From positions 62,001 to 126,000 of the forward strand of contig NZ_JDTH01000012.1 of assembly GCF_000710615.1 (NCBI RefSeq): a DNA stretch of 64,000 bases, given 5' to 3'. Shown here one piece after another: positions 1 to 64,000 of the stretch. The notes under the pieces were generated by a model, which searched no databases, had not been told where the DNA came from, and saw only the letters and a list, made by a program, of their open reading frames with translations. How positions within the stretch are numbered: the first letter of the stretch is position 1; every line of letters begins with the position of its first letter. Made by a program: the position numbers and the translations under genes. Origin of the DNA: Haladaptatus cibarius D43 (GTDB lineage: Archaea > Halobacteriota > Halobacteria > Halobacteriales > Haladaptataceae).

Positions 1-2
1 TT

Positions 3-146
3 GATTTGGAACTCGAGATGGAGTTTGGGGAGACGGTCAAGAAAACTCGCCATTTCTACCCACTGGTATTCGAACTTGGATTGGAACGCATGGAAGAATT
101 GGAACTACAGGAACTCATGGAACGCATTGAACGAATGGAACTCTAA
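3..146 (+). CDS. C-terminal end of a gene cut by the window start
   Basis: An open frame runs from the window edge to a TAA and encodes about 47 residues. They are rich in Glu, Leu and Met (ending ...LMERIERMEL) and look like a terminal amphipathic helix. No family is recognisable from so short a piece. It points toward the convergent regulator gene that follows, with about 50 bases between the two stops. It is real only if the frame stays open to the left. Confidence 0.5.
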   Translation, partial: DLELEMEFGETVKKTRHFYPLVFELGLERMEELELQELMERIERMEL

Positions 147-199
147 CCACGGGTGGAATCGCGTTCGTTGAACGACAATTTGCTTTGGAGAGAAACCGA

Positions 200-550
200 T
201 TAGGCAGTATAAAGCTCCTCCAGTTGGCTCAAAACGGTATTAATCCATCTGTCCAACTCCTGCTGTAGCCACTCCATGGTTTCTGCGAGTGGTTGAGCGA
301 CGTGTAAGTATTTGACGCCACCACTAGTGATAGTGCGTGGATACCGAGTGACTAAGTCCTGTTCGTATAGCGGTTGCAGTTGCTTCCCAATTGTACTCTG
401 ATCACGGTCGAGAATCTCCGCGATTTCAGCAATCGTGCTGTGTGGATAATCGAGAACGGTGAGGTGTGGATAATCGAGAACGGTGAGGTATACACGGAAT
501 GCTGCTTTATGCACTCCACAGAGCGTGGCCATCGTCTCCGTGAGTTCCAA
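200..550 (-). CDS. winged-helix transcriptional regulator (TrmB/MarR-like)
   Basis: This 116-residue protein carries a winged helix-turn-helix (roughly residues 15-85). The recognition-helix region reads STIAEIAEILDRDQSTIGKQ and is followed by a wing, VTRYPRTITSGGVKYLHV. A short C-terminal amphipathic helix probably dimerises it. The 8-residue string LTVLDYPH occurs twice in a row, encoded by a perfect 24-bp tandem duplication, so the loop before the second helix is longer than normal. The frame continues upstream without an ATG for about 20 more codons (ending ...DEESELELTE) to a TGA. The TTG start used here is therefore only one choice, and the true N-terminus may have been altered. Its target is unknown. 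It faces away from the P450 remnant. Confidence 0.7.
   Translation of the reverse strand: MELTETMATLCGVHKAAFRVYLTVLDYPHLTVLDYPHSTIAEIAEILDRDQSTIGKQLQPLYEQDLVTRYPRTITSGGVKYLHVAQPLAETMEWLQQELDRWINTVLSQLEELYTA
441..488. repeat. 24-bp perfect tandem duplication inside the regulator gene
   Basis: Two identical 24-base units, each beginning tgtggataatcgag and ending aacggtgagg, lie head to tail. They add eight residues (LTVLDYPH repeated) to the winged-helix domain without breaking the frame. Replication slippage is the simplest origin. Confidence 0.95.
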
Positions 551-734
551 CTCAGATTCTTCATCCAGTAGCTGTTCGAATCTCGCTACGCGTTCATCTG
601 AGAGTATTGTCCCTCTGCCAACTCATTATCTTCTATCTTCATATGTGAGAGGACTAGTGATCGTTAATAGGTCTTTCTCACACACTCACCCATCCACCCA
701 CCAAATCTACCGGCAGGGGAGCCGATGAATATGC

Positions 735-1817
735 TTACCGTGGCCGAAGTTGCATCGGGAGTTCATTTTGTGTCTTCATCGTCATTTCTGGTTCGATCGA
801 AACCTCCTCCTCTTCACCCATCCATTCAAGCGTCCAGTGTTGACCAATCGTCGCTAGCACAAGCGTTGCTTCCAAAGTCGCAATTTCTCGCCCGATACAC
901 GTCCGACGTCTCCCACCAAACGGAATAAATGCATAATCTGGGAGTTCGTCCTCAAATTCTCCTGTCCACCGACCTGGACGGAATGACGACGGATCGTCGT
1001 AGAATCGCTCATCACGATGTATCGCCAGAAGTGGAAGGTGGACTTGTGTATCAGCTGGAACCTGATATCCATCGACGTTCACGTCTCGCGTTGTTTGGCG
1101 AGGGATTGTGTGTACCGGCGGGTACATGCGAAGTGTCTCGGTCACAATCTGCCGTGTCAGTTCTAAGTCAGTGATGTCCGCATGCGTCGGTGGCTCACCG
1201 TCTAGTACCGCATCGAGTTCTTCATGAAACGCCTGTTGGATCTCGGGATTTTGGGCCAATGCGTACCAAGCAAACCCAAGAGCGGCCGCAGTCGTTTCAT
1301 AGCCTGCAAAGAGCATCGTGAGTAGCTGTCCTTCGACTTCCTCGGTACTCAGATGATCTTGACCGCTCGCTTCACGTGCCTCTGCAAGTTTTGATAAGAG
1401 TGTTTCTTGATGAAGGCTGTCTGGCTTTGACTTCTCACCATGTTCGGTAAGCAGTCTGCGAATTTCCGATCGAAGTTGTTCCTTTGACTCGGAAAAGTGG
1501 CGGCGTGATGGCGTCGGGACCCAATTTGGTAGCAACCAGGACGTTGGTGCGAACCAGCTATTGAGACCATCCGATGCGGCTCGAAGTTCATTACCCTCTC
1601 CTGGTGCTAGCTCGCGGCCGAAGAGTGTCGCAAAGAGAATTTCGAGGGTGAGATTTTGCATCTCTGATTCGATATCGCATGTTTCGCCTGGTGACCACGT
1701 CTCGAGACGACGCTGTGTTGCCTCAACCATGTAGTCTCCGTAGCCAGCAACCTGTTTTCGATGAAACAGTGGTTGGAGAATGTTCCGCTGTCGGCGCCAT
1801 TGATCGCCCTCGACGGT
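735..1817 (-). pseudogene. cytochrome P450, N-terminally truncated
   Basis: The frame encodes a clear P450. It has a helix-C motif WRRQR near the truncated front, an I-helix motif AGYETT, a K-helix ExxR (ETLR), and the heme loop FIPFGGRRRTCIG with the proximal Cys thiolate. The conserved frame reaches only to VEGDQWRRQR before a TAA at 1818-1820. The first 80-110 residues expected for this family (about 440-450 aa in haloarchaeal CYPs) are therefore missing. The first ATG in frame is at 1730 and would give a 331-residue fragment. The upstream DNA codes in a different frame for the end of a membrane protein, so the break is a fusion point. It is probably non-functional. Confidence 0.85.
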
Positions 1818-3508
1818 TTATTTGTTATTTGCGTGGATCCCTGTTCTGTCGTAGGGATGTCTCCCTGCTCAACTGGACAGTTATTCGACCCACGTGGCAT
1901 CGTAACAACTAGCGGGTCGCGTCCACTGGCGGAGTAGACCACGTCTCTATGCGCAGTCCAGCGGTCATATCGGTCGGTCGTCACCGAAACTGGTGACGAG
2001 GGAAACATCTGTGCTCCGACCGTCGTCCACGACCGCTGTGCGACGATCGCGCAGTTCGGTGCCGACCCACCCTGCTGTAACCACTGATACAGTGGCGTGT
2101 ATCGCGCACTCGTTCGATTCGGATAGTACCTCGACGACATGATGACGATATGGCCGTCGCCGAGCCAACTGTCGTCGATGTGATTCGATGCGAACGACCC
2201 TGTGGAGAGCTCCGAGGGCGTCACCGTGGGCTGTGCGGATGTCGCGTGTAATCCTGCGAACGCGAACGGCGCGCTGACGACCACGCAGAGGATGACGAGT
2301 GGAACGACCGACCGCCGTACCACCGACTGCGACGACCGATATCGATAACCGATGTCCACTGCCGCGATGGCAGCGAGGACGCCCAGTGCGAAGTGTCCAA
2401 ATATCTGCCCCCGAACGGCGAGAGCTTCGTATTCGTGAGTCAGGTTGCCGGTCATTGAGAAGCCAATCAGGGCAAGCGGCCCGGAGAGAAGTCCGACGAT
2501 CACGACCGAGAGGCCGTGGTCGCGTGAGAGTTTCGGAAGTCCCCACGCCGCAACGAGACCGACGAGCGCCACCGGAAGCAGGAATGCCAACTGGAGGAGC
2601 GCCGTCGAGGCCGTTCCGGGGAATATCGGGTAGAAGTGGTTGGCAACCAGCAGTCCGACGACGCCGCCGACGACGCAGACCGGAATGAGTCGCTGGACGA
2701 CACTGCCAGCGGATGGGAGCCAGAGTGCGAGAGTGGCGAGAAGTATCACCCATGCCAGAAAGAGGCCGGGGAGCGCTGTGATGTAACTCGCTTCGGCGAG
2801 TCCGGCCGTCTGGTAGTAGTACAGCATAAATCCCCAGAAGAAGAGGAGAACCGTCGAGCCGAAGACGACGCGTCGCCGCGTCGCCGCGGTTCCGAGCGAC
2901 CGGACGAAGATGGCGAACAAAACGAGCGCGGCGACCATTGAACCGAGATTGTGCGTGAGTGGAAGCGCGACGACGAACGCGACCGTGAGCGCCATCCACG
3001 CCGGACGCTCGGTTCGGAGCGCGCGATAGAACGAGAGCGCCAACAGCACGACGAACGCGTGGCCGAGCATTTCACTGCTGACGGCAGCCGACCGACCGAG
3101 GTAGACGCCCTCGACGGCGAGTATCAGTCCAGCGAGGACGGCTGCAACTCGAGTGTGCGACCGCCTCCATCCGAGTTGGTCACAGATGTGGTACACAAAT
3201 ACCATTGCGGCGAGTGCCGGGACGGTTCCGACGATGGCGACGAGAAACTGTGCGATTGCGAGCGGTTCGACGCCGGTCACTTGGCTGACCGCGGTAAGAT
3301 ACGCGGTGAAGACGTATTCGTCAGGGTTGAGATGTGGGCCGGTTGCGGCGAAGTCGCCGGTCGCGCTCGTCATCCGGGCGAGCGCGGTGAAGTGGAACCC
3401 ATCGACGTTGTACGGCAGTGGCGTCCAGTGGAGGGGCAGGAGTCGCATCGCCACACTCACGAGGCAGACGGCCAGCACTGCGAGGGCGGTTTCACGGCGA
3501 TTACTCAT
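1607..3508 (-). CDS. polytopic membrane protein, GT-C glycosyltransferase-like, with chimeric C-terminus
   Basis: About 560 native residues form a multi-pass membrane protein with a dozen or so predicted helices. It begins MSNRRETALAVLAV. An early lumenal/extracellular loop carries acidic residues (PYNVDGFHF and NPDEYVF), as in GT-C-fold lipid-linked sugar transferases. A soluble extracellular tail follows (residues about 460-560). The ATG chosen overlaps the upstream permease stop as ATGAGTAA, which supports translational coupling. From about 1818 downward the frame runs through P450 sequence in the wrong frame, so the last ~70 residues are not native. The sugar donor and acceptor cannot be told. 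Its place behind the permease genes suggests a role in cell-surface glycosylation or export. Confidence 0.65.
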   Translation of the reverse strand: MSNRRETALAVLAVCLVSVAMRLLPLHWTPLPYNVDGFHFTALARMTSATGDFAATGPHLNPDEYVFTAYLTAVSQVTGVEPLAIAQFLVAIVGTVPALAAMVFVYHICDQLGWRRSHTRVAAVLAGLILAVEGVYLGRSAAVSSEMLGHAFVVLLALSFYRALRTERPAWMALTVAFVVALPLTHNLGSMVAALVLFAIFVRSLGTAATRRRVVFGSTVLLFFWGFMLYYYQTAGLAEASYITALPGLFLAWVILLATLALWLPSAGSVVQRLIPVCVVGGVVGLLVANHFYPIFPGTASTALLQLAFLLPVALVGLVAAWGLPKLSRDHGLSVVIVGLLSGPLALIGFSMTGNLTHEYEALAVRGQIFGHFALGVLAAIAAVDIGYRYRSSQSVVRRSVVPLVILCVVVSAPFAFAGLHATSAQPTVTPSELSTGSFASNHIDDSWLGDGHIVIMSSRYYPNRTSARYTPLYQWLQQGGSAPNCAIVAQRSWTTVGAQMFPSSPVSVTTDRYDRWTAHRDVVYSASGRDPLVVTMPRGSNNCPVEQGDIPTTEQGSTQITNKPSRAINGADSGTFSNHCFIENRLLATETTWLRQHSVVSRRGHQAKHAISNQRCKISPSKFSLRHSSAAS

Positions 3509-6494
3509 CCGGACCACCCCGCGACTCTTCTGGACGGCGCGTCTGTGGCGGCCGGTCGGAGAGGAGCGAATCGGGCGATGCCCTAATGAGCGCACCGGTG
3601 ACGAGTGCCGCGCTGAGGCACATCACGCCCACCCCTGCCGCGACGACACCAATGGCCACGCGAGGGGTGACCGACGGCGTGATTCGAACGCCGTACAGGA
3701 TGAGCAGTCCCGCCTCTGCTAAAAGTGAAACCGCGACCATGGCCACTGCGAACGCGATGACGGTTGCGACGACCCCGACGATCAGTGCGTCGGTGAGGAC
3801 GTGCGCAACGATTTTGACCGGGGACGCGCCCGTCGCGCGGTAGACGCCGACGACGCGGCGACGAGAGTGGATGGTGTACGCGATCGTCGCCGTGGTGCTT
3901 CCGACCGTCATTAGTCCCGCCAGACAGACGAACACGCCGACGAGGAGGTCGAGATCACCGAACGCGGTCGATATGGCGCGACTGATGCCGGTACTGCCGG
4001 TTTCGCCGCTGGTGGCGAGTGCGCTGACGATTCGGTCGTCACCGACGACGCGATAGGTCGTCTCATCGAAGGTTCGTCCGTTGACCGTCGCGCGGACAGG
4101 GTGCGAACCGGGTGCGGCCGGGTTGAGTTCGGTACTGACCGTCGTTTGCTGCCCCGGTGCCAACTGAACCCGGTGGCTGTACTCGTCGGTGCCAGTAATT
4201 GTGACCGTCCGCGACAGCGTCTCGTTCCACGGATTTGTGACTTCAAGTAGCGCCGTCGGCCGCCCGAGGAGCGTTGCTCGGCGCGGCTGAACCCGGAGTT
4301 GACCGACGACCGACCGAGTCGCGGACGGGGAGACGCGAACCGTCTCCATCGCTGTCCCGTTTCCGGCCGTGGCGCGAATTGTCGCGTTCCCCGATTCGCC
4401 GAGTTGGACTCTCGCGGTTCCGTTCGCCTCCGTCGTCGTCTCGTTGTCGCCGACTGAGACAGTTGCGTTTCGCACCGGGTTTCCGGAAACGTCCGTAACG
4501 CGGACGAGGGGCGCACTGTTCGGAGGTGTGCGCTCGGGAATGCCGTGGAGTTCTACAGTGTCGTGCGGGACGATGCGCACGGTTCGCGTCCGGTTAGCGA
4601 CGACGACCTGCTGGCGTCCGAGTCGCGTCGCTCGAAGCCGGACGACCACCGTGCGACGTTCGCCCCCGTCGAGTGAAACCGACCGTGTACGTCGACGGTC
4701 GCCAACCTGCACCGATACGCGACGATTCGTCTGCTCCGAGCCGAGATTCTGTAGCTGGACACGAACCGGAATCGCCGCCCCATTGGAAACGTGCGCTGGC
4801 ACGGAAACCCCGACGATGGCACTGCTCTTCCCGGTTGCCTCGATGCGAGAGTCCGTCCGTACCATTTGAACCATGCCCGAATCGACGCGCGCCAGATGGC
4901 GTGCCGTCGGGAGAGAGACGAGCAGTTGGTCGTCGAACGGTCCCGGTGCGGCGTACGTACCGACTATCGTTACACGGTCGAAGCCGGCCTTCGTGCTTCC
5001 GCCGAGCGTCACGGAGTCGTTCAGCGAGAGGTCGTGTGTTTGTGTAAGGTCGGCTCCGGCAACAGCTTCGTTGGGACCGTTCGGCCGCCGACCGTTGACG
5101 AGTCTCGTGTCCGATACGCGAGAGAACGACGCGAAGCGTACGCCTCGAATCACCATCGGTTCCCCGTCATGGACGCCGAAGGCGAGGATTTCTGGACTTG
5201 CCGTCATCCCACGGTCTTCGAGCGTGTCCGCGTACCCCGTCGGGACGCGGCTAGCGATTAGGTGGTTCGCATTCGAATCTGTAATCGTCGTCCCGCTGGT
5301 TTGAACAAGTGGCGAAACGACGCCCGTAATCGACGCGATGAGGACGACGACGGTTACGAACGCCGCGAGCGGTACGACGCTCGGAACGAGAGTTCGCCAG
5401 TCGAGCAGAGTCAATCGATGCACTCTGCCGAGAACGTCGCCGACGGCGGAACCCCAGCGTGAAGACTTCTGTCGCGGTGCATCCGATGTCGGCGAGCGGC
5501 GCGTAACGTGCCACGCGGCCAAGACGCCCGCGGCCGAGCCAATCGCAACGATGACGGCGTACAGCGGCAGGAGAATCGTCGCGGCGCGCTCGGTCACGCG
5601 AATCGTTAGTGAGGTCGGAACGCCCAGATAGATGGCTGTATTAACGACGACGTTCGTCAAGACGACGCCGACGGCGTATCCGAGCGCGGTTCCGACGGCT
5701 GTGAGAGCGCCTGCCCGAATTCCATATAGACGTAGCAACGTTCCGGGGACACCGCCGGTCGCGCGAACGACGCAAATCGTTCGTCGTCTGTCGCGGGTGT
5801 GCATTCGCGTGACGCCGTACACCGTGATGCCGACGAGGACGCTGGTTCCGACCGCCGTCATCCCCAAGACCGTGATGACTTGCTGAATTCCGGTGAGGAA
5901 GAACGGAAGCGCCGACCGGAGCGGCGTCCTACCGTCGGCGGTCGGTTCCACTGCGTGCGGCGTTGTATCGATGACGAAGACGCCGGTATGGCCAAGTCGG
6001 TTCACGACCGACTCGTCAGCGACGTACCAGTACGGCGGCAGGATACTGTCCGATTCACCACGCGGACTGACGCGAACCGTTTGAGACGCGTTTTCACCGT
6101 CGAGGTTCCGTGTCATCGCCGACCCGACCTCGCCGTTAGTCAAGTCGGAATCGGGCGGGCACGGAACCGAGTAGTCGGTCTTTTCACGGAACTCGCGGGC
6201 TTGCTCGCACGGGACGCCAGCGACCACTGCCGACGTTCCGTTCGGCTCCGTCACTGACGCCACGGGGACGACGAGCGCGTCGTCGTCCGCGGCGGCGCGG
6301 CCCTCGGCCATCGTCTCGTAGTAGGTGGCTTGCCCGCCAGCGTCGTACTCCTCGGCGAGCGTTGTCGTCTGGGTACCCGCGGCCAGCACGACCAGCGTCG
6401 CGCCGGTGAGGAACGCGACGGTCACGACGACGACGAAGATCGCAAGCGCATCGCGCCTTGACCACCGCGTCAGCAGTAGACGTTGGTATCCCAC
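3501..6494 (-). CDS. giant FtsX/MacB-type ABC transporter permease (copy 1)
   Basis: This 997-residue permease starts with the cytoplasmic stretch LLLTRWSRRD and a first helix at about residues 15-38. It then has an extracellular region, a block of three helices (about 200-330) with the FtsX-like signature VVRATGG, another helix near 375-395, and a very long extracellular segment (about 400-840). That segment holds a MacB-like core followed by beta-rich CARDB/Ig-like sequence (NLGSEQTNRRVSVQVG; VRNATVSVGDNETTTEANGTA). Three closing helices include a second signature, VYRATGASP. The GTG start lies 3 bases after the DUF1616 stop. Copy 2 has the same plan. MacB/LolCDE relatives use ATP to move lipoproteins or envelope substrates rather than pumping through the membrane. 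The partner ATPase is probably the one at 7683-8345. Confidence 0.85.
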   Translation of the reverse strand: MGYQRLLLTRWSRRDALAIFVVVVTVAFLTGATLVVLAAGTQTTTLAEEYDAGGQATYYETMAEGRAAADDDALVVPVASVTEPNGTSAVVAGVPCEQAREFREKTDYSVPCPPDSDLTNGEVGSAMTRNLDGENASQTVRVSPRGESDSILPPYWYVADESVVNRLGHTGVFVIDTTPHAVEPTADGRTPLRSALPFFLTGIQQVITVLGMTAVGTSVLVGITVYGVTRMHTRDRRRTICVVRATGGVPGTLLRLYGIRAGALTAVGTALGYAVGVVLTNVVVNTAIYLGVPTSLTIRVTERAATILLPLYAVIVAIGSAAGVLAAWHVTRRSPTSDAPRQKSSRWGSAVGDVLGRVHRLTLLDWRTLVPSVVPLAAFVTVVVLIASITGVVSPLVQTSGTTITDSNANHLIASRVPTGYADTLEDRGMTASPEILAFGVHDGEPMVIRGVRFASFSRVSDTRLVNGRRPNGPNEAVAGADLTQTHDLSLNDSVTLGGSTKAGFDRVTIVGTYAAPGPFDDQLLVSLPTARHLARVDSGMVQMVRTDSRIEATGKSSAIVGVSVPAHVSNGAAIPVRVQLQNLGSEQTNRRVSVQVGDRRRTRSVSLDGGERRTVVVRLRATRLGRQQVVVANRTRTVRIVPHDTVELHGIPERTPPNSAPLVRVTDVSGNPVRNATVSVGDNETTTEANGTARVQLGESGNATIRATAGNGTAMETVRVSPSATRSVVGQLRVQPRRATLLGRPTALLEVTNPWNETLSRTVTITGTDEYSHRVQLAPGQQTTVSTELNPAAPGSHPVRATVNGRTFDETTYRVVGDDRIVSALATSGETGSTGISRAISTAFGDLDLLVGVFVCLAGLMTVGSTTATIAYTIHSRRRVVGVYRATGASPVKIVAHVLTDALIVGVVATVIAFAVAMVAVSLLAEAGLLILYGVRITPSVTPRVAIGVVAAGVGVMCLSAALVTGALIRASPDSLLSDRPPQTRRPEESRGGPDE

Positions 6495-6497
6495 GGC

Positions 6498-7517
6498 TTA
6501 CGCTCGCTCCTGCTGGCGGTGTCCCGATTTGTTCGACGGCGTGACCCACAGATGCGTTTCCTGTTCTGCGTTCTGCATCGTCGGCGTTGATGGCACGTCG
6601 CCCTCGTAGAGCAGGAACGCGAGTCGGTGATTCCGTCCGGTGACGGAAGACGGAACCGAGTAGTCGAGTCGCGTTCGTTCGCCGTCGACGAGGGACGTGT
6701 GCAATCGGTCGAGGGACGTTCGGTTTCGGACTGTCGTCGGGTCGTCTGCCGCGACCTGCTGTTGTTGGACGACGACGGTGTACTGGACGCGACGGTTCTC
6801 GTGGTTCTCGATGCCGACGAACAGTCGCCGTGAACCGTCGCCCGCCGCGACCGTCTGTCCGTCTGCCGGGCCTGCCGCCGACCCGTTTGCGTCAAGGAGC
6901 GACAGTTCCGTATACGACTCCGTCTCGTCGAGCCCGGCGAGCGCGAAGCCAATACTTCCGACCGACGCGAGGATGAGGACGACGAGGACGACGTTTAAGC
7001 GTCGGTCGAGACGCGTTCCCGAATCCGGCTCAGGACGCCGGATACCCGCTACCCAATCGCGCGGCGAGAACCAACCAGATTCGTCTTCTGAGCGGTCGGC
7101 GACCCTTCGACGTCGAACTGCGGCGATTGCTGCGGCGATGACGGTGCAGGTGCTCACTGCGACCGCTACCGGGGTCGCCCAGATACCGATCCCGACCTGC
7201 GTCAGTGCCAGCGCAATGCCCGCGACGACGAGAACGCTGGTTCCGACGGCGAACACGAACCGTTCCAATCCGCCCAATTGCTCTTCGACGACATCACGTC
7301 GGAGAGTAGTTCCACCACCGTCCGTCGGAAACAGGGCCGCGACGACGGCGTAGCCAGGCAAAAAGCAGAGCAGTGGAAGCGTCACGAGGGGCCGAATTGG
7401 CTCTTCGCGCAGTAGCGGCGTGAATGGTGCGACGACCGCGAGAACAGAAAACCCGCACACGAAAAGTAGGTCGATGGACGAACCGGCGGCTTGGCGCAGA
7501 CGAGAGGCGGGGCTCAT
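6498..7517 (-). CDS. DUF1616 membrane protein (copy 1)
   Basis: This 339-residue protein has four hydrophobic helices in the first half, including the family motif LCFLPGYAVVAALFP. A further helix (about 165-185) is followed by an extracellular beta-rich domain ending THLWVTPSN. These features match the DUF1616 family of archaeal envelope proteins, which has no proven function. It sits between the ATPase and permease copy 1, with three bases separating it from the permease start. A second DUF1616 protein at 34828-35826 shares the same PGYAVVAALFP and THLWV segments. The ATG follows a 165-base gap after the ATPase gene, so it may have its own promoter. Confidence 0.8.
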   Translation of the reverse strand: MSPASRLRQAAGSSIDLLFVCGFSVLAVVAPFTPLLREEPIRPLVTLPLLCFLPGYAVVAALFPTDGGGTTLRRDVVEEQLGGLERFVFAVGTSVLVVAGIALALTQVGIGIWATPVAVAVSTCTVIAAAIAAVRRRRVADRSEDESGWFSPRDWVAGIRRPEPDSGTRLDRRLNVVLVVLILASVGSIGFALAGLDETESYTELSLLDANGSAAGPADGQTVAAGDGSRRLFVGIENHENRRVQYTVVVQQQQVAADDPTTVRNRTSLDRLHTSLVDGERTRLDYSVPSSVTGRNHRLAFLLYEGDVPSTPTMQNAEQETHLWVTPSNKSGHRQQERA

Positions 7518-7682
7518 TCCGTTGGGTCGACGCTCGCCACGATAATGTGTATTGTGGATGATTTGACATATTGTTATCCGTCAAGAAGAGAAATGATTAG
7601 CGGCCGACAAACTTTTTTCGACGGTGTCAAGCTACGGATTTAATCGGCTACCGGCGTGAACCGTCGCCCGTCGGACTTCCTG

Positions 7683-8345
7683 TTATTCGACCGTCCGTAG
7701 GGTTCCGTCCTCGATTCGAACCACTTGCTCGAACAGACTGCGCAGTTGCGGGTCGTGACTTATCGTCACGAGCGCGGTTTCGGTGGTGGCGCGTAGTTCC
7801 AAAACGAGGTCGAGCACCTGTTCGGTCGTCTTCGGATCGAGTTGTCCCGTCGGTTCGTCTGCCAGCAACACCCCCGGCCGATTCGCCAGCGCCCGGGCGG
7901 TTGCGACGCGTTGTTTCTCGCCGCCCGAAAGCGTCGCCGGATACTGCTCTTTAACAGCGCCGAGTTCGAGGCTCTCGAACAGCGTTTCGAGCCATTCCTC
8001 GTCGCGCTCACCCGCGTGGTCTTGCGGGAGTGCGGCGTTTTCCCATGCCGTGAGGTCAGCGATGAGCTGGAAATCCTGAAAGATGAAGCCGATGTGTTCC
8101 CGCCGAAGGTGGGCGCGCCGCCGCTCCGAGAGCTGCTGAGCGTCCGTTCCGTTCACACGAACCGTCCCCTGCGACGGCGTCGCCAGTAGCCCTAGGAGGT
8201 TGAATAGGGTCGTCTTCCCCGCGCCGCTCGATCCCTGTACGAGGATTTTGGCGTCCTCCGGCACGCGAAGCGAGACGTCGCGCAAGATTTCGGTCTCGCC
8301 TCGGGTCACGCCGACGGCGTCCGCTTCGAGTATCGTCTCGGTCAT
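7683..8345 (-). CDS. ABC transporter ATP-binding protein, LolD/MacB type
   Basis: This 220-residue ATPase has Walker A GSSGAGKTT, a Q-loop (FIFQDFQLI), the signature LSGGEKQR, Walker B VLLADEPTG and the H-loop SHD. FQDFQLIADLTAWENAALP and the LSGGEKQRVATARAL context are typical of the LolD/MacB/FtsE group that works with FtsX-fold permeases. The ATG giving MTETILEAD was chosen because the longer frame upstream has no family similarity. It lies between the two giant permease genes on the same strand and is the only ATPase in the cluster, so one ATPase may serve both permeases or a heterodimer of them. Confidence 0.9.
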   Translation of the reverse strand: MTETILEADAVGVTRGETEILRDVSLRVPEDAKILVQGSSGAGKTTLFNLLGLLATPSQGTVRVNGTDAQQLSERRRAHLRREHIGFIFQDFQLIADLTAWENAALPQDHAGERDEEWLETLFESLELGAVKEQYPATLSGGEKQRVATARALANRPGVLLADEPTGQLDPKTTEQVLDLVLELRATTETALVTISHDPQLRSLFEQVVRIEDGTLRTVE

Positions 8346-8416
8346 TCGAAACGGTGTGCGACCCGTGGGTACAAATGTGATGCGGCGATTTGTTTCTCGA
8401 GAAACCACACGTGTAA

Positions 8417-11395
8417 TCATGGGTCGGCCGGATCGGCGAGGAGAAACGGAATCGTCACCACCAGCGCGCTGACGGTAGCGAGAAGGAACGATCCGAGGGC
8501 TACCGTAGCGAGTATCCGAACCGATGCCGTAATCGACAACTGAACGCCGAACACGGTCGAGAGACCGAGCGCTTCGAGCGCCAGTCCGACAAGGAGGGCC
8601 GCCACGATTCCGACGACAATAGACACGACCGCAATCCGCCACACGTCGGCGAGGACGAGACAGAGTATCTGTCGCCGAGTGGCACCGGTGGCGCGATGAA
8701 TCGCCACGGCCCGCCGTCTCGCGTGGACGCTCTGTGCGAACGTCGCCGCCGTGCTTCCGACCGTGGTCAGACCGGCGAGAACCGCCATCGAAACGAGCAA
8801 CGTCTGTAGGTCGCCAAACACGCTCCGAACGGCGTGCCCGATTCCCGATCCCTTCGAGAAGTCGCTGTCGCGGGCGATGGTCGAGTAGACGCGTTCGTCG
8901 CCGATAATGCGATACTGGTCTGTGGCGAGAGCATCGCCGTCTGAAACGAGACGGACGGCATGTTTGCCGGGTGGAAGCTTGCCAGACTGCGAGTCAGACG
9001 CGAGTTCGACCGTCGTCGATTCGATTTGGTGCGGAGGGAGCGTCACGGTTCGCGTTACGGTCTTCCCCGACGTGACGACGGAAACCCGTCTCGTCAGCGT
9101 TCTCTCCCATGGATTGACGAGCGTCACGTCGGCGGTCGGACGAGCGTACACACTGGCGGGATTCGGCGTCACGCGAACCTGTCCGCCGAACGGGAGTGAC
9201 GTCCCCGACTCGACCGAAACGTGCGTTGTGTTCGCTCGCTTCCCCTTCGAAGCGGTCAGCGTGTAATTCCCTGTCCGGTTCGGGAGCCCGACGGTTGCGA
9301 CGCCGTCCTCGTTCGTTGTCCGCGTTGTTCCCGCGAGTTCGACGGTCGCACCTGCCACCGGTTTGCCGTTCTGTGTTACCACAGGGACGAGCATCTGCGC
9401 TCCCGGTGGCCCGCGATTCGGCACGGTGTCGAGCGACAGCGGCGGCTGGCGATAGACGGTGATTCGCTTCGCCCGCGACCCGATGCGGAGCATGTGGTTC
9501 CCCGGTTTTTCGACGGTGAGGTTTAGCGTCACGCTCGAACTCCCGCCCGCCGCCGGCGACGCGACGAAGGACTTCGATTCCCCGGCGAGGCGGACGGTGA
9601 ACTGCCGTTTCTCGGCGCTGTCCTCGAAGTTGTGAACGTCTAATCGCACGGTGAACGGATCGCCGACCGATGCGGCCGACGGCGCGTCCACGCCGGTCAC
9701 GCCGATGCCAGTATCGCCGCCGGTGAGGTTCGGCGTGCCGCCTGAAGTTCTGATGAACTGAACGGTTCCCGGATTCGTCGAGAGGTCGTGTGCGGTCGAG
9801 AGCGGAATGACCAACTGGTCGTCGAGGACGCCCGGTGCCTCGAACGTACCGACGATGCGAACCCGGGTGGTTGCGGGCGACGACGCGCCGCCTAGTGTGA
9901 CCGAGTCGCCAATGCCGATGTCGAGCGTCCGTGCGAGGTCGCGGCCAACGACCGCATCGTACTTGGTACGCGGGGCGTGCCCGGTGACGAGTCGTGCGTC
10001 GGAGACGGCGCGGAACGAGGAGAAGTTCCCCCCGCGTACCAAGTATGGCTGTCCATCTCGAAGCTGTGGAACGATAATTTCCGGACTCGCCGCGAGTCCC
10101 TGCGAGCGGAGCGCCGACGCGTAGTCGGCGTCGATTCGACTCGCCATCGGATAGGGAGCGTCCGATTCGGAAACGGTTCCGCTCGAAGGGGTAGCAAGCG
10201 GCGTCAATGCGGTCGCCAGCGACCCCGAGAGGAGGATAATGAGTGCGAACACGGCCAAGGTGGTCGCGGTCGGAACGAGTGCCCGCCACCGCAACAGCGC
10301 CGTGCCGGAACGCGCTCGGAACGACCCAGAATCAGCGGTACGTCGTGATTTCGGCGAATGAATCGTTGTCAGCGATGCGGGCGATTTCGACACCGCTGGC
10401 CACGCGGCCAGAATGCCAGCTAACAGGCCGACGACTGTGACGCAGACGAACATCGGGAGTAAAACCATGAGTGACATGGTCGTGACGTGCGGCGCGAGCG
10501 AGAGCGGGACGCCTGCGTAGACCGCGACGTTGACGGCGAGGCGCGTGACGATGACGCCGCCCGCGTACCCGAGCAAGACGCCCGTGAAGGTGAGCAACCC
10601 CGCTCGAGCGCTGAACAGGGTAAGAACCTGTCTCGGCGTGCCGCCGGTCGTACGGACGACGCGGATGGCCGTTGTCCGCTCGCGAACGCTCATCCGCGTC
10701 ACGTTGTAGAGGACGACGAGGACGAGAACACCCGCGAGTATCGTCACCCCGGTCAACACCCGAAGCACCTCCCGGACACCTGCGAGGAAGTACAGGAACA
10801 GCGAGGGAGTCGCAGTGCCGTCGTCTCCGAGCCGGTCAAACCCGTTTCCGGATGCACGCTCGATGACGAATGCACCCGAACCGCCCGTGTCGCGGACAGT
10901 TGATGGGGTGCCGACGTACCACGAGCGGGGGAATGCTGAGTCGCCGGTGTAGGGCGACACGCGAAGACGAACGCTCCCGTCGTCGGTTTCGAACCGATGC
11001 GTCGTCGGCTGCTCCACTGCCCCCTTGACCCCCGTCTCGGGCGGCGGCGGGAGACGGGCCGTCCGCCACGCGACAGAGTAGTTAGAGAGTACCCTCGGCG
11101 CGTCCGGTGGAACCCCGATTAGGAGGTGGTCGGTACCGTTTCGCGAGTCAGTCGCAGTCGGGAGCAGAATGGAGGATTGGCTCGTGTGGTTCCGTGCAGT
11201 CGCGACCGAGTCGAAGTGTCTCACCGTCATTGAGTCCGAAAACTGGTTCGAAACCGATTCGGCCTCGGTGCCGACGGAGAGCAACAGCAACGTGGTGCCG
11301 ACGAGAAGTGCGACGACAACGGCGACGACGAGAATCGTGAGACGGTCGCGCCGCGACCATCGTGTGAGCAAGGGTCGGCGGTAGGTTCGCGTCAT
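8417..11395 (-). CDS. giant FtsX/MacB-type ABC transporter permease (copy 2)
   Basis: This is a paralogue of the permease at 3501-6494. It has the same opening (LLTRWSRRDRLTI), first helix (about 19-42), three-helix FtsX block with VVRTTGGTPRQV, central helix, extracellular MacB-like core, CARDB/Ig-like segment (GKPVAGATVELAG) and terminal helices with IHRATGATRRQI. The native length is 992 residues from the ATG giving MTRTYRRPLL. The extracellular segment carries many N-x-S/T sites, which suits a protein facing the high-salt exterior. It is the first gene of the minus-strand run, with 71 bases between its stop and the ATPase start. The substrate is unknown. Confidence 0.85.
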   Translation of the reverse strand: MTRTYRRPLLTRWSRRDRLTILVVAVVVALLVGTTLLLLSVGTEAESVSNQFSDSMTVRHFDSVATARNHTSQSSILLPTATDSRNGTDHLLIGVPPDAPRVLSNYSVAWRTARLPPPPETGVKGAVEQPTTHRFETDDGSVRLRVSPYTGDSAFPRSWYVGTPSTVRDTGGSGAFVIERASGNGFDRLGDDGTATPSLFLYFLAGVREVLRVLTGVTILAGVLVLVVLYNVTRMSVRERTTAIRVVRTTGGTPRQVLTLFSARAGLLTFTGVLLGYAGGVIVTRLAVNVAVYAGVPLSLAPHVTTMSLMVLLPMFVCVTVVGLLAGILAAWPAVSKSPASLTTIHSPKSRRTADSGSFRARSGTALLRWRALVPTATTLAVFALIILLSGSLATALTPLATPSSGTVSESDAPYPMASRIDADYASALRSQGLAASPEIIVPQLRDGQPYLVRGGNFSSFRAVSDARLVTGHAPRTKYDAVVGRDLARTLDIGIGDSVTLGGASSPATTRVRIVGTFEAPGVLDDQLVIPLSTAHDLSTNPGTVQFIRTSGGTPNLTGGDTGIGVTGVDAPSAASVGDPFTVRLDVHNFEDSAEKRQFTVRLAGESKSFVASPAAGGSSSVTLNLTVEKPGNHMLRIGSRAKRITVYRQPPLSLDTVPNRGPPGAQMLVPVVTQNGKPVAGATVELAGTTRTTNEDGVATVGLPNRTGNYTLTASKGKRANTTHVSVESGTSLPFGGQVRVTPNPASVYARPTADVTLVNPWERTLTRRVSVVTSGKTVTRTVTLPPHQIESTTVELASDSQSGKLPPGKHAVRLVSDGDALATDQYRIIGDERVYSTIARDSDFSKGSGIGHAVRSVFGDLQTLLVSMAVLAGLTTVGSTAATFAQSVHARRRAVAIHRATGATRRQILCLVLADVWRIAVVSIVVGIVAALLVGLALEALGLSTVFGVQLSITASVRILATVALGSFLLATVSALVVTIPFLLADPADP

Positions 11396-11591
11396 AGGAG
11401 ACGACTGACTCCTATCGCTACGCGTTCCGAGATGACCATATTGCACCGAGTACGCCGTTCGAAGTCATTACGCCGGATGAAGCGAGCGTCGTCGGAACGC
11501 GGTGTGGGCTGCTGCTGCTCGTTCGGCGACGAGTCGCGACAGAGGTGTCGCGTCGAGCGCAACCGAACGCCGCCACGATGCTCGTTCGGTG

Positions 11592-13391
11592 TCACTTGAC
11601 GGTGACACTCTTGGCGAGATTTCGCGGTTTGTCGATGGAACGTCCGAGATACCGGGCCGTGTAGTACGCGAGCAGTTGGTACTGCACGTTCACGAGTATC
11701 GGCGCGAGCATTCGATGCGTCTCCGGTACCCGAAGCGCTACGTCCGCAAAGCGTTCGATGGACGTCGTTCCGTCCGTGACCGCGACGACGGGCGCGCCGC
11801 GCGCGCTCACCTCTTTCGCGTTGGAAATCGTCTTCTGAACCGTCTCGTCGTCTCCGATGGCCGAGACGAAAACGGGCGTCTCCTCGGTCACCAACGCCAA
11901 CGGTCCGTGTTTGAGTTCGCCCGCGGCGAATCCCTCGGCGTGTTCGTAGGTGATCTCTTTCATCTTCAGCGCACCCTCCAGCGCGACGGGGTACTGCAAT
12001 CCGCGTCCGATGAAAAAGTACCCCGAACTGTTCGCAAGACGGCGAGCCGTGGGCATCGCGTTGGTTGTATCGAGAACTTGTTGAATCTGTCCCGACAGCT
12101 CGTTGAGCGCTGAAAGCAGGCGATCGGCATTGCCGATTCCGCTCTCCAACGACGTCTGGTGGGCCAACAGCGTGAGCATGACGAGTTGGCTCGCGAACGT
12201 TTTGGTCGCGGCGACGCTTATCTCCGGCCCCGATCGGATGTAGAGCACATCGTCGCACTCCCGGGCTGCCGTGCTTCCGACGACGTTCGTCAGTGCGAGC
12301 GTCTGTGCATCCCGCTCGTCGGCCGCTCGGAGGGCGGCGAGCGTGTCCGCCGTCTCGCCGCTCTGTGTGACGCCGACAACGAGCGTCGAATCTCGAATCG
12401 GGGGCGGTGCCGTCGCGTACTCGCTCGCCAGAAACGCCTGCGCCGGAACCCCTCGTTCTCGCAGGAGCCGTGCTCCGTAGAGCGCCGCGTGATAGCTGGT
12501 TCCGCACGCGACGAAGTGAATCGGGCCGAGATGGTCGTCGTTGAAAACGTCCGCCGTAACGAACTGGCCCGTAGTCGAACGGTCACGGAGACACTCCCGG
12601 AGTGCGGCCGGTTGCTCGTGGATTTCCTTCAGCATGTAGTGGTCGTGCTCCCCTTTTGCGACCGCTTCTGCGTCCCACTCGATAGTGGTCTGCGTTTTCG
12701 ACTGCCGTTCGTCGTTCTCATCCACGATTTCGTGTCCGTCGGTCGAGAGAAACGCGAACTCGCCGTCGTCCATATGAACGACGCTGTCTGTACGGTCTAC
12801 CAGCGCGGTGATGTCGCTCGCCACGTACGTCGCATCGTCGCCGACGCCGAGGACGAGCGAGGAGCCTTGTCGAGCGGCCATCACTTCGTCGTGGCCCTCG
12901 AACACCGCCGCGATAGCGTAGCTCCCCTCCAGTTTCTCGACCGCTTCGTAGAACGCGGTTCTCGGCGACGAACCGGCGTCGAGTTCGTGGCCGATGATAT
13001 GTGGAACAACCTCCGTGTCCGTATCGCTCTCGAACTCGTGGCCAAGCGACTGGAGTTCGGTGCGGAGTGACTGATAGTTCTCGATGATACCGTTGTGGAC
13101 GACGGCGACCCGACTTGAACAGTCCGTGTGCGGATGTGCGTTCTCGTCCGACGGCCGCCCGTGCGTACTCCACCGAGTGTGTCCGATTCCGGAGATACCG
13201 TCGAGTTCTGGTTCCGACTCGATCCGCTGGACGAGTTCGTTGAGTTCGCCCTCGCGCTTGACGACTCGTACGCCCGAGTTGGCGACGGCGATTCCTGCCG
13301 AGTCATAGCCGCGATACTCCAGTTTCGACAGCCCCGACAGGAGCGTTGGCACGATGTCGTCTCTGTCGATGCAGCCGATGATGCCACACAT
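11592..13391 (-). CDS. glmS: glutamine--fructose-6-phosphate aminotransferase (isomerizing)
   Basis: GlmS makes glucosamine-6-phosphate from fructose-6-phosphate and glutamine, the entry to UDP-GlcNAc. The 599-residue protein begins MCGIIG, so Cys2 is the N-terminal nucleophile after Met removal. The class II glutaminase domain covers about residues 1-220 (YDSAGIA; HTRWSTHG). Two SIS domains follow, with VACGTSYHAA, TQSGETADT and ALKMKEITYEHAEGF. The C-terminus PRNLAKSVTVK carries the conserved tail that shapes the active site. Length and all motifs are normal. It lies alone between the permease cluster and the MoxR cluster and probably feeds the nearby glycan locus. Confidence 0.97.
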   Translation of the reverse strand: MCGIIGCIDRDDIVPTLLSGLSKLEYRGYDSAGIAVANSGVRVVKREGELNELVQRIESEPELDGISGIGHTRWSTHGRPSDENAHPHTDCSSRVAVVHNGIIENYQSLRTELQSLGHEFESDTDTEVVPHIIGHELDAGSSPRTAFYEAVEKLEGSYAIAAVFEGHDEVMAARQGSSLVLGVGDDATYVASDITALVDRTDSVVHMDDGEFAFLSTDGHEIVDENDERQSKTQTTIEWDAEAVAKGEHDHYMLKEIHEQPAALRECLRDRSTTGQFVTADVFNDDHLGPIHFVACGTSYHAALYGARLLRERGVPAQAFLASEYATAPPPIRDSTLVVGVTQSGETADTLAALRAADERDAQTLALTNVVGSTAARECDDVLYIRSGPEISVAATKTFASQLVMLTLLAHQTSLESGIGNADRLLSALNELSGQIQQVLDTTNAMPTARRLANSSGYFFIGRGLQYPVALEGALKMKEITYEHAEGFAAGELKHGPLALVTEETPVFVSAIGDDETVQKTISNAKEVSARGAPVVAVTDGTTSIERFADVALRVPETHRMLAPILVNVQYQLLAYYTARYLGRSIDKPRNLAKSVTVK

Positions 13392-14176
13392 GGCCTATTC
13401 AGTTCCCCCTGCTGGCAGTGTACGAAGTTTCGCTCGCCGCTCCGAATTTATTGTTCCGAGCTGTTTGCGTTTTTCCGTCTCTCGGTGTTCGGTGGCGTCC
13501 CCACCTACTCTGTAATCGGCAGACTTTCTGACGTGGCCGAACTATCATGGATGACACCCCTTTGCTATGCCGGTACCCGTCTTTGTTATTTAGTGAATTC
13601 TTTTACTCTAATATAGACCGTTGGTAGATCTTTGAAAAAAAGTATAGGACACCAATATGTCTACTCAGGGGGTGTAACCGTAACCTGGATATAAAGATAC
13701 GGCAGAAGCCGCAAGAACGATTCGCCAAAAAGGCATTCTCGGTTCCACTGCCCGGCTCAGAATCAAGAATTGCATAACTTATAATGATGCGATGGCGCGA
13801 TTAAACGTCGTTTAAATCGTTGTGTCTCTCGGAAATTGAATTCATCGGTTGAAATTCCCGACTAGAGACTAGTTGAGAAGTCTGAATTTCAGTAATTCCT
13901 ATTGTTGGCTCGTCGTCCTTGTATTTACACCAGTAAGATGAGGTTTGCTAGTCTGCGTCGGATTTCGACCGCAATCGACCGAATCCTATCGAAATAAACA
14001 ATCATCTCCGCCGACAGATTTGTAAAGGACATCGTTGCATGACTGATGATGACTGTAGCGCGCTTGCGTCTCGGGTCGCGGGATGCAGGGAAAAGAATAC
14101 CCACATTTAATCGAAGCAGACGACGGCAGCGGACGACATTCGCAGGACTGTCGCCTCCAGACGCCGAGGGCCGACA
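13392..14176. other. long intergenic region between glmS and the DUF4350 gene
   Basis: About 785 bases without a convincing gene. It is less GC-rich than its surroundings and presumably holds the divergent promoters of glmS and the DUF4350 gene. A perfect inverted repeat with 7-bp arms (TTAAACG/CGTTTAA) and a one-base centre lies at 13801-13815. The short open frames here are not supported by codon use. Confidence 0.6.
13801..13815. promoter_or_regulatory. inverted repeat, possible operator
   Basis: TTAAACG-T-CGTTTAA is a perfect 7-bp dyad in the noncoding gap about 360 bases upstream of the DUF4350 start and 410 upstream of glmS. It could bind a dimeric regulator. No known haloarchaeal operator was matched. 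Confidence 0.3.
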
Positions 14177-15253
14177 GTGACCGGATTCGACTCGGTTCGG
14201 ACACCAGTCGTTTTCCTGTTTGTTCTCTCGACGCTGGTATTCGTGACGATGAGTGTCGGAAGCGTCGTCTCGACCACCGATTTCAGCGGCTACAACCCCA
14301 CGTGGGACGGAACGTCCACCCTTCGCGGGTGGGGGGACGAGGACGGCACGAAGTCGAACGTCGTCCTCGAACCGGCGACGTATCGCTCGATTCCGGCGAA
14401 CGACACCGTCGTGTTCGTCATCGCTCCGGACGCGTCACAGAGCGACTCCTCGGCGCTACGGCAGTTCGTCCATCGCGGTGGTACCGTCGTTGTGATGGAC
14501 GACCGCGGAAACGGAAGCAACCAACTGCTCGCATCGCTCGGAGCTGACGCCCGCATCGACGGCACCACGCTTCGGGACGAACGATATAACTACCACTCAC
14601 CAGCCATGCCAATCGCACAAAACGTCTCCGACCATCCGCTCACCGCGAACATTGAGCGGTTGACCTTCAACTACGGAACCGCCGTCGAACCGAACGATGC
14701 CACGCCCCTCGTCTCGACGTCGAATTTTAGCTATCTCGACGCGAACTCGAATCACTCGCTGGACGGGAACGAACAACTCGACAGCTATCCGGTGGCGACG
14801 GTCGAGAACGTCAGTGACGGCCGCGTCGTCGTCGTGGGCGACCCCAGCATGGCGGTCAATTCGATGCTGTCCAGTCCGGGGAACGAACAGTTCCTCCGTG
14901 GACTGATAACCGCCCACGACCGCGTCTTCTTCGACGAAACCTACGCCAAGGAACCGCCGCCACTCGCGCTCGCCCTCATCGTCGTCCGCCGGTCGCTCGC
15001 TGTACAACTCGCGGTCGTCGGCGCGCTTGCCGCTGTCGTCTTCGGGGCTCGCCATACCGAGACGGTTTCGGCGGCAACCTGTCGGTTTGCGGAGCGAGTC
15101 GGTTTCACGACCGACGACGCGACCGTTTCGATAGACGACGACGCGATAGTGACCGCCATCAAACGCCGGTATCCGTCGTGGTCACGGAGCCGCATCGAAC
15201 GCATCGTCGATGATGTGCGTTCCGGACGCAAGGACGGTGAAACCGATGACTGA
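14177..15253 (+). CDS. DUF4350-domain membrane-anchored protein
   Basis: This 358-residue protein has an N-terminal signal anchor (residues about 9-32), an extracellular Rossmann-like DUF4350 domain (VVFVIAPDASQSD; GGTVVVMDDRGNGSNQLL; GRVVVVGDPSMAVNS), a C-terminal helix (about 275-295) and a short cytoplasmic tail. The GTG start was chosen because the frame matches the family from there and no ATG lies upstream. Its stop overlaps the MoxR start as ATGACTGA. DUF4350 proteins commonly accompany MoxR and DUF58 proteins in haloarchaea and bacteria; their function is unproven. Confidence 0.8.
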   Translation: MTGFDSVRTPVVFLFVLSTLVFVTMSVGSVVSTTDFSGYNPTWDGTSTLRGWGDEDGTKSNVVLEPATYRSIPANDTVVFVIAPDASQSDSSALRQFVHRGGTVVVMDDRGNGSNQLLASLGADARIDGTTLRDERYNYHSPAMPIAQNVSDHPLTANIERLTFNYGTAVEPNDATPLVSTSNFSYLDANSNHSLDGNEQLDSYPVATVENVSDGRVVVVGDPSMAVNSMLSSPGNEQFLRGLITAHDRVFFDETYAKEPPPLALALIVVRRSLAVQLAVVGALAAVVFGARHTETVSAATCRFAERVGFTTDDATVSIDDDAIVTAIKRRYPSWSRSRIERIVDDVRSGRKDGETDD

Positions 15254-16244
15254 CGCCGAAACGCTGTACCAATTGATTCGAGATGAAATCAGCCACGTGC
15301 TTATCGGGAAGGAGTCGCTCATCGAACATCTCACCGTCTCCTTATTGACCGACGGACACGTCCTGCTCGAAGGTGTTCCCGGAATCGCAAAGACGACCGT
15401 CGCGAACCTCTTCGCACAGGCGACCGGTCTCTCGCACAACCGCATCCAGATGACGCCCGACCTCCTTCCGGCCGACGTGACCGGGACGCGCGTCTACCGA
15501 GAGAACACCGGGGAATTCACGCTCCAAAAGGGGTCTATCTTCGCCAACCTCGTCGTCGCCGATGAAGTCAACCGCGCGACGCCGAAGACCCAGAGCGCGT
15601 TCCTCGAAGCGATGGAGGAAAACGGTGTCACCATTGACGGCAAGACGCTCGACCTCCCCGACCCATTCATGGTTATCGCCACGCAGAACCCCATCGACAT
15701 GGAAGGAACGTATCAGCTACCCGAGGCACAACGAGACCGATTTCAACAGAAGGTCATCGTCGAACTGCCAACTGAGTCCGAGGAGGGGGAACTTCTCGAC
15801 CGAATCGACGAGAATCCGAATCTCAGTTCGGACGACATCGAGCAGGTCGCCACGACTGAGATGATAAACAAGGCACGGCGTGAGGTTACAACGGTCTACG
15901 TCGCACCAGCCGTGAAGTCGTATATTCTCCGCCTTGTCGAAGCAGCGCGGATGCACGAAGCGGTCGAGTATGGCGGCTCTCCCCGTGCCTCCATCGCGTT
16001 CCTGCAGACGGCAAAGGCACGAGCGTCGATTCACGGTCGCTCCTACGTGCTTCCCGACGACGTGAAGTTCCATCTCCGTTCGATTCTCACTCATCGATTG
16101 GTTCTCGACGCCGACGCGGAGTTGCGTGAAACGTCGGTAGACGACGTACTCACTGCTATCGAAGAAACGACGGAGTCGCCGGGAACGACGGCGGACGAAC
16201 TGACGCCAATCCCGGACGGCGACGGCGGGGACGAGTGGGGCTGA
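15246..16244 (+). CDS. MoxR-family AAA+ ATPase
   Basis: This 332-residue AAA+ protein has Walker A GVPGIAKTT, Walker B VVADEVNRA, the sensor-1 stretch VIATQNPIDMEGTYQLPEAQ and the C-terminal lid with sensor-2 region. MoxR ATPases act as chaperones that mature or insert metal centres or assemble envelope complexes, usually with DUF58 (VWA-like) partners. The ATG chosen overlaps the DUF4350 stop; a start 36 bases earlier is inside that gene. It converges on the minus-strand gene that begins one base past its stop. The DUF58 partner is encoded 1.3 kb away on the opposite strand. Confidence 0.93.
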   Translation: MTDAETLYQLIRDEISHVLIGKESLIEHLTVSLLTDGHVLLEGVPGIAKTTVANLFAQATGLSHNRIQMTPDLLPADVTGTRVYRENTGEFTLQKGSIFANLVVADEVNRATPKTQSAFLEAMEENGVTIDGKTLDLPDPFMVIATQNPIDMEGTYQLPEAQRDRFQQKVIVELPTESEEGELLDRIDENPNLSSDDIEQVATTEMINKARREVTTVYVAPAVKSYILRLVEAARMHEAVEYGGSPRASIAFLQTAKARASIHGRSYVLPDDVKFHLRSILTHRLVLDADAELRETSVDDVLTAIEETTESPGTTADELTPIPDGDGGDEWG

Positions 16245-17108
16245 TTATGCACCCCATCGGTAGTTGACCGCCGCGTCGGCGCGGTCGGCCGACTCGACGC
16301 TCTCGATACAAACCGGTTCGTCGAGCCTAGCCGCGAGTCCGACTGCAAAGAACGAGACGACGGGATGGTCGAACTGCGTCAGGTCGCCGTACACCGGTTC
16401 GGAGACGCCGACGGTGAGGCTGTTCGACTTGGTGTCGAGTGTGAAAGACACCGCATCGACGATGCCGAGTGTTTCGGCCGCCTCCGACAGCTGTTCCGCG
16501 AGGTCGGTCGGCGTTTCGCCGAGGTCGCTGGACACTGACTTCCGAAACGCGTTGAGGAGTGGGACGCCGCTCGGTTGCAACGCCACGCCGTGTGCGTTTG
16601 TCTCGTTCGAAATCACGAGAAGCGACTCGGTTTGCGGACGCGATGGACTTTCGTCGGTTTCCCGCGTGACGAATAGCACGACCGACGACGTGCCCGGTTC
16701 GTCCGTTGGGTAGTATCTCGACTTGCCGTCCAACCCTAATTCCGCGACGAGCGCGGACTCGTTGGCCGCGAGCGTATCGTAGACAGCCTCGCTGATGTTC
16801 ACGGGGAGAACGCGCGTCGGTTCGAGGTAATAGACCAACGTCGCGGTGAACAGTCCGGTCGCACCGAGAACGAGTAGAATCGTCCGAACGGAGAGGAGGA
16901 GTACCGCACCGAGAACCGCGACGACGCCGACGACCGCCAGACCGACTGCGGCGTTCCGATTCCTGACCCGTCGGGCGCGAGCGTACTCGCGGCGAAGCTT
17001 CGCATTCTCTTCCCGAAGCGTCTCGACTTCAGCCGCCATTTGGACTTGCTCGTTCGGAACCGACTCGAAACTCTCGGTCGAATCCGAGTGGGTCGTATCG
17101 CTACTCAT
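16245..17108 (-). CDS. coiled-coil and two-helix membrane protein of the MoxR/DUF58 cluster
   Basis: About 287 residues. A short acidic N-terminus leads into a coiled coil (EVETLREENAKLRREYARA, about 28-50), then two adjacent membrane helices (about 58-100), then a soluble alpha/beta domain with no motif I recognise. Its ATG overlaps the preceding gene's stop by four bases (ATGA), so it is translated with the 148-residue membrane protein and DUF58. Such membrane proteins recur in haloarchaeal MoxR clusters without a known role. Confidence 0.75.
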   Translation of the reverse strand: MSSDTTHSDSTESFESVPNEQVQMAAEVETLREENAKLRREYARARRVRNRNAAVGLAVVGVVAVLGAVLLLSVRTILLVLGATGLFTATLVYYLEPTRVLPVNISEAVYDTLAANESALVAELGLDGKSRYYPTDEPGTSSVVLFVTRETDESPSRPQTESLLVISNETNAHGVALQPSGVPLLNAFRKSVSSDLGETPTDLAEQLSEAAETLGIVDAVSFTLDTKSNSLTVGVSEPVYGDLTQFDHPVVSFFAVGLAARLDEPVCIESVESADRADAAVNYRWGA

Positions 17109-17551
17109 TGCACGCCACCTCGAATCAACACGCGACCGTATCGGGTAAACGCCGTGGCCGCGACGGCGGCAACCGCGACGACGGTCGCCGCGACGACTAT
17201 CGTCCCGAACTCGCGGAGTCCGAACCATGTGACCGCAATGCACCCTCCGGTGGCGATTACGACGCTCAGTTGGCGTCGATTTTCTGCGGTTTGAATCGAC
17301 GGTGCCAGCAGTGCGACGGCCAATCCGATTTCGGCCACCAGAAGCGTCCAATCCAGTGCTGATGGCGACGTGAGCGCGATGACTGCGAGCTGTCCACCGA
17401 CGAAAACGTAGGCCGCTGGCACGAAGAGCCAAAGCGCGAGGAGCGCGATACCAGCGAAAACTCCCGGCCCGCGCTGGCCGATAGCCAGCGCGACCGCGGT
17501 CGTGACGACGGCGACTCCACCCAGTCGTGTTCGAACGCTCGGTTCGAGCAT
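17105..17551 (-). CDS. small polytopic membrane protein of the MoxR/DUF58 cluster
   Basis: 148 residues with four to five hydrophobic helices and almost no loops. The start ATG directly follows the DUF58 stop (TAAATG), and its own stop overlaps the next start. The three minus-strand genes therefore form one coupled unit. No family function is known to me. Confidence 0.75.
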   Translation of the reverse strand: MLEPSVRTRLGGVAVVTTAVALAIGQRGPGVFAGIALLALWLFVPAAYVFVGGQLAVIALTSPSALDWTLLVAEIGLAVALLAPSIQTAENRRQLSVVIATGGCIAVTWFGLREFGTIVVAATVVAVAAVAATAFTRYGRVLIRGGVQ

Positions 17552-18973
17552 TTACGCACGCACCTGCCGGACGGACGTGAGGATGGTTTCGATTCGGTCG
17601 CCCGGCCCGACTTCGAACGCCGAAGTTTGCGGATACGAACCGAGCGTCCGTCGGAATCGCTCGAATGAGACGTACTCCGAGTAGGTTTCATCGAGCGTGG
17701 AGAGGCCGTCTGGGTCGAAGAGAACGGTCGGCGCGAGAAACGCGTTCGTCTGCCTCGCCCGCCAACTCGTATACTGGACGCAGTTTCGAACCTCTGTTCG
17801 GTGCACATCCGACGTGAACAACGCGACGTACACGTCTTCGGAGTGGCGTTCGACGTGGGAACGGACGGCCTTGAACAGAGGGTCGTCCGCCGCGGAGGTC
17901 GTATCGCCCCGAGTCAGAAGATACGGTCGGATTCGTGCCGCGAACAGAGATCCGTCGTCCGGTAGTGTTCGCTGTCCGCGAGACGTGTCGTCGGTCGAAC
18001 GGCACTCGACACTGGGGGAAGCGCCGTCGTCCACATCGAGCGAGTAGAGCGCCTTCCGAACCGCCGCGTATTGCTCCGGCGTCGAGCGAAACGAACGACT
18101 GACGGTGACGCCGTCGGAGCCCACGGCGAACAGTCCAACCGCATCCGAGCGTTCGTGGGCTTCGGCGACGAGCGCGAGTGCGGCCTCCCTGAGGTACGCG
18201 AACTGCGTTTCGCCGGGGCGACCGCTTCCTACCGACGGACGATGGTCGATGAATATTGCGACCCGGCGATCCGGTTCGTTCTCGTACTCGCGGATGTGCG
18301 GGTAGTCGAATCTGGCCGTCGCGTTCCAATCTATCCGGCGGAGGCTGTCGCCGGTTTTGTACTCACGTATCTCGACCGTGGGCTGACCGTGGACGTTTCG
18401 TTCAGCATCTTCGTCGTCGTAGACGCTGTACGTTCGCTTACCGCCTCGTCCGACGTGGACGTTTGCGGGCGTTCGCTGTTCGACTGTAACGGTCGGTTCG
18501 TCGCCTTGTTTCCACCGCGCCGTCAACAATCCATGGCCGTCGGTAACTTCGACCGCGCACTCCTCGAACGAGACTGTTCCGGCGGTCGGAAATTCGACCG
18601 AATACGTCGTCGTTGCCGCCGTCTCGTCCGCGCCAAAGATCACGGTTCGATTCGCCGTCTCTGCTCCACGACCGGAAATCGGTGGGCGCGATTCGACCGT
18701 CACCTCGAACGCGGTTCGACGCGCCAGTGACGCGTCGAGAGTGACCGACAGCGGCGCGTCTGTCGGAATCGAGGGCTGTGAAATCGACTGCGAGACCGTT
18801 AGCTCGTCCGGTAGTCGTTCGAGCTCTACTACGAACGAGTAATAGTGGTAGAGGAGCCAACAGGCGACTCCCACGGTGCCGAAGACGAGTGACGGCCGGG
18901 CGAAGACGACTGCTAACACGGAGAACGAGAGTGCGGTTACGGCGACTATCCACTGACGACGAGTCGCGTACAT
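17552..18973 (-). CDS. DUF58 protein, MoxR partner
   Basis: A 473-residue protein with two N-terminal helices (about 7-45), a beta-rich middle, and the DUF58 core GDSLRRIDWNATAR near residue 210. A VWA-like fold follows (VAIFIDHRPS; LVAEAHERSDAVGLF). DUF58 proteins are the usual partners of MoxR ATPases. The ATG giving MYATRRQW was preferred over a GTG four codons earlier. It heads the minus-strand triplet and is divergent from the DUF4129 gene, so the roughly 300-base gap between them probably holds both promoters. Confidence 0.88.
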   Translation of the reverse strand: MYATRRQWIVAVTALSFSVLAVVFARPSLVFGTVGVACWLLYHYYSFVVELERLPDELTVSQSISQPSIPTDAPLSVTLDASLARRTAFEVTVESRPPISGRGAETANRTVIFGADETAATTTYSVEFPTAGTVSFEECAVEVTDGHGLLTARWKQGDEPTVTVEQRTPANVHVGRGGKRTYSVYDDEDAERNVHGQPTVEIREYKTGDSLRRIDWNATARFDYPHIREYENEPDRRVAIFIDHRPSVGSGRPGETQFAYLREAALALVAEAHERSDAVGLFAVGSDGVTVSRSFRSTPEQYAAVRKALYSLDVDDGASPSVECRSTDDTSRGQRTLPDDGSLFAARIRPYLLTRGDTTSAADDPLFKAVRSHVERHSEDVYVALFTSDVHRTEVRNCVQYTSWRARQTNAFLAPTVLFDPDGLSTLDETYSEYVSFERFRRTLGSYPQTSAFEVGPGDRIETILTSVRQVRA

Positions 18974-19269
18974 CACTCTGAACACCTGATGGGGATAGTT
19001 AATTCGTTCACATCGTTCCGGTGGTAAGTGGCGCTTTCCCGCCCACCGTAGACGGCATCCCTGTTACGAGCGATGATCGAGCGGTCGCGGCAGTGTTACT
19101 CCGGCCCGAACCAGCGATAGACCGGTCTTACTGCCCCCAACGAACCTTCAGTTTTAAGCACGGGTCTGGCTTATCCCGCCTTCACGCGGCGGTCGAAACG
19201 AAGACGCACGAGGGAAGGGGAACCGTCGAACAGTCACGAAAGACGGTCGAGACGAACTGCTCGATAGCC

Positions 19270-21402
19270 ATGAACTGCCTGAGACACACAGTATCTGTAG
19301 CGATAGTTGTCGCCCTTATCGTTACGTCGTCGGCGATAGTCATCGGACAGACCACGACCACGTCCGAACAGGCGACTGACAGCCCCGCGTCGGGTTCCGT
19401 CGAGACGACGCCCAACGGAACTGTTCCCCGTCACCAGAATCCGGAACAGGTTCGACGGGATGGGAATACCGATGCGGTCGAGCGGTGGCTCGAAGCCCGA
19501 CTCGCGCGGCGACTTGGCGACAGCGCCGTTCATCTCAAACGGGGACAGTACGAGCAAGCACGGAGCATCGTCGGTGGCGACTATTCTCGCCAACTCGGAC
19601 AGTACGTCGAGATTCAGCAGTCGATGCGAACGAACGACAGCGACAACAGCACCGAGCAGTTCCAGCAGGGTGTAAAGAGCCAGCGAACGTTCGCCGAGTC
19701 GGTGCAAGAGTATCGTCAAACCTACAAAAAATACCAACGCGCGAGGCGGAACGGAAACATCGAGCGGGCACGACAACATGCGCGGAAACTCGACCGACTG
19801 TCAGCGCGGACGAACCAGTCCGCTTCGTCGGTGAAATCGACGTATCGAAACGTCTCACAGACGACATCGGTCAATTTGTCCCAGCAGTCACAGCAGGTCA
19901 CATCCATTTCACAGAACGTTTCCCAAACGCAAACGACCGTTGAGGACGAGGTGTTCCAGCGAACATCGCTAAACGTATCAACGTCGTCGCGCAACGCTTC
20001 GTTCCTTGACCCGGTGCAGTTGAGTGGCACGTTGACCGCGGCGAATGGATCCGCGGTAGCGAACCGGAACGTGACGCTCATGGTCGAAAATCAAACTATC
20101 CGGACGAGAACTAGCTTCGACGGACGCTTTCGTACTACGTACCGTCCAACGACGCTCCCGGTGAACACCAGTCGGGTGACAGTCGAATATCGCCCGTCGA
20201 ACACGTCGGCGTATCTCGGTGCGAACGACACTGTCAACCTGAACGTGACGCAGGTCACTCCGAACGTGACGCTAACACGAACGCCGAACAGAACCGCATT
20301 CGACCGGCGATTCGTCGTTTCGGGTACCGTCAGTGCCGACGATATCGAGGCATGGAACGTCCCGGTGGCCGTCAGTCTCGGCGGCGAGCAAATTGGGACG
20401 ACTACCACTGGAGCGAACGGTTCTTTCAGTCTCCAAACTCGACTTCCGATGTCCGTTCAGTCCGGGCAACAGCAACTTCGGGCGACGGTGCCGCTCTCGG
20501 GACGAGCACTGGCGAGCGCGAACGAATCCACGACTGTCACCGTCGAGCGGACGAACGCCTCGTTGTCGGTCAACGCGACGCGGAACGAGAGTCGCGTCGA
20601 AACGAGCGGGAGACTCACGACCAGAAACGGGACAGCGGTGGCACAGCGCACCGTCGTCTTTCGCGTGAACGGAACTCGTGTCGCCGAGACGACGACGGGA
20701 AAGAACGGAAGTTACGCGACGACGTTCGAACTACCATCGTCCGTGGCCGATAGCGAGTCAGCCACGGTAACCGCGGTGTACGAACCATCCGGGTCGAATC
20801 TCGGCGCCGCGCGGGCGAGTGACGTCGTCGAGGGGATGTCGAGTCACCAGCGCCTCCTCGATTGGATTTCGGTTCCGTGGACTGGAGGGGTGCTATTTGT
20901 GTTCGTCGTTCTCGTCGGACTAATTTTCGGTCGGTCGCGTCGCACTGATGCCGTGAGCGACGTAGACGACGCGACCGACGCGGACGACGAGAGAGATCCG
21001 GATGAGCGAGTAAAACCGGTCGAAGCGGACGCCGAATTCGACGCCGAGACGAATCTTCTCGACACCGCTCGAACCCATCTTTCGATGGACGAATACGCGT
21101 CTGCGGTCGAAGCGGGGTACGTCGCGTTCCGGCAGTATCTCGATCGGCAGTACGGCCTTACCCAATCCGCGACACCACGCGAATTCCGCGATTCGGCCGA
21201 GTCGGAAATCAGCGACCGCGAATACAGGATACTCAGCGACTTGACCGCGTGCTATGAGCACGTTGCGTTTGCATCACGTCCGATTTCGGCAGCCGCTGTT
21301 TCCGATCTGCTTGCCGTTGTCGAGGAGAACATGATTGACGAGGAGATGACCGATTTGGGGAATGCGACAGATGAATCGGACGGTGAGGGGTCGAGAGACT
21401 GA
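19270..21402 (+). CDS. secreted/membrane protein with Ig-like repeats and C-terminal DUF4129 domain
   Basis: The 710-residue product starts with a signal peptide (MNCLRHTVSVAIVVALIVTS). A helical, Gln-rich extracellular segment with coiled-coil character follows (about 60-220). Then come three or so Ig-like beta repeats of the NGSF / GKNGSY type rich in N-x-T sites, a membrane helix (about 535-560), and a cytoplasmic DUF4129-type domain (DRQYGLTQSATPREFRDSAE; CYEHVAFASRPI). The longer frame upstream of this ATG has no signal peptide and is not favoured. DUF4129 domains often accompany MoxR/DUF58 systems. The architecture suggests an envelope sensor or scaffold. Confidence 0.82.
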   Translation: MNCLRHTVSVAIVVALIVTSSAIVIGQTTTTSEQATDSPASGSVETTPNGTVPRHQNPEQVRRDGNTDAVERWLEARLARRLGDSAVHLKRGQYEQARSIVGGDYSRQLGQYVEIQQSMRTNDSDNSTEQFQQGVKSQRTFAESVQEYRQTYKKYQRARRNGNIERARQHARKLDRLSARTNQSASSVKSTYRNVSQTTSVNLSQQSQQVTSISQNVSQTQTTVEDEVFQRTSLNVSTSSRNASFLDPVQLSGTLTAANGSAVANRNVTLMVENQTIRTRTSFDGRFRTTYRPTTLPVNTSRVTVEYRPSNTSAYLGANDTVNLNVTQVTPNVTLTRTPNRTAFDRRFVVSGTVSADDIEAWNVPVAVSLGGEQIGTTTTGANGSFSLQTRLPMSVQSGQQQLRATVPLSGRALASANESTTVTVERTNASLSVNATRNESRVETSGRLTTRNGTAVAQRTVVFRVNGTRVAETTTGKNGSYATTFELPSSVADSESATVTAVYEPSGSNLGAARASDVVEGMSSHQRLLDWISVPWTGGVLFVFVVLVGLIFGRSRRTDAVSDVDDATDADDERDPDERVKPVEADAEFDAETNLLDTARTHLSMDEYASAVEAGYVAFRQYLDRQYGLTQSATPREFRDSAESEISDREYRILSDLTACYEHVAFASRPISAAAVSDLLAVVEENMIDEEMTDLGNATDESDGEGSRD

Positions 21403-21655
21403 GTACGATTTCCGCCATGTGCTGTCGAGTCGAAACCGATAGTAGGCGGCGAAACCAGGTGAATCCGGTGATTTGTGCTCATTGGATGAGGAGGTAGCGA
21501 AGTTGGACGAAATAAATGAAAGGTTATGTGGGGATTGTACGATGTCGGCAAAACAGAAACGGTGGCTAAACTCCTGTCGCCCGCTTTCTGCGACGTTGTA
21601 GCTCTCGTTACGCCCGAAATGTTGAAGTCACAACAGATGGTGCATCGATACTCCA

Positions 21656-21805
21656 ATGGAAAGTCAAGACGACCAAGTGCGGCGCGGTACAAAACATCTC
21701 CACGACGTCGGAGATGGCAGCGGTTGCACCGAAATATGGGAGCATCTGAGCGACCGACGTGCGGAGAACGAGAGGTCGGACGATGAGGAGGATGACCACC
21801 AATGA
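21656..21805 (+). CDS. 49-residue acidic protein coupled to the SQD1-like gene
   Basis: The frame encodes MESQDDQVRRGTKHLHDVG, then GDGSGCTEIWEHLSDRRAE and an Asp/Glu/His tail. It has a normal ATG, and its stop overlaps the next gene's start as ATGA, the classic haloarchaeal coupling arrangement. The central GCTEIWEHLS segment looks like a short conserved motif with one Cys. I do not recognise a family. Codon use matches its neighbours. Its position suggests an accessory subunit or regulator of the synthase that follows. Confidence 0.65.
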   Translation: MESQDDQVRRGTKHLHDVGDGSGCTEIWEHLSDRRAENERSDDEEDDHQ

Positions 21806-23001
21806 CGATTCTCGTCACCGGCGGCGACGGGTACGTCGGTTGGCCGACGGCGCTCCGAATCGCCGACCGAACTGACCAGCGCGTCATCAGCGTGGACAAC
21901 TGCGGACGACGACGGTGGGTCGAAGAAGTCGGGTGCCACAGCGCCGTTCCGGTTGCTGGTCCCGAAGAACGCGTCGAAGCCGCGCACAACCAACTCGACG
22001 TGACGAACCTCTCGTTCGTTCGCGCCGATTTGGTAGACCAGTCGGCCGTCGAGGAACTCCTCGCCGTCCACGAACCCGACGTTATCGTACACACGGCCGC
22101 ACAGCCGTCTGCACCGTATTCCCAAATCAACGGCGAGCGGGCGAACTACACCCAACACAACAACCTTCAATCGACCCGAAATCTCCTGTGGGGACTCGAA
22201 GAGCAGGGACTCACCGACACGCACTTCATCGAGACGACGACGACCGGCGTCTATGGCGCTCCTGACTTTCCCATTCCGGAAGGCGGCGCGACGATGGTAA
22301 ACGGCGGCGAGCGAGACGAAGTGCCGTTTCCGGCGATGGCCGGAAGCTGGTACCACCTCACGAAATCGCACGACGCCGCGAATTTGCGACTAGCGCACAC
22401 CCAGTTCGATATTCCGATTAGCGACGTTCGGACGGCCATCATCTACGGAACCGAAACCGAGGAGACCAGAGGGTCGAGCGAGTTAAAGACACGCTTCGAC
22501 TTCGACTACTACTTTGGAACCGTCGTCCACCGATTCTGCGCGCAGGCAGTCGCCGGGTATCCGCTGACGGTGTACGGCAAAGGCGAACAGCGAAAACCGT
22601 TTGCCAGCCTCGAAGACACCGTCGAAGGTCTCGCACGACTCGCACTCGACGACGCCGATGCTCGCTCGGACGACTTCGTGGTGTACAACCAAGTGACGCG
22701 AGCAATCAGCATCGTCGAAATCGCCGAAACCATCGCTGACGTGGCCGGAGAGTCCGGCTTCGACACGTCCGTCGAGCACGTCGAGAATCCTCGGGACGAG
22801 GACGAGACGCACGCTATGGAGATAGAGAACGACCGGTACCTATCGCTCATCGGCGACCAGCGACAGACGTTCGAAGACGGTATTCGGGACGTGATGAAGT
22901 CGCTCAATCGACATGCGGATCGAATTGAATCTCATGAAGACCGCTTCGTTCCGGACGTACTCAAAGAGCGAGCCGAAGCGACGGCAGAATCGCAGGACTA
23001 G
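21802..23001 (+). CDS. NAD-dependent nucleotide-sugar synthase, SQD1 (UDP-sulfoquinovose synthase)-like
   Basis: A 399-residue extended SDR enzyme. The NAD-binding motif is GGDGYVGWPTALR, in which GYxGWPTA is characteristic of the SQD1 family. HTAAQPSAPYSQ, the catalytic Thr region ETTTTGVYG, and a YxxxK (WYHLTKSHD) follow. SQD1/Agl3-type enzymes form UDP-sulfoquinovose from UDP-glucose and sulfite. A haloarchaeal relative acts in an alternative N-glycosylation pathway of Haloferax volcanii. Membership of the family is clear; the substrate here is inferred. It is preceded by the coupled 49-residue protein, and a sulfatase-family gene lies in the same glycan region. Confidence 0.85.
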   Translation: MTILVTGGDGYVGWPTALRIADRTDQRVISVDNCGRRRWVEEVGCHSAVPVAGPEERVEAAHNQLDVTNLSFVRADLVDQSAVEELLAVHEPDVIVHTAAQPSAPYSQINGERANYTQHNNLQSTRNLLWGLEEQGLTDTHFIETTTTGVYGAPDFPIPEGGATMVNGGERDEVPFPAMAGSWYHLTKSHDAANLRLAHTQFDIPISDVRTAIIYGTETEETRGSSELKTRFDFDYYFGTVVHRFCAQAVAGYPLTVYGKGEQRKPFASLEDTVEGLARLALDDADARSDDFVVYNQVTRAISIVEIAETIADVAGESGFDTSVEHVENPRDEDETHAMEIENDRYLSLIGDQRQTFEDGIRDVMKSLNRHADRIESHEDRFVPDVLKERAEATAESQD

Positions 23002-23104
23002 GCCGTTCCGTTCGGAGTCGCCCGACACCGCTCGTGACGACTTTCGTCCGAAACCGTTCCAGCGGCCGACAGATACGTAAGTACTTCTGACGAGTTCAAT
23101 ACCG

Positions 23105-23377
23105 ATGTCCGTCACGCACCGACGCCAGTTCGTTTACGGGCAGTGTGGACTGATGCTCGTCGCGGCCGCCCTGCTGTCGATTCTCGGCGTCCTCACTGTC
23201 GAGACGTTTTTTATCGTCTCGTTCGTCGGCTTTCTGATGCTGTTAGAACTCACGTCCCCGGCGTATGTCCGTCCTCAGTGGCAGTCGCGTCTCCGATGGA
23301 TACTCCTGTTGGGACTGCTAATGTTCTGTTACCTCGTTGTCGCTCGCGCTGAAGACTTGCTCTCGCTCGCGTCGTAA
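23105..23377 (+). CDS. small membrane protein, three predicted helices
   Basis: 90 residues with hydrophobic segments at about 11-30, 32-50 and 64-84, and Arg residues flanking them. It follows the SQD1-like gene on the same strand and converges on a glycosyltransferase gene, with four bases between the stops. No known domain. The ATG is preceded by a TACGTAAGT-type AT-poor stretch, and no other start is available. Confidence 0.7.
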   Translation: MSVTHRRQFVYGQCGLMLVAAALLSILGVLTVETFFIVSFVGFLMLLELTSPAYVRPQWQSRLRWILLLGLLMFCYLVVARAEDLLSLAS

Positions 23378-23381
23378 TCGG

Positions 23382-24485
23382 CTACTCGTCGGCGATGAGC
23401 GCGGTGTATTCCGCCATCATCGACTCTACATCGAAGTTCTCGACCATGAACTCCCGAGCGACTCGACCGCAGTCGGCGAGATTTGTTCCGGCCAACTGTT
23501 CGATTCCGTCCGCGAGCGCATTCGGGTCGTTTGGCGGGACGACGACACCACCGTGAACCAAATCGGAGACGCCACCGACGTTGGTGCTCACAACCGGCGT
23601 CTCACAGGCTTGAGCTTCCCGTATCACCGCTGGCGGCCCCTCCGCCAGCGATCCCAGTACAAACATGTCCGCGGCGATTAAAAACGGGCGGACGTCGTCC
23701 TGATAACCGGCGAACGTGACGTCCCCGTCGATACCGCCTTTCTCGGCAGTTCGTTCGTACGCCGCTCGCTTCGTTCCGTCGCCGACGAGCGTCAGGTGGT
23801 ACTCTCGATTTCCACGTTCCTGAAGCTTCTCGACCGCCGCCAGCAAGTAATGAACGCCTTTCACCGGGTCGAGACGGCCGACGTACACCAACTCGACCGC
23901 GTCGTTCCGGTCGAATTCGGCAGCCGTCGTCGCGTCGGGGGCGTAGTGGTCGAGGTCGATTCCGGTCGGAATCACGCTCGTCTTCCGGTCGGACGTGAAC
24001 CGGGTCAGCCCGTCGCGGACGTACTCGCCTTGTCCTACGATGTGATCGGCGGCCGCGAACGTGACACGACCGACGGAATGCGTGTAGAGTTTCGACACCG
24101 CATCGACGAGTCGATTGCCGTAGAACCACTCAATGCCGACGAGGTTACTCACGACGACGGTCGTCTCGACGCCGAACCGTCGGCCGAGCAATGCTCCTAT
24201 CGAGCACACCGGATAGAGGTAGTCGCCGATGACGAACCTGTCGAGCGTGGGGATGTCGTCTCGCAATAGCCGGTAGAATCCCGGCGTCGGAAGTGTGTAC
24301 CGAATCTTGGGAACGAACCGCGCTGGATAGTATTTCACCGTGATGTTCTCCCCCTTGGGGGGATTTCCGCGCCCCTTTTTCGGATGGTAGAAGACGACAT
24401 CGTGGCCGTTCGCCGCCAATCTTGGCGCGAGTATCTTCGGGTCGGGTCTGACGAGAACCGTCGGATTCAGTAGTCCTATTTTCAT
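23382..24485 (-). CDS. glycosyltransferase family 4
   Basis: A 367-residue GT-B enzyme. The N-terminal domain begins MKIGLLNPTVL. The C-terminal donor domain has VYVGRLDPVKGVHYLL, LVGDGTKR and the EGPPAVIREAQACETPVVSTNVGG segment, with the catalytic E-x7-E arrangement of GT4 retaining transferases. It probably acts on the cytoplasmic face, adding a sugar to a lipid-linked glycan. It is related in plan to the GT4 at 27546-28682. It is divergently placed from the membrane protein at 24744, sharing a gap of about 260 bases. Confidence 0.92.
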   Translation of the reverse strand: MKIGLLNPTVLVRPDPKILAPRLAANGHDVVFYHPKKGRGNPPKGENITVKYYPARFVPKIRYTLPTPGFYRLLRDDIPTLDRFVIGDYLYPVCSIGALLGRRFGVETTVVVSNLVGIEWFYGNRLVDAVSKLYTHSVGRVTFAAADHIVGQGEYVRDGLTRFTSDRKTSVIPTGIDLDHYAPDATTAAEFDRNDAVELVYVGRLDPVKGVHYLLAAVEKLQERGNREYHLTLVGDGTKRAAYERTAEKGGIDGDVTFAGYQDDVRPFLIAADMFVLGSLAEGPPAVIREAQACETPVVSTNVGGVSDLVHGGVVVPPNDPNALADGIEQLAGTNLADCGRVAREFMVENFDVESMMAEYTALIADE

Positions 24486-24743
24486 CGGTCGGGAAGGCCA
24501 GTTTTGGAAAGACCGTGTAGCTGCTCACGTCCAGTCGCGGGACAGCGTGATTCAAAGCCGCGTAGGCTACGAGTACGGTACGTACTCCTATATCACCGAG
24601 ACGGAACGAGAAAAAGATTCGCGGAAAGTTTCACTACGGAAATCCGTTAGAAATGCGCCGGTCGTCCAATTCACACTCCGAGTGTACCTTCCCGAAGGCC
24701 GATAGATTTGTAACTGACTCCGTTGACCAACGAAGAGACCGAA

Positions 24744-26429
24744 ATGATTCTCCGCTCCGTCGCCGACCGACCAATGGATGTCGTTAAGGCAGTCGTCGTT
24801 GCCACCTGTTGGATTCTGACGGCGGCGGTCATCGTCACACACCTCGATGGGGCGTTGTACCCGTCGCTCACCGTCGGCGTCGGCCTCGTCGTCGCTATGT
24901 TGGCCGGCATCGTCCTCTTCGTCCCCTCTCTTCCGACGAAACTGGTTCTCACGCTCATTGTCGCGCTCAGTGTCTTCTATCGAACGTACATAGTCTTGTT
25001 TCCCGCTAGCTACCTCGGAATGGATCCTGACAAGTTCGCCGCCGCGATGGTCGTTCTGATGAAGACTGGTCGCGTGACGACGCTCGATTTCAACTTCTAC
25101 GGGGAAGCACCCGCGTTCTTGGTCTCCGGCGCGATGACTGGACAGGTGCTCGGACTGCCGGGATTAGCGATACTGGACGTGTATGCCGTCGCCTTCGGTT
25201 TCTTCTTTCCGCTCGTCGGGTACGTCCTCGCACGGTCGTTGGCCACCACTCGGGCGGGGTTGTACGCCGCTCTGTTGGGGTCGGTCGCCACGGCGTCCGT
25301 GATGTGGTCGGTGATGCCCATCGCGCAGACGCTCGCCGTCGCGTTCTGGCTCATGCTGTTGTTCGTCCTCGGTCAGTATCTGGAAGGCAAACAGCACCGG
25401 TACGTGATACTGACGTTCGTCCTCGCCGTCTCACTGCTGTATACGCACAAGGCGACGACGTTGCTCGTATTCGGAACCATCGTCGCGTGCGCCATCGCCA
25501 TCTTCGTCAACAGAGACCGGTGGAGCTTTGACGCCGTTCGACAGGCGACGTCCGTCTCCACGCTATTCGTGCTGGCGCTCCTCTCCGCCGTCTTCGTCTT
25601 CATTCAACTGGCGATTTTGACGGACTACCTCCCGTTAGTGGTCGGGCGTCTCCTCGTCGCGCTCGGTTCGGGTGGTGGAACCACGACGCCGCCACCGATT
25701 GACCCCACCGCCGCCGTTCCAGTCGCACAAGACCTCGCTAGCTTCGTTTTCCGGCGTTCCTACGGGCTGCTGTTAGTTCCGCTCGCGGGACTCGGCTGGT
25801 TTCTGCTGTATCGTCGCTCGGATTCCAACTACGTTTCGACCGTTTTGGCCGGTAGTGCGGTCGCCGTCGCGCTGATGAGCGTCGGCGTTGTGAGCCTCTC
25901 GGCGGTGAATCCGTCGCGCATCTACTTCTTCGCCGAACTCTTGTTTTGCGTCCTCGTCGCCGCGACTATCCTAAACCGACATCGCCCTGGCCAGCGGCGG
26001 CGGCTTCTCGTCGCCGTTCTTCTCCCACTATTGCTGTTCTCGCAACTGGCGACCCCGCTCGTCGCACCCGACCATCCGCAAGGAGAGCGTCAGTATCTCA
26101 CTGCACAGGAAGTGGAAGCGAAGCAGTTCTCGGGTCACATCCCCGGACGCATTGCCACCGATATGTACTACGCGCGGGAGGTAGTGCAACTGAACGACCA
26201 AGAGGCGAACGACCGGACGTATGTCTCCGTAGACGGGCAGTTGCTGAACGGTACGGTAACTGAAAACGGCAACACCTCGTACGTCGCCTTTCGGGAAGAT
26301 GCTCGCGTGTACCGCCTCTATGGACAGTTGAAAGGACGGTGGCGGCTGACGTACAACCCCACGCCGAGGTACGACCGGGCGTACGACCGCGTCTACACGA
26401 ACGGCGGCGTCTCGGTTTACGACCGTTGA
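24744..26429 (+). CDS. polytopic membrane protein, GT-C glycosyltransferase-like
   Basis: About 561 residues with a dozen or more helices and a first extracellular loop bearing LGMDPDKFAAAM. This resembles the acidic loop of the protein at 1607-3508 and of GT-C sugar transferases. The C-terminal ~110 residues are extracellular (ARVYRLYGQLKGRWRLTYNP). The ATG giving MILRSVADRP is preferred; a TTG seven codons earlier is possible. Its stop overlaps the convergent CapD-like gene by 13 bases. Likely role: a polyprenyl-phosphate-sugar-dependent transferase or glycan polymerase. This is inference from topology and context. Confidence 0.65.
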   Translation: MILRSVADRPMDVVKAVVVATCWILTAAVIVTHLDGALYPSLTVGVGLVVAMLAGIVLFVPSLPTKLVLTLIVALSVFYRTYIVLFPASYLGMDPDKFAAAMVVLMKTGRVTTLDFNFYGEAPAFLVSGAMTGQVLGLPGLAILDVYAVAFGFFFPLVGYVLARSLATTRAGLYAALLGSVATASVMWSVMPIAQTLAVAFWLMLLFVLGQYLEGKQHRYVILTFVLAVSLLYTHKATTLLVFGTIVACAIAIFVNRDRWSFDAVRQATSVSTLFVLALLSAVFVFIQLAILTDYLPLVVGRLLVALGSGGGTTTPPPIDPTAAVPVAQDLASFVFRRSYGLLLVPLAGLGWFLLYRRSDSNYVSTVLAGSAVAVALMSVGVVSLSAVNPSRIYFFAELLFCVLVAATILNRHRPGQRRRLLVAVLLPLLLFSQLATPLVAPDHPQGERQYLTAQEVEAKQFSGHIPGRIATDMYYAREVVQLNDQEANDRTYVSVDGQLLNGTVTENGNTSYVAFREDARVYRLYGQLKGRWRLTYNPTPRYDRAYDRVYTNGGVSVYDR

Positions 26430-27466
26430 GACGCCGCTGTGGTGGTCGGAAGATGTCCGTCCACTTCATCGAGAAGCCTCAATAGCTCGGTTTTTGACAG
26501 CCGTCGCGCGTCCTCGGAAGTGTACTCGCCGGTGATCGAACATCTCGTCTCGGCGTCGTCGGTCGGCATCGACCGTTCGTTCGGGAAGAGGATAAACCGG
26601 TTCGACTCCTCCACCGCGTGTTTCACCTCGTCTTCGGAGACGAGTTTCTCGTGGTAGCGCTCGGTCGGTCCAGAGCCGACGATTCGCGTTCGAATCTCCG
26701 CGGGTTCATAGCCGAAGTCCGCGGCGTATTTCTCTCGAAGCGCGTCAGCCAACACGCCTAGCTTGAACGCAGGCATCTTTCGAACCACCACCTCACCGCC
26801 GGAAACCGTCTCGAAGGCCTCGACAACGAAGTTCGCGGCCTCTGCCGGACTCATAACGAACCGAGTCATCTCCGGGTCGGTAACGGTTATCGGCCCGCCC
26901 TGTTGCATCTGGTCGAGAAACACCGGAACCACCGACCCGCGCGTTCCGAGGACGTTTCCGAACCGGACGCAACCGAGTCGGATGTTCCGGATGTCCTTGC
27001 TGTCGTTCGCCGCGATGGTGAGCCGTTCCGACAACAGCTTTGTCGCACCCATCGCCGAAACCGGGTTGGACGCCTTATCCGTGCTGACTGTAATCACGGA
27101 CTCCACGTCCTCTTTCGTCGCTGCGTGAAGGACATTCTTTGTCCCCTCGACGTTGGTTTTGACTGCCTGAAACGGATCTTGTTCCACGATTCCGACGTGC
27201 TTCAGCGCTGCAGCGTGGAAGACGACTTCGATGCCTTTCATCGCGTCCGTCATCTCATAGAAGTCGCGCACGTCTTTGTACGTCGTTTCGAGACGCCGTT
27301 GATGCTGGATGCCGAGTTTCTTCTGCATCTCGTGCAGACGACCCTCGTCGTTGTCTACTACCCGAACCAACTCTGGGCCGTCCTGTAGAATGCGTTTCAC
27401 GAGAGCCGAACCGATTGAACCGCAACCCCCCGTAACGAGTATCCGTTTACTGTTCAATTGTGTCAC
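26417..27466 (-). CDS. CapD/PseB-type nucleotide-sugar 4,6-dehydratase
   Basis: A 349-residue SDR enzyme with the Rossmann motif GGCGSIGSAL and the substrate/catalytic stretch HAAALKHVGIVEQDP, then VSTDKASNPVSAMGATK and GNVLGTRGSVVPVF. These segments are diagnostic of the FlaA1/PseB/CapD group, which converts UDP-GlcNAc into 4-keto-6-deoxy sugars. The classical Tyr of YxxxK is replaced by Met (MGATK), as is usual in this group. It is the last gene of the minus-strand run GT2, LPG-synthase-like, GT4, dehydratase. It likely feeds the DegT aminotransferase encoded nearby. Confidence 0.9.
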   Translation of the reverse strand: MTQLNSKRILVTGGCGSIGSALVKRILQDGPELVRVVDNDEGRLHEMQKKLGIQHQRRLETTYKDVRDFYEMTDAMKGIEVVFHAAALKHVGIVEQDPFQAVKTNVEGTKNVLHAATKEDVESVITVSTDKASNPVSAMGATKLLSERLTIAANDSKDIRNIRLGCVRFGNVLGTRGSVVPVFLDQMQQGGPITVTDPEMTRFVMSPAEAANFVVEAFETVSGGEVVVRKMPAFKLGVLADALREKYAADFGYEPAEIRTRIVGSGPTERYHEKLVSEDEVKHAVEESNRFILFPNERSMPTDDAETRCSITGEYTSEDARRLSKTELLRLLDEVDGHLPTTTAASQRS

Positions 27467-27545
27467 ATTTTCCCCCGTAGGCTACACGGTTCACCGCGTC
27501 TTATCGCTTTTGTCCGCCGCGTTCTATCTGCTCGATATGGGATAA

Positions 27546-28682
27546 CTAATTATTCCGTATTTGTTTCCGAAACATAGATTTGTACCTGTCACACAACCGT
27601 TTCTGCGAGTACTGCGTCTCCGCGTGGTGTCGTGCGGTCGCGCTGAGCGTCGCAGTGTTGCTGGCCACCACGTCGGCGATTGCGCTGGCGATGGCGTCTG
27701 GTTCGTCCCTCGGGACGACTGCTCCGGCGGCGACGATTTCACGCGCCCCGCCGACGTCGGTGGTGACGACCGGAAGGCCGCACGCTTGCGCTTCCATCAA
27801 CACGGTCGGAAATCCCTCCGAAATCGAGGTTAGCACCAGTACGTCGGCGTCGCGGTAGTACGCACGAACGCTCGACTGGTAGCCCGCGAAGTGGACATCG
27901 TCGCTCACCTCCAGCCGCCTCGCCATCGATTCGTACCGAGCACGGTCTTCGCCGTCGCCGACGAGGGTCAACACGTACTCTGTCTCCTCGTGCTCCTGAA
28001 GGTATCGAACGCTCCGAAGCAGTAAGGAGATGTTTTTCACCGGTGCTAAGCGCCCGACGTACAGCAGTTCGACGCAGTCGTTCGGTTCGGTCGTCATCGG
28101 TTCGGCTGAGAAGTGGCCGACGTCGATTCCATTCGGAATGACGGTTATCTTCTCTTCGTTCACAAACTGTCTGAGTTCCGTCCGCATGTATTCGCCGGGG
28201 ACGACGACTGTATCGCAAAGTGCGAGCGTACACCGACCGACGGTTCGCGTATAGACATTGGCAATCGAATCGACGACGGCACGTCCGTACGACCAATGGA
28301 CTCCAACGAGCACGTCTACGCTGAGCACGCAAGGAATCCGAAGGACAGTCGAAAAGAGCGTCGTGACGAGACACGGCAGATAGATGTAACTCGTCACGAA
28401 CGCGATGTCCGCCCGCCGAAGGAGGTTGAACAGTTGGACGAAAAACGACGGGAACGGAATCGGATACCGAACACCCGGAACGAACCATGCGTCGTAAAAC
28501 ACGTATTCGACGTCGTCTACCGGTTGTAGCCGTCCTTTCCCCTCTCTGGGGATGACGACCGACAGGTTTGCTTCGTCGTCGGGTAACTGTTCGCTCAGCA
28601 TCTTCGTCTCCGGGCGCGGCGTCTTCGCCGGATTGACGAGAACTATGTCCTCCTCCGCTTTGTTAGCTTCCCTCCACGTCAT
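27546..28682 (-). CDS. glycosyltransferase family 4
   Basis: A 378-residue GT-B enzyme with IPNGIDVGHFS, LLYVGRLAPVKNISLLL, VGDGEDRAR and the donor-site segment SEGFPTVLMEAQACGLPVVTTDVGG. The N-terminal half contains a hydrophobic patch (about 95-120) that may sit on the membrane. It lies 64 bases below the LPG-synthase-like gene and 79 above the dehydratase. The same domain plan in the GT4 at 23382 suggests they add neighbouring sugars of one glycan. Confidence 0.92.
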   Translation of the reverse strand: MTWREANKAEEDIVLVNPAKTPRPETKMLSEQLPDDEANLSVVIPREGKGRLQPVDDVEYVFYDAWFVPGVRYPIPFPSFFVQLFNLLRRADIAFVTSYIYLPCLVTTLFSTVLRIPCVLSVDVLVGVHWSYGRAVVDSIANVYTRTVGRCTLALCDTVVVPGEYMRTELRQFVNEEKITVIPNGIDVGHFSAEPMTTEPNDCVELLYVGRLAPVKNISLLLRSVRYLQEHEETEYVLTLVGDGEDRARYESMARRLEVSDDVHFAGYQSSVRAYYRDADVLVLTSISEGFPTVLMEAQACGLPVVTTDVGGAREIVAAGAVVPRDEPDAIASAIADVVASNTATLSATARHHAETQYSQKRLCDRYKSMFRKQIRNN

Positions 28683-28746
28683 ACACCGTTCGACAACCGA
28701 TCGAGATAAAAAATTGTACGACGATGACCGTTATGACGTCGTTGGA

Positions 28747-29745
28747 TTAGACGTCGAAGTCCGCGTGAATAACGTAGTTCGCGTAACAGTAGAGGAGCAC
28801 GAGCGGGAGGTACGCGGCGAATATTCTGTCGAGAACGACGACGCTCGTCGCGACGCTTGGCTGAACGCCGAGCGTGACGAGAACCGTCGTACCGGTTACT
28901 TCCGTAACCCCGATGCCACCGATAGAGATCGGGAGAACGGTGACCGAGTAGACGAGCGTCGGAATGAGGAAGTAGAGCAAGAGCGGCAAGTCGACGCCCA
29001 GACTCGCGCCAATGATACCGAACCGAACACCCGAAAGGACGACGAAGGAGACGAATAGAAGCGCGGCGGATTCGAACTTGTTCCGCGTGAGCGCATCGTA
29101 CTGCATGTCGGTGGTCGTGGAAAGCATCTCCGGTGCCCGATTCACGATGAACTGCGGGAGATTCACCCGCGTCAGCAGAAACGCGCCGACGGGAATCGAG
29201 AGATACACCATCGCGCTGAGGAATAGGATGAGGGCCACGTTCTGGCCGAGGTAGTCGAAGAGGACGATCAGTCCAGCCATTGCGACGACGCCGTTGATGG
29301 CGGCGATCATTTGGAGTTGGACGCCTTTGATGATGAACGCCCGGCGCAGTTTGATACCTGTGTACTTGTTCAGCATGAGTGGCGTCGTGGCGAGTGTGCC
29401 GAGCCTCGTCGGCAGAAACGAATTAACGATAAAGTCGATAGTGTCCACCTTGAATATCGGGAGAAACGATATCTGCTCGTACTCTTCGTACAGCAACTGG
29501 AGCGACAGAGACGTGAGGACGATGGGGAGAAACACGACAGGGATGATGAGCACAAGTTCGACCGTATCGAGTTCGAACATCGATCTGAACGCTTGCTCGA
29601 TGGGAAATCGCCACAGCAGGTAGCCGAACGACCCGACCGAAACCAGTATCTTCACCGCCGTTCCCAGCGACTGCCGTAACGAACTGGCGTCGTCGCTCGT
29701 CCCGGACTGGTTGTCCGTTCCGGTCTGTTCATCCGTTTCGGTCAT
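28747..29745 (-). CDS. LPG-synthase transmembrane-region family protein (UPF0104)
   Basis: A 332-residue protein with an acidic Thr/Asp-rich N-terminus and about eight helices. It carries the family region SFLPTRLGTLATTPLMLNKY and the later GGIGVTEVTGT. Archaeal UPF0104 proteins resemble the flippase half of bacterial MprF and often sit next to dolichol-phosphate sugar transferases. Here it lies 88 bases after a GT2 gene. A role in moving or handling a lipid-linked sugar is inferred. Confidence 0.85.
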   Translation of the reverse strand: MTETDEQTGTDNQSGTSDDASSLRQSLGTAVKILVSVGSFGYLLWRFPIEQAFRSMFELDTVELVLIIPVVFLPIVLTSLSLQLLYEEYEQISFLPIFKVDTIDFIVNSFLPTRLGTLATTPLMLNKYTGIKLRRAFIIKGVQLQMIAAINGVVAMAGLIVLFDYLGQNVALILFLSAMVYLSIPVGAFLLTRVNLPQFIVNRAPEMLSTTTDMQYDALTRNKFESAALLFVSFVVLSGVRFGIIGASLGVDLPLLLYFLIPTLVYSVTVLPISIGGIGVTEVTGTTVLVTLGVQPSVATSVVVLDRIFAAYLPLVLLYCYANYVIHADFDV

Positions 29746-29833
29746 ATTCTCTCACGCCGTTTCGCTGTACGATCCATGGTCATCGTTCTCCGTCGTCGCG
29801 GTTCGTCCACAGCGTGCCTCGGTCTGCGTTGTG

Positions 29834-30841
29834 TCATCTGAGATACGACCCCAGCAGAGTTCGAGCGATGCCGATTCCGTACCCGAGCTTCGGCTTTTTC
29901 GTCGTGCTCGCCTGTCGGCGCTCGACCGTCACGGGAACTTCCTGCAGCCGGAGTCCGTTCTTTCGCACCTCCACGAGCAGTTCGACGGCGCAAAATCGTT
30001 CTTCAACCCACGAGATATGTTCGAAGGCGTCTATCGTGAGGGCACGAAATCCGTTGGTGGCGTCGGTAATCGACGACTTCGTCATCACGTTGATGAGCGT
30101 CGTGAACGTCCAGATGCCGACACGGCGAACCGGCCCGTTCTCCGACGCGTCGGTGCCGCGGTATCTAGAGCCGACGACGTAATCGGCATCGTCCTCGACG
30201 ATCGGTTCGACGAGTCGCTGTACTTCGTCACCGCGATGCTGGCCGTCGGCGTCCATCCCGACGACAATTTCCGCTTGGCAGCGCCTAGCGATTTCGAATC
30301 CGGTTTTCAGGGAGCTACACTGTCCCGTGTTGACGGGATGCTCGACAACAAGCGCGTCCGTGCTATGAGCGACGCGGGCGGTTCCGTCGGACGAACCATC
30401 GGAGACGACGAGGGGGACGATGCGTCGGTCGAAGAGCGACTCAGGCAACGATTCGACCACCGGCACTATCGTCTCCGCTTCGTTGTACGCGGGAATTACG
30501 ATGTAGATGGTGTTTTCGTCCGGTTCGTCCGTCGGTACGTCACGAATCGTCAGTTCACGGATGAGCGAGTTGAACCGCCGCTCGTTTTGGACAGTCCTCC
30601 GTCGAAGCAGGATGGCCGCCCCGACTGCGGTGGCGACCGCAACGCCTGCCGCGAATTCCGCGATTTCAGCGCCGGATAGCAGTGTCACAACAGTCGGTGC
30701 GAGCATGCCCACGAGCACGAGGAGGGCACCCACGAACGCGAGCGTCAGTTCTCGCTTCTCGAATCGAGTTCGGTAGCGTTCGAACCCGACGCCGAGTACG
30801 CCGACGACGAGGACGAGATAGACGAACTGAGGAATCATCAT
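29834..30841 (-). CDS. GT2 polyprenyl-phosphate-sugar synthase-like, with N-terminal membrane helices
   Basis: The 335-residue protein has three hydrophobic helices in the first ~90 residues, then a GT-A domain with IVIPAYNEAETI, VVSDGSSDGT, the metal-binding GMDADGQH and GSRYRGTD. This matches dolichyl-phosphate glucose/mannose synthases, except that their membrane helices usually follow the catalytic domain. It heads the minus-strand glycan operon and is divergent from the acyltransferase gene, with a 70-base gap. Likely role: loading a sugar onto a polyprenyl phosphate. Confidence 0.88.
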   Translation of the reverse strand: MMIPQFVYLVLVVGVLGVGFERYRTRFEKRELTLAFVGALLVLVGMLAPTVVTLLSGAEIAEFAAGVAVATAVGAAILLRRRTVQNERRFNSLIRELTIRDVPTDEPDENTIYIVIPAYNEAETIVPVVESLPESLFDRRIVPLVVSDGSSDGTARVAHSTDALVVEHPVNTGQCSSLKTGFEIARRCQAEIVVGMDADGQHRGDEVQRLVEPIVEDDADYVVGSRYRGTDASENGPVRRVGIWTFTTLINVMTKSSITDATNGFRALTIDAFEHISWVEERFCAVELLVEVRKNGLRLQEVPVTVERRQASTTKKPKLGYGIGIARTLLGSYLR

Positions 30842-30911
30842 TCGACACTAACCACTTTCCCCGAAATAACTCTTGACAGTTTCTCAACTATTGTCTCGGG
30901 GTAATTCCAAG

Positions 30912-31466
30912 ATGGCAGATAACGATAAGGAGATGGATTCTGGCAAACGGTTAAACGGGAAACGGTTGTACAGTGGACGAATGGCGGGGGACATCAAATC
31001 ACGCGAAAACGTGTTCGAACTAGCGCGAATCGTCAACGCAGACAATCTTGAACTGGGAACGAACGTCGAAATCGACGACTTCGTTCTGCTGAATGCGGGA
31101 AAAGGAACGTACATTGGGGACAACTCGTGTCTTCACTCCGGTTCGAAGGTTATCGGTGGAGGCGAGTTGTACGTCGGTGACAACGCGGTTGTCACGTACA
31201 ACTGTGTTCTCGTCACCGGCTATCCGAAGTTCACGTCGCACATGAGCACCGGCGTTCCCGCCGAGGAGAAAGACCGGATTCAGGGAACGATACGCATCGA
31301 AGACGAGGTGTTCGTGGGGTCGGGATCGGTCGTCATGCCCGGCGTCACCCTTGGCGAAGGGGCCGTCGTCGGCGCGCTCTCGTACGTGGACGAGGACGTT
31401 CCACCGTGGACGATTCGATACCCGGACGGGAGCGAAGAGGAGCGCCCGCGATTCGAACCGTATTGA
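30912..31466 (+). CDS. left-handed beta-helix (hexapeptide) acyltransferase
   Basis: A 184-residue protein with hexapeptide repeats (NADNLELGTNVEIDDFVLL; VFVGSGSVVMPGVTLGEGA; VVGALSYVDEDVPPW). The ending IRYPDGSEEERPRFEPY resembles sugar O/N-acetyltransferases of the NeuD/WbbJ/Maa group. The ATG giving MADNDKEMD was chosen; the longer frame upstream crosses the short divergent promoter. It is first in a plus-strand operon with the DegT aminotransferase, so it may acetylate the amino group that enzyme installs. Confidence 0.87.
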   Translation: MADNDKEMDSGKRLNGKRLYSGRMAGDIKSRENVFELARIVNADNLELGTNVEIDDFVLLNAGKGTYIGDNSCLHSGSKVIGGGELYVGDNAVVTYNCVLVTGYPKFTSHMSTGVPAEEKDRIQGTIRIEDEVFVGSGSVVMPGVTLGEGAVVGALSYVDEDVPPWTIRYPDGSEEERPRFEPY

Positions 31467-31566
31467 CGGCGTCGAATACCGATTGCGTCGAGTCCAACAG
31501 TCACGAAATGTTGAATGGGGCTCAGCCGCAACAATAATGTCAGTAGTCGTTGAGGACGAATGCAGT

Positions 31567-32751
31567 ATGGGGGGAACCATCTCTGTGGCGGAGCCGATAC
31601 TGGGCGACGAAGAACGGCAGAACGTCGAACAAGTACTCGAATCGGGACAGTTTTTACAAGGGCAATTCGTCGAATCGTTCGAGCGGAAGTGGGCTGACTA
31701 CGTCGGGGTTGACCACGCTGTTGCGGTCAGTAACGGGACGGTCGCAATTCAGTTGACGTTGAACGCACTCGGGCTAGAACCAGGGGACGAGGTCATCGTC
31801 CCGAGCCTGACGTTCGGTTCGACGGCGACCGCAGTCGTCCATCAGGGCGGCGTCCCCGTGTTCGCCGACATTGACCGGGATACCTACACACTCGACCCCG
31901 AGGACGCAGAACGCCACATTAGCGACCGAACGCGAGCACTGCTTCCGGTTCACCTCTACGGGCATCCGGCCGAAATGGACGAACTGCTCGCGCTGGCCGA
32001 GGAGTACGACCTCGCCGTTGTCGAGGACGCGGCTCAAGCGCACGGCGCACGCTACAAGGGAACGACGGTCGGGAGCCTCGGCGACGCTGCCTGCTTTTCG
32101 TTCTACGCGACCAAGAACATCACGACCGGAGAAGGCGGCATCGTCACGACCGACGACGCGGAGATGGCGGAACGACTTCGTCTCCTTCGAAGTCACGGGA
32201 TGACCTCGCGGGATGACCACGAGGTTCTGGGGTACAACTACCGAATGAGCGAACTCAACGGTGCTATCGGTGACGTGCAGGTCGAACGGCTTCCCGAGTT
32301 CAACGCGCGACGGGCGGAAATATCGGAACGACTCCGCGACGAACTCGCCGATGTGGGGTGGCTCCGTCCAGCGACGATTCGAGAGCACGTGGAACACGCG
32401 TACTTTTGGGCACCGTTCGAGGTGCAAACCGAGTGCATCGGCATGTCGGGTCGGGAGGTGTGGCAGGCGCTGAAAGACGACGGCGTAGAGACGAGACACC
32501 GATACACGAAACCGTTGTACGAACAGCAGGTGTTCCAGTCCCACGACGGCTTCAACGGCGAGTTTCCGTGGTCGGCGAACGAGCGCGACCATCTGTACGA
32601 CGAGTCGCTCCCGGTCGTCGAGTCGATTGCCGGGCGAGTCATCGGCCTGCCGAACCACCCGAACCTCACCGACGACGAGATAGAGCGCGTTGTAGAGGCG
32701 GTTCGAAACTTCGCGGACGAGAACGGAGGGGATGGCAATGAACGACCCTAA
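31567..32751 (+). CDS. DegT/DnrJ/EryC1-type sugar aminotransferase
   Basis: A 394-residue PLP enzyme of the sugar aminotransferase family. It has VSNGTVAIQLTLNALGL near the front, VEDAAQAHGARYKG (Asp contacting the PLP pyridine), and the Schiff-base Lys in FSFYATKNITTGEGG, then GYNYRMSELNGA. It would transfer an amino group from Glu to a keto sugar such as the product of the CapD-like dehydratase. The ATG giving MGGTISVAEP fits the family N-terminus. An ATG ten codons earlier is the alternative. Its end overlaps the next gene by 14 bases. Confidence 0.92.
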   Translation: MGGTISVAEPILGDEERQNVEQVLESGQFLQGQFVESFERKWADYVGVDHAVAVSNGTVAIQLTLNALGLEPGDEVIVPSLTFGSTATAVVHQGGVPVFADIDRDTYTLDPEDAERHISDRTRALLPVHLYGHPAEMDELLALAEEYDLAVVEDAAQAHGARYKGTTVGSLGDAACFSFYATKNITTGEGGIVTTDDAEMAERLRLLRSHGMTSRDDHEVLGYNYRMSELNGAIGDVQVERLPEFNARRAEISERLRDELADVGWLRPATIREHVEHAYFWAPFEVQTECIGMSGREVWQALKDDGVETRHRYTKPLYEQQVFQSHDGFNGEFPWSANERDHLYDESLPVVESIAGRVIGLPNHPNLTDDEIERVVEAVRNFADENGGDGNERP

Positions 32752-33751
32752 CGGTGACTCGGACAGCGTCCCGAACGACTCGCTGGACCTGCCGACCATC
32801 AGCGTTACTGGCGCAGGTGGATACGTCGGAAGTTGCGTCGTGGCGACCCTTCGGGAGCGACATCCGGAGTGGAACGTTCGTGCATTCGACAACTTTTATC
32901 GCGGCGATCTCCGCCAAATCGACGACGTTGAGGTGGAGTTCCTCGACGTTCGCAGACGCGACAGCGTGGAGTCCGCGCTCGCGGGGTCGGACGTGGTTGT
33001 CCACCTCGCAGCCGCGAGCGACGTTGATGCTTGCCGAGAGGACGAGACGTTCGCATTGGAGACGAACGTCCACGGGACGACCAACGTCGCGTGGTTCTGC
33101 AAGCACTCGGGGGCCGGACTGGTCTTTCCGTTCAGCATGGCGGTTCTGGGAACACCGGAAGAGTTTCCGATAACCGTGGATTTGTCCAGACAACCGATGA
33201 ACTGGTACGGGGAGACAAAGCTGCTCGGCGAGCAAACGATAACGTCGCTCGCCGATGGCGCGTTTCCCGCGCACCTCTTCCTCAAGGCCAACGTGTATGG
33301 CGGACATACGGTGGGCAACAGTCACGTCTCGCGCGGAATGGTTCTCGATTTCTTCGTCCGGCGTGCGTTCAGCGACGAACCCATAACTGTGTACAAACCG
33401 GGGACGCAAGCGCGAAATTTCGTTCATGTGGTCGATGTTGCCAACGCATATCAGAAAAGTGTAGAGAGGTTGATAACAGAGTTGGCGGATGGGCAGACGG
33501 GCGTCTCGAAGTACGAAATCGCAAGCGACGAACAGTGGACAGTGATGGAACTGGCCGAACTCGTTCAGCGAACGATGGAAAACGAGACGGGCAGAGTACC
33601 GGCCATCGAACGGGTAGAGAATCCGCGCGGCGAGACGCTTGTCGGTAACTTCGAGGTGGATATCACGGCGGCTAGAGGAGAGTTGGGCTGGGAACCGACG
33701 AATTCTATTCGAACGACGGTTCAACGACTCATCCAGCGACATGCCGAGTAG
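32738..33751 (+). CDS. NAD-dependent nucleotide-sugar epimerase/dehydratase (tandem copy 1)
   Basis: A 337-residue extended SDR with GAGGYVGSCVVATL (NAD binding), DVRRRDSVESAL, VVHLAAASDV and the catalytic YGETK (PMNWYGETKLLGE). The expected SS-type segment reads FPFSMAVLGTPEEFPITVD, so SMA stands where epimerases usually have a Ser/Thr pair. C-terminal substrate-binding motifs follow (FVHVVDVANAY; GELGWEPT). The start overlaps the aminotransferase; an ATG two codons earlier is equally possible. It is paralogous to the next gene. The specific reaction cannot be read from sequence. Confidence 0.88.
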   Translation: MNDPNGDSDSVPNDSLDLPTISVTGAGGYVGSCVVATLRERHPEWNVRAFDNFYRGDLRQIDDVEVEFLDVRRRDSVESALAGSDVVVHLAAASDVDACREDETFALETNVHGTTNVAWFCKHSGAGLVFPFSMAVLGTPEEFPITVDLSRQPMNWYGETKLLGEQTITSLADGAFPAHLFLKANVYGGHTVGNSHVSRGMVLDFFVRRAFSDEPITVYKPGTQARNFVHVVDVANAYQKSVERLITELADGQTGVSKYEIASDEQWTVMELAELVQRTMENETGRVPAIERVENPRGETLVGNFEVDITAARGELGWEPTNSIRTTVQRLIQRHAE

Positions 33752-33844
33752 TACACCACTATTCGAACGCGGTAAGCCACGCCGCGATGGACGCCACCAA
33801 CGGTTCACTCGATTCCGGACGAAGCACGAAGTTCACCCAGAAAG

Positions 33845-34831
33845 ATGAACAGAGCAAACGAATCGCCGACGATTGCAGTCACAGGGGCAACAGGATACGT
33901 CGGAACTCGCGTCGTCGATGTACTACGAACTGCCCACCCGGAGTGGAACGTCAGGGCACTCTCACACACTGGACAGAATGATGCAATAAGCGACCCCATC
34001 TTCGAACACGTCGATGTTCGAGACCGCGTCCGGTTGGAGAACGCACTTGACGGTGCCGACGTAGTCCTCCACCTTGCCGCGATAAGCGGTGTGACCAGTT
34101 GCGAGGAGAATCCGAGCCTCGCGTACGAAGTCAACGTACAGGGAACGAACAACATTGGTTGGTTCTGCAGGAAAACGGAAACCGCCGTCGTGTTTCCGTT
34201 CAGTATGGCCGTCATCGGTACGCCCGAGAAGATTCCAATTACGGTCGATTCTCCGCGAGAACCGATGAACCGATACGGATTGATGAAGCTACTCGGCGAG
34301 CGTGCCATCGAAACGTTCGCCAGAGACTCCTTTCCTGCGCATCTCTTCTTGAAATCGAACGTGTACGGTGAGTATACGGTGAACGGGCAACGAATGTCGA
34401 AATCGACCGTTACCAACTTCTTCGTCGACCGGGCGCTGTCCGGCCAGTCACTTCCGGTCTACGAACCGGGGTCACAATCGCGCGACTACGTCCATATTCA
34501 CGACATCGCGGACGCGTACCTCCGAAGCACGGAACTTCTGTTGGACGAACTCGCCAACGGGCGGACGGGCACGAGGGGGTATGAAATCGCAAGCGGGACA
34601 CAGCTGAGCGTGTTGGAACTGGCCAAACTCGTCCAACGAACGGTCGAAACCGAAACCGGAACCGAACCTGCTATCGAATTGGTCGCGAATCCGCGCGACA
34701 ACGAGACGCTTACGGACGACTTAGAGGTAGACATTACTACGTCCAAGTCAGAGTTAGGATGGGAACCGACGCACTCGATTCAGGCGTCGGTTCGGCGACT
34801 CGTTCGTCAGAAGACTGAACAACGTTCTTAG
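33845..34831 (+). CDS. NAD-dependent nucleotide-sugar epimerase/dehydratase (tandem copy 2)
   Basis: 328 residues, co-linear with copy 1: GATGYVGTRVVDVL, VLHLAAISGV, FPFSMAVIGTPEKIPITVD, and a Tyr-Lys pair in YGLMK (PMNRYGLMKLLGE) instead of YGETK. The C-terminal SELGWEPTHS matches copy 1. The two genes are 93 bases apart and probably arose by duplication followed by divergence. Copy 2 uses more basic residues around the active site, so a different sugar is likely. Its stop overlaps the convergent DUF1616 gene by four bases. Confidence 0.88.
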   Translation: MNRANESPTIAVTGATGYVGTRVVDVLRTAHPEWNVRALSHTGQNDAISDPIFEHVDVRDRVRLENALDGADVVLHLAAISGVTSCEENPSLAYEVNVQGTNNIGWFCRKTETAVVFPFSMAVIGTPEKIPITVDSPREPMNRYGLMKLLGERAIETFARDSFPAHLFLKSNVYGEYTVNGQRMSKSTVTNFFVDRALSGQSLPVYEPGSQSRDYVHIHDIADAYLRSTELLLDELANGRTGTRGYEIASGTQLSVLELAKLVQRTVETETGTEPAIELVANPRDNETLTDDLEVDITTSKSELGWEPTHSIQASVRRLVRQKTEQRS

Positions 34832-35826
34832 TTATCGACATCGACCCAGAGGTGCGTCCGTCGGTACGCGTTCTCCATCGACGGTGACGGTGGCGGCGCA
34901 CCGCGGTACAGGAGGAAAACGAGTCGCAGTCGATCGCCAGCCATCGTCGGTTCGATGCTCCGATTTTGGACGGATGATTCGCCATGTTCGACCCACATAC
35001 TGAACCTGTCGAGGCGTCTCTCGGCGGTAACGGTGGCCGACCCGTTTCGCTCGGATACCCGTTGGAGGAGGATGACGACCGTGTAGTTTGCTGGTTCGTA
35101 CTCATTGTTCTGGACACCGATATGGAGCGACTTTGCTTGGCCGGTTGTGAAATTCCGTGGATAGTCAGCCACGACCATGCGATCGGTTTCGTTCTCCGTG
35201 GCGAGATAGAACTCGGTGAACTGCTCGTCGCTACGTGGCATCGTCGTCGTGTAGACGATGCCTGCGGATGCGACGATGAGACTCACGACGAGAACGACAT
35301 TGAGCGGTCGAGAGAGAGTTTCCTTCGAGACGTTCCGTTTCACCCTCGCGTAGCCCGTCCGGTAGGGAACCGAGAAACGCTCCGACTCCGGAAGCGACCA
35401 GCGTCGGATCGCCGCAATGACAGCGCAGACGACCGTGACGCTACCGACGCTGACGAGGGCGACGCCCACGCTGAGTCCCCACGGCGAGTAACTGGCGACA
35501 TACCCGACGAGCGGAGCGATGGCGAAACTGGCCACGACGGACAACGTGAGTCGTTCGACGCCGTCGATACGTTGGGAGAATCCAACGCGGCCGGTCGTCC
35601 GGGCCCCTTCGGCGGATTCAGGGAAGAGCGCCGCGACCACGGCGTATCCCGGAAGGAAGAACAGAAACAGGAATCCGAAAACCACCCGAAATGGTGTCCA
35701 GATTCCTCTTCCCATGAGCACGACGCCGCACGCCACTAAAACGAGCGCGACGACGAACGCGAGGTCGGCGGGAAACCGACGAACAGGCTGCGGAAGCAAC
35801 AGCCACACTGTCGATTTACTTATCAT
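34828..35826 (-). CDS. DUF1616 membrane protein (copy 2)
   Basis: A 332-residue paralogue of the protein at 6498-7517. It has four N-terminal helices with the shared LFFLPGYAVVAALFPES motif, a further helix (about 170-190), and an extracellular beta domain ending RRTHLWVDVDN. It lacks a neighbouring permease, unlike copy 1, and lies in the glycan locus at the 3' end of the epimerase operon on the opposite strand. Function unknown. Two copies within 30 kb suggest the family serves the surface-glycan or envelope apparatus. Confidence 0.8.
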   Translation of the reverse strand: MISKSTVWLLLPQPVRRFPADLAFVVALVLVACGVVLMGRGIWTPFRVVFGFLFLFFLPGYAVVAALFPESAEGARTTGRVGFSQRIDGVERLTLSVVASFAIAPLVGYVASYSPWGLSVGVALVSVGSVTVVCAVIAAIRRWSLPESERFSVPYRTGYARVKRNVSKETLSRPLNVVLVVSLIVASAGIVYTTTMPRSDEQFTEFYLATENETDRMVVADYPRNFTTGQAKSLHIGVQNNEYEPANYTVVILLQRVSERNGSATVTAERRLDRFSMWVEHGESSVQNRSIEPTMAGDRLRLVFLLYRGAPPPSPSMENAYRRTHLWVDVDN

Positions 35827-36005
35827 GGTTGTCTACTCCGTCTCGGTACCGAATGCGGTCGAGCGTCGCTCTACGACACTACTCGACAGGCCCCCACCCG
35901 ACAGTTTCTATTCCTTGAGACAGGTCGTAGCCTGATACGCTAATCAGGCAACTAAAGGTTGGGGCCAGTCGGTACAACCGATAACCCGCCCCCTACGAAC
36001 GACTA

Positions 36006-36542
36006 TCAGTGTTGTTCCCGGTGAAAGATGGAACAGAATGGGCGCACCGAATCAAGTCCGGGCGTCCCGTCAAGCACCCAGACGACGACGGCCACGACGA
36101 CGAGGAACAACTCGAAGACAAAAAAGCCCGAGACGCTAACCGACAGGTTCACCGATTGCTTTGCCGGCAACTCAAGTAGCGGCCACAGAAGGAACGTAAC
36201 GCGCTCATAATCTCCGGCCACCGCGGGTTGAAGCACGTCGGCGAACGGATGTGTGAGGTATCCGACGGCGAAAGCGGTCCACAGGTTCCGAATTCCGTTC
36301 CGTTGGCAGTATCGATATGTAACGGCGAGCAGTATACTCGCTGTCAACAGCGAATGCGTGAGCGATCGTCCCGTTGGCAGAACGTTGAGCCCCCATGCGA
36401 GGGTCTTATCCACCACGTCTGGAAACTGACTTCCCAAGGCGAGCGACAGTGTTTCGGAACCGGTTGGCGGACGGTTCGTCCACAGTCGCCGGAATCCCGA
36501 GTACGCGAGGTATCCCACCGCTAAATGTCCCCATGGCCACAT
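36006..36542 (-). CDS. DUF457-like (LexA-binding/metal-dependent hydrolase family) membrane protein
   Basis: 178 residues opening MWPWGHLAVGYLAYSG. GSQFPDVVDKTLAWGLNVLP and GRSLTHSLLTASILLAV follow, then AVGYLTHPFADVLQ. These conserved His/Asp motifs in a small membrane protein define the DUF457/YdjM-like family, often labelled metal-dependent hydrolase. Four helices are predicted. It is the last recognisable house gene before the accessory region. Confidence 0.8.
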   Translation of the reverse strand: MWPWGHLAVGYLAYSGFRRLWTNRPPTGSETLSLALGSQFPDVVDKTLAWGLNVLPTGRSLTHSLLTASILLAVTYRYCQRNGIRNLWTAFAVGYLTHPFADVLQPAVAGDYERVTFLLWPLLELPAKQSVNLSVSVSGFFVFELFLVVVAVVVWVLDGTPGLDSVRPFCSIFHREQH

Positions 36543-36645
36543 ATCGAGTATCTCGCTTGCAGTCGTCTTAATCGCTGGGGCTTACCTTGAGCTCGAGTAC
36601 TATCAAAGATGTGGCTAATTTTGTCGATGAAAACAGGAGGTTCTT

Positions 36646-36972
36646 TCAGCAACCTTTTCGGAACTTGTACATATTGTAGACGAAAGTTCCCCGCTGGATG
36701 AGGTTCCTTTTCCGCTCAGATGGAAGGTCACTGTTTTGAACCGCTTGTATTCCGCGCTGGTACGTTACTCGGAGTTCACTACACGACATCTTTTCCAGTT
36801 GCGAGTGGGTTTGTGCTCGGTCGAGTTGAGACACCGACGACTGCGACTGTAGCGAACTGTACTTCGAGTCTGTCGCTGCTCGGTCGCGGCCAGTAGTCGT
36901 CCCGGCAACCGCGCTGACGAGCAAACTACTGGCGAGCAGTACGACGAGCGCGTATCTCAGTGAGTTCATCAT
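36646..36972 (-). CDS. small secreted protein of unknown function
   Basis: About 108 residues starting MMNSLRYALVVLLASSLLVSAVAG, a clear signal peptide with a cleavage site after AVAG. The mature part is Ser/Gln-rich, then helical, with Cys in KMSCSELR and a final Cys in KFRKGC, which could pair. Two ATGs adjoin; either could start it. The longer frame upstream would bury the signal peptide. No family recognised. Confidence 0.6.
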   Translation of the reverse strand: MMNSLRYALVVLLASSLLVSAVAGTTTGRDRAATDSKYSSLQSQSSVSQLDRAQTHSQLEKMSCSELRVTYQRGIQAVQNSDLPSERKRNLIQRGTFVYNMYKFRKGC

Positions 36973-37435
36973 TATTTCACACAGGGATGGAGTCCCTAAG
37001 GGGACGTCTCTGCACCGTGGTATCAAACCCGGTCACTGTTTTCACACCTTCATTCCGTTTTTCTCGGCACAATAACCGCTTTTTTCGATAGAATTGACGG
37101 ACGTTCGACTCACGGAAGCGTTCGGACCGTACGGGAGGACGATAACCGAGACAACTTGCGAGTTCTACACGTTACCAGCATGCCAGTTTGGCCCGTGACC
37201 GATCTTCTTCTCACGTAAACCGAACCTGATGAACGAGCGGCTGTTCACTGTGTTTCCCCGACTGTGAAGTAAATCGGGAATCACCGTTACTAAACCGAAA
37301 TCACCGAAGTAGCGGTGGTTGTAAACCGTCTTGATGGAACCTTTCTGAGTCGCCGTTGTCACGCCATGAGGGACACGATGTCTGGTGAATGTGTCCGCTG
37401 TCTGTGTTGACCAGTAGGTGAATCAGACCGGAATT
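36973..37435. other. noncoding stretch at the left edge of the accessory region
   Basis: About 460 bases with no convincing gene. A 65-codon minus-strand frame at 37165-37362 lacks family similarity and haloarchaeal codon bias. The promoter of the small secreted protein probably lies at the left end. Confidence 0.5.
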
Positions 37436-37637
37436 ATGAATTCAGTTCGTACGCAATTCAACCCGGGAGTCAACTTTGAGTACGGTTACGAAGGCGAGTT
37501 ATACACCAGCAACAACCTCTTTCCAGCGTCAGCCAGTAAGAACTACAACAGGAAGTCGGGGCGCAGTCGGCTATGAAAAGTACGGGCAGGGCGAAACGAT
37601 CGTTGCGTACGTCCCAACCACAACTCGCCGGTCGTGA
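37436..37637 (+). pseudogene. frameshifted fragment resembling a DUF3592-type protein
   Basis: One frame reads FNPGVNFEYGYEGELYTSNN then LFPASASKNYNR. A second frame, offset by one base, continues GAVGYEKYGQGETIVAYVPTTT. Joined, they resemble DUF3592 proteins, whose core pairs a Y-x-Y-x-x-x-G-x-x-Y strand with a later Y-x-x-G-x-x-V-x-V-Y-x-P. The break falls between about 37545 and 37555. Neither half is complete, so it is a decayed gene. Confidence 0.5.
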
Positions 37638-37834
37638 CGGCGAACACGGTTCTTACACTGCTGAAGCGGACTGGCGTTGGCTAAAATCGTGTTTCAAGGT
37701 AGTGAATGCCTGGTCATCAGCGGCAGCTCTGGTTCAAACCATCGCTAATTCGCGAAAGAGTCAGAATAGTAATCAGAAATAGCTTCTGAGAGTCAGTGTG
37801 AAGCGCTTGCAGAAGGATGGATTGGCTGAAATTG

Positions 37835-37935
37835 TGCATTCTGGCCCCTCTATACCTGCTGTAGTTTCATCTCCAGCGCCGACAGAAGTTGAGACTGGCT
37901 CTCTCAATGCATATGTGTTCGGCCCACACGATCTC
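37835..37935 (+). repeat. dispersed element, copy A
   Basis: This copy is the longest match. It contains gaagcgcttgcagaagg, a centre with ctatacctgctgtagtttc, and the core tctctcaatgcatatg. Related copies sit at 44108, 52634, 53194 and 57184. It can be read in frame as ...EVETGSLNAYVFG, but no complete gene surrounds it. Confidence 0.7.
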
Positions 37936-38070
37936 GAACGTTGTTTTCACCTCAGGGAACTTCACCGACGTATCGCCTTTCTACCGCACCGATTCTGATT
38001 CAGATTGGTGATGGTACTGTTGTACCCAATGTTCAACTTGATTCCAGAGTTTCGAGGGAGTCGCCGAGGG

Positions 38071-38079
38071 AAAAATATT
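38071..38079 (+). promoter_or_regulatory. TATA-like box of arsR-arsM
   Basis: An AT-rich AAAATATTA lies about 30 bases before the first arsR ATG. This is the spacing expected for a leaderless haloarchaeal transcript starting at or next to the start codon. Confidence 0.45.
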
Positions 38080-38092
38080 AGTGTTCTCTTGT

Positions 38093-38108
38093 ATTAGCTA
38101 GTGCTAAT
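38093..38108. promoter_or_regulatory. probable ArsR operator
   Basis: ATTAGC-TAGT-GCTAAT is a perfect dyad with 6-bp arms and a 4-base centre, ending directly before the arsR start codon. Together with the TATA-like box about 20 bases upstream, this is where a metal-responsive ArsR dimer would block transcription initiation. Confidence 0.65.
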
Positions 38109-38468
38109 ATGATGGAGGATGCGATCACTGACGGAACCACGGAAGAGACAGAGACCTGCTGTACACCACCCGGAGACGTCGACTCGGATGCGATGGCGAC
38201 AGACCTCCAAGTACTGACCGCGATGGGGAACGACACACGATACGAACTGCTTCGCCGAATCTCGAACGCCGATGACGGCGTCTGCGTCTGCGATCTCGAA
38301 GCCGCAGTCGGCGTCAGTCAGAGCGCAGTCAGCCAAGCACTCTCCCGCTTGTACACTGCAGGACTGGTTACACGCCGTAAAGAGGGATCCTGGCGGTACT
38401 ATGAACCGACTGAGACGACTGCGGCCCTCCTCGAAACTCTCGACGACCTGCGGGGTGCCCATGAGTAA
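38109..38468 (+). CDS. arsR: ArsR-family arsenite-responsive repressor
   Basis: A 119-residue winged-helix repressor. The wHTH spans about residues 35-110, with VCVCDLEAAVGVSQSAVSQAL. The CVC pair at the start of the DNA-binding helix is the type-1 arsenite site of ArsR proteins. An additional CC lies near the N-terminus (ETETCCTPPG). Its stop overlaps the arsM start as ATGAGTAA, so the two are co-translated. The dyad just before the ATG is the likely operator, giving autoregulation relieved by As(III) or Sb(III). Confidence 0.92.
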   Translation: MMEDAITDGTTEETETCCTPPGDVDSDAMATDLQVLTAMGNDTRYELLRRISNADDGVCVCDLEAAVGVSQSAVSQALSRLYTAGLVTRRKEGSWRYYEPTETTAALLETLDDLRGAHE

Positions 38469-39306
38469 CGATACTGAGACGGTGGCCGGTGACCGCGACC
38501 CTGAGGAGGCACGGAAGATGGTACGCGAACGCTACAGCACTATCGCTACGGATGGTCAGGACTGCTGTGGCGACGTCGGTATTGATGTCACCGATGAAGG
38601 AGGGTGCTGTGACGGAAATGAAGATGCGACCGGGAGCGAACGCCTCGGGTACGATACGGACGATATCGCATCGGTCGCCGACGGCGCAGATCTCGGTCTC
38701 GGATGTGGCAACCCGAAGGCGTTCGCCGAGATGGCGCCCGGCGAGACAGTGCTCGACCTTGGCTCCGGTGCGGGCTTCGACTGCTTCCTCGCCGCACAGG
38801 AGGTCGGCCCGGACGGAGCCGTCATCGGTGTCGACATGACACCAGAGATGGTCTCGAAAGCGAGGGAGAACGTCGCGAAAAACGACCCCGACAACGTCGA
38901 ATTTCGCCTCGGCGAAATCAGCCATCTTCCCGTTGCTGACGCGACCGTCGACGTCGTCATCTCGAACTGTGTCGTCAACCTCGCTCCCGAGAAGCAACGC
39001 GTGTTCGACGACGCCTACCGCGTTCTCAAGCCCGGCGGGCGCATCGCCATCTCAGACGTCGTCCAAACCGCGCCGTTCCCCGACGATGTCAAGATGGACC
39101 CGGACTCGCTAACTGGCTGTGTCGCCGGTGCATCAACCGTTGCAGGTATTGAAGCGATGCTCGACAGTACCGGCTTCGAAGCAATCGAGATAGCGCCCAA
39201 GGATGAGAGCACCGAGTTCATCAGTGATTGGGATGCCGATCGCGATCTCGGTGAGTATCTCGTCTCTGCCACTATCGAAGCCCGGAAGCCTCCACAAAAC
39301 CCCTAA
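38461..39306 (+). CDS. arsM: arsenite S-adenosylmethionine methyltransferase
   Basis: A 281-residue class I methyltransferase that methylates As(III) with SAM. It has VLDLGSGAGFDCF (SAM motif I), the As-binding Cys residues in LGLGCGNP, VISNCVVNL and LTGCVAGAS (the three-Cys set of ArsM), and extra N-terminal Cys pairs (DCCGD, GGCCDG). The ATG overlaps arsR. The frame extends upstream inside arsR but has no family similarity there. With arsR it forms a two-gene operon for arsenite detoxification to methylated species. Confidence 0.95.
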   Translation: MSNDTETVAGDRDPEEARKMVRERYSTIATDGQDCCGDVGIDVTDEGGCCDGNEDATGSERLGYDTDDIASVADGADLGLGCGNPKAFAEMAPGETVLDLGSGAGFDCFLAAQEVGPDGAVIGVDMTPEMVSKARENVAKNDPDNVEFRLGEISHLPVADATVDVVISNCVVNLAPEKQRVFDDAYRVLKPGGRIAISDVVQTAPFPDDVKMDPDSLTGCVAGASTVAGIEAMLDSTGFEAIEIAPKDESTEFISDWDADRDLGEYLVSATIEARKPPQNP

Positions 39307-39388
39307 CTCACTGAAAACCACTGACAGGCTTGTCCAGAGGAGAATTTTGCGATTGGAGGGACGAACGAATCCCCTTATTACGTCTACG

Positions 39389-39553
39389 CTACGGTTCGTC
39401 CGGATAGAACTCGTCGAACAGCGCCTTGACGCGTTGTTCTATGTCGTCACGAATCTCGCGGACAGTGTCAAGGTCTTGCCCGTGCGGATCGTCTAACGCC
39501 CAGTCTCGAACGTCGACGTTCTCGGCGTCCAGTTCTAGCGTCGAACAGCCCAT
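39389..39553 (-). pseudogene. arsC: arsenate reductase (low-MW phosphatase type), C-terminal fragment
   Basis: 54 residues starting MGCSTLELDAENVDVRDWAL, then DDPHGQDLDTVREIRDDI. This is the last third of a thioredoxin-type ArsC, including the DP-x-G motif with its general-acid Asp. The front with the P-loop Cys (CxxNxxRS) is missing. Directly upstream, six bases away, is the stop of the second arsR, so a deletion has joined the two genes. Not functional. Confidence 0.85.
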
Positions 39554-39559
39554 TGTGGT

Positions 39560-39958
39560 TTACAATCGTAGCTCCCGCGATCCATCCAGAGCGATGAGGA
39601 CAGCATTGGCGCGCGCTGTCGCACGATATTTTCTCCACTTCCCCTCTTTTCGGCGAATGATCAGTCCAGCATCGGTGAGCTGTGACAGGGCGTGACTGAT
39701 CGCGCTGTCGCTAACATCGAGCAGCGGCGCAAATTCGCAGACGCAGAGTTCCTCGCCAGCGACGTGGAGGATACGAACAATCTTGTACCGGGTTTCGTTC
39801 GCGAGCGCCGATAGCAACCCGACATCTTGGTCTAGCGCTGGCCCACCCGCGGTCGCATCAATTTCTTCGAGTTCCGCCAGACGCTGGGAGACCTCCTCAT
39901 CACCACATCCACCCCGTTCGTCGGCAAGATACCGCTGTAGTCGCTCAGTCGATGACAT
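39560..39958 (-). CDS. arsR: ArsR-family repressor (second copy), possibly truncated at the 3' end
   Basis: About 132 residues. A variable acidic N-terminus (YLADERGGCGDEE) is followed by the wHTH with ELCVCEFAPLLDVSDSAISHAL, so the CxC metal site is present. The last residues (LDGSRELRL) run into the deletion that removed the front of arsC, so the extreme C-terminus is probably foreign or shortened. An ATG two codons upstream is an alternative start. It is divergent from the arsD operon, and the dyad at 40179 lies between them. Confidence 0.85.
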   Translation of the reverse strand: MSSTERLQRYLADERGGCGDEEVSQRLAELEEIDATAGGPALDQDVGLLSALANETRYKIVRILHVAGEELCVCEFAPLLDVSDSAISHALSQLTDAGLIIRRKEGKWRKYRATARANAVLIALDGSRELRL

Positions 39959-40178
39959 ACACATCGATTGAGCAGATAGTGGATTAAGCATTATGGAGCG
40001 GCTCGCGAACTGCGTGTAGTCCACTGACGACCAATCATTTTAGGATTCTATAAGATGGCATCAAAAATACTCTGGAAGCAATCCTCTATTTTGACGTGTT
40101 ACCACATCCTAAACGCTGTATATGTTCTGAATCACGCGTTGGCTACGTCCGTTCTGAGCCGAAGAGCTTATGAGTATG

Positions 40179-40196
40179 ATTGAATAATTGTTCAAT
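40179..40196. promoter_or_regulatory. possible operator of the divergent arsR / arsDA units
   Basis: ATTGAA-TAATTG-TTCAAT is a dyad with perfect 6-bp arms in the 320-base gap between the second arsR and arsD. The arrangement suits a shared ArsR site. It lies about 85 bases before arsD, farther than the arsR-arsM operator does from its gene. Confidence 0.5.
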
Positions 40197-40282
40197 TGAA
40201 TGCGAGGCAAAGTCGTCCAATCCATCATCGATGGTAGCCGCATTGTCGGCCAAACAATTGAGCGAATGATCCATTTTCATCA

Positions 40283-40612
40283 ATGACTGAACTCACCCTG
40301 TACGAGGAGGCGATGTGTTGCTCCACCGGCGTCTGTGGTCCTGACCCCGACGAAGAACTCGTTGAACTCAGTGCTGCCCTCGACCAACTCGAATCGGAAT
40401 TTGAGGACGTCGACGTCTCGCGGGCGAACATGCAGCACAACATCGACCAGTTCCTCGAAACGCAGCACATCTACGATCTGGTCGAAGAACACGGCCCCTC
40501 GGTTCTGCCGATCACCGTCGTCGACGACGAGATCGTCGCCAAGTCCGAGTACCTCTCGTACGACGAACTTGCGGCAGCACTCGAAACTACCACCCAGACA
40601 CAAGAGGCCTAA
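40283..40612 (+). CDS. arsD: arsenite metallochaperone ArsD
   Basis: The 109-residue protein has the full ArsD metal site, Cys12-Cys13 and Cys18 (MCCSTGVCGPDPDEELVEL), within a thioredoxin-like fold. ArsD carries As(III)/Sb(III) to the ArsA ATPase. LPITVVDDEIV matches the family core. arsA follows after three bases, so the pair is co-translated. The second CxC/CC sites of long ArsD proteins are absent, as in many archaea. Confidence 0.95.
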   Translation: MTELTLYEEAMCCSTGVCGPDPDEELVELSAALDQLESEFEDVDVSRANMQHNIDQFLETQHIYDLVEEHGPSVLPITVVDDEIVAKSEYLSYDELAAALETTTQTQEA

Positions 40613-40615
40613 CGC

Positions 40616-42547
40616 ATGAGCACAACGCCCACCGATGCGCGAGCGATCGTCGAACCGACGAGTGATGAGACCGAATTCGTCTTCTTCAGCGGCAAAGGCG
40701 GCGTCGGCAAGAGCACCGTGAGTTGCGCGACGGCGACCTGGCTCGCGGACAACGACTACGAGACGCTGCTGGTGACGACCGACCCTGCGCCGAACCTCTC
40801 GGACATCTTCGGGCAGGAGATCGGCCACGATGTCACCACAATCGACGACATCGAGAACCTCTCGGCCATCGAGATCGACCCGGACACGGCGGCCGAGGAG
40901 TATCGACAAGAGACGATCGAACCGATGCGACAGTTGCTCGACGACGAGCAACTCGAAACCGTCGAGGAACAACTCAACAGCCCGTGTGTCGAAGAGATCG
41001 CCGCATTCGACAACTTCGTTGACTTTATGGACCGCCCCGGGTACGATGTGGTCGTCTTCGACACGGCGCCGACCGGTCACACGATCCGGTTGATGGAGCT
41101 CCCTTCCGACTGGAACGCTGAATTGGAGAAAGGCGGCTCGACCTGCATCGGGCCGGCAGCCTCGATGGAGGAGCGCAAACAAGACTACGAGCGTGCCATC
41201 GACACGCTCCAAGACGACGAGCGGACTTCATTCGCGTTCGTCGGCAAGCCCGAGGATTCTTCGATTGACGAGATCGAGCGCAGTGCAAGCGACCTCGGCG
41301 AGCTTGGGATCGAGTCCCAACTGCTGATCATCAACGGGTATCTCCCCGAGTCGGTGTGTGAGGATCCGTTCTTCGAGGGGAAACGAGAAGACGAGCAGGC
41401 TGTTATCGAGCGCGCACGGAGGGAGTTCGGTGCCGACGCGATGGCGACGTACCCACTCCAACCGGGCGAAATTGCAGGGCTTGAGCTACTCGCAGATGTC
41501 GGTGGCGTTCTGTACGACGGCGACGAGGCGACCGTCGATGTCGGGACGGCGACTGACGTAGACACTGAAACCGCGGTCGACTTCGAGTCGATGGCTGACG
41601 CTGAGGCGGTCGCCGACCAGCTTCAACCGGGCGACGAGACGCGGTATCTCTTCTTTACCGGGAAGGGCGGCGTCGGCAAGAGTACGATCGCCTCGACGGC
41701 GGCGACGAAGCTCGCCGAAGCTGGCCACGAAACGCTCGTCGTCACAACTGACCCGGCCGCCCATCTTGAGAACATCTTCGGCGAACCGGTCGGCCACGAC
41801 CCAACATCGGTCAGCCAGGCGAACCTCGATGCGGCGCGGATTGACCAAGAGAAAGCGCTCGAGGAGTACCGCACGCAGGTCCTCGACCACGTCACCGAGA
41901 TGTACGAGGACAAGGAGGACACCCAGATCGACGTGGACGCGGCGATCGCAAACGTCGAAGAGGAACTGGAATCACCGTGTGCCGAAGAGATGGCCGCCCT
42001 CGAGAAGTTCGTGAGCTACTTCGACGAGGACGGCTACGACGTCGTTGTCTTCGACACCGCCCCCACGGGGCACACGCTCCGACTGCTCGAACTTCCCTCC
42101 GATTGGAAGGGCTTCATGGATTTGGGTTCGCTGACGAAGGGCGCCGCGCCCGCGAAAGGCGACCAGTACGCCGAGGTCATCGAGACGATGAAGGATCCGA
42201 AACAGAGTACGTTCGCGTTCGTGATGTACCCCGAGTATACCCCGATGATGGAAGCCTACCGGGCCGCTGCAGACCTCAAAGATCAAGTCGGGATCGAGAC
42301 CTCGCTGGTGGTCGCAAACTACCTGCTCCCCGAGGAATACGGCGACAACGCCTTTTTCGAGAATCGCCGCGCCCAACAGGCGGAGTACCTCGGCGAGATC
42401 AGCGATCGGTTCGACGTGCCGATGATGCTCGCTCCGCTGCGCCAAGACGAGCCGGTCGGACTGGACGAACTACGCTCGTTCGGTGAAGAGATCACCGGGC
42501 TGGACGACATCACCGAGGAGACTGAGGCGGAGGTGACGGCGTCGTGA
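40616..42547 (+). CDS. arsA: arsenite-stimulated ATPase ArsA (two-domain)
   Basis: A 643-residue protein with two homologous halves, each with a deviant Walker A (FSGKGGVGKST at about 24; FTGKGGVGKST at about 346) and the DTAPTGH transduction motif. The three Cys that form the As(III) site in bacterial ArsA have counterparts: SPCVEEIAAF and GSTCIGPAA in the first half, SPCAEEMAAL in the second. ArsA normally powers the ArsB/Acr3 pump, but no pump gene is present in this window. Its stop overlaps the YlbF-family start (GTGA), so translation is coupled. Confidence 0.95.
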   Translation: MSTTPTDARAIVEPTSDETEFVFFSGKGGVGKSTVSCATATWLADNDYETLLVTTDPAPNLSDIFGQEIGHDVTTIDDIENLSAIEIDPDTAAEEYRQETIEPMRQLLDDEQLETVEEQLNSPCVEEIAAFDNFVDFMDRPGYDVVVFDTAPTGHTIRLMELPSDWNAELEKGGSTCIGPAASMEERKQDYERAIDTLQDDERTSFAFVGKPEDSSIDEIERSASDLGELGIESQLLIINGYLPESVCEDPFFEGKREDEQAVIERARREFGADAMATYPLQPGEIAGLELLADVGGVLYDGDEATVDVGTATDVDTETAVDFESMADAEAVADQLQPGDETRYLFFTGKGGVGKSTIASTAATKLAEAGHETLVVTTDPAAHLENIFGEPVGHDPTSVSQANLDAARIDQEKALEEYRTQVLDHVTEMYEDKEDTQIDVDAAIANVEEELESPCAEEMAALEKFVSYFDEDGYDVVVFDTAPTGHTLRLLELPSDWKGFMDLGSLTKGAAPAKGDQYAEVIETMKDPKQSTFAFVMYPEYTPMMEAYRAAADLKDQVGIETSLVVANYLLPEEYGDNAFFENRRAQQAEYLGEISDRFDVPMMLAPLRQDEPVGLDELRSFGEEITGLDDITEETEAEVTAS

Positions 42548-42912
42548 GCGAAGCCGTGTCGGAAACGACAGCCGTCGAGGAGTCACTTCAGACGTTCATC
42601 GAGACGCTCCGCGACTCAGCGACCTATCAACAATTCGTGGACGCGAACGAACAACTCGAGGCCGACGAGGAGACAAAGTCCTTACTCGAAGCGTACCAAG
42701 AAAAACAGCAGAAGTTGCAGGCGGACGAGTTCGATTCGTCGATCATGAGCGAATTACAGGAGCTACAATCCGAGGTCTCGAACAACGACACCATTCAACA
42801 GCACCGAGCAGCACAAGAGGAACTCGTTGCCCTCCTTGAGGAGACGAACGACGTCATCAGCGAACAAATCAGGCAGGAGTTCGCGCAGTCTCTTGGGGGT
42901 GGATGCTGTTGA
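42544..42912 (+). CDS. YlbF/YmcA-family protein with a Cys-Cys C-terminus
   Basis: 122 residues, nearly all alpha-helical, matching the YlbF family (VEESLQTFIETLRDSATYQQF; LLEAYQEKQQKLQ). The end is SLGGGCC, a flexible Gly linker and vicinal dithiol that I do not associate with ordinary YlbF proteins. A GTG start overlaps the arsA stop and its own stop overlaps the next gene by ten bases. The four genes arsD to the 63-residue protein are therefore one coupled operon. A role in handing arsenite or a metal centre to ArsA is an inference from the dithiol and position. Confidence 0.82.
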   Translation: MSEAVSETTAVEESLQTFIETLRDSATYQQFVDANEQLEADEETKSLLEAYQEKQQKLQADEFDSSIMSELQELQSEVSNNDTIQQHRAAQEELVALLEETNDVISEQIRQEFAQSLGGGCC

Positions 42913-43094
42913 GCGCCTCTGACGATGAAGTTCTGACCGCCGCTGAAGCGCTCGGTGCAGACCTCGATGTGGCACAATCGGAGGTAACGGCTGACGAGTT
43001 CGAGTCGCTGCTGATCGAGTGCAACGAAGCGATCAACGACGGAATTGGTCTCGAGTACGGTGAGGTCTGCGGCGCTGGAAGCGACTGCTGCTAA
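42903..43094 (+). CDS. 63-residue acidic protein ending in CGAGSDCC
   Basis: The ATG lies within the end of the YlbF-family gene and the TAA lies at the foot of a hairpin. The product is helical and acidic, with a single internal Cys (LLIECNEAI) and a C-terminal cluster of three Cys (EVCGAGSDCC), closely like an As(III)-binding triad. I do not recognise a family. Its overlap with the preceding gene and the shared Cys-Cys ending suggest the two small proteins work together with ArsD/ArsA. Confidence 0.72.
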   Translation: MLLSASDDEVLTAAEALGADLDVAQSEVTADEFESLLIECNEAINDGIGLEYGEVCGAGSDCC

Positions 43095-43114
43095 CACCAG
43101 TTCTGGTGTTTTCT
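43093..43114 (+). terminator. hairpin terminator at the end of the arsDA operon
   Basis: AACACCAG-TT-CTGGTGTT is a perfect 8-bp stem with a two-base loop followed by TTCT. It begins inside the stop codon of the 63-residue protein gene. It could also be the terminal inverted repeat of the neighbouring IS remnant, but its placement fits termination best. Confidence 0.6.
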
Positions 43115-43126
43115 CAGTATTTCTAT

Positions 43127-43939
43127 ATGGCTTCGACCTCTGCGTCCCGGCGTGCTATTTTCAGACAAATCGCACAACGAGCGCACGTTGAGTGGCCAAC
43201 ATATGATTCGACACCGACCTGTGATCGTACCTCACTTGCCGGATTACGCTCGGACGTTCAGATCGTCTCAGAAACCTGGTTTACGCATCTCGACCGCGAT
43301 TCGGTTGAGCAGTTCGTCCTCGTACTTCCATTGGCCTACTTCAGCTTCGAGGCTCACGATTGCTATACACGCTCGACACGTTACGAGATGGACTCCCTCT
43401 TTCGGGTGTTCGTCCTGAAGGAGCTCCACGGGTTGGAGCACGAGACAACACTGTACGAGTACCTAGAGAACCGTCCTGTACTCTGTGAGCGACTGGGTTT
43501 CGAGACGATCCCAGAGCAGTCAACACTATGGCGGAACTGGCATAAGCGGTTCACCCCTGACCTCCGAGAGACGGTCGAAACGGCGGCTCGAACGATCCTC
43601 ATCAAAGCCCAGAATGCTGGTGTAGGGATTCCGCGTGAACCGGAACGAAAGCTTCGGCACCACGATGACGGGTCTGGTGAGTTACAACCAGCCGATCAAA
43701 CCACGTTGGAGCAGGCAGAGAAGATCACCGACCACGTCAGCCGCATCGTGTTCCCGGCGTTTTCGCTGGACCGTGAGGACGGCTGTGAGATAGACGAGAA
43801 CACCTACTGGAACCTCCAGACGTATCTCGGGTTGCGCGAGCGGCTACAGGTCGAGTTGACCGGAGAGTACGAGTACTCACCAATTGTGACGGCTGACAAC
43901 ACGCTGACGCTGTTGAAGAAGGAGACTGGTATCGGGTAG
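43127..43939 (+). pseudogene. haloarchaeal IS transposase, C-terminally truncated
   Basis: About 270 residues starting MASTSASRRAIFRQIAQRAH. WLWY-type transposase features are absent, but the repeated neighbours at 52253-52552 (QTIATTSRNHWPAYDT) and 53210-53658 (DYEMESLVRVSLLTELHG; WHQRFTPDLRE) are homologous along its length. It is therefore a mobile-element protein present in at least three broken copies here. The N-terminal and middle region is intact, but the frame ends early at TLLKKETGIG with no complete DDE domain visible. It sits directly after the ars operon terminator. Confidence 0.7.
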
Positions 43940-44353
43940 CGAGGCACTCTGTTCGGGTTAGCGTGCTGTCCGAGTGGCTACGCTGCTTGAAGTCTCGAAG
44001 CTTCGCCCATAGAGTTGTTAGTGTGACAAGAATACCCGCTTGGAGAGCCATCTGGAGCAGTTTCCGCTGACCGAATCGACCAATTCCACACATCACAGTC
44101 TCGATAAACCCGGTGTAGTCTCAACTTCCAGACATCCCAAAAATTACAACTGGTGCGCTCAATGTATACGATGTGAACTACCCGAGCTTTCGCTCAGATA
44201 AGACCTCCGCCTCTCTCGATTCCATCCACCTCATCAAATTCTCTCTGATCCCATCTTCCCCCCCCCGTTTAGAATCACAGATGAAACACCATTCATGAAG
44301 CAGAGCGAGAACGTGAGAGCGTCTGACCAGGTATAAGCATGGATTAGGATGTA
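43940..44353. other. noncoding stretch after the transposase remnant
   Basis: About 410 bases without a supported gene. It contains copy E of the dispersed element and a C-rich run near 44261. A minus-strand frame (containing GRFGQRKLLQMALQAG) around 43985-44096 may be part of another decayed gene, but I cannot place it. Confidence 0.5.
44108..44175 (+). repeat. dispersed element, copy E
   Basis: It shares aaacccggtgtagtctcaac and ggtgcgctcaatgtatacg with the other copies. It lies downstream of, and in the same orientation as, the transposase remnant, as copy C does with its own remnant. Confidence 0.65.
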
Positions 44354-45205
44354 TTATGTGCGGTCTGTCGAGACGACAGTGCCGTCCTGGTCAAGTGTGA
44401 CGGAGAGTTCGTCACCGTCGTGAGTCACGTCGATTCGAAGGCGGAGGGGATCCGTGGATAGCACCGTTTCGCCCCCGGGTTCACAGAAGCCGAGCGTCCA
44501 GAACGGTGTCGTCCGGATATCAACCCCTCGCTCGTAGTAGAACGCCCGAACGGTAGGGTGGCCGAGGACGAAGAGACCAACAGCGACGCCGTGGTGAAAG
44601 CCACAGCGACGACATTCACCGTGATAATGGTAGTGGTCCTTGCGTGCACCACCATACCTAATATCGCCGTCGACGTGTCCGTAACATTCCGAACAGATTC
44701 CCTGTCGGGTCAGCGCACTCCACTGGTGCTGCAGCATAGCAACCTGTTCGACCACAACGCCGTCCGGGTGAGAGTCGAGGATACTTGGCGGCACCGACAG
44801 TGGGATGGTGTGATCGTCTATCCCGCAGGTGAGCCAGAGATTCCCATCCCTGTAGACGAGTTGCACAGGATCGTCACAGTACTGGCAGTCGCCATCTGTG
44901 TCGACTGGTCCCCACTGCCAGTCGGGGTCGAAGACTCCGGAGACGACCGTCGAGAGAATCGCCATGCCGATGCGCGAGAGACTGTATCCCGCTGAACCCT
45001 TTACAAGCAGGTCGTCCATTCGGTTAAGGTGGTAGTTGAAGTTCCCGTTGTCGCGGACGCCAACGGTCGTACGAAGTTCATTATATTCGAGCCACGGGTC
45101 GGTTGGTGTCTCCTCGTACGCGGCTGCCAGCGCTCTGAGGATGTCGATCCGAGTCGAGTTGCTCAGTAGGTCAAAGAATTTGTCCGAATCCGTTGTTTGA
45201 TCCAT
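44354..45205 (-). CDS. HTH regulator with zinc-ribbon-like C-terminal domain
   Basis: The 283-residue protein opens with an ArsR-like winged helix (FDLLSNSTRIDILRALA; GNFNYHLNRMDDLL). A C-terminal domain follows with Cys pairs (DCQYCDDPV, ICSECYGHV, CRRCGFHHGV) that could hold zinc. This layout is common in haloarchaeal regulators of unknown target. It is divergent from the DUF5788-like gene, with a 100-base gap that should hold both promoters. The internal ATG choices are poorer than the first. Confidence 0.78.
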   Translation of the reverse strand: MDQTTDSDKFFDLLSNSTRIDILRALAAAYEETPTDPWLEYNELRTTVGVRDNGNFNYHLNRMDDLLVKGSAGYSLSRIGMAILSTVVSGVFDPDWQWGPVDTDGDCQYCDDPVQLVYRDGNLWLTCGIDDHTIPLSVPPSILDSHPDGVVVEQVAMLQHQWSALTRQGICSECYGHVDGDIRYGGARKDHYHYHGECRRCGFHHGVAVGLFVLGHPTVRAFYYERGVDIRTTPFWTLGFCEPGGETVLSTDPLRLRIDVTHDGDELSVTLDQDGTVVSTDRT

Positions 45206-45309
45206 ATTTCAGATCTATGAACCTAAGTCACTAAACATTGATGACAACAATCTAGGAGAAATTCGTTGCTCGGAACGCCTATTTTCGAATCGAGCGATAT
45301 TTAGACCAG

Positions 45310-45735
45310 ATGATGACCCAACGAATGAACGAACAGAAGCGTACGGAACTGCTAGAACAAGTGTACCAGACGAGCGGGACTGTTGGCAGTTCGATTCCGG
45401 AATCGGTTCGAATCGAAGACGAGTCCGTTCCCCTCCGCGAATTTTACTTTGAAGTTGTCGACCGCGACGATCTGCGGAAGATAGAGCGCGAACGCATCCA
45501 AGACGTAGTCTCGTATCTCCGTCGGCAACGGTTGCGGTTAATTCGCAAAATTCGAGAGCGAGAAGTCGACTACGAGACCGGACAGTCGCTGGTTCCCACG
45601 ATTCAGAGCCTCGATCGGGCGATCAATGCTTTCGAGTCGCTGGACGAGCCGTGCTTTGAAGAGCAGGTGCGACAGGAGAAAATAGAATCGGCGCGTGAAT
45701 TGGTCGATCTCATGCGAAAGCTCGGCAAGCTTTAG
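45310..45735 (+). CDS. DUF5788-like haloarchaeal protein
   Basis: 141 residues, helical and charged, with TSGTVGSSIPESVRIEDESV and REFYFEVVDRDDL at the front and a coiled-coil-prone end. I associate these features with the DUF5788 family of haloarchaea; function unknown. The first ATG-ATG pair was taken as start, and an ATG five codons in is possible. A possible AT-rich promoter lies in the gap with the divergent regulator. Confidence 0.7.
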   Translation: MMTQRMNEQKRTELLEQVYQTSGTVGSSIPESVRIEDESVPLREFYFEVVDRDDLRKIERERIQDVVSYLRRQRLRLIRKIREREVDYETGQSLVPTIQSLDRAINAFESLDEPCFEEQVRQEKIESARELVDLMRKLGKL

Positions 45736-45983
45736 GACCGTCTCGAAGCTATTGCACTCAATCAACCAATTACAGTGGCCAGTATCCCATAGAAGATCTC
45801 AACAATTAAGGCTCACAGAAACTCCGACTGTTATTCGCAATACATACGGTGAGATCTCGTGTTCATTGCAGTATCACCGGTCAAAACGACGCTCTAGCGA
45901 GGGAGAATTTCACGAAAGAATAGCACACGTGGATCCGGTAGACAGCAGAATATTTATCAAGTTGATTGATCCCATCCAAGATA

Positions 45984-46271
45984 GTGGACAGCTTTCAGGA
46001 TAGTGTGAACGGCTATTTCGACACCGAAGACCAGCTATCACGGTACCTCTTGGATCACGCAGCAGATTACGTCTCAACGGCTCACGCCAAGAAGCAGTCG
46101 ATTAATACACGTACGGAAGTTGAAGCGCGACGTGAACGTGTACGAGAGACGTTCTTATCTGCCATCGGTGGAATACCCGCCCGATCTACATTTGTAGGTA
46201 GCGAGAGGTGTTCGAAGTGGCAATTTCAGAGGAAGAGTGGGACAAGGCGGATCGAAATTTTCCGCTGGTAA
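45984..46271 (+). pseudogene. alpha/beta-hydrolase N-terminal fragment fused to foreign sequence
   Basis: A GTG start opens MDSFQDSVNGYFDTEDQL. The segment VEARRERVRETFLSAIGGIP follows, which is the N-terminal helix and loop of haloarchaeal acetylxylan-esterase-like hydrolases (several hundred residues long). After about 46185 the similarity stops and the frame runs into the GNAT remnant in another frame. An AT-rich ATATTTATC about 35 bases upstream resembles a TATA box, so the promoter end of the gene survives while its body is gone. Confidence 0.55.
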
Positions 46272-46554
46272 TACGGTGGGTCTATTCGTCAATGAGGAAC
46301 TCGGTGCCATAGCAGGGTATGAAATCTGGGACGATGTAAATGCACATATCGAAATTGTCACACACCCAAACTACCGTAGTGAAGGGTATGGTCAGGCAGT
46401 AGTTTCACGAGCGACTGATCACGCTCTTTCTGCCGATCTCCTTCCTCAATACCGAACTTTAGATGCATGGCAATGGTCTGTTTCATTCGCGCAGGGTGTT
46501 GGCTATCAGCGGTTTGCGACAGCATATCCTGGAATTTGTAAAATCATGAATTAA
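46217..46554 (+). pseudogene. GNAT acetyltransferase, N-terminally truncated and frameshifted
   Basis: One frame gives SEEEWDKADRNF. A second frame, entered near 46258, continues AGNTVGLFVNEELGAIAGYE and VTHPNYRSEGYGQAVVSRAT, then GVGYQRFATAYPG. The latter holds the GNAT acetyl-CoA motif (R-x-x-G-x-G reads RSEGYG here). The front third is absent and the frame is broken, so it is decayed. It shares a fusion point with the hydrolase fragment just upstream. Confidence 0.7.
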
Positions 46555-46690
46555 CAACGGTCGTAGCTATGTATTGAATGGGTCGATTCAACTTCTGCTC
46601 AAAGCGGTTGTTGTATATTCAAATATGTATTTATTATAATTATGATTATAAAGCAAATATTATATCGATAGAAATATTATACAGAACAGA

Positions 46691-47389
46691 ATGTCAGACC
46701 CATTCGCTCAGGCGCTTCACGACTTCCATTTCGACGAGATGCTGGGCCCCTTAGTCTATCGCCGAGGTGAAGAGACTGAAGAAGTCGGGATTGAATTCTA
46801 TTTCGACGTCATCGATGGTGACGGGTCGTGGCTGGAACCGTATCTCGATGGGCCACTCCTGGATATGGGTGCTGGTGCTGGACGGCATGCACTCTACTTT
46901 CAGGAGCAGTTTGAGACCGTCGCAATTGAACAAAACGAACAGTTAGTTGAGGTACTCCGTGATCGTGGTGTGAAAGACGCTCGTCAAGTGAACATGTTCA
47001 ACCTCCAGGAGACATTCGAGGAAAATCGATTCAAATCGGCGATTGCGCTCGGTACCCAAGTGAGTCTTTCTCGATCGATGCAAGGGCTCACGCAATTCCT
47101 GGACGATCTCGCCTACGTCACGAGGCCGAATGCAACTGCTATCATCGACGGGTACGATCCGGAGAAAGAGGAGACAAAATCCAAACTGGACTACTATACC
47201 GATCGATCAGATGGCCTCGCGTACCGTCTGCTCCAAATGGAGTACGATGGAATGCTCGGAGAGCCCTGGCTGTACAGGCTCTTCACACCCGAGCGTTTCC
47301 GCGACGCAACAAATACCACCGACTGGGAGATCGTTGAGGTGAGATATGCAACAGAGAATCTCTATCAGCTTGCCTTGGAAAAGCAATGA
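46691..47389 (+). CDS. class I SAM-dependent methyltransferase
   Basis: A 232-residue enzyme with LLDMGAGAGRHALYFQ (SAM motif I), VAIEQNEQLVEVL (acidic post-strand residue) and later strands of the fold. The substrate is unknown. The region before it (about 46570-46690) is strikingly AT-rich and includes ATATTATAC about 20 bases before the ATG, a plausible promoter. Codon use is less GC-rich than the glycan genes, in line with an acquired region. It stands alone on the strand with no tight neighbours. Confidence 0.85.
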   Translation: MSDPFAQALHDFHFDEMLGPLVYRRGEETEEVGIEFYFDVIDGDGSWLEPYLDGPLLDMGAGAGRHALYFQEQFETVAIEQNEQLVEVLRDRGVKDARQVNMFNLQETFEENRFKSAIALGTQVSLSRSMQGLTQFLDDLAYVTRPNATAIIDGYDPEKEETKSKLDYYTDRSDGLAYRLLQMEYDGMLGEPWLYRLFTPERFRDATNTTDWEIVEVRYATENLYQLALEKQ

Positions 47390-47562
47390 GATCACGTTTC
47401 ACAACCCCGGAAAGCGACCGAGCAGCGTGCAAACTGGTTTCGTGGGAGCGTTTTTGAGACGGTAGAGACGCTTTCGTCGCGCCATTTTAGAAGTCGTGTG
47501 ATATTTTTTAGAGCTAGCGTTTATGTATAGAAGGCAACTAATACTCGCGTGGTGCATATTGG

Positions 47563-48045
47563 ATGGGCAAGTTAGAACCTGTTTCGTGGGAGACGATTGA
47601 AGCTGTTTCCGGCGCTCCCGCCACAGATGTCCTCGAATATATCAACCAACTCCAAGACAGTGTCAGCGATGACGAGCCATACGAGGCGGTGAAAACGATC
47701 CACGATGCTATTAGTGCCGATCTGGGTAGTGATTGCTCTGTTCCGGATCAAGGCGAGGTCTTTATCACGGTATATCTGTTGGAGCAACGCGGAATCATTG
47801 CATCCAACGATGATGAGTCCACGGAGTTTCCATCACTCGTTGCTCGTCGCCCAGATAGCAATCGGCTCCATGAGTTGTTCTGGGAGCAGAACCGGACAAT
47901 GTGGTGGATTGCTGTTCAGTGTGGCGTTCACTGGGCACTTATACGATACTGGCTCTATGAAGACGATATTCCCCTACAGGAACGAAACTTTACAGACACG
48001 ACATTGGAGCAGATTCGTGCATATCAAGACCAGAAAAATGACTAG
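47563..48045 (+). CDS. uncharacterised protein with C-terminal HTH-like segment
   Basis: A 160-residue protein. The C-terminal ~50 residues (LHELFWEQNRTMWWIAVQCG, then VHWALIRYWLYEDDIP) resemble homeodomain-like HTH segments of the AEECGV-x-x-x-TIRYWL type found in haloarchaeal DNA-binding proteins. The N-terminal part is acidic and helical with no known motif. It follows an AT-rich gap and stands alone. A role in DNA binding is inferred from the C-terminus only. Confidence 0.55.
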   Translation: MGKLEPVSWETIEAVSGAPATDVLEYINQLQDSVSDDEPYEAVKTIHDAISADLGSDCSVPDQGEVFITVYLLEQRGIIASNDDESTEFPSLVARRPDSNRLHELFWEQNRTMWWIAVQCGVHWALIRYWLYEDDIPLQERNFTDTTLEQIRAYQDQKND

Positions 48046-48292
48046 TTTCGGACTGATTACACCTTCCCGATACTGGTGGCAAACTTCTTGATTCCGTGGG
48101 CAGCAATCCAACTGAATGTACTGTCCGTCTAGCGTTCGGCGGCAGAAATCGGATCTAGGCTAAACAACGGGCTGTACTGCTCGACCATACAGTTGTTACT
48201 TGCCGCACAAAATTCATTTCACAAGGTTAAATCACCACCCATATTGATTAGATAGTTATCATTATTGTGCAGCTCATGAAATGATATAACAT

Positions 48293-49690
48293 ATGAGTGA
48301 CTCCGAATCAAACCCGGCTCGCACGTTCAAATCGCTCGACGATGCAGTCCCTCGGTATGAATCGTTTCTCACAGTCGACGAACACCGAGAACGCAACCAG
48401 GCGCTCGCGCGCAAGCACGATCACGTCACGTACGAGGAACACGGCGAGAGCAAGGGCGGAGAGACGATCTGGACGGTCACTATCGGCACGGGTGACCGAA
48501 GTGCACTCTTGTTTGGTGCACCGCACCCAAACGAACCGATCGGCTCAATGACAATCGACTTTCTTATCCACGAACTCGCGACAAACGACGAGCTACGGGC
48601 GTCTTTGGACTACGAATTCGTCTGTATGCCGATTGCCGACATAGACGGTGTCCGACTCAATGAAGGGTGGTTTGACGGGCCGTTCACACTTTCAAACTAT
48701 ATCCAGAACTTCTACCGCCCACCACCAGACGAGCAGATCGAAGCAACGTTCCCAGTCGAATATGAGAACTATTCGTTCAATGAGTCGACACCGGCGACCC
48801 GTATATTGACAGATCTAATCGAAGCACACCAACCGGATTTCATCTATAGTTTCCACAATCTCGAATTCGGGGGCTGTTACTACTACCTCACAGAGCCTCT
48901 CGAACCGCTTCACGACGTCCTTTCATCGCTCCCAGAAGAGTATGGAGTCCCACTCCATCACGGTGAGCCAGAGTGGTTCGAGAACGAAGCGTTTGATGAT
49001 ACCATCTATCGGCTTCGAACCTTCGAAGATCAATATGAGATGGTACACGAGGATAATGATACCGAACCCGAAGAAGTGCTGCTCGGTGGCAATGCCTATG
49101 ACTACGCCAGCCGGTTCGATGACGATGTCGTTGAGTTCATCGTTGAACTACCGTACTTCTACGACCCACAGATTCAGGACCAGACCGAACTGAATCGCAC
49201 CCGTGAGGAAGTCATTCGAGAGGGTGTCGAGAGTCGGCGAAGACTCCTCGAAGAGATGGGGAATGTCGTCAAGTCCGTCGGTGAGTACCTGCCGGACACA
49301 CCGATGGCACGCGAGTCGATGGGTGTCGTCTCATATTTCGAGGATGAAGGTAAGTCAAAAGTTGAATGGGCGGAATCAGCCCCCGAAACGGATGACCCAG
49401 CAACGGTTGCCCAGTACGTCGACGAGCGGTTTCTCAGACAGTGTCATCTGTTGAGATATGCTGGGATGTTGTTGCGGTCGATCGATCACACTGCAATGAG
49501 TGCTGACGAGGAAACGCACGAGCAACTCATGGACGCAAAGACAGTGCTCGAGGACATATTGCACGACCGAATCAGCGAGATACGGGAGCACCTTGATTAC
49601 GAGACGATTCCGATTTGGAAACTCGTCGTGATTCAGGCTCGTGTAGGCTTGGTGTGTTTAGACTATCGGCAAAGTACCCCTGATGAATGA
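48293..49690 (+). CDS. M14-family zinc carboxypeptidase-like protein
   Basis: The 465-residue cytoplasmic protein has an M14 zinc site. HxxE lies in FGAPHPNEPIGSM (His and Glu ligands, near residue 83), and the third His in SFHNLEFGG (near 183). The catalytic Glu is probably in VEFIVELPYFYDP. No signal peptide is present. A helical C-terminal extension of about 150 residues follows the catalytic domain. M14 enzymes remove C-terminal residues from peptides or deacylate similar amides; the substrate is unknown. It stands alone, with the S13 peptidase homologue converging on it across a 165-base AT-rich gap. Confidence 0.82.
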   Translation: MSDSESNPARTFKSLDDAVPRYESFLTVDEHRERNQALARKHDHVTYEEHGESKGGETIWTVTIGTGDRSALLFGAPHPNEPIGSMTIDFLIHELATNDELRASLDYEFVCMPIADIDGVRLNEGWFDGPFTLSNYIQNFYRPPPDEQIEATFPVEYENYSFNESTPATRILTDLIEAHQPDFIYSFHNLEFGGCYYYLTEPLEPLHDVLSSLPEEYGVPLHHGEPEWFENEAFDDTIYRLRTFEDQYEMVHEDNDTEPEEVLLGGNAYDYASRFDDDVVEFIVELPYFYDPQIQDQTELNRTREEVIREGVESRRRLLEEMGNVVKSVGEYLPDTPMARESMGVVSYFEDEGKSKVEWAESAPETDDPATVAQYVDERFLRQCHLLRYAGMLLRSIDHTAMSADEETHEQLMDAKTVLEDILHDRISEIREHLDYETIPIWKLVVIQARVGLVCLDYRQSTPDE

Positions 49691-49855
49691 CTCGATAAAG
49701 AAGTAGAACTATACAGAACGAAACTGATCGAAAAGTGTTTTTACACAATTATTATCCACTAGATATTATTTATTGAATATATATCATATGATGAAAGCAA
49801 TAGTAAAAGCTCATGTCTGGAGTCACAGGAGACGGCTAACGGTGGGAGTTGTCTC

Positions 49856-51337
49856 TTATTTTTTGGCAAGTGCAGCGACTATATCGTCTTGGTAATTGCG
49901 AGCGTCCCCGAGTCCGACCGTTACGTTCGACATGAGAATCGAAAACAAGATGTCCGGTTTCGTCGAGCGGCGAATAGCTCCGGAGAGTGCACGCGTTCCA
50001 CGAACTGTCCCAGTTTTTGCTTGGACTGGTACGTTAACGTCTTGCAATCGGTATCTAAGTGTGCCTTCACCAGATGTTGGCAGTGATTCGAAGAATACGT
50101 CAGACCATGGTTTCTTTTGTGCCCACTCTAGCAGGGAGACGATGTTGTATGCCGAGACGAGGTTGAATTGCGAGAGTCCGGATCCGTCTCTGAAGACGGT
50201 GGCGTCGGCCCCCAAACTGTCGAAATACCCGTCGGCTAAGTCAGTCCACGCATCGAACGACCCCTCACCGAGTGCACGATGTGCCGTCCTGAGTGCCAGT
50301 TGGTCGGCATCGACATTGTTCGAGTACGTTAGCATCGGGTCGAGCACTTCGTGTAGTGGTTCGGATTCGAGATCGATTTCGAATGCTGGTGTCGTCTCTT
50401 TGTTTTCTGTCCGCAGTGCTACATCACCTTTGACAGCGACACCTTCTTGTTCGAGGACGTCTGCAAATACCGCGGCACAATGCTCGTCCGGACGCATCAC
50501 CGGGGCCAACTCGGTCTCCTTGTAGCCGGGTGGGAGTTCCCCGATGGCGTAGATGGTGTTCGTAACTCGGTCGAGGTAGGTGTAGAAGTAACCGTTTGAT
50601 TCTGCAGATGTTTTCGAAAGGTACGATTCGACGGACACAAATGCCGATTTTGGTTCAACAGTGAGATTGATTTCCCCGTTGGAGTGCTCGGCTGTGAGTG
50701 CCACCTTATTCCAGTTGAGAGCGAGCGTTGAACTCGGTGCTCCGTACGAGTACTGTGGATCTTCCCACGTCCATCCTTCCGGGTAGCCAGGACCGCGAAC
50801 CGAAAATACCGGGCCGTAGCCGGACGTCTCGAATGTAGTGATGTCCGCGACGAGGTCACCATGGATTGCCTTTATTCCCCGTCCGGAGACCTGCTTTGCT
50901 AACGTTTCAAGCTGGGTCTTCGCCAAGACATCGCCGGTTCCGCGAAGGACGAGATTGCCGTGAAATTGTGTGCCAGCTGTAGAGCCTTCTCCGATAACGG
51001 TCGTCTTGGAACGTGCGTCCGGTCCAAGATGTTCGAGTGCGAGTGCGGCCGAAAGGAGCTTTGCGTTCGACGCAGGCTTAACGGCTTTATCAGCTTCGTG
51101 ACTCGCCAGTACTTCACCGCTTGTTCCGAGTTCTTTCGCGTAAACCGAGACGATTCCGCCGGGGAATTTCTCATCTGCTTTCGCAAGCAGAGTATTGATG
51201 TTCGTCTCGGGATCTGATTCGTCTGATTCATCGTCGGTTTGGATTGCTGTGGCGGTCTCGCCAAATACTGTTCCAACACCGACCATACCAGTCGCTCCGA
51301 GAAATGTCCGTCTGTCTGTGTCCCAGCTCTTCTTCAT
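49856..51337 (-). CDS. Tat-exported D-Ala-D-Ala carboxypeptidase homologue (peptidase S13, DacB/DacC type)
   Basis: A 493-residue protein with a twin-Arg signal (DRRTFLGATGMVGVG) and the penicillin-binding triad: SxxK in KPASNAKLLSAA (about residue 89), SxN in TYSNNVDADQLA, and KTG in VQAKTGTVRGT. Domain II and III regions give the normal S13 length. In bacteria S13 enzymes trim peptidoglycan, which Archaea lack, so the substrate here must be another peptide bond or ester. The AT-rich flank beyond its start (51340-51440) and the IS debris nearby suggest recent acquisition. Confidence 0.9.
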   Translation of the reverse strand: MKKSWDTDRRTFLGATGMVGVGTVFGETATAIQTDDESDESDPETNINTLLAKADEKFPGGIVSVYAKELGTSGEVLASHEADKAVKPASNAKLLSAALALEHLGPDARSKTTVIGEGSTAGTQFHGNLVLRGTGDVLAKTQLETLAKQVSGRGIKAIHGDLVADITTFETSGYGPVFSVRGPGYPEGWTWEDPQYSYGAPSSTLALNWNKVALTAEHSNGEINLTVEPKSAFVSVESYLSKTSAESNGYFYTYLDRVTNTIYAIGELPPGYKETELAPVMRPDEHCAAVFADVLEQEGVAVKGDVALRTENKETTPAFEIDLESEPLHEVLDPMLTYSNNVDADQLALRTAHRALGEGSFDAWTDLADGYFDSLGADATVFRDGSGLSQFNLVSAYNIVSLLEWAQKKPWSDVFFESLPTSGEGTLRYRLQDVNVPVQAKTGTVRGTRALSGAIRRSTKPDILFSILMSNVTVGLGDARNYQDDIVAALAKK

Positions 51338-51482
51338 TTTCGATCATGGATAAATTATTAAAATATAAGTAACTATACCCACTCATGCTAGATAAATAGG
51401 GTCAACATCCGAGAAAATATTACATAGGATATCGAGACAGACTGTCTAGTGAGGCCAGTTTGAGAAGCGAACAGGTCGTTGA

Positions 51483-51607
51483 GTCGACCGCTTCCACACC
51501 TCGTGGGTGGGTAGTCGGCAGAGTGTCCACCAATGGCTTGCACTATTTACATACTACTACAACGATCTCAGACCGCCCCAATCACTTGACGGACGAACGC
51601 CGGTCGA
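51483..51607 (+). pseudogene. integrase-core transposase remnant (C-terminal end)
   Basis: The frame reads WLALFTYYYNDLRPPQSLDG then RTPVEEVPNG. This is the hallmark end of rve/DDE transposases of the IS3/IS481 type (YYNxxRPHxSLxGxTPxE). The upstream part is out of frame and the rest of the gene is gone. Confidence 0.75.
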
Positions 51608-51824
51608 GGAGGTGCCAAACGGGGCGAAATGCCAGAAATCAGACTGCTTATCTCTCGATTGTACGAAGCAGCCGACCTCGATCAGCGAAATAGACGACAG
51701 TTGGCATGCTTAAATTTCAGCCAAGCGGATCGACCCCAGAGTACTGTTTTGCCACGGTCAGAAACGGGTTCGCACCGACTCACGGTATGGACGAGCAATT
51801 TCACTCTCGACGGCAAACGTTACC

Positions 51825-51947
51825 AGTAGATCCACCCAATACCGCCTGACGCGAGCCGAAGCGTGGCTCGCCACGCAGTTTGTCTCTGATGCGCTCAGTC
51901 CGGAGGAGCAACAGATCAAAACGATGAACCCCGAACTCGAAGTGTGA
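51825..51947 (+). pseudogene. bacterio-opsin-activator-type HTH protein, C-terminal remnant
   Basis: About 40 residues, SRSTQYRLTRAEAWLATQFV then SDALSPEEQQIKTM. This is the end of an HTH_10 domain (consensus STVQYRLRRAEAWLA) with its usual tail. The recognition helix and everything before it are missing. Confidence 0.7.
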
Positions 51948-52252
51948 ATGATAGACATTCGAACGAAGGGGACAGAAGTTGGCTAGGTCGAATCGTTATG
52001 CATGTCTCTGCGTCATTCCGGATCGAGATAGGTTCAACTTCAGTCGTGCATTAGAAACCCATTGCCCGACGTCAGATGAGGTTGGGAATCAGCGCTCCAT
52101 CCACACACGAACTGCACACAGATCGATTCGGGGGTTCCGGGATGGTTGCACTTCTGCTTAGAGAAGAATGGAGAAGTATATCACACACCACCACTTCCAG
52201 TGTAACCGCCCGGTGGAAGTGCTCTATCCACCATTGCCAGCACCTTGTCCAC
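51948..52252. other. noncoding debris between remnants
   Basis: About 305 bases between two pseudogenes. Short frames on both strands have no family similarity. It probably contains eroded mobile-element sequence. Confidence 0.5.
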
Positions 52253-52552
52253 TCATAAATCATATAATGCAATATCAAACGATCCGCTATATCGGTCGTG
52301 AACATCAAAATTGACGTATCGCAGTGGTAATTTACAAACCAAATCATCAACTGAATCGTACGCCTCGTGCGAGAACCAAGCTGCAGCGACAGTCCAGATA
52401 TCCTCTCCGAGTGCGCCAAGAGAACTGCGATCGTACAGTAATATCGTATCGTAGGCTGGCCAGTGGTTCCGTGAGGTGGTCGCGATCGTTTGAAAGACAC
52501 TGCGCCGAGACCGAGGCGTAGACGCTGTTAGTCGGCCGAAGTGGGAGATCAA
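52253..52552 (-). pseudogene. IS transposase remnant, N-terminal part
   Basis: About 95 residues aligning with the start of the transposase at 43127-43939. RRSVFQTIATTSRNHWPAYD matches RRAIFRQIAQRAHVEWPTYD, and AAAWFSHEAYDSVDDLVCKL matches SETWFTHLDRDSVEQFVLVL. It ends abruptly at FDIALYDL, where the homologue continues. Confidence 0.75.
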
Positions 52553-52633
52553 CGATGTTTATTGGGTAATATGTGATAAAACAATTATATATAAATGTTC
52601 GTTTCAGCAGTGTAAGGATTGTGAACGCCCCTT

Positions 52634-52752
52634 CCGTGCATTGAGAACACCTTTCCCAGCTTTTGTTCAAGCCTGGAAGATGAGACTACACCCAGTATAG
52701 AGAACCCAAGATGCACGATATTAGCCAATCAACCTTTCTGCAGCGCTTCAAA
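52634..52752 (-). repeat. dispersed element, copy B
   Basis: Read on the minus strand it aligns with copy A over more than 100 bases: gaagcgctgcagaaagg against gaagcgcttgcagaagg, then ctctatactgggtgtagtctc and tgttctcaatgcac. It is broken by frameshifts relative to copy A. Confidence 0.7.
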
Positions 52753-52959
52753 CGGAACCTCGGAACCGTTTCTAATTCCTATTCTAACCCAATTGTCACA
52801 GAATAACTGTTCGACTCAGAACTGTGACTCATCCACCGGGATTCATTGTATCGTACCGCAGTTTTAGCCGATTTCTGTCTGCTTCAGCAGCGTGAGAACC
52901 ATGTTTGCTGTTATAAGTTTCTTTAATCTTCGTTGGGCCTTAAATAGTGTTGGACAATA

Positions 52960-53160
52960 ATGCTGTGTATGGAGTATCGCACACGGTCGCGTATTCGTAT
53001 CCTTATCGGTCTTGTTGTAGCTCTCCCTATATTTACCAACTATTGGTTCGGTTGGCCAGAGATTAAACCATATCTCGAAATAGTAATAGTAATGATAACT
53101 GCCTTACTTTTAGTTTCAGGATGGGCGTACTACGATTTCTTCACCCAGATAAACTCGTAA
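52960..53160 (+). CDS. small membrane protein, two predicted helices
   Basis: 66 residues with basic N-terminus RTRSRIRI and hydrophobic stretches at about 14-28 and 40-56. It starts from an ATG, with a second ATG three codons in. No family is known. It is AT-richer than the surrounding genes and lies between two decayed transposases, so it could be a passenger gene or chance. It converges on the remnant that follows. Confidence 0.4.
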   Translation: MLCMEYRTRSRIRILIGLVVALPIFTNYWFGWPEIKPYLEIVIVMITALLLVSGWAYYDFFTQINS

Positions 53161-53193
53161 AACATGTAGATTGTGCCCTCCACATTGTGAATG

Positions 53194-53280
53194 AATGCAT
53201 TGAGAAGACCACTTTCAACTATTGCAGGCGAGTGGAAGTTGAGACTACACAGGGCATAGCCGGGTGTGATGCATGATCTC
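53194..53280 (-). repeat. dispersed element, copy C
   Basis: On the minus strand it reads ctgtgtagtctcaacttcc and tggtcttctcaatgcattc, aligning with copies A and E. It directly follows the C-terminal part of a transposase remnant in the same relative orientation as copy E. Confidence 0.7.
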
Positions 53281-53658
53281 ATCCGAATTGATGACCGAAA
53301 CTTCTTCAAATTGACTCTCCCGTGGAGATAACCGTTAGGCGATTCACGGGGAGCCGGAATATCAGCTCTATCAGCCTGTATCAGGACGGTTCTGATCATC
53401 ATCGTGATATTCTCTCTAAGATCGGGCGTAAACCGTTGATGCCAGGTTCGGCACAATGTCGACTGGACGGGTACGTTCTCGAAATCAAGTTGATCGCAAA
53501 GTAACGGATGCTGATCGAGATATTCGACAAGCGGCTATCATACACCCAGCCGTGGAGTTCTGTCAGCAAGGACACTCGCACCAGCGATTCCATCTCGTAG
53601 TCCGATGATCCGGTGTAACAATTGTAGATCTCGAAATCGACAGTAGCTGTTCTTGATA
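53281..53658 (-). pseudogene. IS transposase remnant, middle part, frameshifted
   Basis: Successive frames give DFEIYNCYTGSSDYEMESL, VRVSLLTELHGWVYDSRLS and WHQRFTPDLRENITMMIRTV. They match EAHDCYTRSTRYEMDSLFRV, FVLKELHGLEHETTL and WHKRFTPDLRETVETAARTI of the transposase at 43127-43939. At least two frameshifts are needed to join them. Confidence 0.78.
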
Positions 53659-53683
53659 GCGACCTAGAGCCTACATCTAGCAG

Positions 53684-54080
53684 TCATTCCGGCTGAGTAT
53701 GATCCCGAACAGTAAGGATACCCTGTCCAACTAGCGCAATTCCACTTGGAAAACAAACCAGGATAAGAAAAACGGTCGGTCGAAATACTGGAAATAGAAG
53801 ACACGCAATTCCCACAATCATTGACCCAACCCCAGTGACAAGACGCCAGTATTCCGAGAAAAATCGGCTATTGATACGATCACCTACTGGACCAGCCATT
53901 AGCAAAACCGAGCCAAACACAACTAAGAAACCACTAATTGATGCTATAGATGGCCCCTCTGTGGCAGGTCTCCCAAAATAACAGTGCTCCACCGATAATA
54001 AACATCAGCGCCCCAAATCCAAAGCTGCCACGCTGGGTATATGGACCACCGAACAGCAATTGTGTCGTTGGCTGAACCAT
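53684..54080 (-). pseudogene. small four-helix membrane protein gene broken by one frameshift
   Basis: From an ATG at 54080 the minus strand reads MVQPTTQLLFGGPYTQRGSF then GFGALMFIIGGALLFWETC, and stops after YSIN. One base out of register, the same stretch continues GPSIASISGFLVVFGSVLL, MAGPVGDRINSRFF and two further helices. Together they form a coherent protein of about 130 residues with four helices, so a single indel near 53950-53985 splits it. No family recognised. Confidence 0.65.
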
Positions 54081-54377
54081 ATTCAGATATTATTACCAGA
54101 CAATGAAAATCGTGCATATATCACAGCAGCTTTCCTGTCAGCAAGAAAATTCTCCTTCCATGTGACTGATTTCCTCGCCATAATATCGGTTATCGTCGCC
54201 TTTACACGGCCAATTCCGTTGATTTAGAGTTTGTCAAACTGAAGTTGACATATAGAAAAAGAATTTTCCCGAAGTGTACAAAAAGTACGGATATAGTAAT
54301 CAAAGCTGTTGTGGTGAATGCTCCAAAGTGGGAACCGGGGGGCTACTCATAAGCTATTGTGCCGTAGCGTAAAGTGA

Positions 54378-55826
54378 ATGGGTCCAATCACACTACTGAG
54401 TGCCGTCGGCCCAGTATGGGCGGCGTTCCTCTCTCCGGAACTCGCGAGTCGCATGCAGTTCGGATGGACGATCTCCGTTCACATCATCTTCGCGTCCCTT
54501 TCGATCGGGCTCGCACCGTTTATTATCTACTTCACTTGGAAAGACGTGCGGACGAACGAGCAGCGATATGCGCGATTGCGCTCGTTCTGGGTGAAGGTTT
54601 TCGCCGCCGGCTTCGTGATGGGTACAGTCACCGGGATTCCGATGAGCTTCCAGTTCGGCACAAACTTCCCACAGTTCGCCGAGGTAGCCGGTGAACTGAT
54701 CGGCGGCCCGCTGGCCTTCGAAGCGAAGATGGCGTTCTTCTTAGAGGCCGTCTTCCTCGGCGTGTTGCTGTACGGCCGCGACCGCGTTGAGAACCGAACA
54801 TACGTCATCTCGTCGGTACTCGTCGGCTTCGGCGCCTGGCTATCGGGGTTCTGGATCCTGATCGTCAACGCTTGGATGCAGACCCCACGAGGGTACGAGA
54901 TGGTCACCCGCAACGGGATGGAGGTCGCCAAACTAACCGATCCGTTCGCCGCGTTCCTCACCCCGCGAATGCCCTGGATGTACGTCCATATGATGAACGC
55001 GTCGGTAATCTCGGTCGCACTACTGGTCGCGGGCGTCTCGGCGTACATCGTATGGAAAAAGCCCGACACTGAAGCCTGGAACACCGCACTCAAGCTGGCT
55101 GTCGTACTCTTGATCGTCTCCGCACCATTCCAGGCAGTCCACGGCGACGCCTACGGCCGCCACGTCGAGGACACCCAGCCACAGAAGTTTGCCGCGATGG
55201 AGGCTCATTACGAGACAGGGCAGGCCGACCTACACCTGCTCGCGTTTCCGAAGTCACCCGGGGCACTCACCGACCCGCGATCCGAGAACCTCGTCACCGT
55301 GAGCCTCCCCGCAGTTGGGTCTTTCCTCGCCAGTGGTGGGGACTTCGACGCCGAGGTCATCGGACTGAACGAGTACGAGGAGAACCCCCCCGTAGCACTC
55401 GTGTTCTGGTCGTTCCGTTTCATGGTCGGGCTCGGGTTCTTGTTTATCGGGCTGGCACTGTGGGGTGGGTACCTCACGTACCGCGGGCGGCTATCTGACA
55501 GCACACGCTACCTGAAGGCGATGATCGCTGCATCGCCGCTCGGTTACGCCGCGTTGCTCACCGGCTGGTACGTCACCGAGATCGGCCGCCAACCGTGGGT
55601 CATCCAAGACGAACTCAGAACCAGCGAGGCGGTCTCCTCGACACTAACCGGGGCAGAGGCGACACTGACTCTGGTCGGGTTCGTCGTCATCTACGTCGGG
55701 TTGGTGCTGACAGCCCTATACGTCCTAAAGTGGCTAGTCCGGGAGGAACTCCAAGCGCTCGGTGTCAGAGAGTCGAATGAGGGTCGCTGGCACGGTCCGA
55801 TCCCGGGAGTGAGCGACGATGACTGA
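54378..55826 (+). CDS. cydA: cytochrome bd oxidase subunit I
   Basis: A 482-residue integral membrane protein with about nine helices. The N-terminal heme-ligand His lies in ISVHIIFASLSIG. The Q-loop side ends in the conserved GWYVTEIGRQPW, and the FGxNFP-type segment reads FQFGTNFPQF. Cytochrome bd takes electrons from quinol to oxygen with high affinity and without proton pumping. The stop overlaps cydB as ATGACTGA. The gene appears intact although its surroundings are decayed. The quinol in haloarchaea is menaquinol. Confidence 0.96.
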   Translation: MGPITLLSAVGPVWAAFLSPELASRMQFGWTISVHIIFASLSIGLAPFIIYFTWKDVRTNEQRYARLRSFWVKVFAAGFVMGTVTGIPMSFQFGTNFPQFAEVAGELIGGPLAFEAKMAFFLEAVFLGVLLYGRDRVENRTYVISSVLVGFGAWLSGFWILIVNAWMQTPRGYEMVTRNGMEVAKLTDPFAAFLTPRMPWMYVHMMNASVISVALLVAGVSAYIVWKKPDTEAWNTALKLAVVLLIVSAPFQAVHGDAYGRHVEDTQPQKFAAMEAHYETGQADLHLLAFPKSPGALTDPRSENLVTVSLPAVGSFLASGGDFDAEVIGLNEYEENPPVALVFWSFRFMVGLGFLFIGLALWGGYLTYRGRLSDSTRYLKAMIAASPLGYAALLTGWYVTEIGRQPWVIQDELRTSEAVSSTLTGAEATLTLVGFVVIYVGLVLTALYVLKWLVREELQALGVRESNEGRWHGPIPGVSDDD

Positions 55827-56814
55827 CTCGTTGTTGCCCGTCGACGCCTACCTCGTCGAGTCGCTGCCGGAGGTATGGTTCGGCGCCGTGCTGTTCGCAC
55901 TGGGGATGTACGTCGTCCTCGACGGATTCGACTTCGGCATCGGAATGCTGTACGCGACTCGGACGGACGAACACGAGCGGGAGACGTTTCTGTCGGCGTT
56001 CGGCCCTGTCTGGGATGCCAACGAGGTGTGGCTCGTCGCCTTCGGGACGATGCTGCTGGCGGCGTTCCCGCGGGTGTACTCCCGCCTCCTCGCGGACAAC
56101 TATCTGCTCGCGATTGGAGTCGTCCTCTCATTGGTGTTCCGTGGACTCGGCCCGGAACTTCGCGAGCAGCGCGACGATGAGCGGTGGAAGCGCTACGCGG
56201 ACTACGCCTTCATCGGGGGCAGCGTGTTCGCGCCGCTGCTGTTCGGAATGCTCGCCGGTCGCTGGCTGTTCGGCGGGGCGACGCTGCCTGTTGTGCTGAC
56301 TGGTGTCGGCTTGGTCGCCGTCTCGGTCGTCACAGGTGCGGCGTTCCTCGCGGCCAAAACCGAGCCCGTCCTGGCGTCAGAACTGCGTACGTACGGCATC
56401 GGTGCAACACTGGCATACCTCGGTGGGGTTGTCGTACTGCTGGGAACTGTTGTCCTGACCGACGCGGGTGGCGCTGCCGACACAGTGCTCTCGCTTCCCG
56501 TGGCTGCAGTCGTCGCCCTCTCGATCGCCGTGGGGCTGTGTGGGAGCGTGCTGGCCAGACGCGGCCAATACCGGGCCTGGCTGGCAAGCGCGCTGGCGCT
56601 GCCCACACTGTTGACGATCTTGGTCGCGATTCTGCTGTACCCGACGATCTATCCGCCGACCGGGCTGCTGGTTAGAGAAGCGGTCGTGTCGCCGCTAGCG
56701 CTGAATCTCGTGACCGTCCTCGGGTTCCCAGTCCTGGTGCTGGTGCTGTGGTACTTCAAGTTCCTCTACGGCGTGTTTAGCGGCCCAATCGAGGGTGAGG
56801 GCTACGGGGGGTAA
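55819..56814 (+). CDS. cydB: cytochrome bd oxidase subunit II
   Basis: 331 residues with about eight helices and the subunit II signature VLDGFDFGIGML near the front, then GPVWDANEVWLVAFG. It forms the heterodimer with CydA. Start and coupling to cydA are unambiguous. No cydC/D-type exporter or CydX-like small subunit was seen after it; the next frame is an unrelated regulator overlapping its last bases. Confidence 0.95.
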   Translation: MTDSLLPVDAYLVESLPEVWFGAVLFALGMYVVLDGFDFGIGMLYATRTDEHERETFLSAFGPVWDANEVWLVAFGTMLLAAFPRVYSRLLADNYLLAIGVVLSLVFRGLGPELREQRDDERWKRYADYAFIGGSVFAPLLFGMLAGRWLFGGATLPVVLTGVGLVAVSVVTGAAFLAAKTEPVLASELRTYGIGATLAYLGGVVVLLGTVVLTDAGGAADTVLSLPVAAVVALSIAVGLCGSVLARRGQYRAWLASALALPTLLTILVAILLYPTIYPPTGLLVREAVVSPLALNLVTVLGFPVLVLVLWYFKFLYGVFSGPIEGEGYGG

Positions 56815-57283
56815 CCCCACCGACCTCTCGTCGTTCCGTTCTCTGCTCAGTACTGATGACTCTCCGATCGGCGATGTGTACGATATGATGGAATCACATC
56901 TTCGCGATGGTGTATCACTCTCGGTGTCGCAATCATCAGTGCTGTCAACTGGAACGCGACAGAGCGTGTCGTCACGAATTTTTTCGCCGGAACACTGGAA
57001 GGTACTGAAAGCGGCGGTCAATCACGGCTACTACGAGCGGTCCTGGGAAGTCTCCGATCTGGCGTCAATACTCGACGAACCCCGTTCGACGGTTCAGTAT
57101 CGGCTTCGGACTGCCGAGGACCGCATGTGTCGCAGTTTGTCGAGCAGACACTCTAGCTGGGGCCATCGAAGAAACATAGTTCCATATGCATTGAGAACGC
57201 CAGCCTCAGCTTCTGAGCCAGACGCCGGAACCCTCAATGAGAAAAACGACCGAATCATAGAACTACTAGCCGATAACGAGTGA
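56795..57283 (+). CDS. bacterio-opsin-activator-type HTH protein, short and probably damaged
   Basis: The frame contains an HTH_10 domain: SPEHWKVLKAAVNHGYYERS then LASILDEPRSTVQYRLRTAE. The N-terminal ~65 residues are not a known sensor domain. After the HTH the expected tail (RRAEAWLA...) is replaced by CRSLSSRHSSWG and then copy D of the dispersed element (PYALRTPASAS). The GTG start overlaps the cydB end; ATG at 56885 is the alternative. It may once have regulated cydAB, and is likely a remnant. Confidence 0.5.
   Translation: MRATGGNPTDLSSFRSLLSTDDSPIGDVYDMMESHLRDGVSLSVSQSSVLSTGTRQSVSSRIFSPEHWKVLKAAVNHGYYERSWEVSDLASILDEPRSTVQYRLRTAEDRMCRSLSSRHSSWGHRRNIVPYALRTPASASEPDAGTLNEKNDRIIELLADNE
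57184..57222 (-). repeat. dispersed element, copy D (core only)
   Basis: On the minus strand it reads cagaagctgaggctggcgt then tctcaatgcatatgg. This matches the copy A core (cagaagttgagactggctc, tctcaatgcatatg) over more than 30 bases with few changes. It lies inside the tail of the HTH frame. Confidence 0.7.
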
Positions 57284-57618
57284 GGCAACCCACTGGCATG
57301 GCTCCTTGACCGATAGCTGCCTACACAGAGACGCCCTCAAACACATGAACGCGGCTGAGCTCGGCAAATCGCAATAGGGAAGACAATTCACACCCGTTGT
57401 GACCGGGTACAAAGGCAAAACCACGAGGGAGCTGTAACATACAGTTACACTACTTCTGAATAAAGTGAGCTTCTTCCGTAGTTGTGGCTCGAACAAGAGG
57501 CGTCAAAGACGTGAGGAACCGCCCCAAGCCGCAACCAGAGGCAGTCTACACGTCACGTCTCGTCCAACGCGTCAACGTTTTTTGTTTTCTCGGCGTTCTC
57601 ACACCCCACTACCGTCAC
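57284..57618. other. noncoding stretch
   Basis: About 335 bases after the HTH frame. Frames on both strands lack similarity to anything I recognise. It probably contains eroded genes. Confidence 0.5.
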
Positions 57619-57771
57619 GCCAAACGTGCCGAGCACGTATGGGACGGGACTTGCGACTACCGCGACGAGTAACACCGCTGTTGCCATCGTAAGGGCTGGT
57701 CGCTCTCCGATTGCAATGGGGAGTGTATTCAACCCTCCTTCTCGGTCGCCTGCAAGGTCCTCGACGTTCAT
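57619..57771 (-). pseudogene. UbiA-family prenyltransferase fragment
   Basis: The minus-strand frame contains NVEDLAGDREGGLNTLPIAI then GERPALTMATAVLLVAVV and SPVPYVLGTFG. This is the second Asp-rich motif and following helix of UbiA enzymes such as archaeal digeranylgeranylglyceryl phosphate synthase. Both ends are cut: unrelated sequence precedes it (RPIGDYRVEDIEGPTVFVGG) and follows it within the same open frame. Confidence 0.75.
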
Positions 57772-57946
57772 TTCACTCAAGGGAGGCGAGCGATACATCG
57801 CACCACCCACAAACACTGTCGGGCCTTCGATGTCTTCGACTCTGTAGTCACCGATTGGTCTTAGTGAAAACTGTGTCCGCATCAATCACGAATGATATTT
57901 CGATATCGGCGTCACTACACACGGGTGAAAATCAGATAAAACGGAG

Positions 57947-58069
57947 TTATTCAACCTTTTCGTCGTACTCTTCCCACAGCGAATCGAGGTCTCTTCCCGT
58001 CTCTTCAGCGATGTGGCGCAATAACTGCGCTTTGTTTTCGAATCGCTGTAGTTGACCCTCCGTCCTCAT
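57947..58069 (-). CDS. 40-residue antitoxin-like protein
   Basis: MRTEGQLQRFENKAQLLRHI, then AEETGRDLDSLWEEYDEKVE, with an ATG overlapping the stop of the PIN-like fragment upstream (ATGA). It is helical and acidic, resembling small partner proteins of VapC-type toxins in haloarchaea, but no family is certain. It could also be a surviving piece of a longer gene. Confidence 0.45.
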   Translation of the reverse strand: MRTEGQLQRFENKAQLLRHIAEETGRDLDSLWEEYDEKVE

Positions 58070-58173
58070 AGTCGGTGATTCGGGAGTTCTGCATGCACTG
58101 TTTCAGGGATGAGTAACTCGTCAATTGCCGTCAACAAGTCAAGTGCGTCGAAAACGTTCGATTTTCCGGCATC
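58066..58173 (-). pseudogene. PIN-domain-like fragment (toxin remnant)
   Basis: The minus-strand frame reads DAGKSNVFDALDLLTAIDEL then LIPETVHAELPNHRL and has no start codon in frame. It resembles the first third of a PIN domain, in which a leading Asp is followed by a helix and the VPETVxxEL strand. It is coupled to the 40-residue protein behind it. Truncated, with an AT-rich flank. Confidence 0.4.
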
Positions 58174-58303
58174 ATGACAGAATTATTTTAAATTTACACG
58201 AACTGAATTTTCATCATATTTTATTGAGTCCTAATTATATTTGTAACAATATTTACTTGCGACGAACGCATACAAAGCGGATACACGATGAAAGAACGAC
58301 CAA

Positions 58304-60532
58304 ATGTTTCAGCGAGTCCGTTACGAGGTAAGTGACGTGAGTACCCACGTCGAGCAAAAACGACCGGGACGATTGGGTGGCACCCACCTTTCATTGACAG
58401 TCGGGTTTCTGACCACTGGGATTTGTTTGGTCGCGCTTACGTTCTTCCCTGTCACAAATCCACTGCTGTCGATAGCCCGAATCGGATTGGGGTTGCTGTA
58501 CCTCGGTCTCCTTCCGGGATACGTACTGCTTCGACTCTTCGACGCGAAGTTCACCCCGCTTCAGTCGGCCATCTATGGTGTCGGAGTGAGTTTGGTGTAC
58601 GACGTGGCCGTCGCACTCGCCGTCAACTTCCTTCTCCGAGCAGTCGGCGTTTCGCGGCCACTCGACCCGATACCGATAGTGACGGTACTCGTCGCGAGCG
58701 TGTTCGTATTGTATTTCGTCGCGCTACGGCGGGGTTCGTCAGCGCTCCTTCGTCCGTCTATCGTCCCGCTATCCGGGCGCGAATTGCGGGCCGCCATGCT
58801 GTTCGTTCCGCTTCCAATAGCATCCGTTATAATCACCTACGTGACAAACTCCAGTGGCCCCACGCCACTCATGATTGTTTTGCTGTGTCTCTTTTCGCTC
58901 GTCCCGGTCGTTCAGAGTGCCGAAATCGTTCCGGAGCGTGTCAGACCGCTTTCTATTTACTGCATCTCCGTCGCAGTCCTGTATCACACGACGCTCGTTT
59001 CGCCTCACCTCTGGGGTTGGGACATTCACGCCGAATATCACTCCGCACGACTCATCCAGCAGGCCGGTTTCTTTGATCTGAGCGTCACGACGGAAACGAT
59101 ACCGTTGCTCATCATCACTCTCCTTTCGGGACTCTTTTCGAACATCACGCAACTCCCTCTCGTAACCGTCTTCAAGGGAATCTATCCTCTGTTGTTCTCG
59201 ATACTTCCGCTATCGATATACTATCTTTCGCTCCGACAGTTCGAAAGCGACCTCGTTGCGGTCATCGCTCCGTTTGTTCCCATGTTCTTCTACGGGTTTT
59301 TCAAAGTGATTCCCGACAAACAGGCGTTCGGCGAACTCTACTTGCTACTGTTCCTGACGGCCGCGCTGGATACGAAGTTGCGAGTTCGCCACCGACACAT
59401 CCTCAGCACGACCTTCATCGTCGGTCTCGTCCTGTCCCACTACGCGGTGAGTCTGATAGCAATTGCCCTCCTCGTTGGGACGCAGTTCGTCTTTGCGTTC
59501 GGGTCGATAACGAACCTCCTCCCGAATCGAAGAAAGAGCAATCTCGTTCGGTTCCGAACGCTGGCCTTTCTCGTCGTCTGTTGGTTGGTCTGGTTTTCGA
59601 TAGCCGCCGACGGTATCACCGTCCAGCGAGTTGAGACGACGCTGTACACCTCTATCTCGCACATTGTTGGCGGATACTCGTCGAACAGAACCGGCGCAGG
59701 GTACGCAACTCGGTCGTACAGGTCGGCGTACTGGATAGTATACGTGCTCCTGTCGGCGGCGGCGGTCGGGTTCGTCGGGACGGGGATACTGAAAACGCTG
59801 ATCGAGTTTCTCCAAAAGAACTCGCCGACGACTCACCAAGACTATGCTATCTTGTCAGTGGGCGTGTTCGGATTGCTATGTAGTTCCGTCTTCGTGACGT
59901 TTTCGCTCGGGTTCGACCGCATCCTCAACATCGCGCTCGTCATTATCGCACCATTCGCAGTGTACGGGTTGCTCTCGATAACGGAGACGCTTGACGACTG
60001 GCTATCGCGGCTTCACTCGCCTCTTCGGATTCGCCCGGCTGCACCGCAGATATTCGCCGTCTTTCTCGCCCTCCTGTTCGTCTTTAGTTCGGGGGCCGCC
60101 TTCGCCATCGGAAACGAGGACGTCCCGAGGTACGGCATCGCCCTTAGCGACGACGTCGATTGGCCGACGTACCCCGAAAACGAAGTGGCCGCGACGCGAT
60201 GGCTGGACTCGAACCGAGAACCGTCCCGGTCAGTCGGGGTCCTCAACCGGCGAAAATACATCGACAGCCGCGACGGGTTACTCGTCGGCGAGATTCAGTA
60301 TCGCCACGACATCGAACCGATTTTTCCGCAGTTTGCCGTCGTTAAAAACGACACCTATCTCTATGTGAGTAGCCGACCGCTCTGGAAAGAGCGAGGGGAC
60401 GGATTCGAGTCGTTACGGCAGACGACGTTTTATCGTGCGACGAACGACAACATGTCGAAAATTTACAGCAGTCGAACCTCCGAAATCTACGTCGTAGACG
60501 CGGGGGATTATTCAAACGAATCCACCCAGTAG
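58304..60532 (+). CDS. large polytopic membrane protein, DUF2206-like
   Basis: A 742-residue protein with about 14-16 helices, an early LYLGLLPGYVLLRLF motif, an acidic exposed loop LWGWDIHAEYHSARLI, HYAVSLIAIALL in mid-protein, and a C-terminal extracellular tail of about 130 residues (WPTYPENEVAATRWLDSN). These match DUF2206 membrane proteins found in archaeal glycan loci, which resemble GT-C transferases or polymerases. It stands at the right edge of the accessory region, after an AT-rich gap. Its stop is 7 bases from the convergent sulfatase gene's stop. Confidence 0.75.
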   Translation: MFQRVRYEVSDVSTHVEQKRPGRLGGTHLSLTVGFLTTGICLVALTFFPVTNPLLSIARIGLGLLYLGLLPGYVLLRLFDAKFTPLQSAIYGVGVSLVYDVAVALAVNFLLRAVGVSRPLDPIPIVTVLVASVFVLYFVALRRGSSALLRPSIVPLSGRELRAAMLFVPLPIASVIITYVTNSSGPTPLMIVLLCLFSLVPVVQSAEIVPERVRPLSIYCISVAVLYHTTLVSPHLWGWDIHAEYHSARLIQQAGFFDLSVTTETIPLLIITLLSGLFSNITQLPLVTVFKGIYPLLFSILPLSIYYLSLRQFESDLVAVIAPFVPMFFYGFFKVIPDKQAFGELYLLLFLTAALDTKLRVRHRHILSTTFIVGLVLSHYAVSLIAIALLVGTQFVFAFGSITNLLPNRRKSNLVRFRTLAFLVVCWLVWFSIAADGITVQRVETTLYTSISHIVGGYSSNRTGAGYATRSYRSAYWIVYVLLSAAAVGFVGTGILKTLIEFLQKNSPTTHQDYAILSVGVFGLLCSSVFVTFSLGFDRILNIALVIIAPFAVYGLLSITETLDDWLSRLHSPLRIRPAAPQIFAVFLALLFVFSSGAAFAIGNEDVPRYGIALSDDVDWPTYPENEVAATRWLDSNREPSRSVGVLNRRKYIDSRDGLLVGEIQYRHDIEPIFPQFAVVKNDTYLYVSSRPLWKERGDGFESLRQTTFYRATNDNMSKIYSSRTSEIYVVDAGDYSNESTQ

Positions 60533-60539
60533 TCGTTGG

Positions 60540-61925
60540 TCACATGTAGCCCAAATCCTCCAACCGCGCGGCGGTCGCCTCATCGACTTCGGTCGTCGCT
60601 TCCGTCCGTTCGGCTTCGGAAACGGCGTCGTCGAGCGGAACGTCGAACCCGTCCCGTATCCATGCCGGAACGGTAACCGGTTCGGAGCGTTTTCGTTGCT
60701 GGTTTGGTTTCCGTCTTGGAACGGTGAACTGACGCTCGTTTCCGAGCGAATCCCACTCGTACTTTGTTTCGTCGCCGTAGGCGCATCGTATCGCCCGGTT
60801 CCAGTAGCCTTCGTCTTTCGACGGTTGCGGCCCGGGGGACATCCCCAGCACTTCGGCGAAGACGTGCTCGGAGGTCGGAACGTCGTCCATGCCCCGAGCC
60901 AAATTTTCGATGAGAGTTGGCAGTTGGAGGTGGGAGACGTATTCGGAAATCGTCGCGGAGCGGTCGGTGTTGATTATCTCTAGCGGGACGTGCAACAGTC
61001 CTTCGGAGAGGCTACTCGTGTGACCGAACAGTTCATCGTCGGCGTTGTCACCGAGATTTTCACCGTGGTCGGCGGTGACGATGATGGTGGTTTCGGTGTC
61101 CGCCAGCGAGTCCGCGAGCGACGCTATTAGTCGATCAAGGTAGTCGATGTTTGCGGCGTACAGCCCTCGAAGTCGGGACACGTGGTCGTCGTATTCGTCC
61201 CGATCGTAGGTCAACTCCCAGCGGTCTGCATTCGCCGTCGTCCACGAACTCGGCGCGCCGTGGATGGATTTGTCCAGTCCCCAGATATGGCCGAACGGTT
61301 CGTGACTCTCCATGAAGTTAGCAAAGACGAATGTCGGGTTGGTTGCGTCTGTTAACGTCTCCCGAATCTCGCGAACCATCAGTTTCGCACCGTCATCGAC
61401 CGGGTCCGGGACGGGTCGTTCCATCGCAAGTTGCTTCAGCTGCGCGAGCGCGCCGTTGGCGAGGCTCTTTATCGGATAGTCGTTCTCAATCGTCCGTTTC
61501 ACGTAATCGATGTAGAGGTCAAGTCCTTCCCTGTCCGATTCGTGAAAGTAGTTGACCGCGTTCAGCGCTTCGGGATACTTTTGATACCGCGGCACTTCGA
61601 CGAAGGAGTCAAACAGTGAGTCGAAACAGTACGCCGGGCTGGCGTACATGTTCGCACTGTATCCGACCGTGTGATAGTCCTGAAGCGAATCGCAGATGGT
61701 TTCGTGTTCCGCGAGCGACCCCATGTCTCGATTGTAGGTGTTGACGCCGTGTTGGTGCGGAAGCAGTCCCGTAAACATGCTCGCGTGACTCGGCGCACTC
61801 CACGAACTCGCGGCCCGGCACTCGTCGAACGAACAGTCCGAGCGTTCCCTGATTCGAACCGCGTACTCGTCGAAGAAATCCTTTCGAACCGAATCCAGCA
61901 CTAGCAAAACGACATTTCGTCCCAT
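60540..61925 (-). CDS. sulfatase/alkaline-phosphatase superfamily hydrolase
   Basis: A 461-residue protein with VVLLVLDSVRKDFFDEY (metal-binding Asp), the nucleophile region SWSAPSHASMFTGLLPHQHG and VTADHGENLGD (metal ligands). In type I sulfatases the core is C/S-x-P-x-R. Here it is S-A-P-S-H, so the residue normally matured to formylglycine is Ser and the Arg is His, a pattern shared with many haloarchaeal members. It may remove sulfate or phosphate from surface glycans or act as a transferase. No signal peptide is present, so it is likely cytoplasmic. It is divergent from the flippase. Confidence 0.82.
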   Translation of the reverse strand: MGRNVVLLVLDSVRKDFFDEYAVRIRERSDCSFDECRAASSWSAPSHASMFTGLLPHQHGVNTYNRDMGSLAEHETICDSLQDYHTVGYSANMYASPAYCFDSLFDSFVEVPRYQKYPEALNAVNYFHESDREGLDLYIDYVKRTIENDYPIKSLANGALAQLKQLAMERPVPDPVDDGAKLMVREIRETLTDATNPTFVFANFMESHEPFGHIWGLDKSIHGAPSSWTTANADRWELTYDRDEYDDHVSRLRGLYAANIDYLDRLIASLADSLADTETTIIVTADHGENLGDNADDELFGHTSSLSEGLLHVPLEIINTDRSATISEYVSHLQLPTLIENLARGMDDVPTSEHVFAEVLGMSPGPQPSKDEGYWNRAIRCAYGDETKYEWDSLGNERQFTVPRRKPNQQRKRSEPVTVPAWIRDGFDVPLDDAVSEAERTEATTEVDEATAARLEDLGYM

Positions 61926-62082
61926 TCTTACTCTAAAGTATATTTGTAACTACTTGGGGATTTCTACAATTTATTATATAGTTATAAAATATAATTGTAT
62001 GTTTATAATAGACATATTCGATAGATACAATTTTTTAGAAAATAAACAGTGTTTAATTACCTTTCGGGATAAGTTGTTCGTA

Positions 62083-63531
62083 GTGAAAAACAGTATCACT
62101 TCGCTCGCATCGATCGCCTTTGTCGGGAAATTACTCCGCCGATTCGGGGAATACGGATTGTTGATCCTCATTGCACAGGAACTCGGTGCGGCCGCACTCG
62201 GTGTCTACTCCCTCGCGCTAGTGTTTCTCGAAATCGGCGGACGAACGTCGCAACTCGGCATGAACGTGGCCGTTCAGAAGTTCATCCCGTCGTTCATCGC
62301 TGACGACGACCACGACCGACTGTTCGGACTCAGCCTCTTGGCTATTGCTACGCCCCTCGTCGTCGGAACGCTCGTCGCGGGGACGCTGTATCTCCTGTTT
62401 CCGTGGATAGTCACCAAGCTCGATACGAGCGGCGGCAACGTGATTCGAATCTTCCTCTTCGGTATTCCGTTGTTCGCGCTGATTCACGTCATCGAGGCGG
62501 CTACGAGGGGGTTCAAGGAGACGAAATACGCGGTGTATATCCGAGACGTGGGATACGCCGGATTCGCCCTCCTCGTTGGCGGCACCGCGATACTGGTACG
62601 TCAGACATTGTATTCGTTCGCGCTCGGCTATCTCCTCGCGCTCGCTCTGAGCGCGTGTCTCGGCCTGTACTACCTCTATCGTCTGCTCCCGTCCGTTCGG
62701 TCGTCTTCCCCGATGTTCGAGAGTCGAACCGTCTACCGATATTCGACGACCGTCATGTTCGCCGGGATCGCGCACTACGTGATGGTTTGGACCGACGTTC
62801 TCGTCATTGGTTGGTTCGAATCCGACGCCGCCGTCGGGCACTACGAAGCGGCGTATCAGACCGCGATCCTCCTCTCGTTCGCTCTCTTGTCGGTGAACGC
62901 TGTTTTTCCAAGCGTCGCGTCCGACCTCTATCAGCGGGACTCACTCGACGTGTTGGAACGAACGTACCAGTCGGTCGTGAAATGGATTGCGAGCCTGACG
63001 TTTCTCGCTGCGGTGTTTATGAGCATCTACGCGCAAGAAATTCTATCGATTTTCGGAACGTCGTTCGAGTCGGCGACGCGGATACTGCTCATGCTTCTCG
63101 TAGGGCGCGTCATCCTCTCCGCAATGGGGCCGTGTGGCTACCTGCTTTCCATGGCCGGGCAGGAGCGACTGGAAACGGCCAACGTCATCGCCGTAAGCGT
63201 CCTCAATCTATGTCTCAACGTGGTCGGGGTCGCACGCTACGGCATCATGGGTGCCGCGGTTGCAACCACGTTCTCCGTCTCCGTGCTGAACCTGCTTCGC
63301 GTGTTCGAACTCCATTTCCTGCTGGACATGAAACCCGTTTCCAAGGATTCCGTATACGGCCTCCCGGTCATCGTTGTCGGCGCGGCGACGATGCTTTTTC
63401 TCAGCGGCACGTTCGACAATTCGATCTTCGATATGATCGTCACCGGCACCGTCTCGGGTGTCGTCTGTCTCGTCGTCTGCTGGAAGGTCGCTTTCACGTC
63501 GAACGATAGGACACTCCTCGATTCGGTCTGA
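62083..63531 (+). CDS. Wzx-like polysaccharide/oligosaccharide flippase
   Basis: About 482 residues with 12-14 helices in the RfbX/Wzx (MOP superfamily) pattern: LIAQELGAAALGVYSLALVF, the early GMNVAVQKFIPSF and a late GYLLSMAGQERLETANVI. It would turn a lipid-linked glycan across the membrane. The GTG at 62083 is preferred because the frame before it is unusually AT-rich (ATA and TTA codons) and lacks family similarity. The ATG at 61999 is the alternative. It is divergent from the sulfatase. Confidence 0.88.
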   Translation: MKNSITSLASIAFVGKLLRRFGEYGLLILIAQELGAAALGVYSLALVFLEIGGRTSQLGMNVAVQKFIPSFIADDDHDRLFGLSLLAIATPLVVGTLVAGTLYLLFPWIVTKLDTSGGNVIRIFLFGIPLFALIHVIEAATRGFKETKYAVYIRDVGYAGFALLVGGTAILVRQTLYSFALGYLLALALSACLGLYYLYRLLPSVRSSSPMFESRTVYRYSTTVMFAGIAHYVMVWTDVLVIGWFESDAAVGHYEAAYQTAILLSFALLSVNAVFPSVASDLYQRDSLDVLERTYQSVVKWIASLTFLAAVFMSIYAQEILSIFGTSFESATRILLMLLVGRVILSAMGPCGYLLSMAGQERLETANVIAVSVLNLCLNVVGVARYGIMGAAVATTFSVSVLNLLRVFELHFLLDMKPVSKDSVYGLPVIVVGAATMLFLSGTFDNSIFDMIVTGTVSGVVCLVVCWKVAFTSNDRTLLDSV

Positions 63532-63610
63532 CACGTCGAACGCGAAAACGTGACGAAATGTTTCGACTAGTAAAATTTTGAAACTTTCTTTTCCCATCGT
63601 AAATTCTATA

Positions 63611-63626
63611 CACTTAAAAAAGTGTT
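63611..63626. promoter_or_regulatory. inverted repeat overlapping a TATA-like stretch
   Basis: ACACTT-AAAA-AAGTGT is a perfect dyad with 6-bp arms about 28 bases before the glycosyltransferase ATG, including the TTAAAA stretch where a TATA box would be. It could be an operator or simply part of an A/T-rich promoter. Confidence 0.4.
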
Positions 63627-63653
63627 AAATGTTGCTCGGCGGATATTCAGATA

Positions 63654-64000
63654 TGGAGATCGTGTACGTAGTCGCCTCTAACAAAGGTGGGCTTCCGCAC
63701 TACGCCGCCGAGTTGGCGAACGCCGTCTCGAAGGACGCCGATGTAACGGTCATCAAACCGTCGGAGGAAGTCGATGACGAGTTGTTCGACAGTTCTATTC
63801 GACTGGTCAACGCGTTCGACCCGACCGAACTCTCGGTCGTCAACCTCTACAACTTTGACTTTCACCTTCAAAAGAACCTCTCTGGAATGGCGTCGTACAA
63901 CCACGTCAAAGCAATCGAGTGGTTAGACCCCGACGTCGTCCACATCCCGACGGGATTGTTCCCCCATGTGAAACTCTTTCTCTGGTATCACGGAATCGTT
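63654..64000 (+). CDS. glycosyltransferase (GT4-like), N-terminal part, cut by the window end
   Basis: The frame is open to the edge and starts MEIVYVVASNKGGLPHYAAE, a nucleotide-free GT-B N-terminal domain in which the KGGLPHYAAEL loop contacts the acceptor. VHIPTG and a PHVKLF helix follow. The first ATG after the dyad at 63611 is the start. It sits behind the flippase on the same strand in the glycan region and is most likely another transferase of that pathway. Confidence 0.8.

Follow-up and report, generated by a model that had tools for sequence, protein, structure and literature searches.

HcsL and HcsS, two small proteins with cysteine tails, as probable dedicated companions of the archaeal ArsD-ArsA arsenite system

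What do two small proteins, each ending in a pair of adjacent cysteines, contribute to an archaeal arsenite operon? The question is raised by a run of four genes on the forward strand of the window, i.e. the whole stretch of 64,000 nucleotides that was analysed. The run opens with arsD (40283..40612), coding for an As(III) metallochaperone (NF033727, 115.7 bits, cut-off 90), and continues with arsA (40616..42547), coding for a two-domain arsenite-pump ATPase of the ArsA_halo family (NF041417, 1192.8 bits, cut-off 800). It is followed by hcsL (42544..42912), which has a GTG start, overlaps arsA by 4 nt and codes for a protein of predicted YlbF fold ending in GGGCC (NF041416, 155.7 bits, cut-off 140; PF06133, 59.9 bits, cut-off 23.9), and by hcsS (42903..43094), which overlaps hcsL by 10 nt and codes for a 63-residue protein ending in CGAGSDCC (NF041415, 87 bits, cut-off 55). 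Read from the sequence, the codons of the terminal cysteine pairs lie at 42904..42909 (+ strand) in hcsL and at 43086..43091 (+ strand) in hcsS. The initial annotation had described these four genes as one overlapping run and had listed C12, C13 and C18 of ArsD together with three metal-binding cysteines of ArsA; the run is found at these positions, and all of the listed residues are present. In the alignment the three ArsD cysteines are kept in 44 out of 44 loci. The window ArsA has five cysteines (positions 37, 124, 177, 248 and 455), all invariant across 47 aligned rows, and we take Cys124, Cys177 and Cys455 to be the equivalents of the metal-site residues of E. coli ArsA.

The neighbours of the run also belong largely to arsenic metabolism. 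An ArsR/SmtB-type regulator gene, arsR (39560..40024, minus strand; NF033788, 76.8 bits, cut-off 55), is divergent from arsD, and next to it lies a remnant of arsC (39389..39553, minus strand), the C-terminal 54 residues of an arsenate reductase of the low-molecular-weight phosphatase type that covers only profile positions 112-144 of PF01451. A 442-bp deletion at 39558, seen in comparison with Haloferax sp. Q22, took out most of this gene. The arsenite methyltransferase gene arsM (NF008823, 354.6 bits, cut-off 263) is placed at 38461..39306 (+ strand) with a chosen start, the reading frame itself opening at 38272. Directly 3' of hcsS there is a reading frame with a transposase domain (DUF772; 43106..43939, + strand; PF05598, 27.5 bits, cut-off 23.1), which is likely a mobility neighbour, outside the HcsL-HcsS system. 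Apart from the arsC deletion, positions 38385-43845 share 97-98% identity with a Haloferax sp. Q22 contig, even though the window genome is from a different family, that of Halorussus aquaticus. This identity across families, together with the adjacent transposase-domain frame, suggests that the ars region was acquired by recent horizontal transfer.

The two small proteins had been proposed as new parts of an ArsA system. This novelty does not hold at the level of protein families, since both are covered by NCBIfam as "halo-CC-star" proteins (NF041416 for HcsL, NF041415 for HcsS; ArsA_halo is NF041417), the window copies exceed the curated cut-offs, and the three names are found on 23 annotated haloarchaeal plasmid records in RefSeq. 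In the literature searched we found no paper on the function of HcsL or HcsS, nor on YlbF proteins in a haloarchaeal arsenic context. That the two proteins belong to the ArsA operon, on the other hand, is borne out across haloarchaea. In a sample of 293 Halobacteriales genomes, where presence was defined as an NCBIfam score over the cut-off, ArsA_halo occurs in 45, i.e. about one in six. HcsL is present in 42 of the 45 genomes with ArsA_halo and in 2 of the 248 without, HcsS in 44 and 4 genomes, respectively (Fisher p ~1e-45 for co-occurrence, treating genomes as independent, which related genomes are not). The gene order is arsD-arsA-hcsL-hcsS with neighbours overlapping or abutting, and over 44 loci the protein distances co-vary between ArsD and ArsA (0.89), HcsL and HcsS (r 0.82) and HcsL and ArsA (0.67). 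Co-occurrence, operon position and co-variation together give good support to the view that the archaeal ArsD-ArsA system for arsenite efflux has HcsL and HcsS as its dedicated accessory proteins.

There are a few irregular cases. One ArsA_halo genome (G067) has an HcsL that scores 134.4 bits, just under the cut-off of 140, and another (G290) has hcsL in two pieces. An insertion of ~1.1 kb splits hcsL and leaves hcsS intact at L099 ~9375-11080. HcsL and HcsS adjoin a truncated ArsA in two genomes (G068, G251), and HcsS is present with no ArsA nearby in two others (G014, G173). The only one of the 45 ArsA_halo genomes in which both helpers are missing is G010, where no ArsD, HcsL or HcsS was found near a full ArsA_halo with all five cysteines (L136:7234-9144). 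At L140:4847-5539, acr3 and arsC are followed by a frameshifted remnant of HcsL, with an adjoining ArsP_1 permease gene and no ArsA.

A phylum-wide search with HcsS gave three clear cases outside Halobacteriales. Two genomes, G357 (locus L252) and G478 (locus L253), carry the order arsR-arsD-ahpD-arsA-hcsL-hcsS-acr3. The L252 proteins score 1075.8 bits for ArsA_halo, 61 for HcsS, 103.3 for HcsL (below the NCBI cut-off of 140) and 452.6 for Acr3, while the L253 genes were assigned by eye from translations nearly identical to those of L252. In both loci HcsL ends in GGCC and HcsS in CAPAGGCDCGGKC. The AhpD-like gene between arsD and arsA lies at L252:10241-10570 (profiled) and at L253:5472-5846. 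The third genome, G548, contains two tandem HcsL-HcsS-like pairs (L254:7429-8713) and no ArsA in the fetched stretch; its HcsL tails read GGCY and GGCR, without the second cysteine. A gene for an EFR1-type ferredoxin is close to these pairs. The "halo" label of the three families is thus too narrow, as L252 and L253 hold the whole set plus acr3 outside Halobacteriales.

The cysteine tails themselves are persistent. Every intact copy of HcsL that was aligned ends in CC, all but one in GGGCC. A scan of named genomes covered 61 haloarchaeal loci and found HcsS in all 61, with a terminal CC in 54 and without it in 7; the scan pattern contained the HcsL tail, therefore these loci are no test of that tail. 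HcsS has, in addition, a near-invariant cysteine in the second helix and one cysteine ahead of the tail. An absence of the CC tails from orthologues would have spoken against the initial annotation, and the tails are found to persist in HcsL and, for the most part, in HcsS. In single-chain AF2 models both proteins are helical and the last residues have pLDDT < 50, i.e. the tails are predicted to be disordered.

The model of HcsL superimposes on RicF (6prk_A) with a Z of 11.9 and an rmsd of 1.8 over 108 residues, which predicts a helical protein of the YlbF/RicF fold. Its C-terminal arm is rich in glycine, predicted to be disordered and closed by two cysteines. HcsS matched nothing in Pfam, and a Foldseek search with its model gave no match either, which for so small a model is not evidence of a new fold. 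The HcsS profile does match the C-terminal 32 columns of chromosomal haloarchaeal YlbF (E 1.1e-7) and the C-terminal 33 of HcsL (E 1.1e-6). With the Cys tail removed it still scores 33.2 and 29.5, respectively, against maxima of 17.2 and 17.3 in 60 column shuffles. HcsS thus seems to be related to YlbF but shorter, with a helical hairpin retained and a Cys-rich arm of its own; as the profiles are shallow (Neff ~2.6), we consider this relation supported, not proven. The resemblance of HcsS to a YlbF reduced to its last helix plus a Cys tail is a new point.

The chromosomal YlbF deserves attention, as it bears on how the tails are to be read. It belongs to the same family as HcsL (profile match E 6e-22), and 217 of the 293 genomes have a match to the HcsL profile when chromosomal YlbF is counted in. 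Both proteins carry the CC, but the chromosomal YlbF has residues after it, ending in GGCC plus one to three residues (vicinal CC in 26 of 27 sampled sequences, CGC in the remaining one). In the tree it stands apart as a group with full support. The near-invariant CC can be seen at L190:5472-5873 (G000:C2), L146-L151 and L168-L187. In the window genome we read the neighbours of the chromosomal YlbF gene as HIT-like and Dph2-like genes; ars genes are not among them. Chromosomal haloarchaeal YlbF is split from the YlbF of f21, a different family of the same phylum, with support of 100/100 each, and the 17 f21 rows displayed lack a Cys tail. The YlbF/HcsL tree gave neither the branch order nor the origin of the CC tail. 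A CC tail had been taken to imply As(III) binding. With the same pair at the end of the chromosomal YlbF, the tail is not an arsenic signature by itself, and we do not use it as a stand-alone argument.

Where would the arsenite go? The operon had been described as lacking a pump gene, and the window operon does contain neither ArsB nor Acr3. This description does not extend to the relatives: several have Acr3 in or beside the cluster, in L252 and L253 directly after hcsS, so a system without a pump is rejected for them. By table count, Acr3 lies within ~6.5 kb of ArsA in nine haloarchaeal loci and ArsP_1-type permeases in six. Such permeases are found near ars clusters in L101, L102, L103, L105, L112, L135 and L140, some with a thioredoxin-like gene. 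Genome-wide, Acr3 over the cut-off is rarer with ArsA_halo (16/45) than without it (148/248, p 0.003). The window genome as a whole has no Acr3 over the cut-off and no ArsB; what it has is two matches to ArsP_1 and a single SBF protein, which matches Acr3 weakly. This only SBF protein of the genome (L189:8632-9624, G000:C11) has a Cys in the stretch PCIDYVITFTDLA, and its contig holds metal-ATPase-like genes. ArsB was rejected as the partner, with just 3 weak matches in 48 genomes. ArsA homologues have been proposed by Castillo and Saier to drive ArsB, ArsP, CstA and Acr3 (PMC2963123).

We favour the reading that HcsL and HcsS are dedicated YlbF-fold partners of ArsD and ArsA that relay As(III) by means of flexible Cys tails, and we give it a probability of roughly 0.4. 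HcsL would associate with HcsS as RicA does with RicF, and the two cysteine arms together would form a thiolate site. ArsD or ArsA might load this site with As(III) or Sb(III), which would then be handed to a membrane pump, Acr3 where present and another transporter elsewhere. The relay reading is preferred because of the RicF-like fold predicted for HcsL, the absence of RicT from the 16 haloarchaeal genomes tested and the precedent of MerA, in which a flexible C-terminal Cys pair delivers Hg(II) (PMC4500099). In L252 and L253 the hcsL and hcsS genes are flanked by arsA and acr3, which counts for it too, as do the predicted disorder of both tails, the metal cluster that the tail cysteines of RicA and RicF ligate together (PMC6751060), the G548 HcsL copies, which are away from ArsA and have no second Cys, and the cluster with the same genes on pNRC100, which is reported to give arsenite resistance. 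Counted against a relay are the CC of chromosomal YlbF away from ars genes (one genome viewed), which means that a CC need not mean arsenic, the 7 out of 61 loci in which HcsS has no terminal CC, and the full ArsA without ArsD, HcsL and HcsS in G010.

The same tails could serve other ends. Among solved structures, RicA and RicF come closest to HcsL, and the cysteines of their C-terminal tails jointly bind a [4Fe-4S] cluster (PMC6751060). HcsL and HcsS might likewise hold an Fe-S cluster, as in the Bacillus RicAFT complex, and with it sense redox state or metalloid on behalf of ArsA or the operon transcripts. The initial annotation had hinted at Fe-S clusters from the YlbF/YmcA complexes. In Bacillus, however, RicT supplies the rest of the cluster and RicAF takes up none without it (PMC6751060), while RicT (PSP1) is missing from all 16 haloarchaeal genomes tested; membership in a RicAFT complex is rejected for this reason. 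Moreover, adjacent cysteines that ligate one Fe-S cluster are almost unprecedented (PMC6751060), and we hold a cluster-bearing sensor to be unlikely.

A role as adaptor or latch, by which ArsA would be docked to the pump while the tails bind As(III) only as a signal or serve docking, seems to us equally unlikely. It would suit the gene position between arsA and acr3 and the use of HcsL and HcsS with differing pumps, and the tails of Bacillus RicA and RicF are required for RicT binding (PMC6751060), but docking alone does not explain invariant cysteines. We think it still less probable that the tails work as a dithiol couple in redox reactions, either feeding electrons to ArsC or ArsM or keeping the thiols of ArsA and ArsD reduced. 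Many HcsL-HcsS clusters do contain arsC and arsM, and some of them have AhpD-like, thioredoxin-like or Rdx genes close by. In the fetched neighbourhoods, however, the link of the pair to ArsA is much tighter than that to ArsC (35 loci) or to ArsM (13 loci), and the arsC of the window is a remnant.

Family membership, linkage to ArsA and conserved tails are thus observed, while the fold is predicted. If HcsL and HcsS do relay arsenic, the YlbF fold would take on metal transfer beyond the Ric complex. More speculatively, and with considerable doubt, HcsL-HcsS could be a second arsenic-handling module, a pair of YlbF fold whose C-terminal thiol arms move As(III) between ArsD/ArsA and interchangeable pumps. 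If true, this would help to explain ArsA in haloarchaea such as Halobacterium NRC-1, where the ArsB that was tested is dispensable.

The ars cluster (arsADRC, arsR2M) on plasmid pNRC100 of NRC-1 has arsC-arsR divergent from arsD-arsA-hcsL-hcsS-arsR-arsM. The arsD-arsA-hcsL-hcsS set and its order are the same as in the window; the differences are that in NRC-1 arsC is intact and a second arsR with arsM follows hcsS, whereas in the window arsC is a remnant and arsM lies on the other side. According to reviews, deletion of the arsADRC region makes NRC-1 more sensitive to arsenite while deletion of the chromosomal arsB has no effect, and a novel pump was proposed on these grounds (PMC1447603, PMC3600143), which makes this cluster a classic case. 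The consulted portions of the reviews make no mention of HcsL or HcsS. These two conserved, named and unexplained proteins of the NRC-1 cluster are a clear genetic target.

It is also useful to set the locus beside systems that are known in more depth. The bacterial ArsDAB and ArsA-Acr3 systems share with the window ArsD and a two-domain ArsA with metal-site cysteines; the window adds the HcsL-HcsS pair and has an operon without a pump gene. The YlbF/YmcA family (RicF and RicA of Bacillus subtilis; PF06133) shares its fold and family with HcsL, and both RicA/RicF and HcsL/HcsS are paired small proteins with cysteines near their C-termini. In HcsL and HcsS, however, the CC is at the very end, and the genes are in an ars operon rather than a Ric context. 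MerA has an unrelated fold, but its C-terminal Cys pair is flexible, as the tails of HcsL and HcsS are predicted to be; delivery has been tested in MerA, and by analogy the tails of HcsL and HcsS may do the same for As(III).
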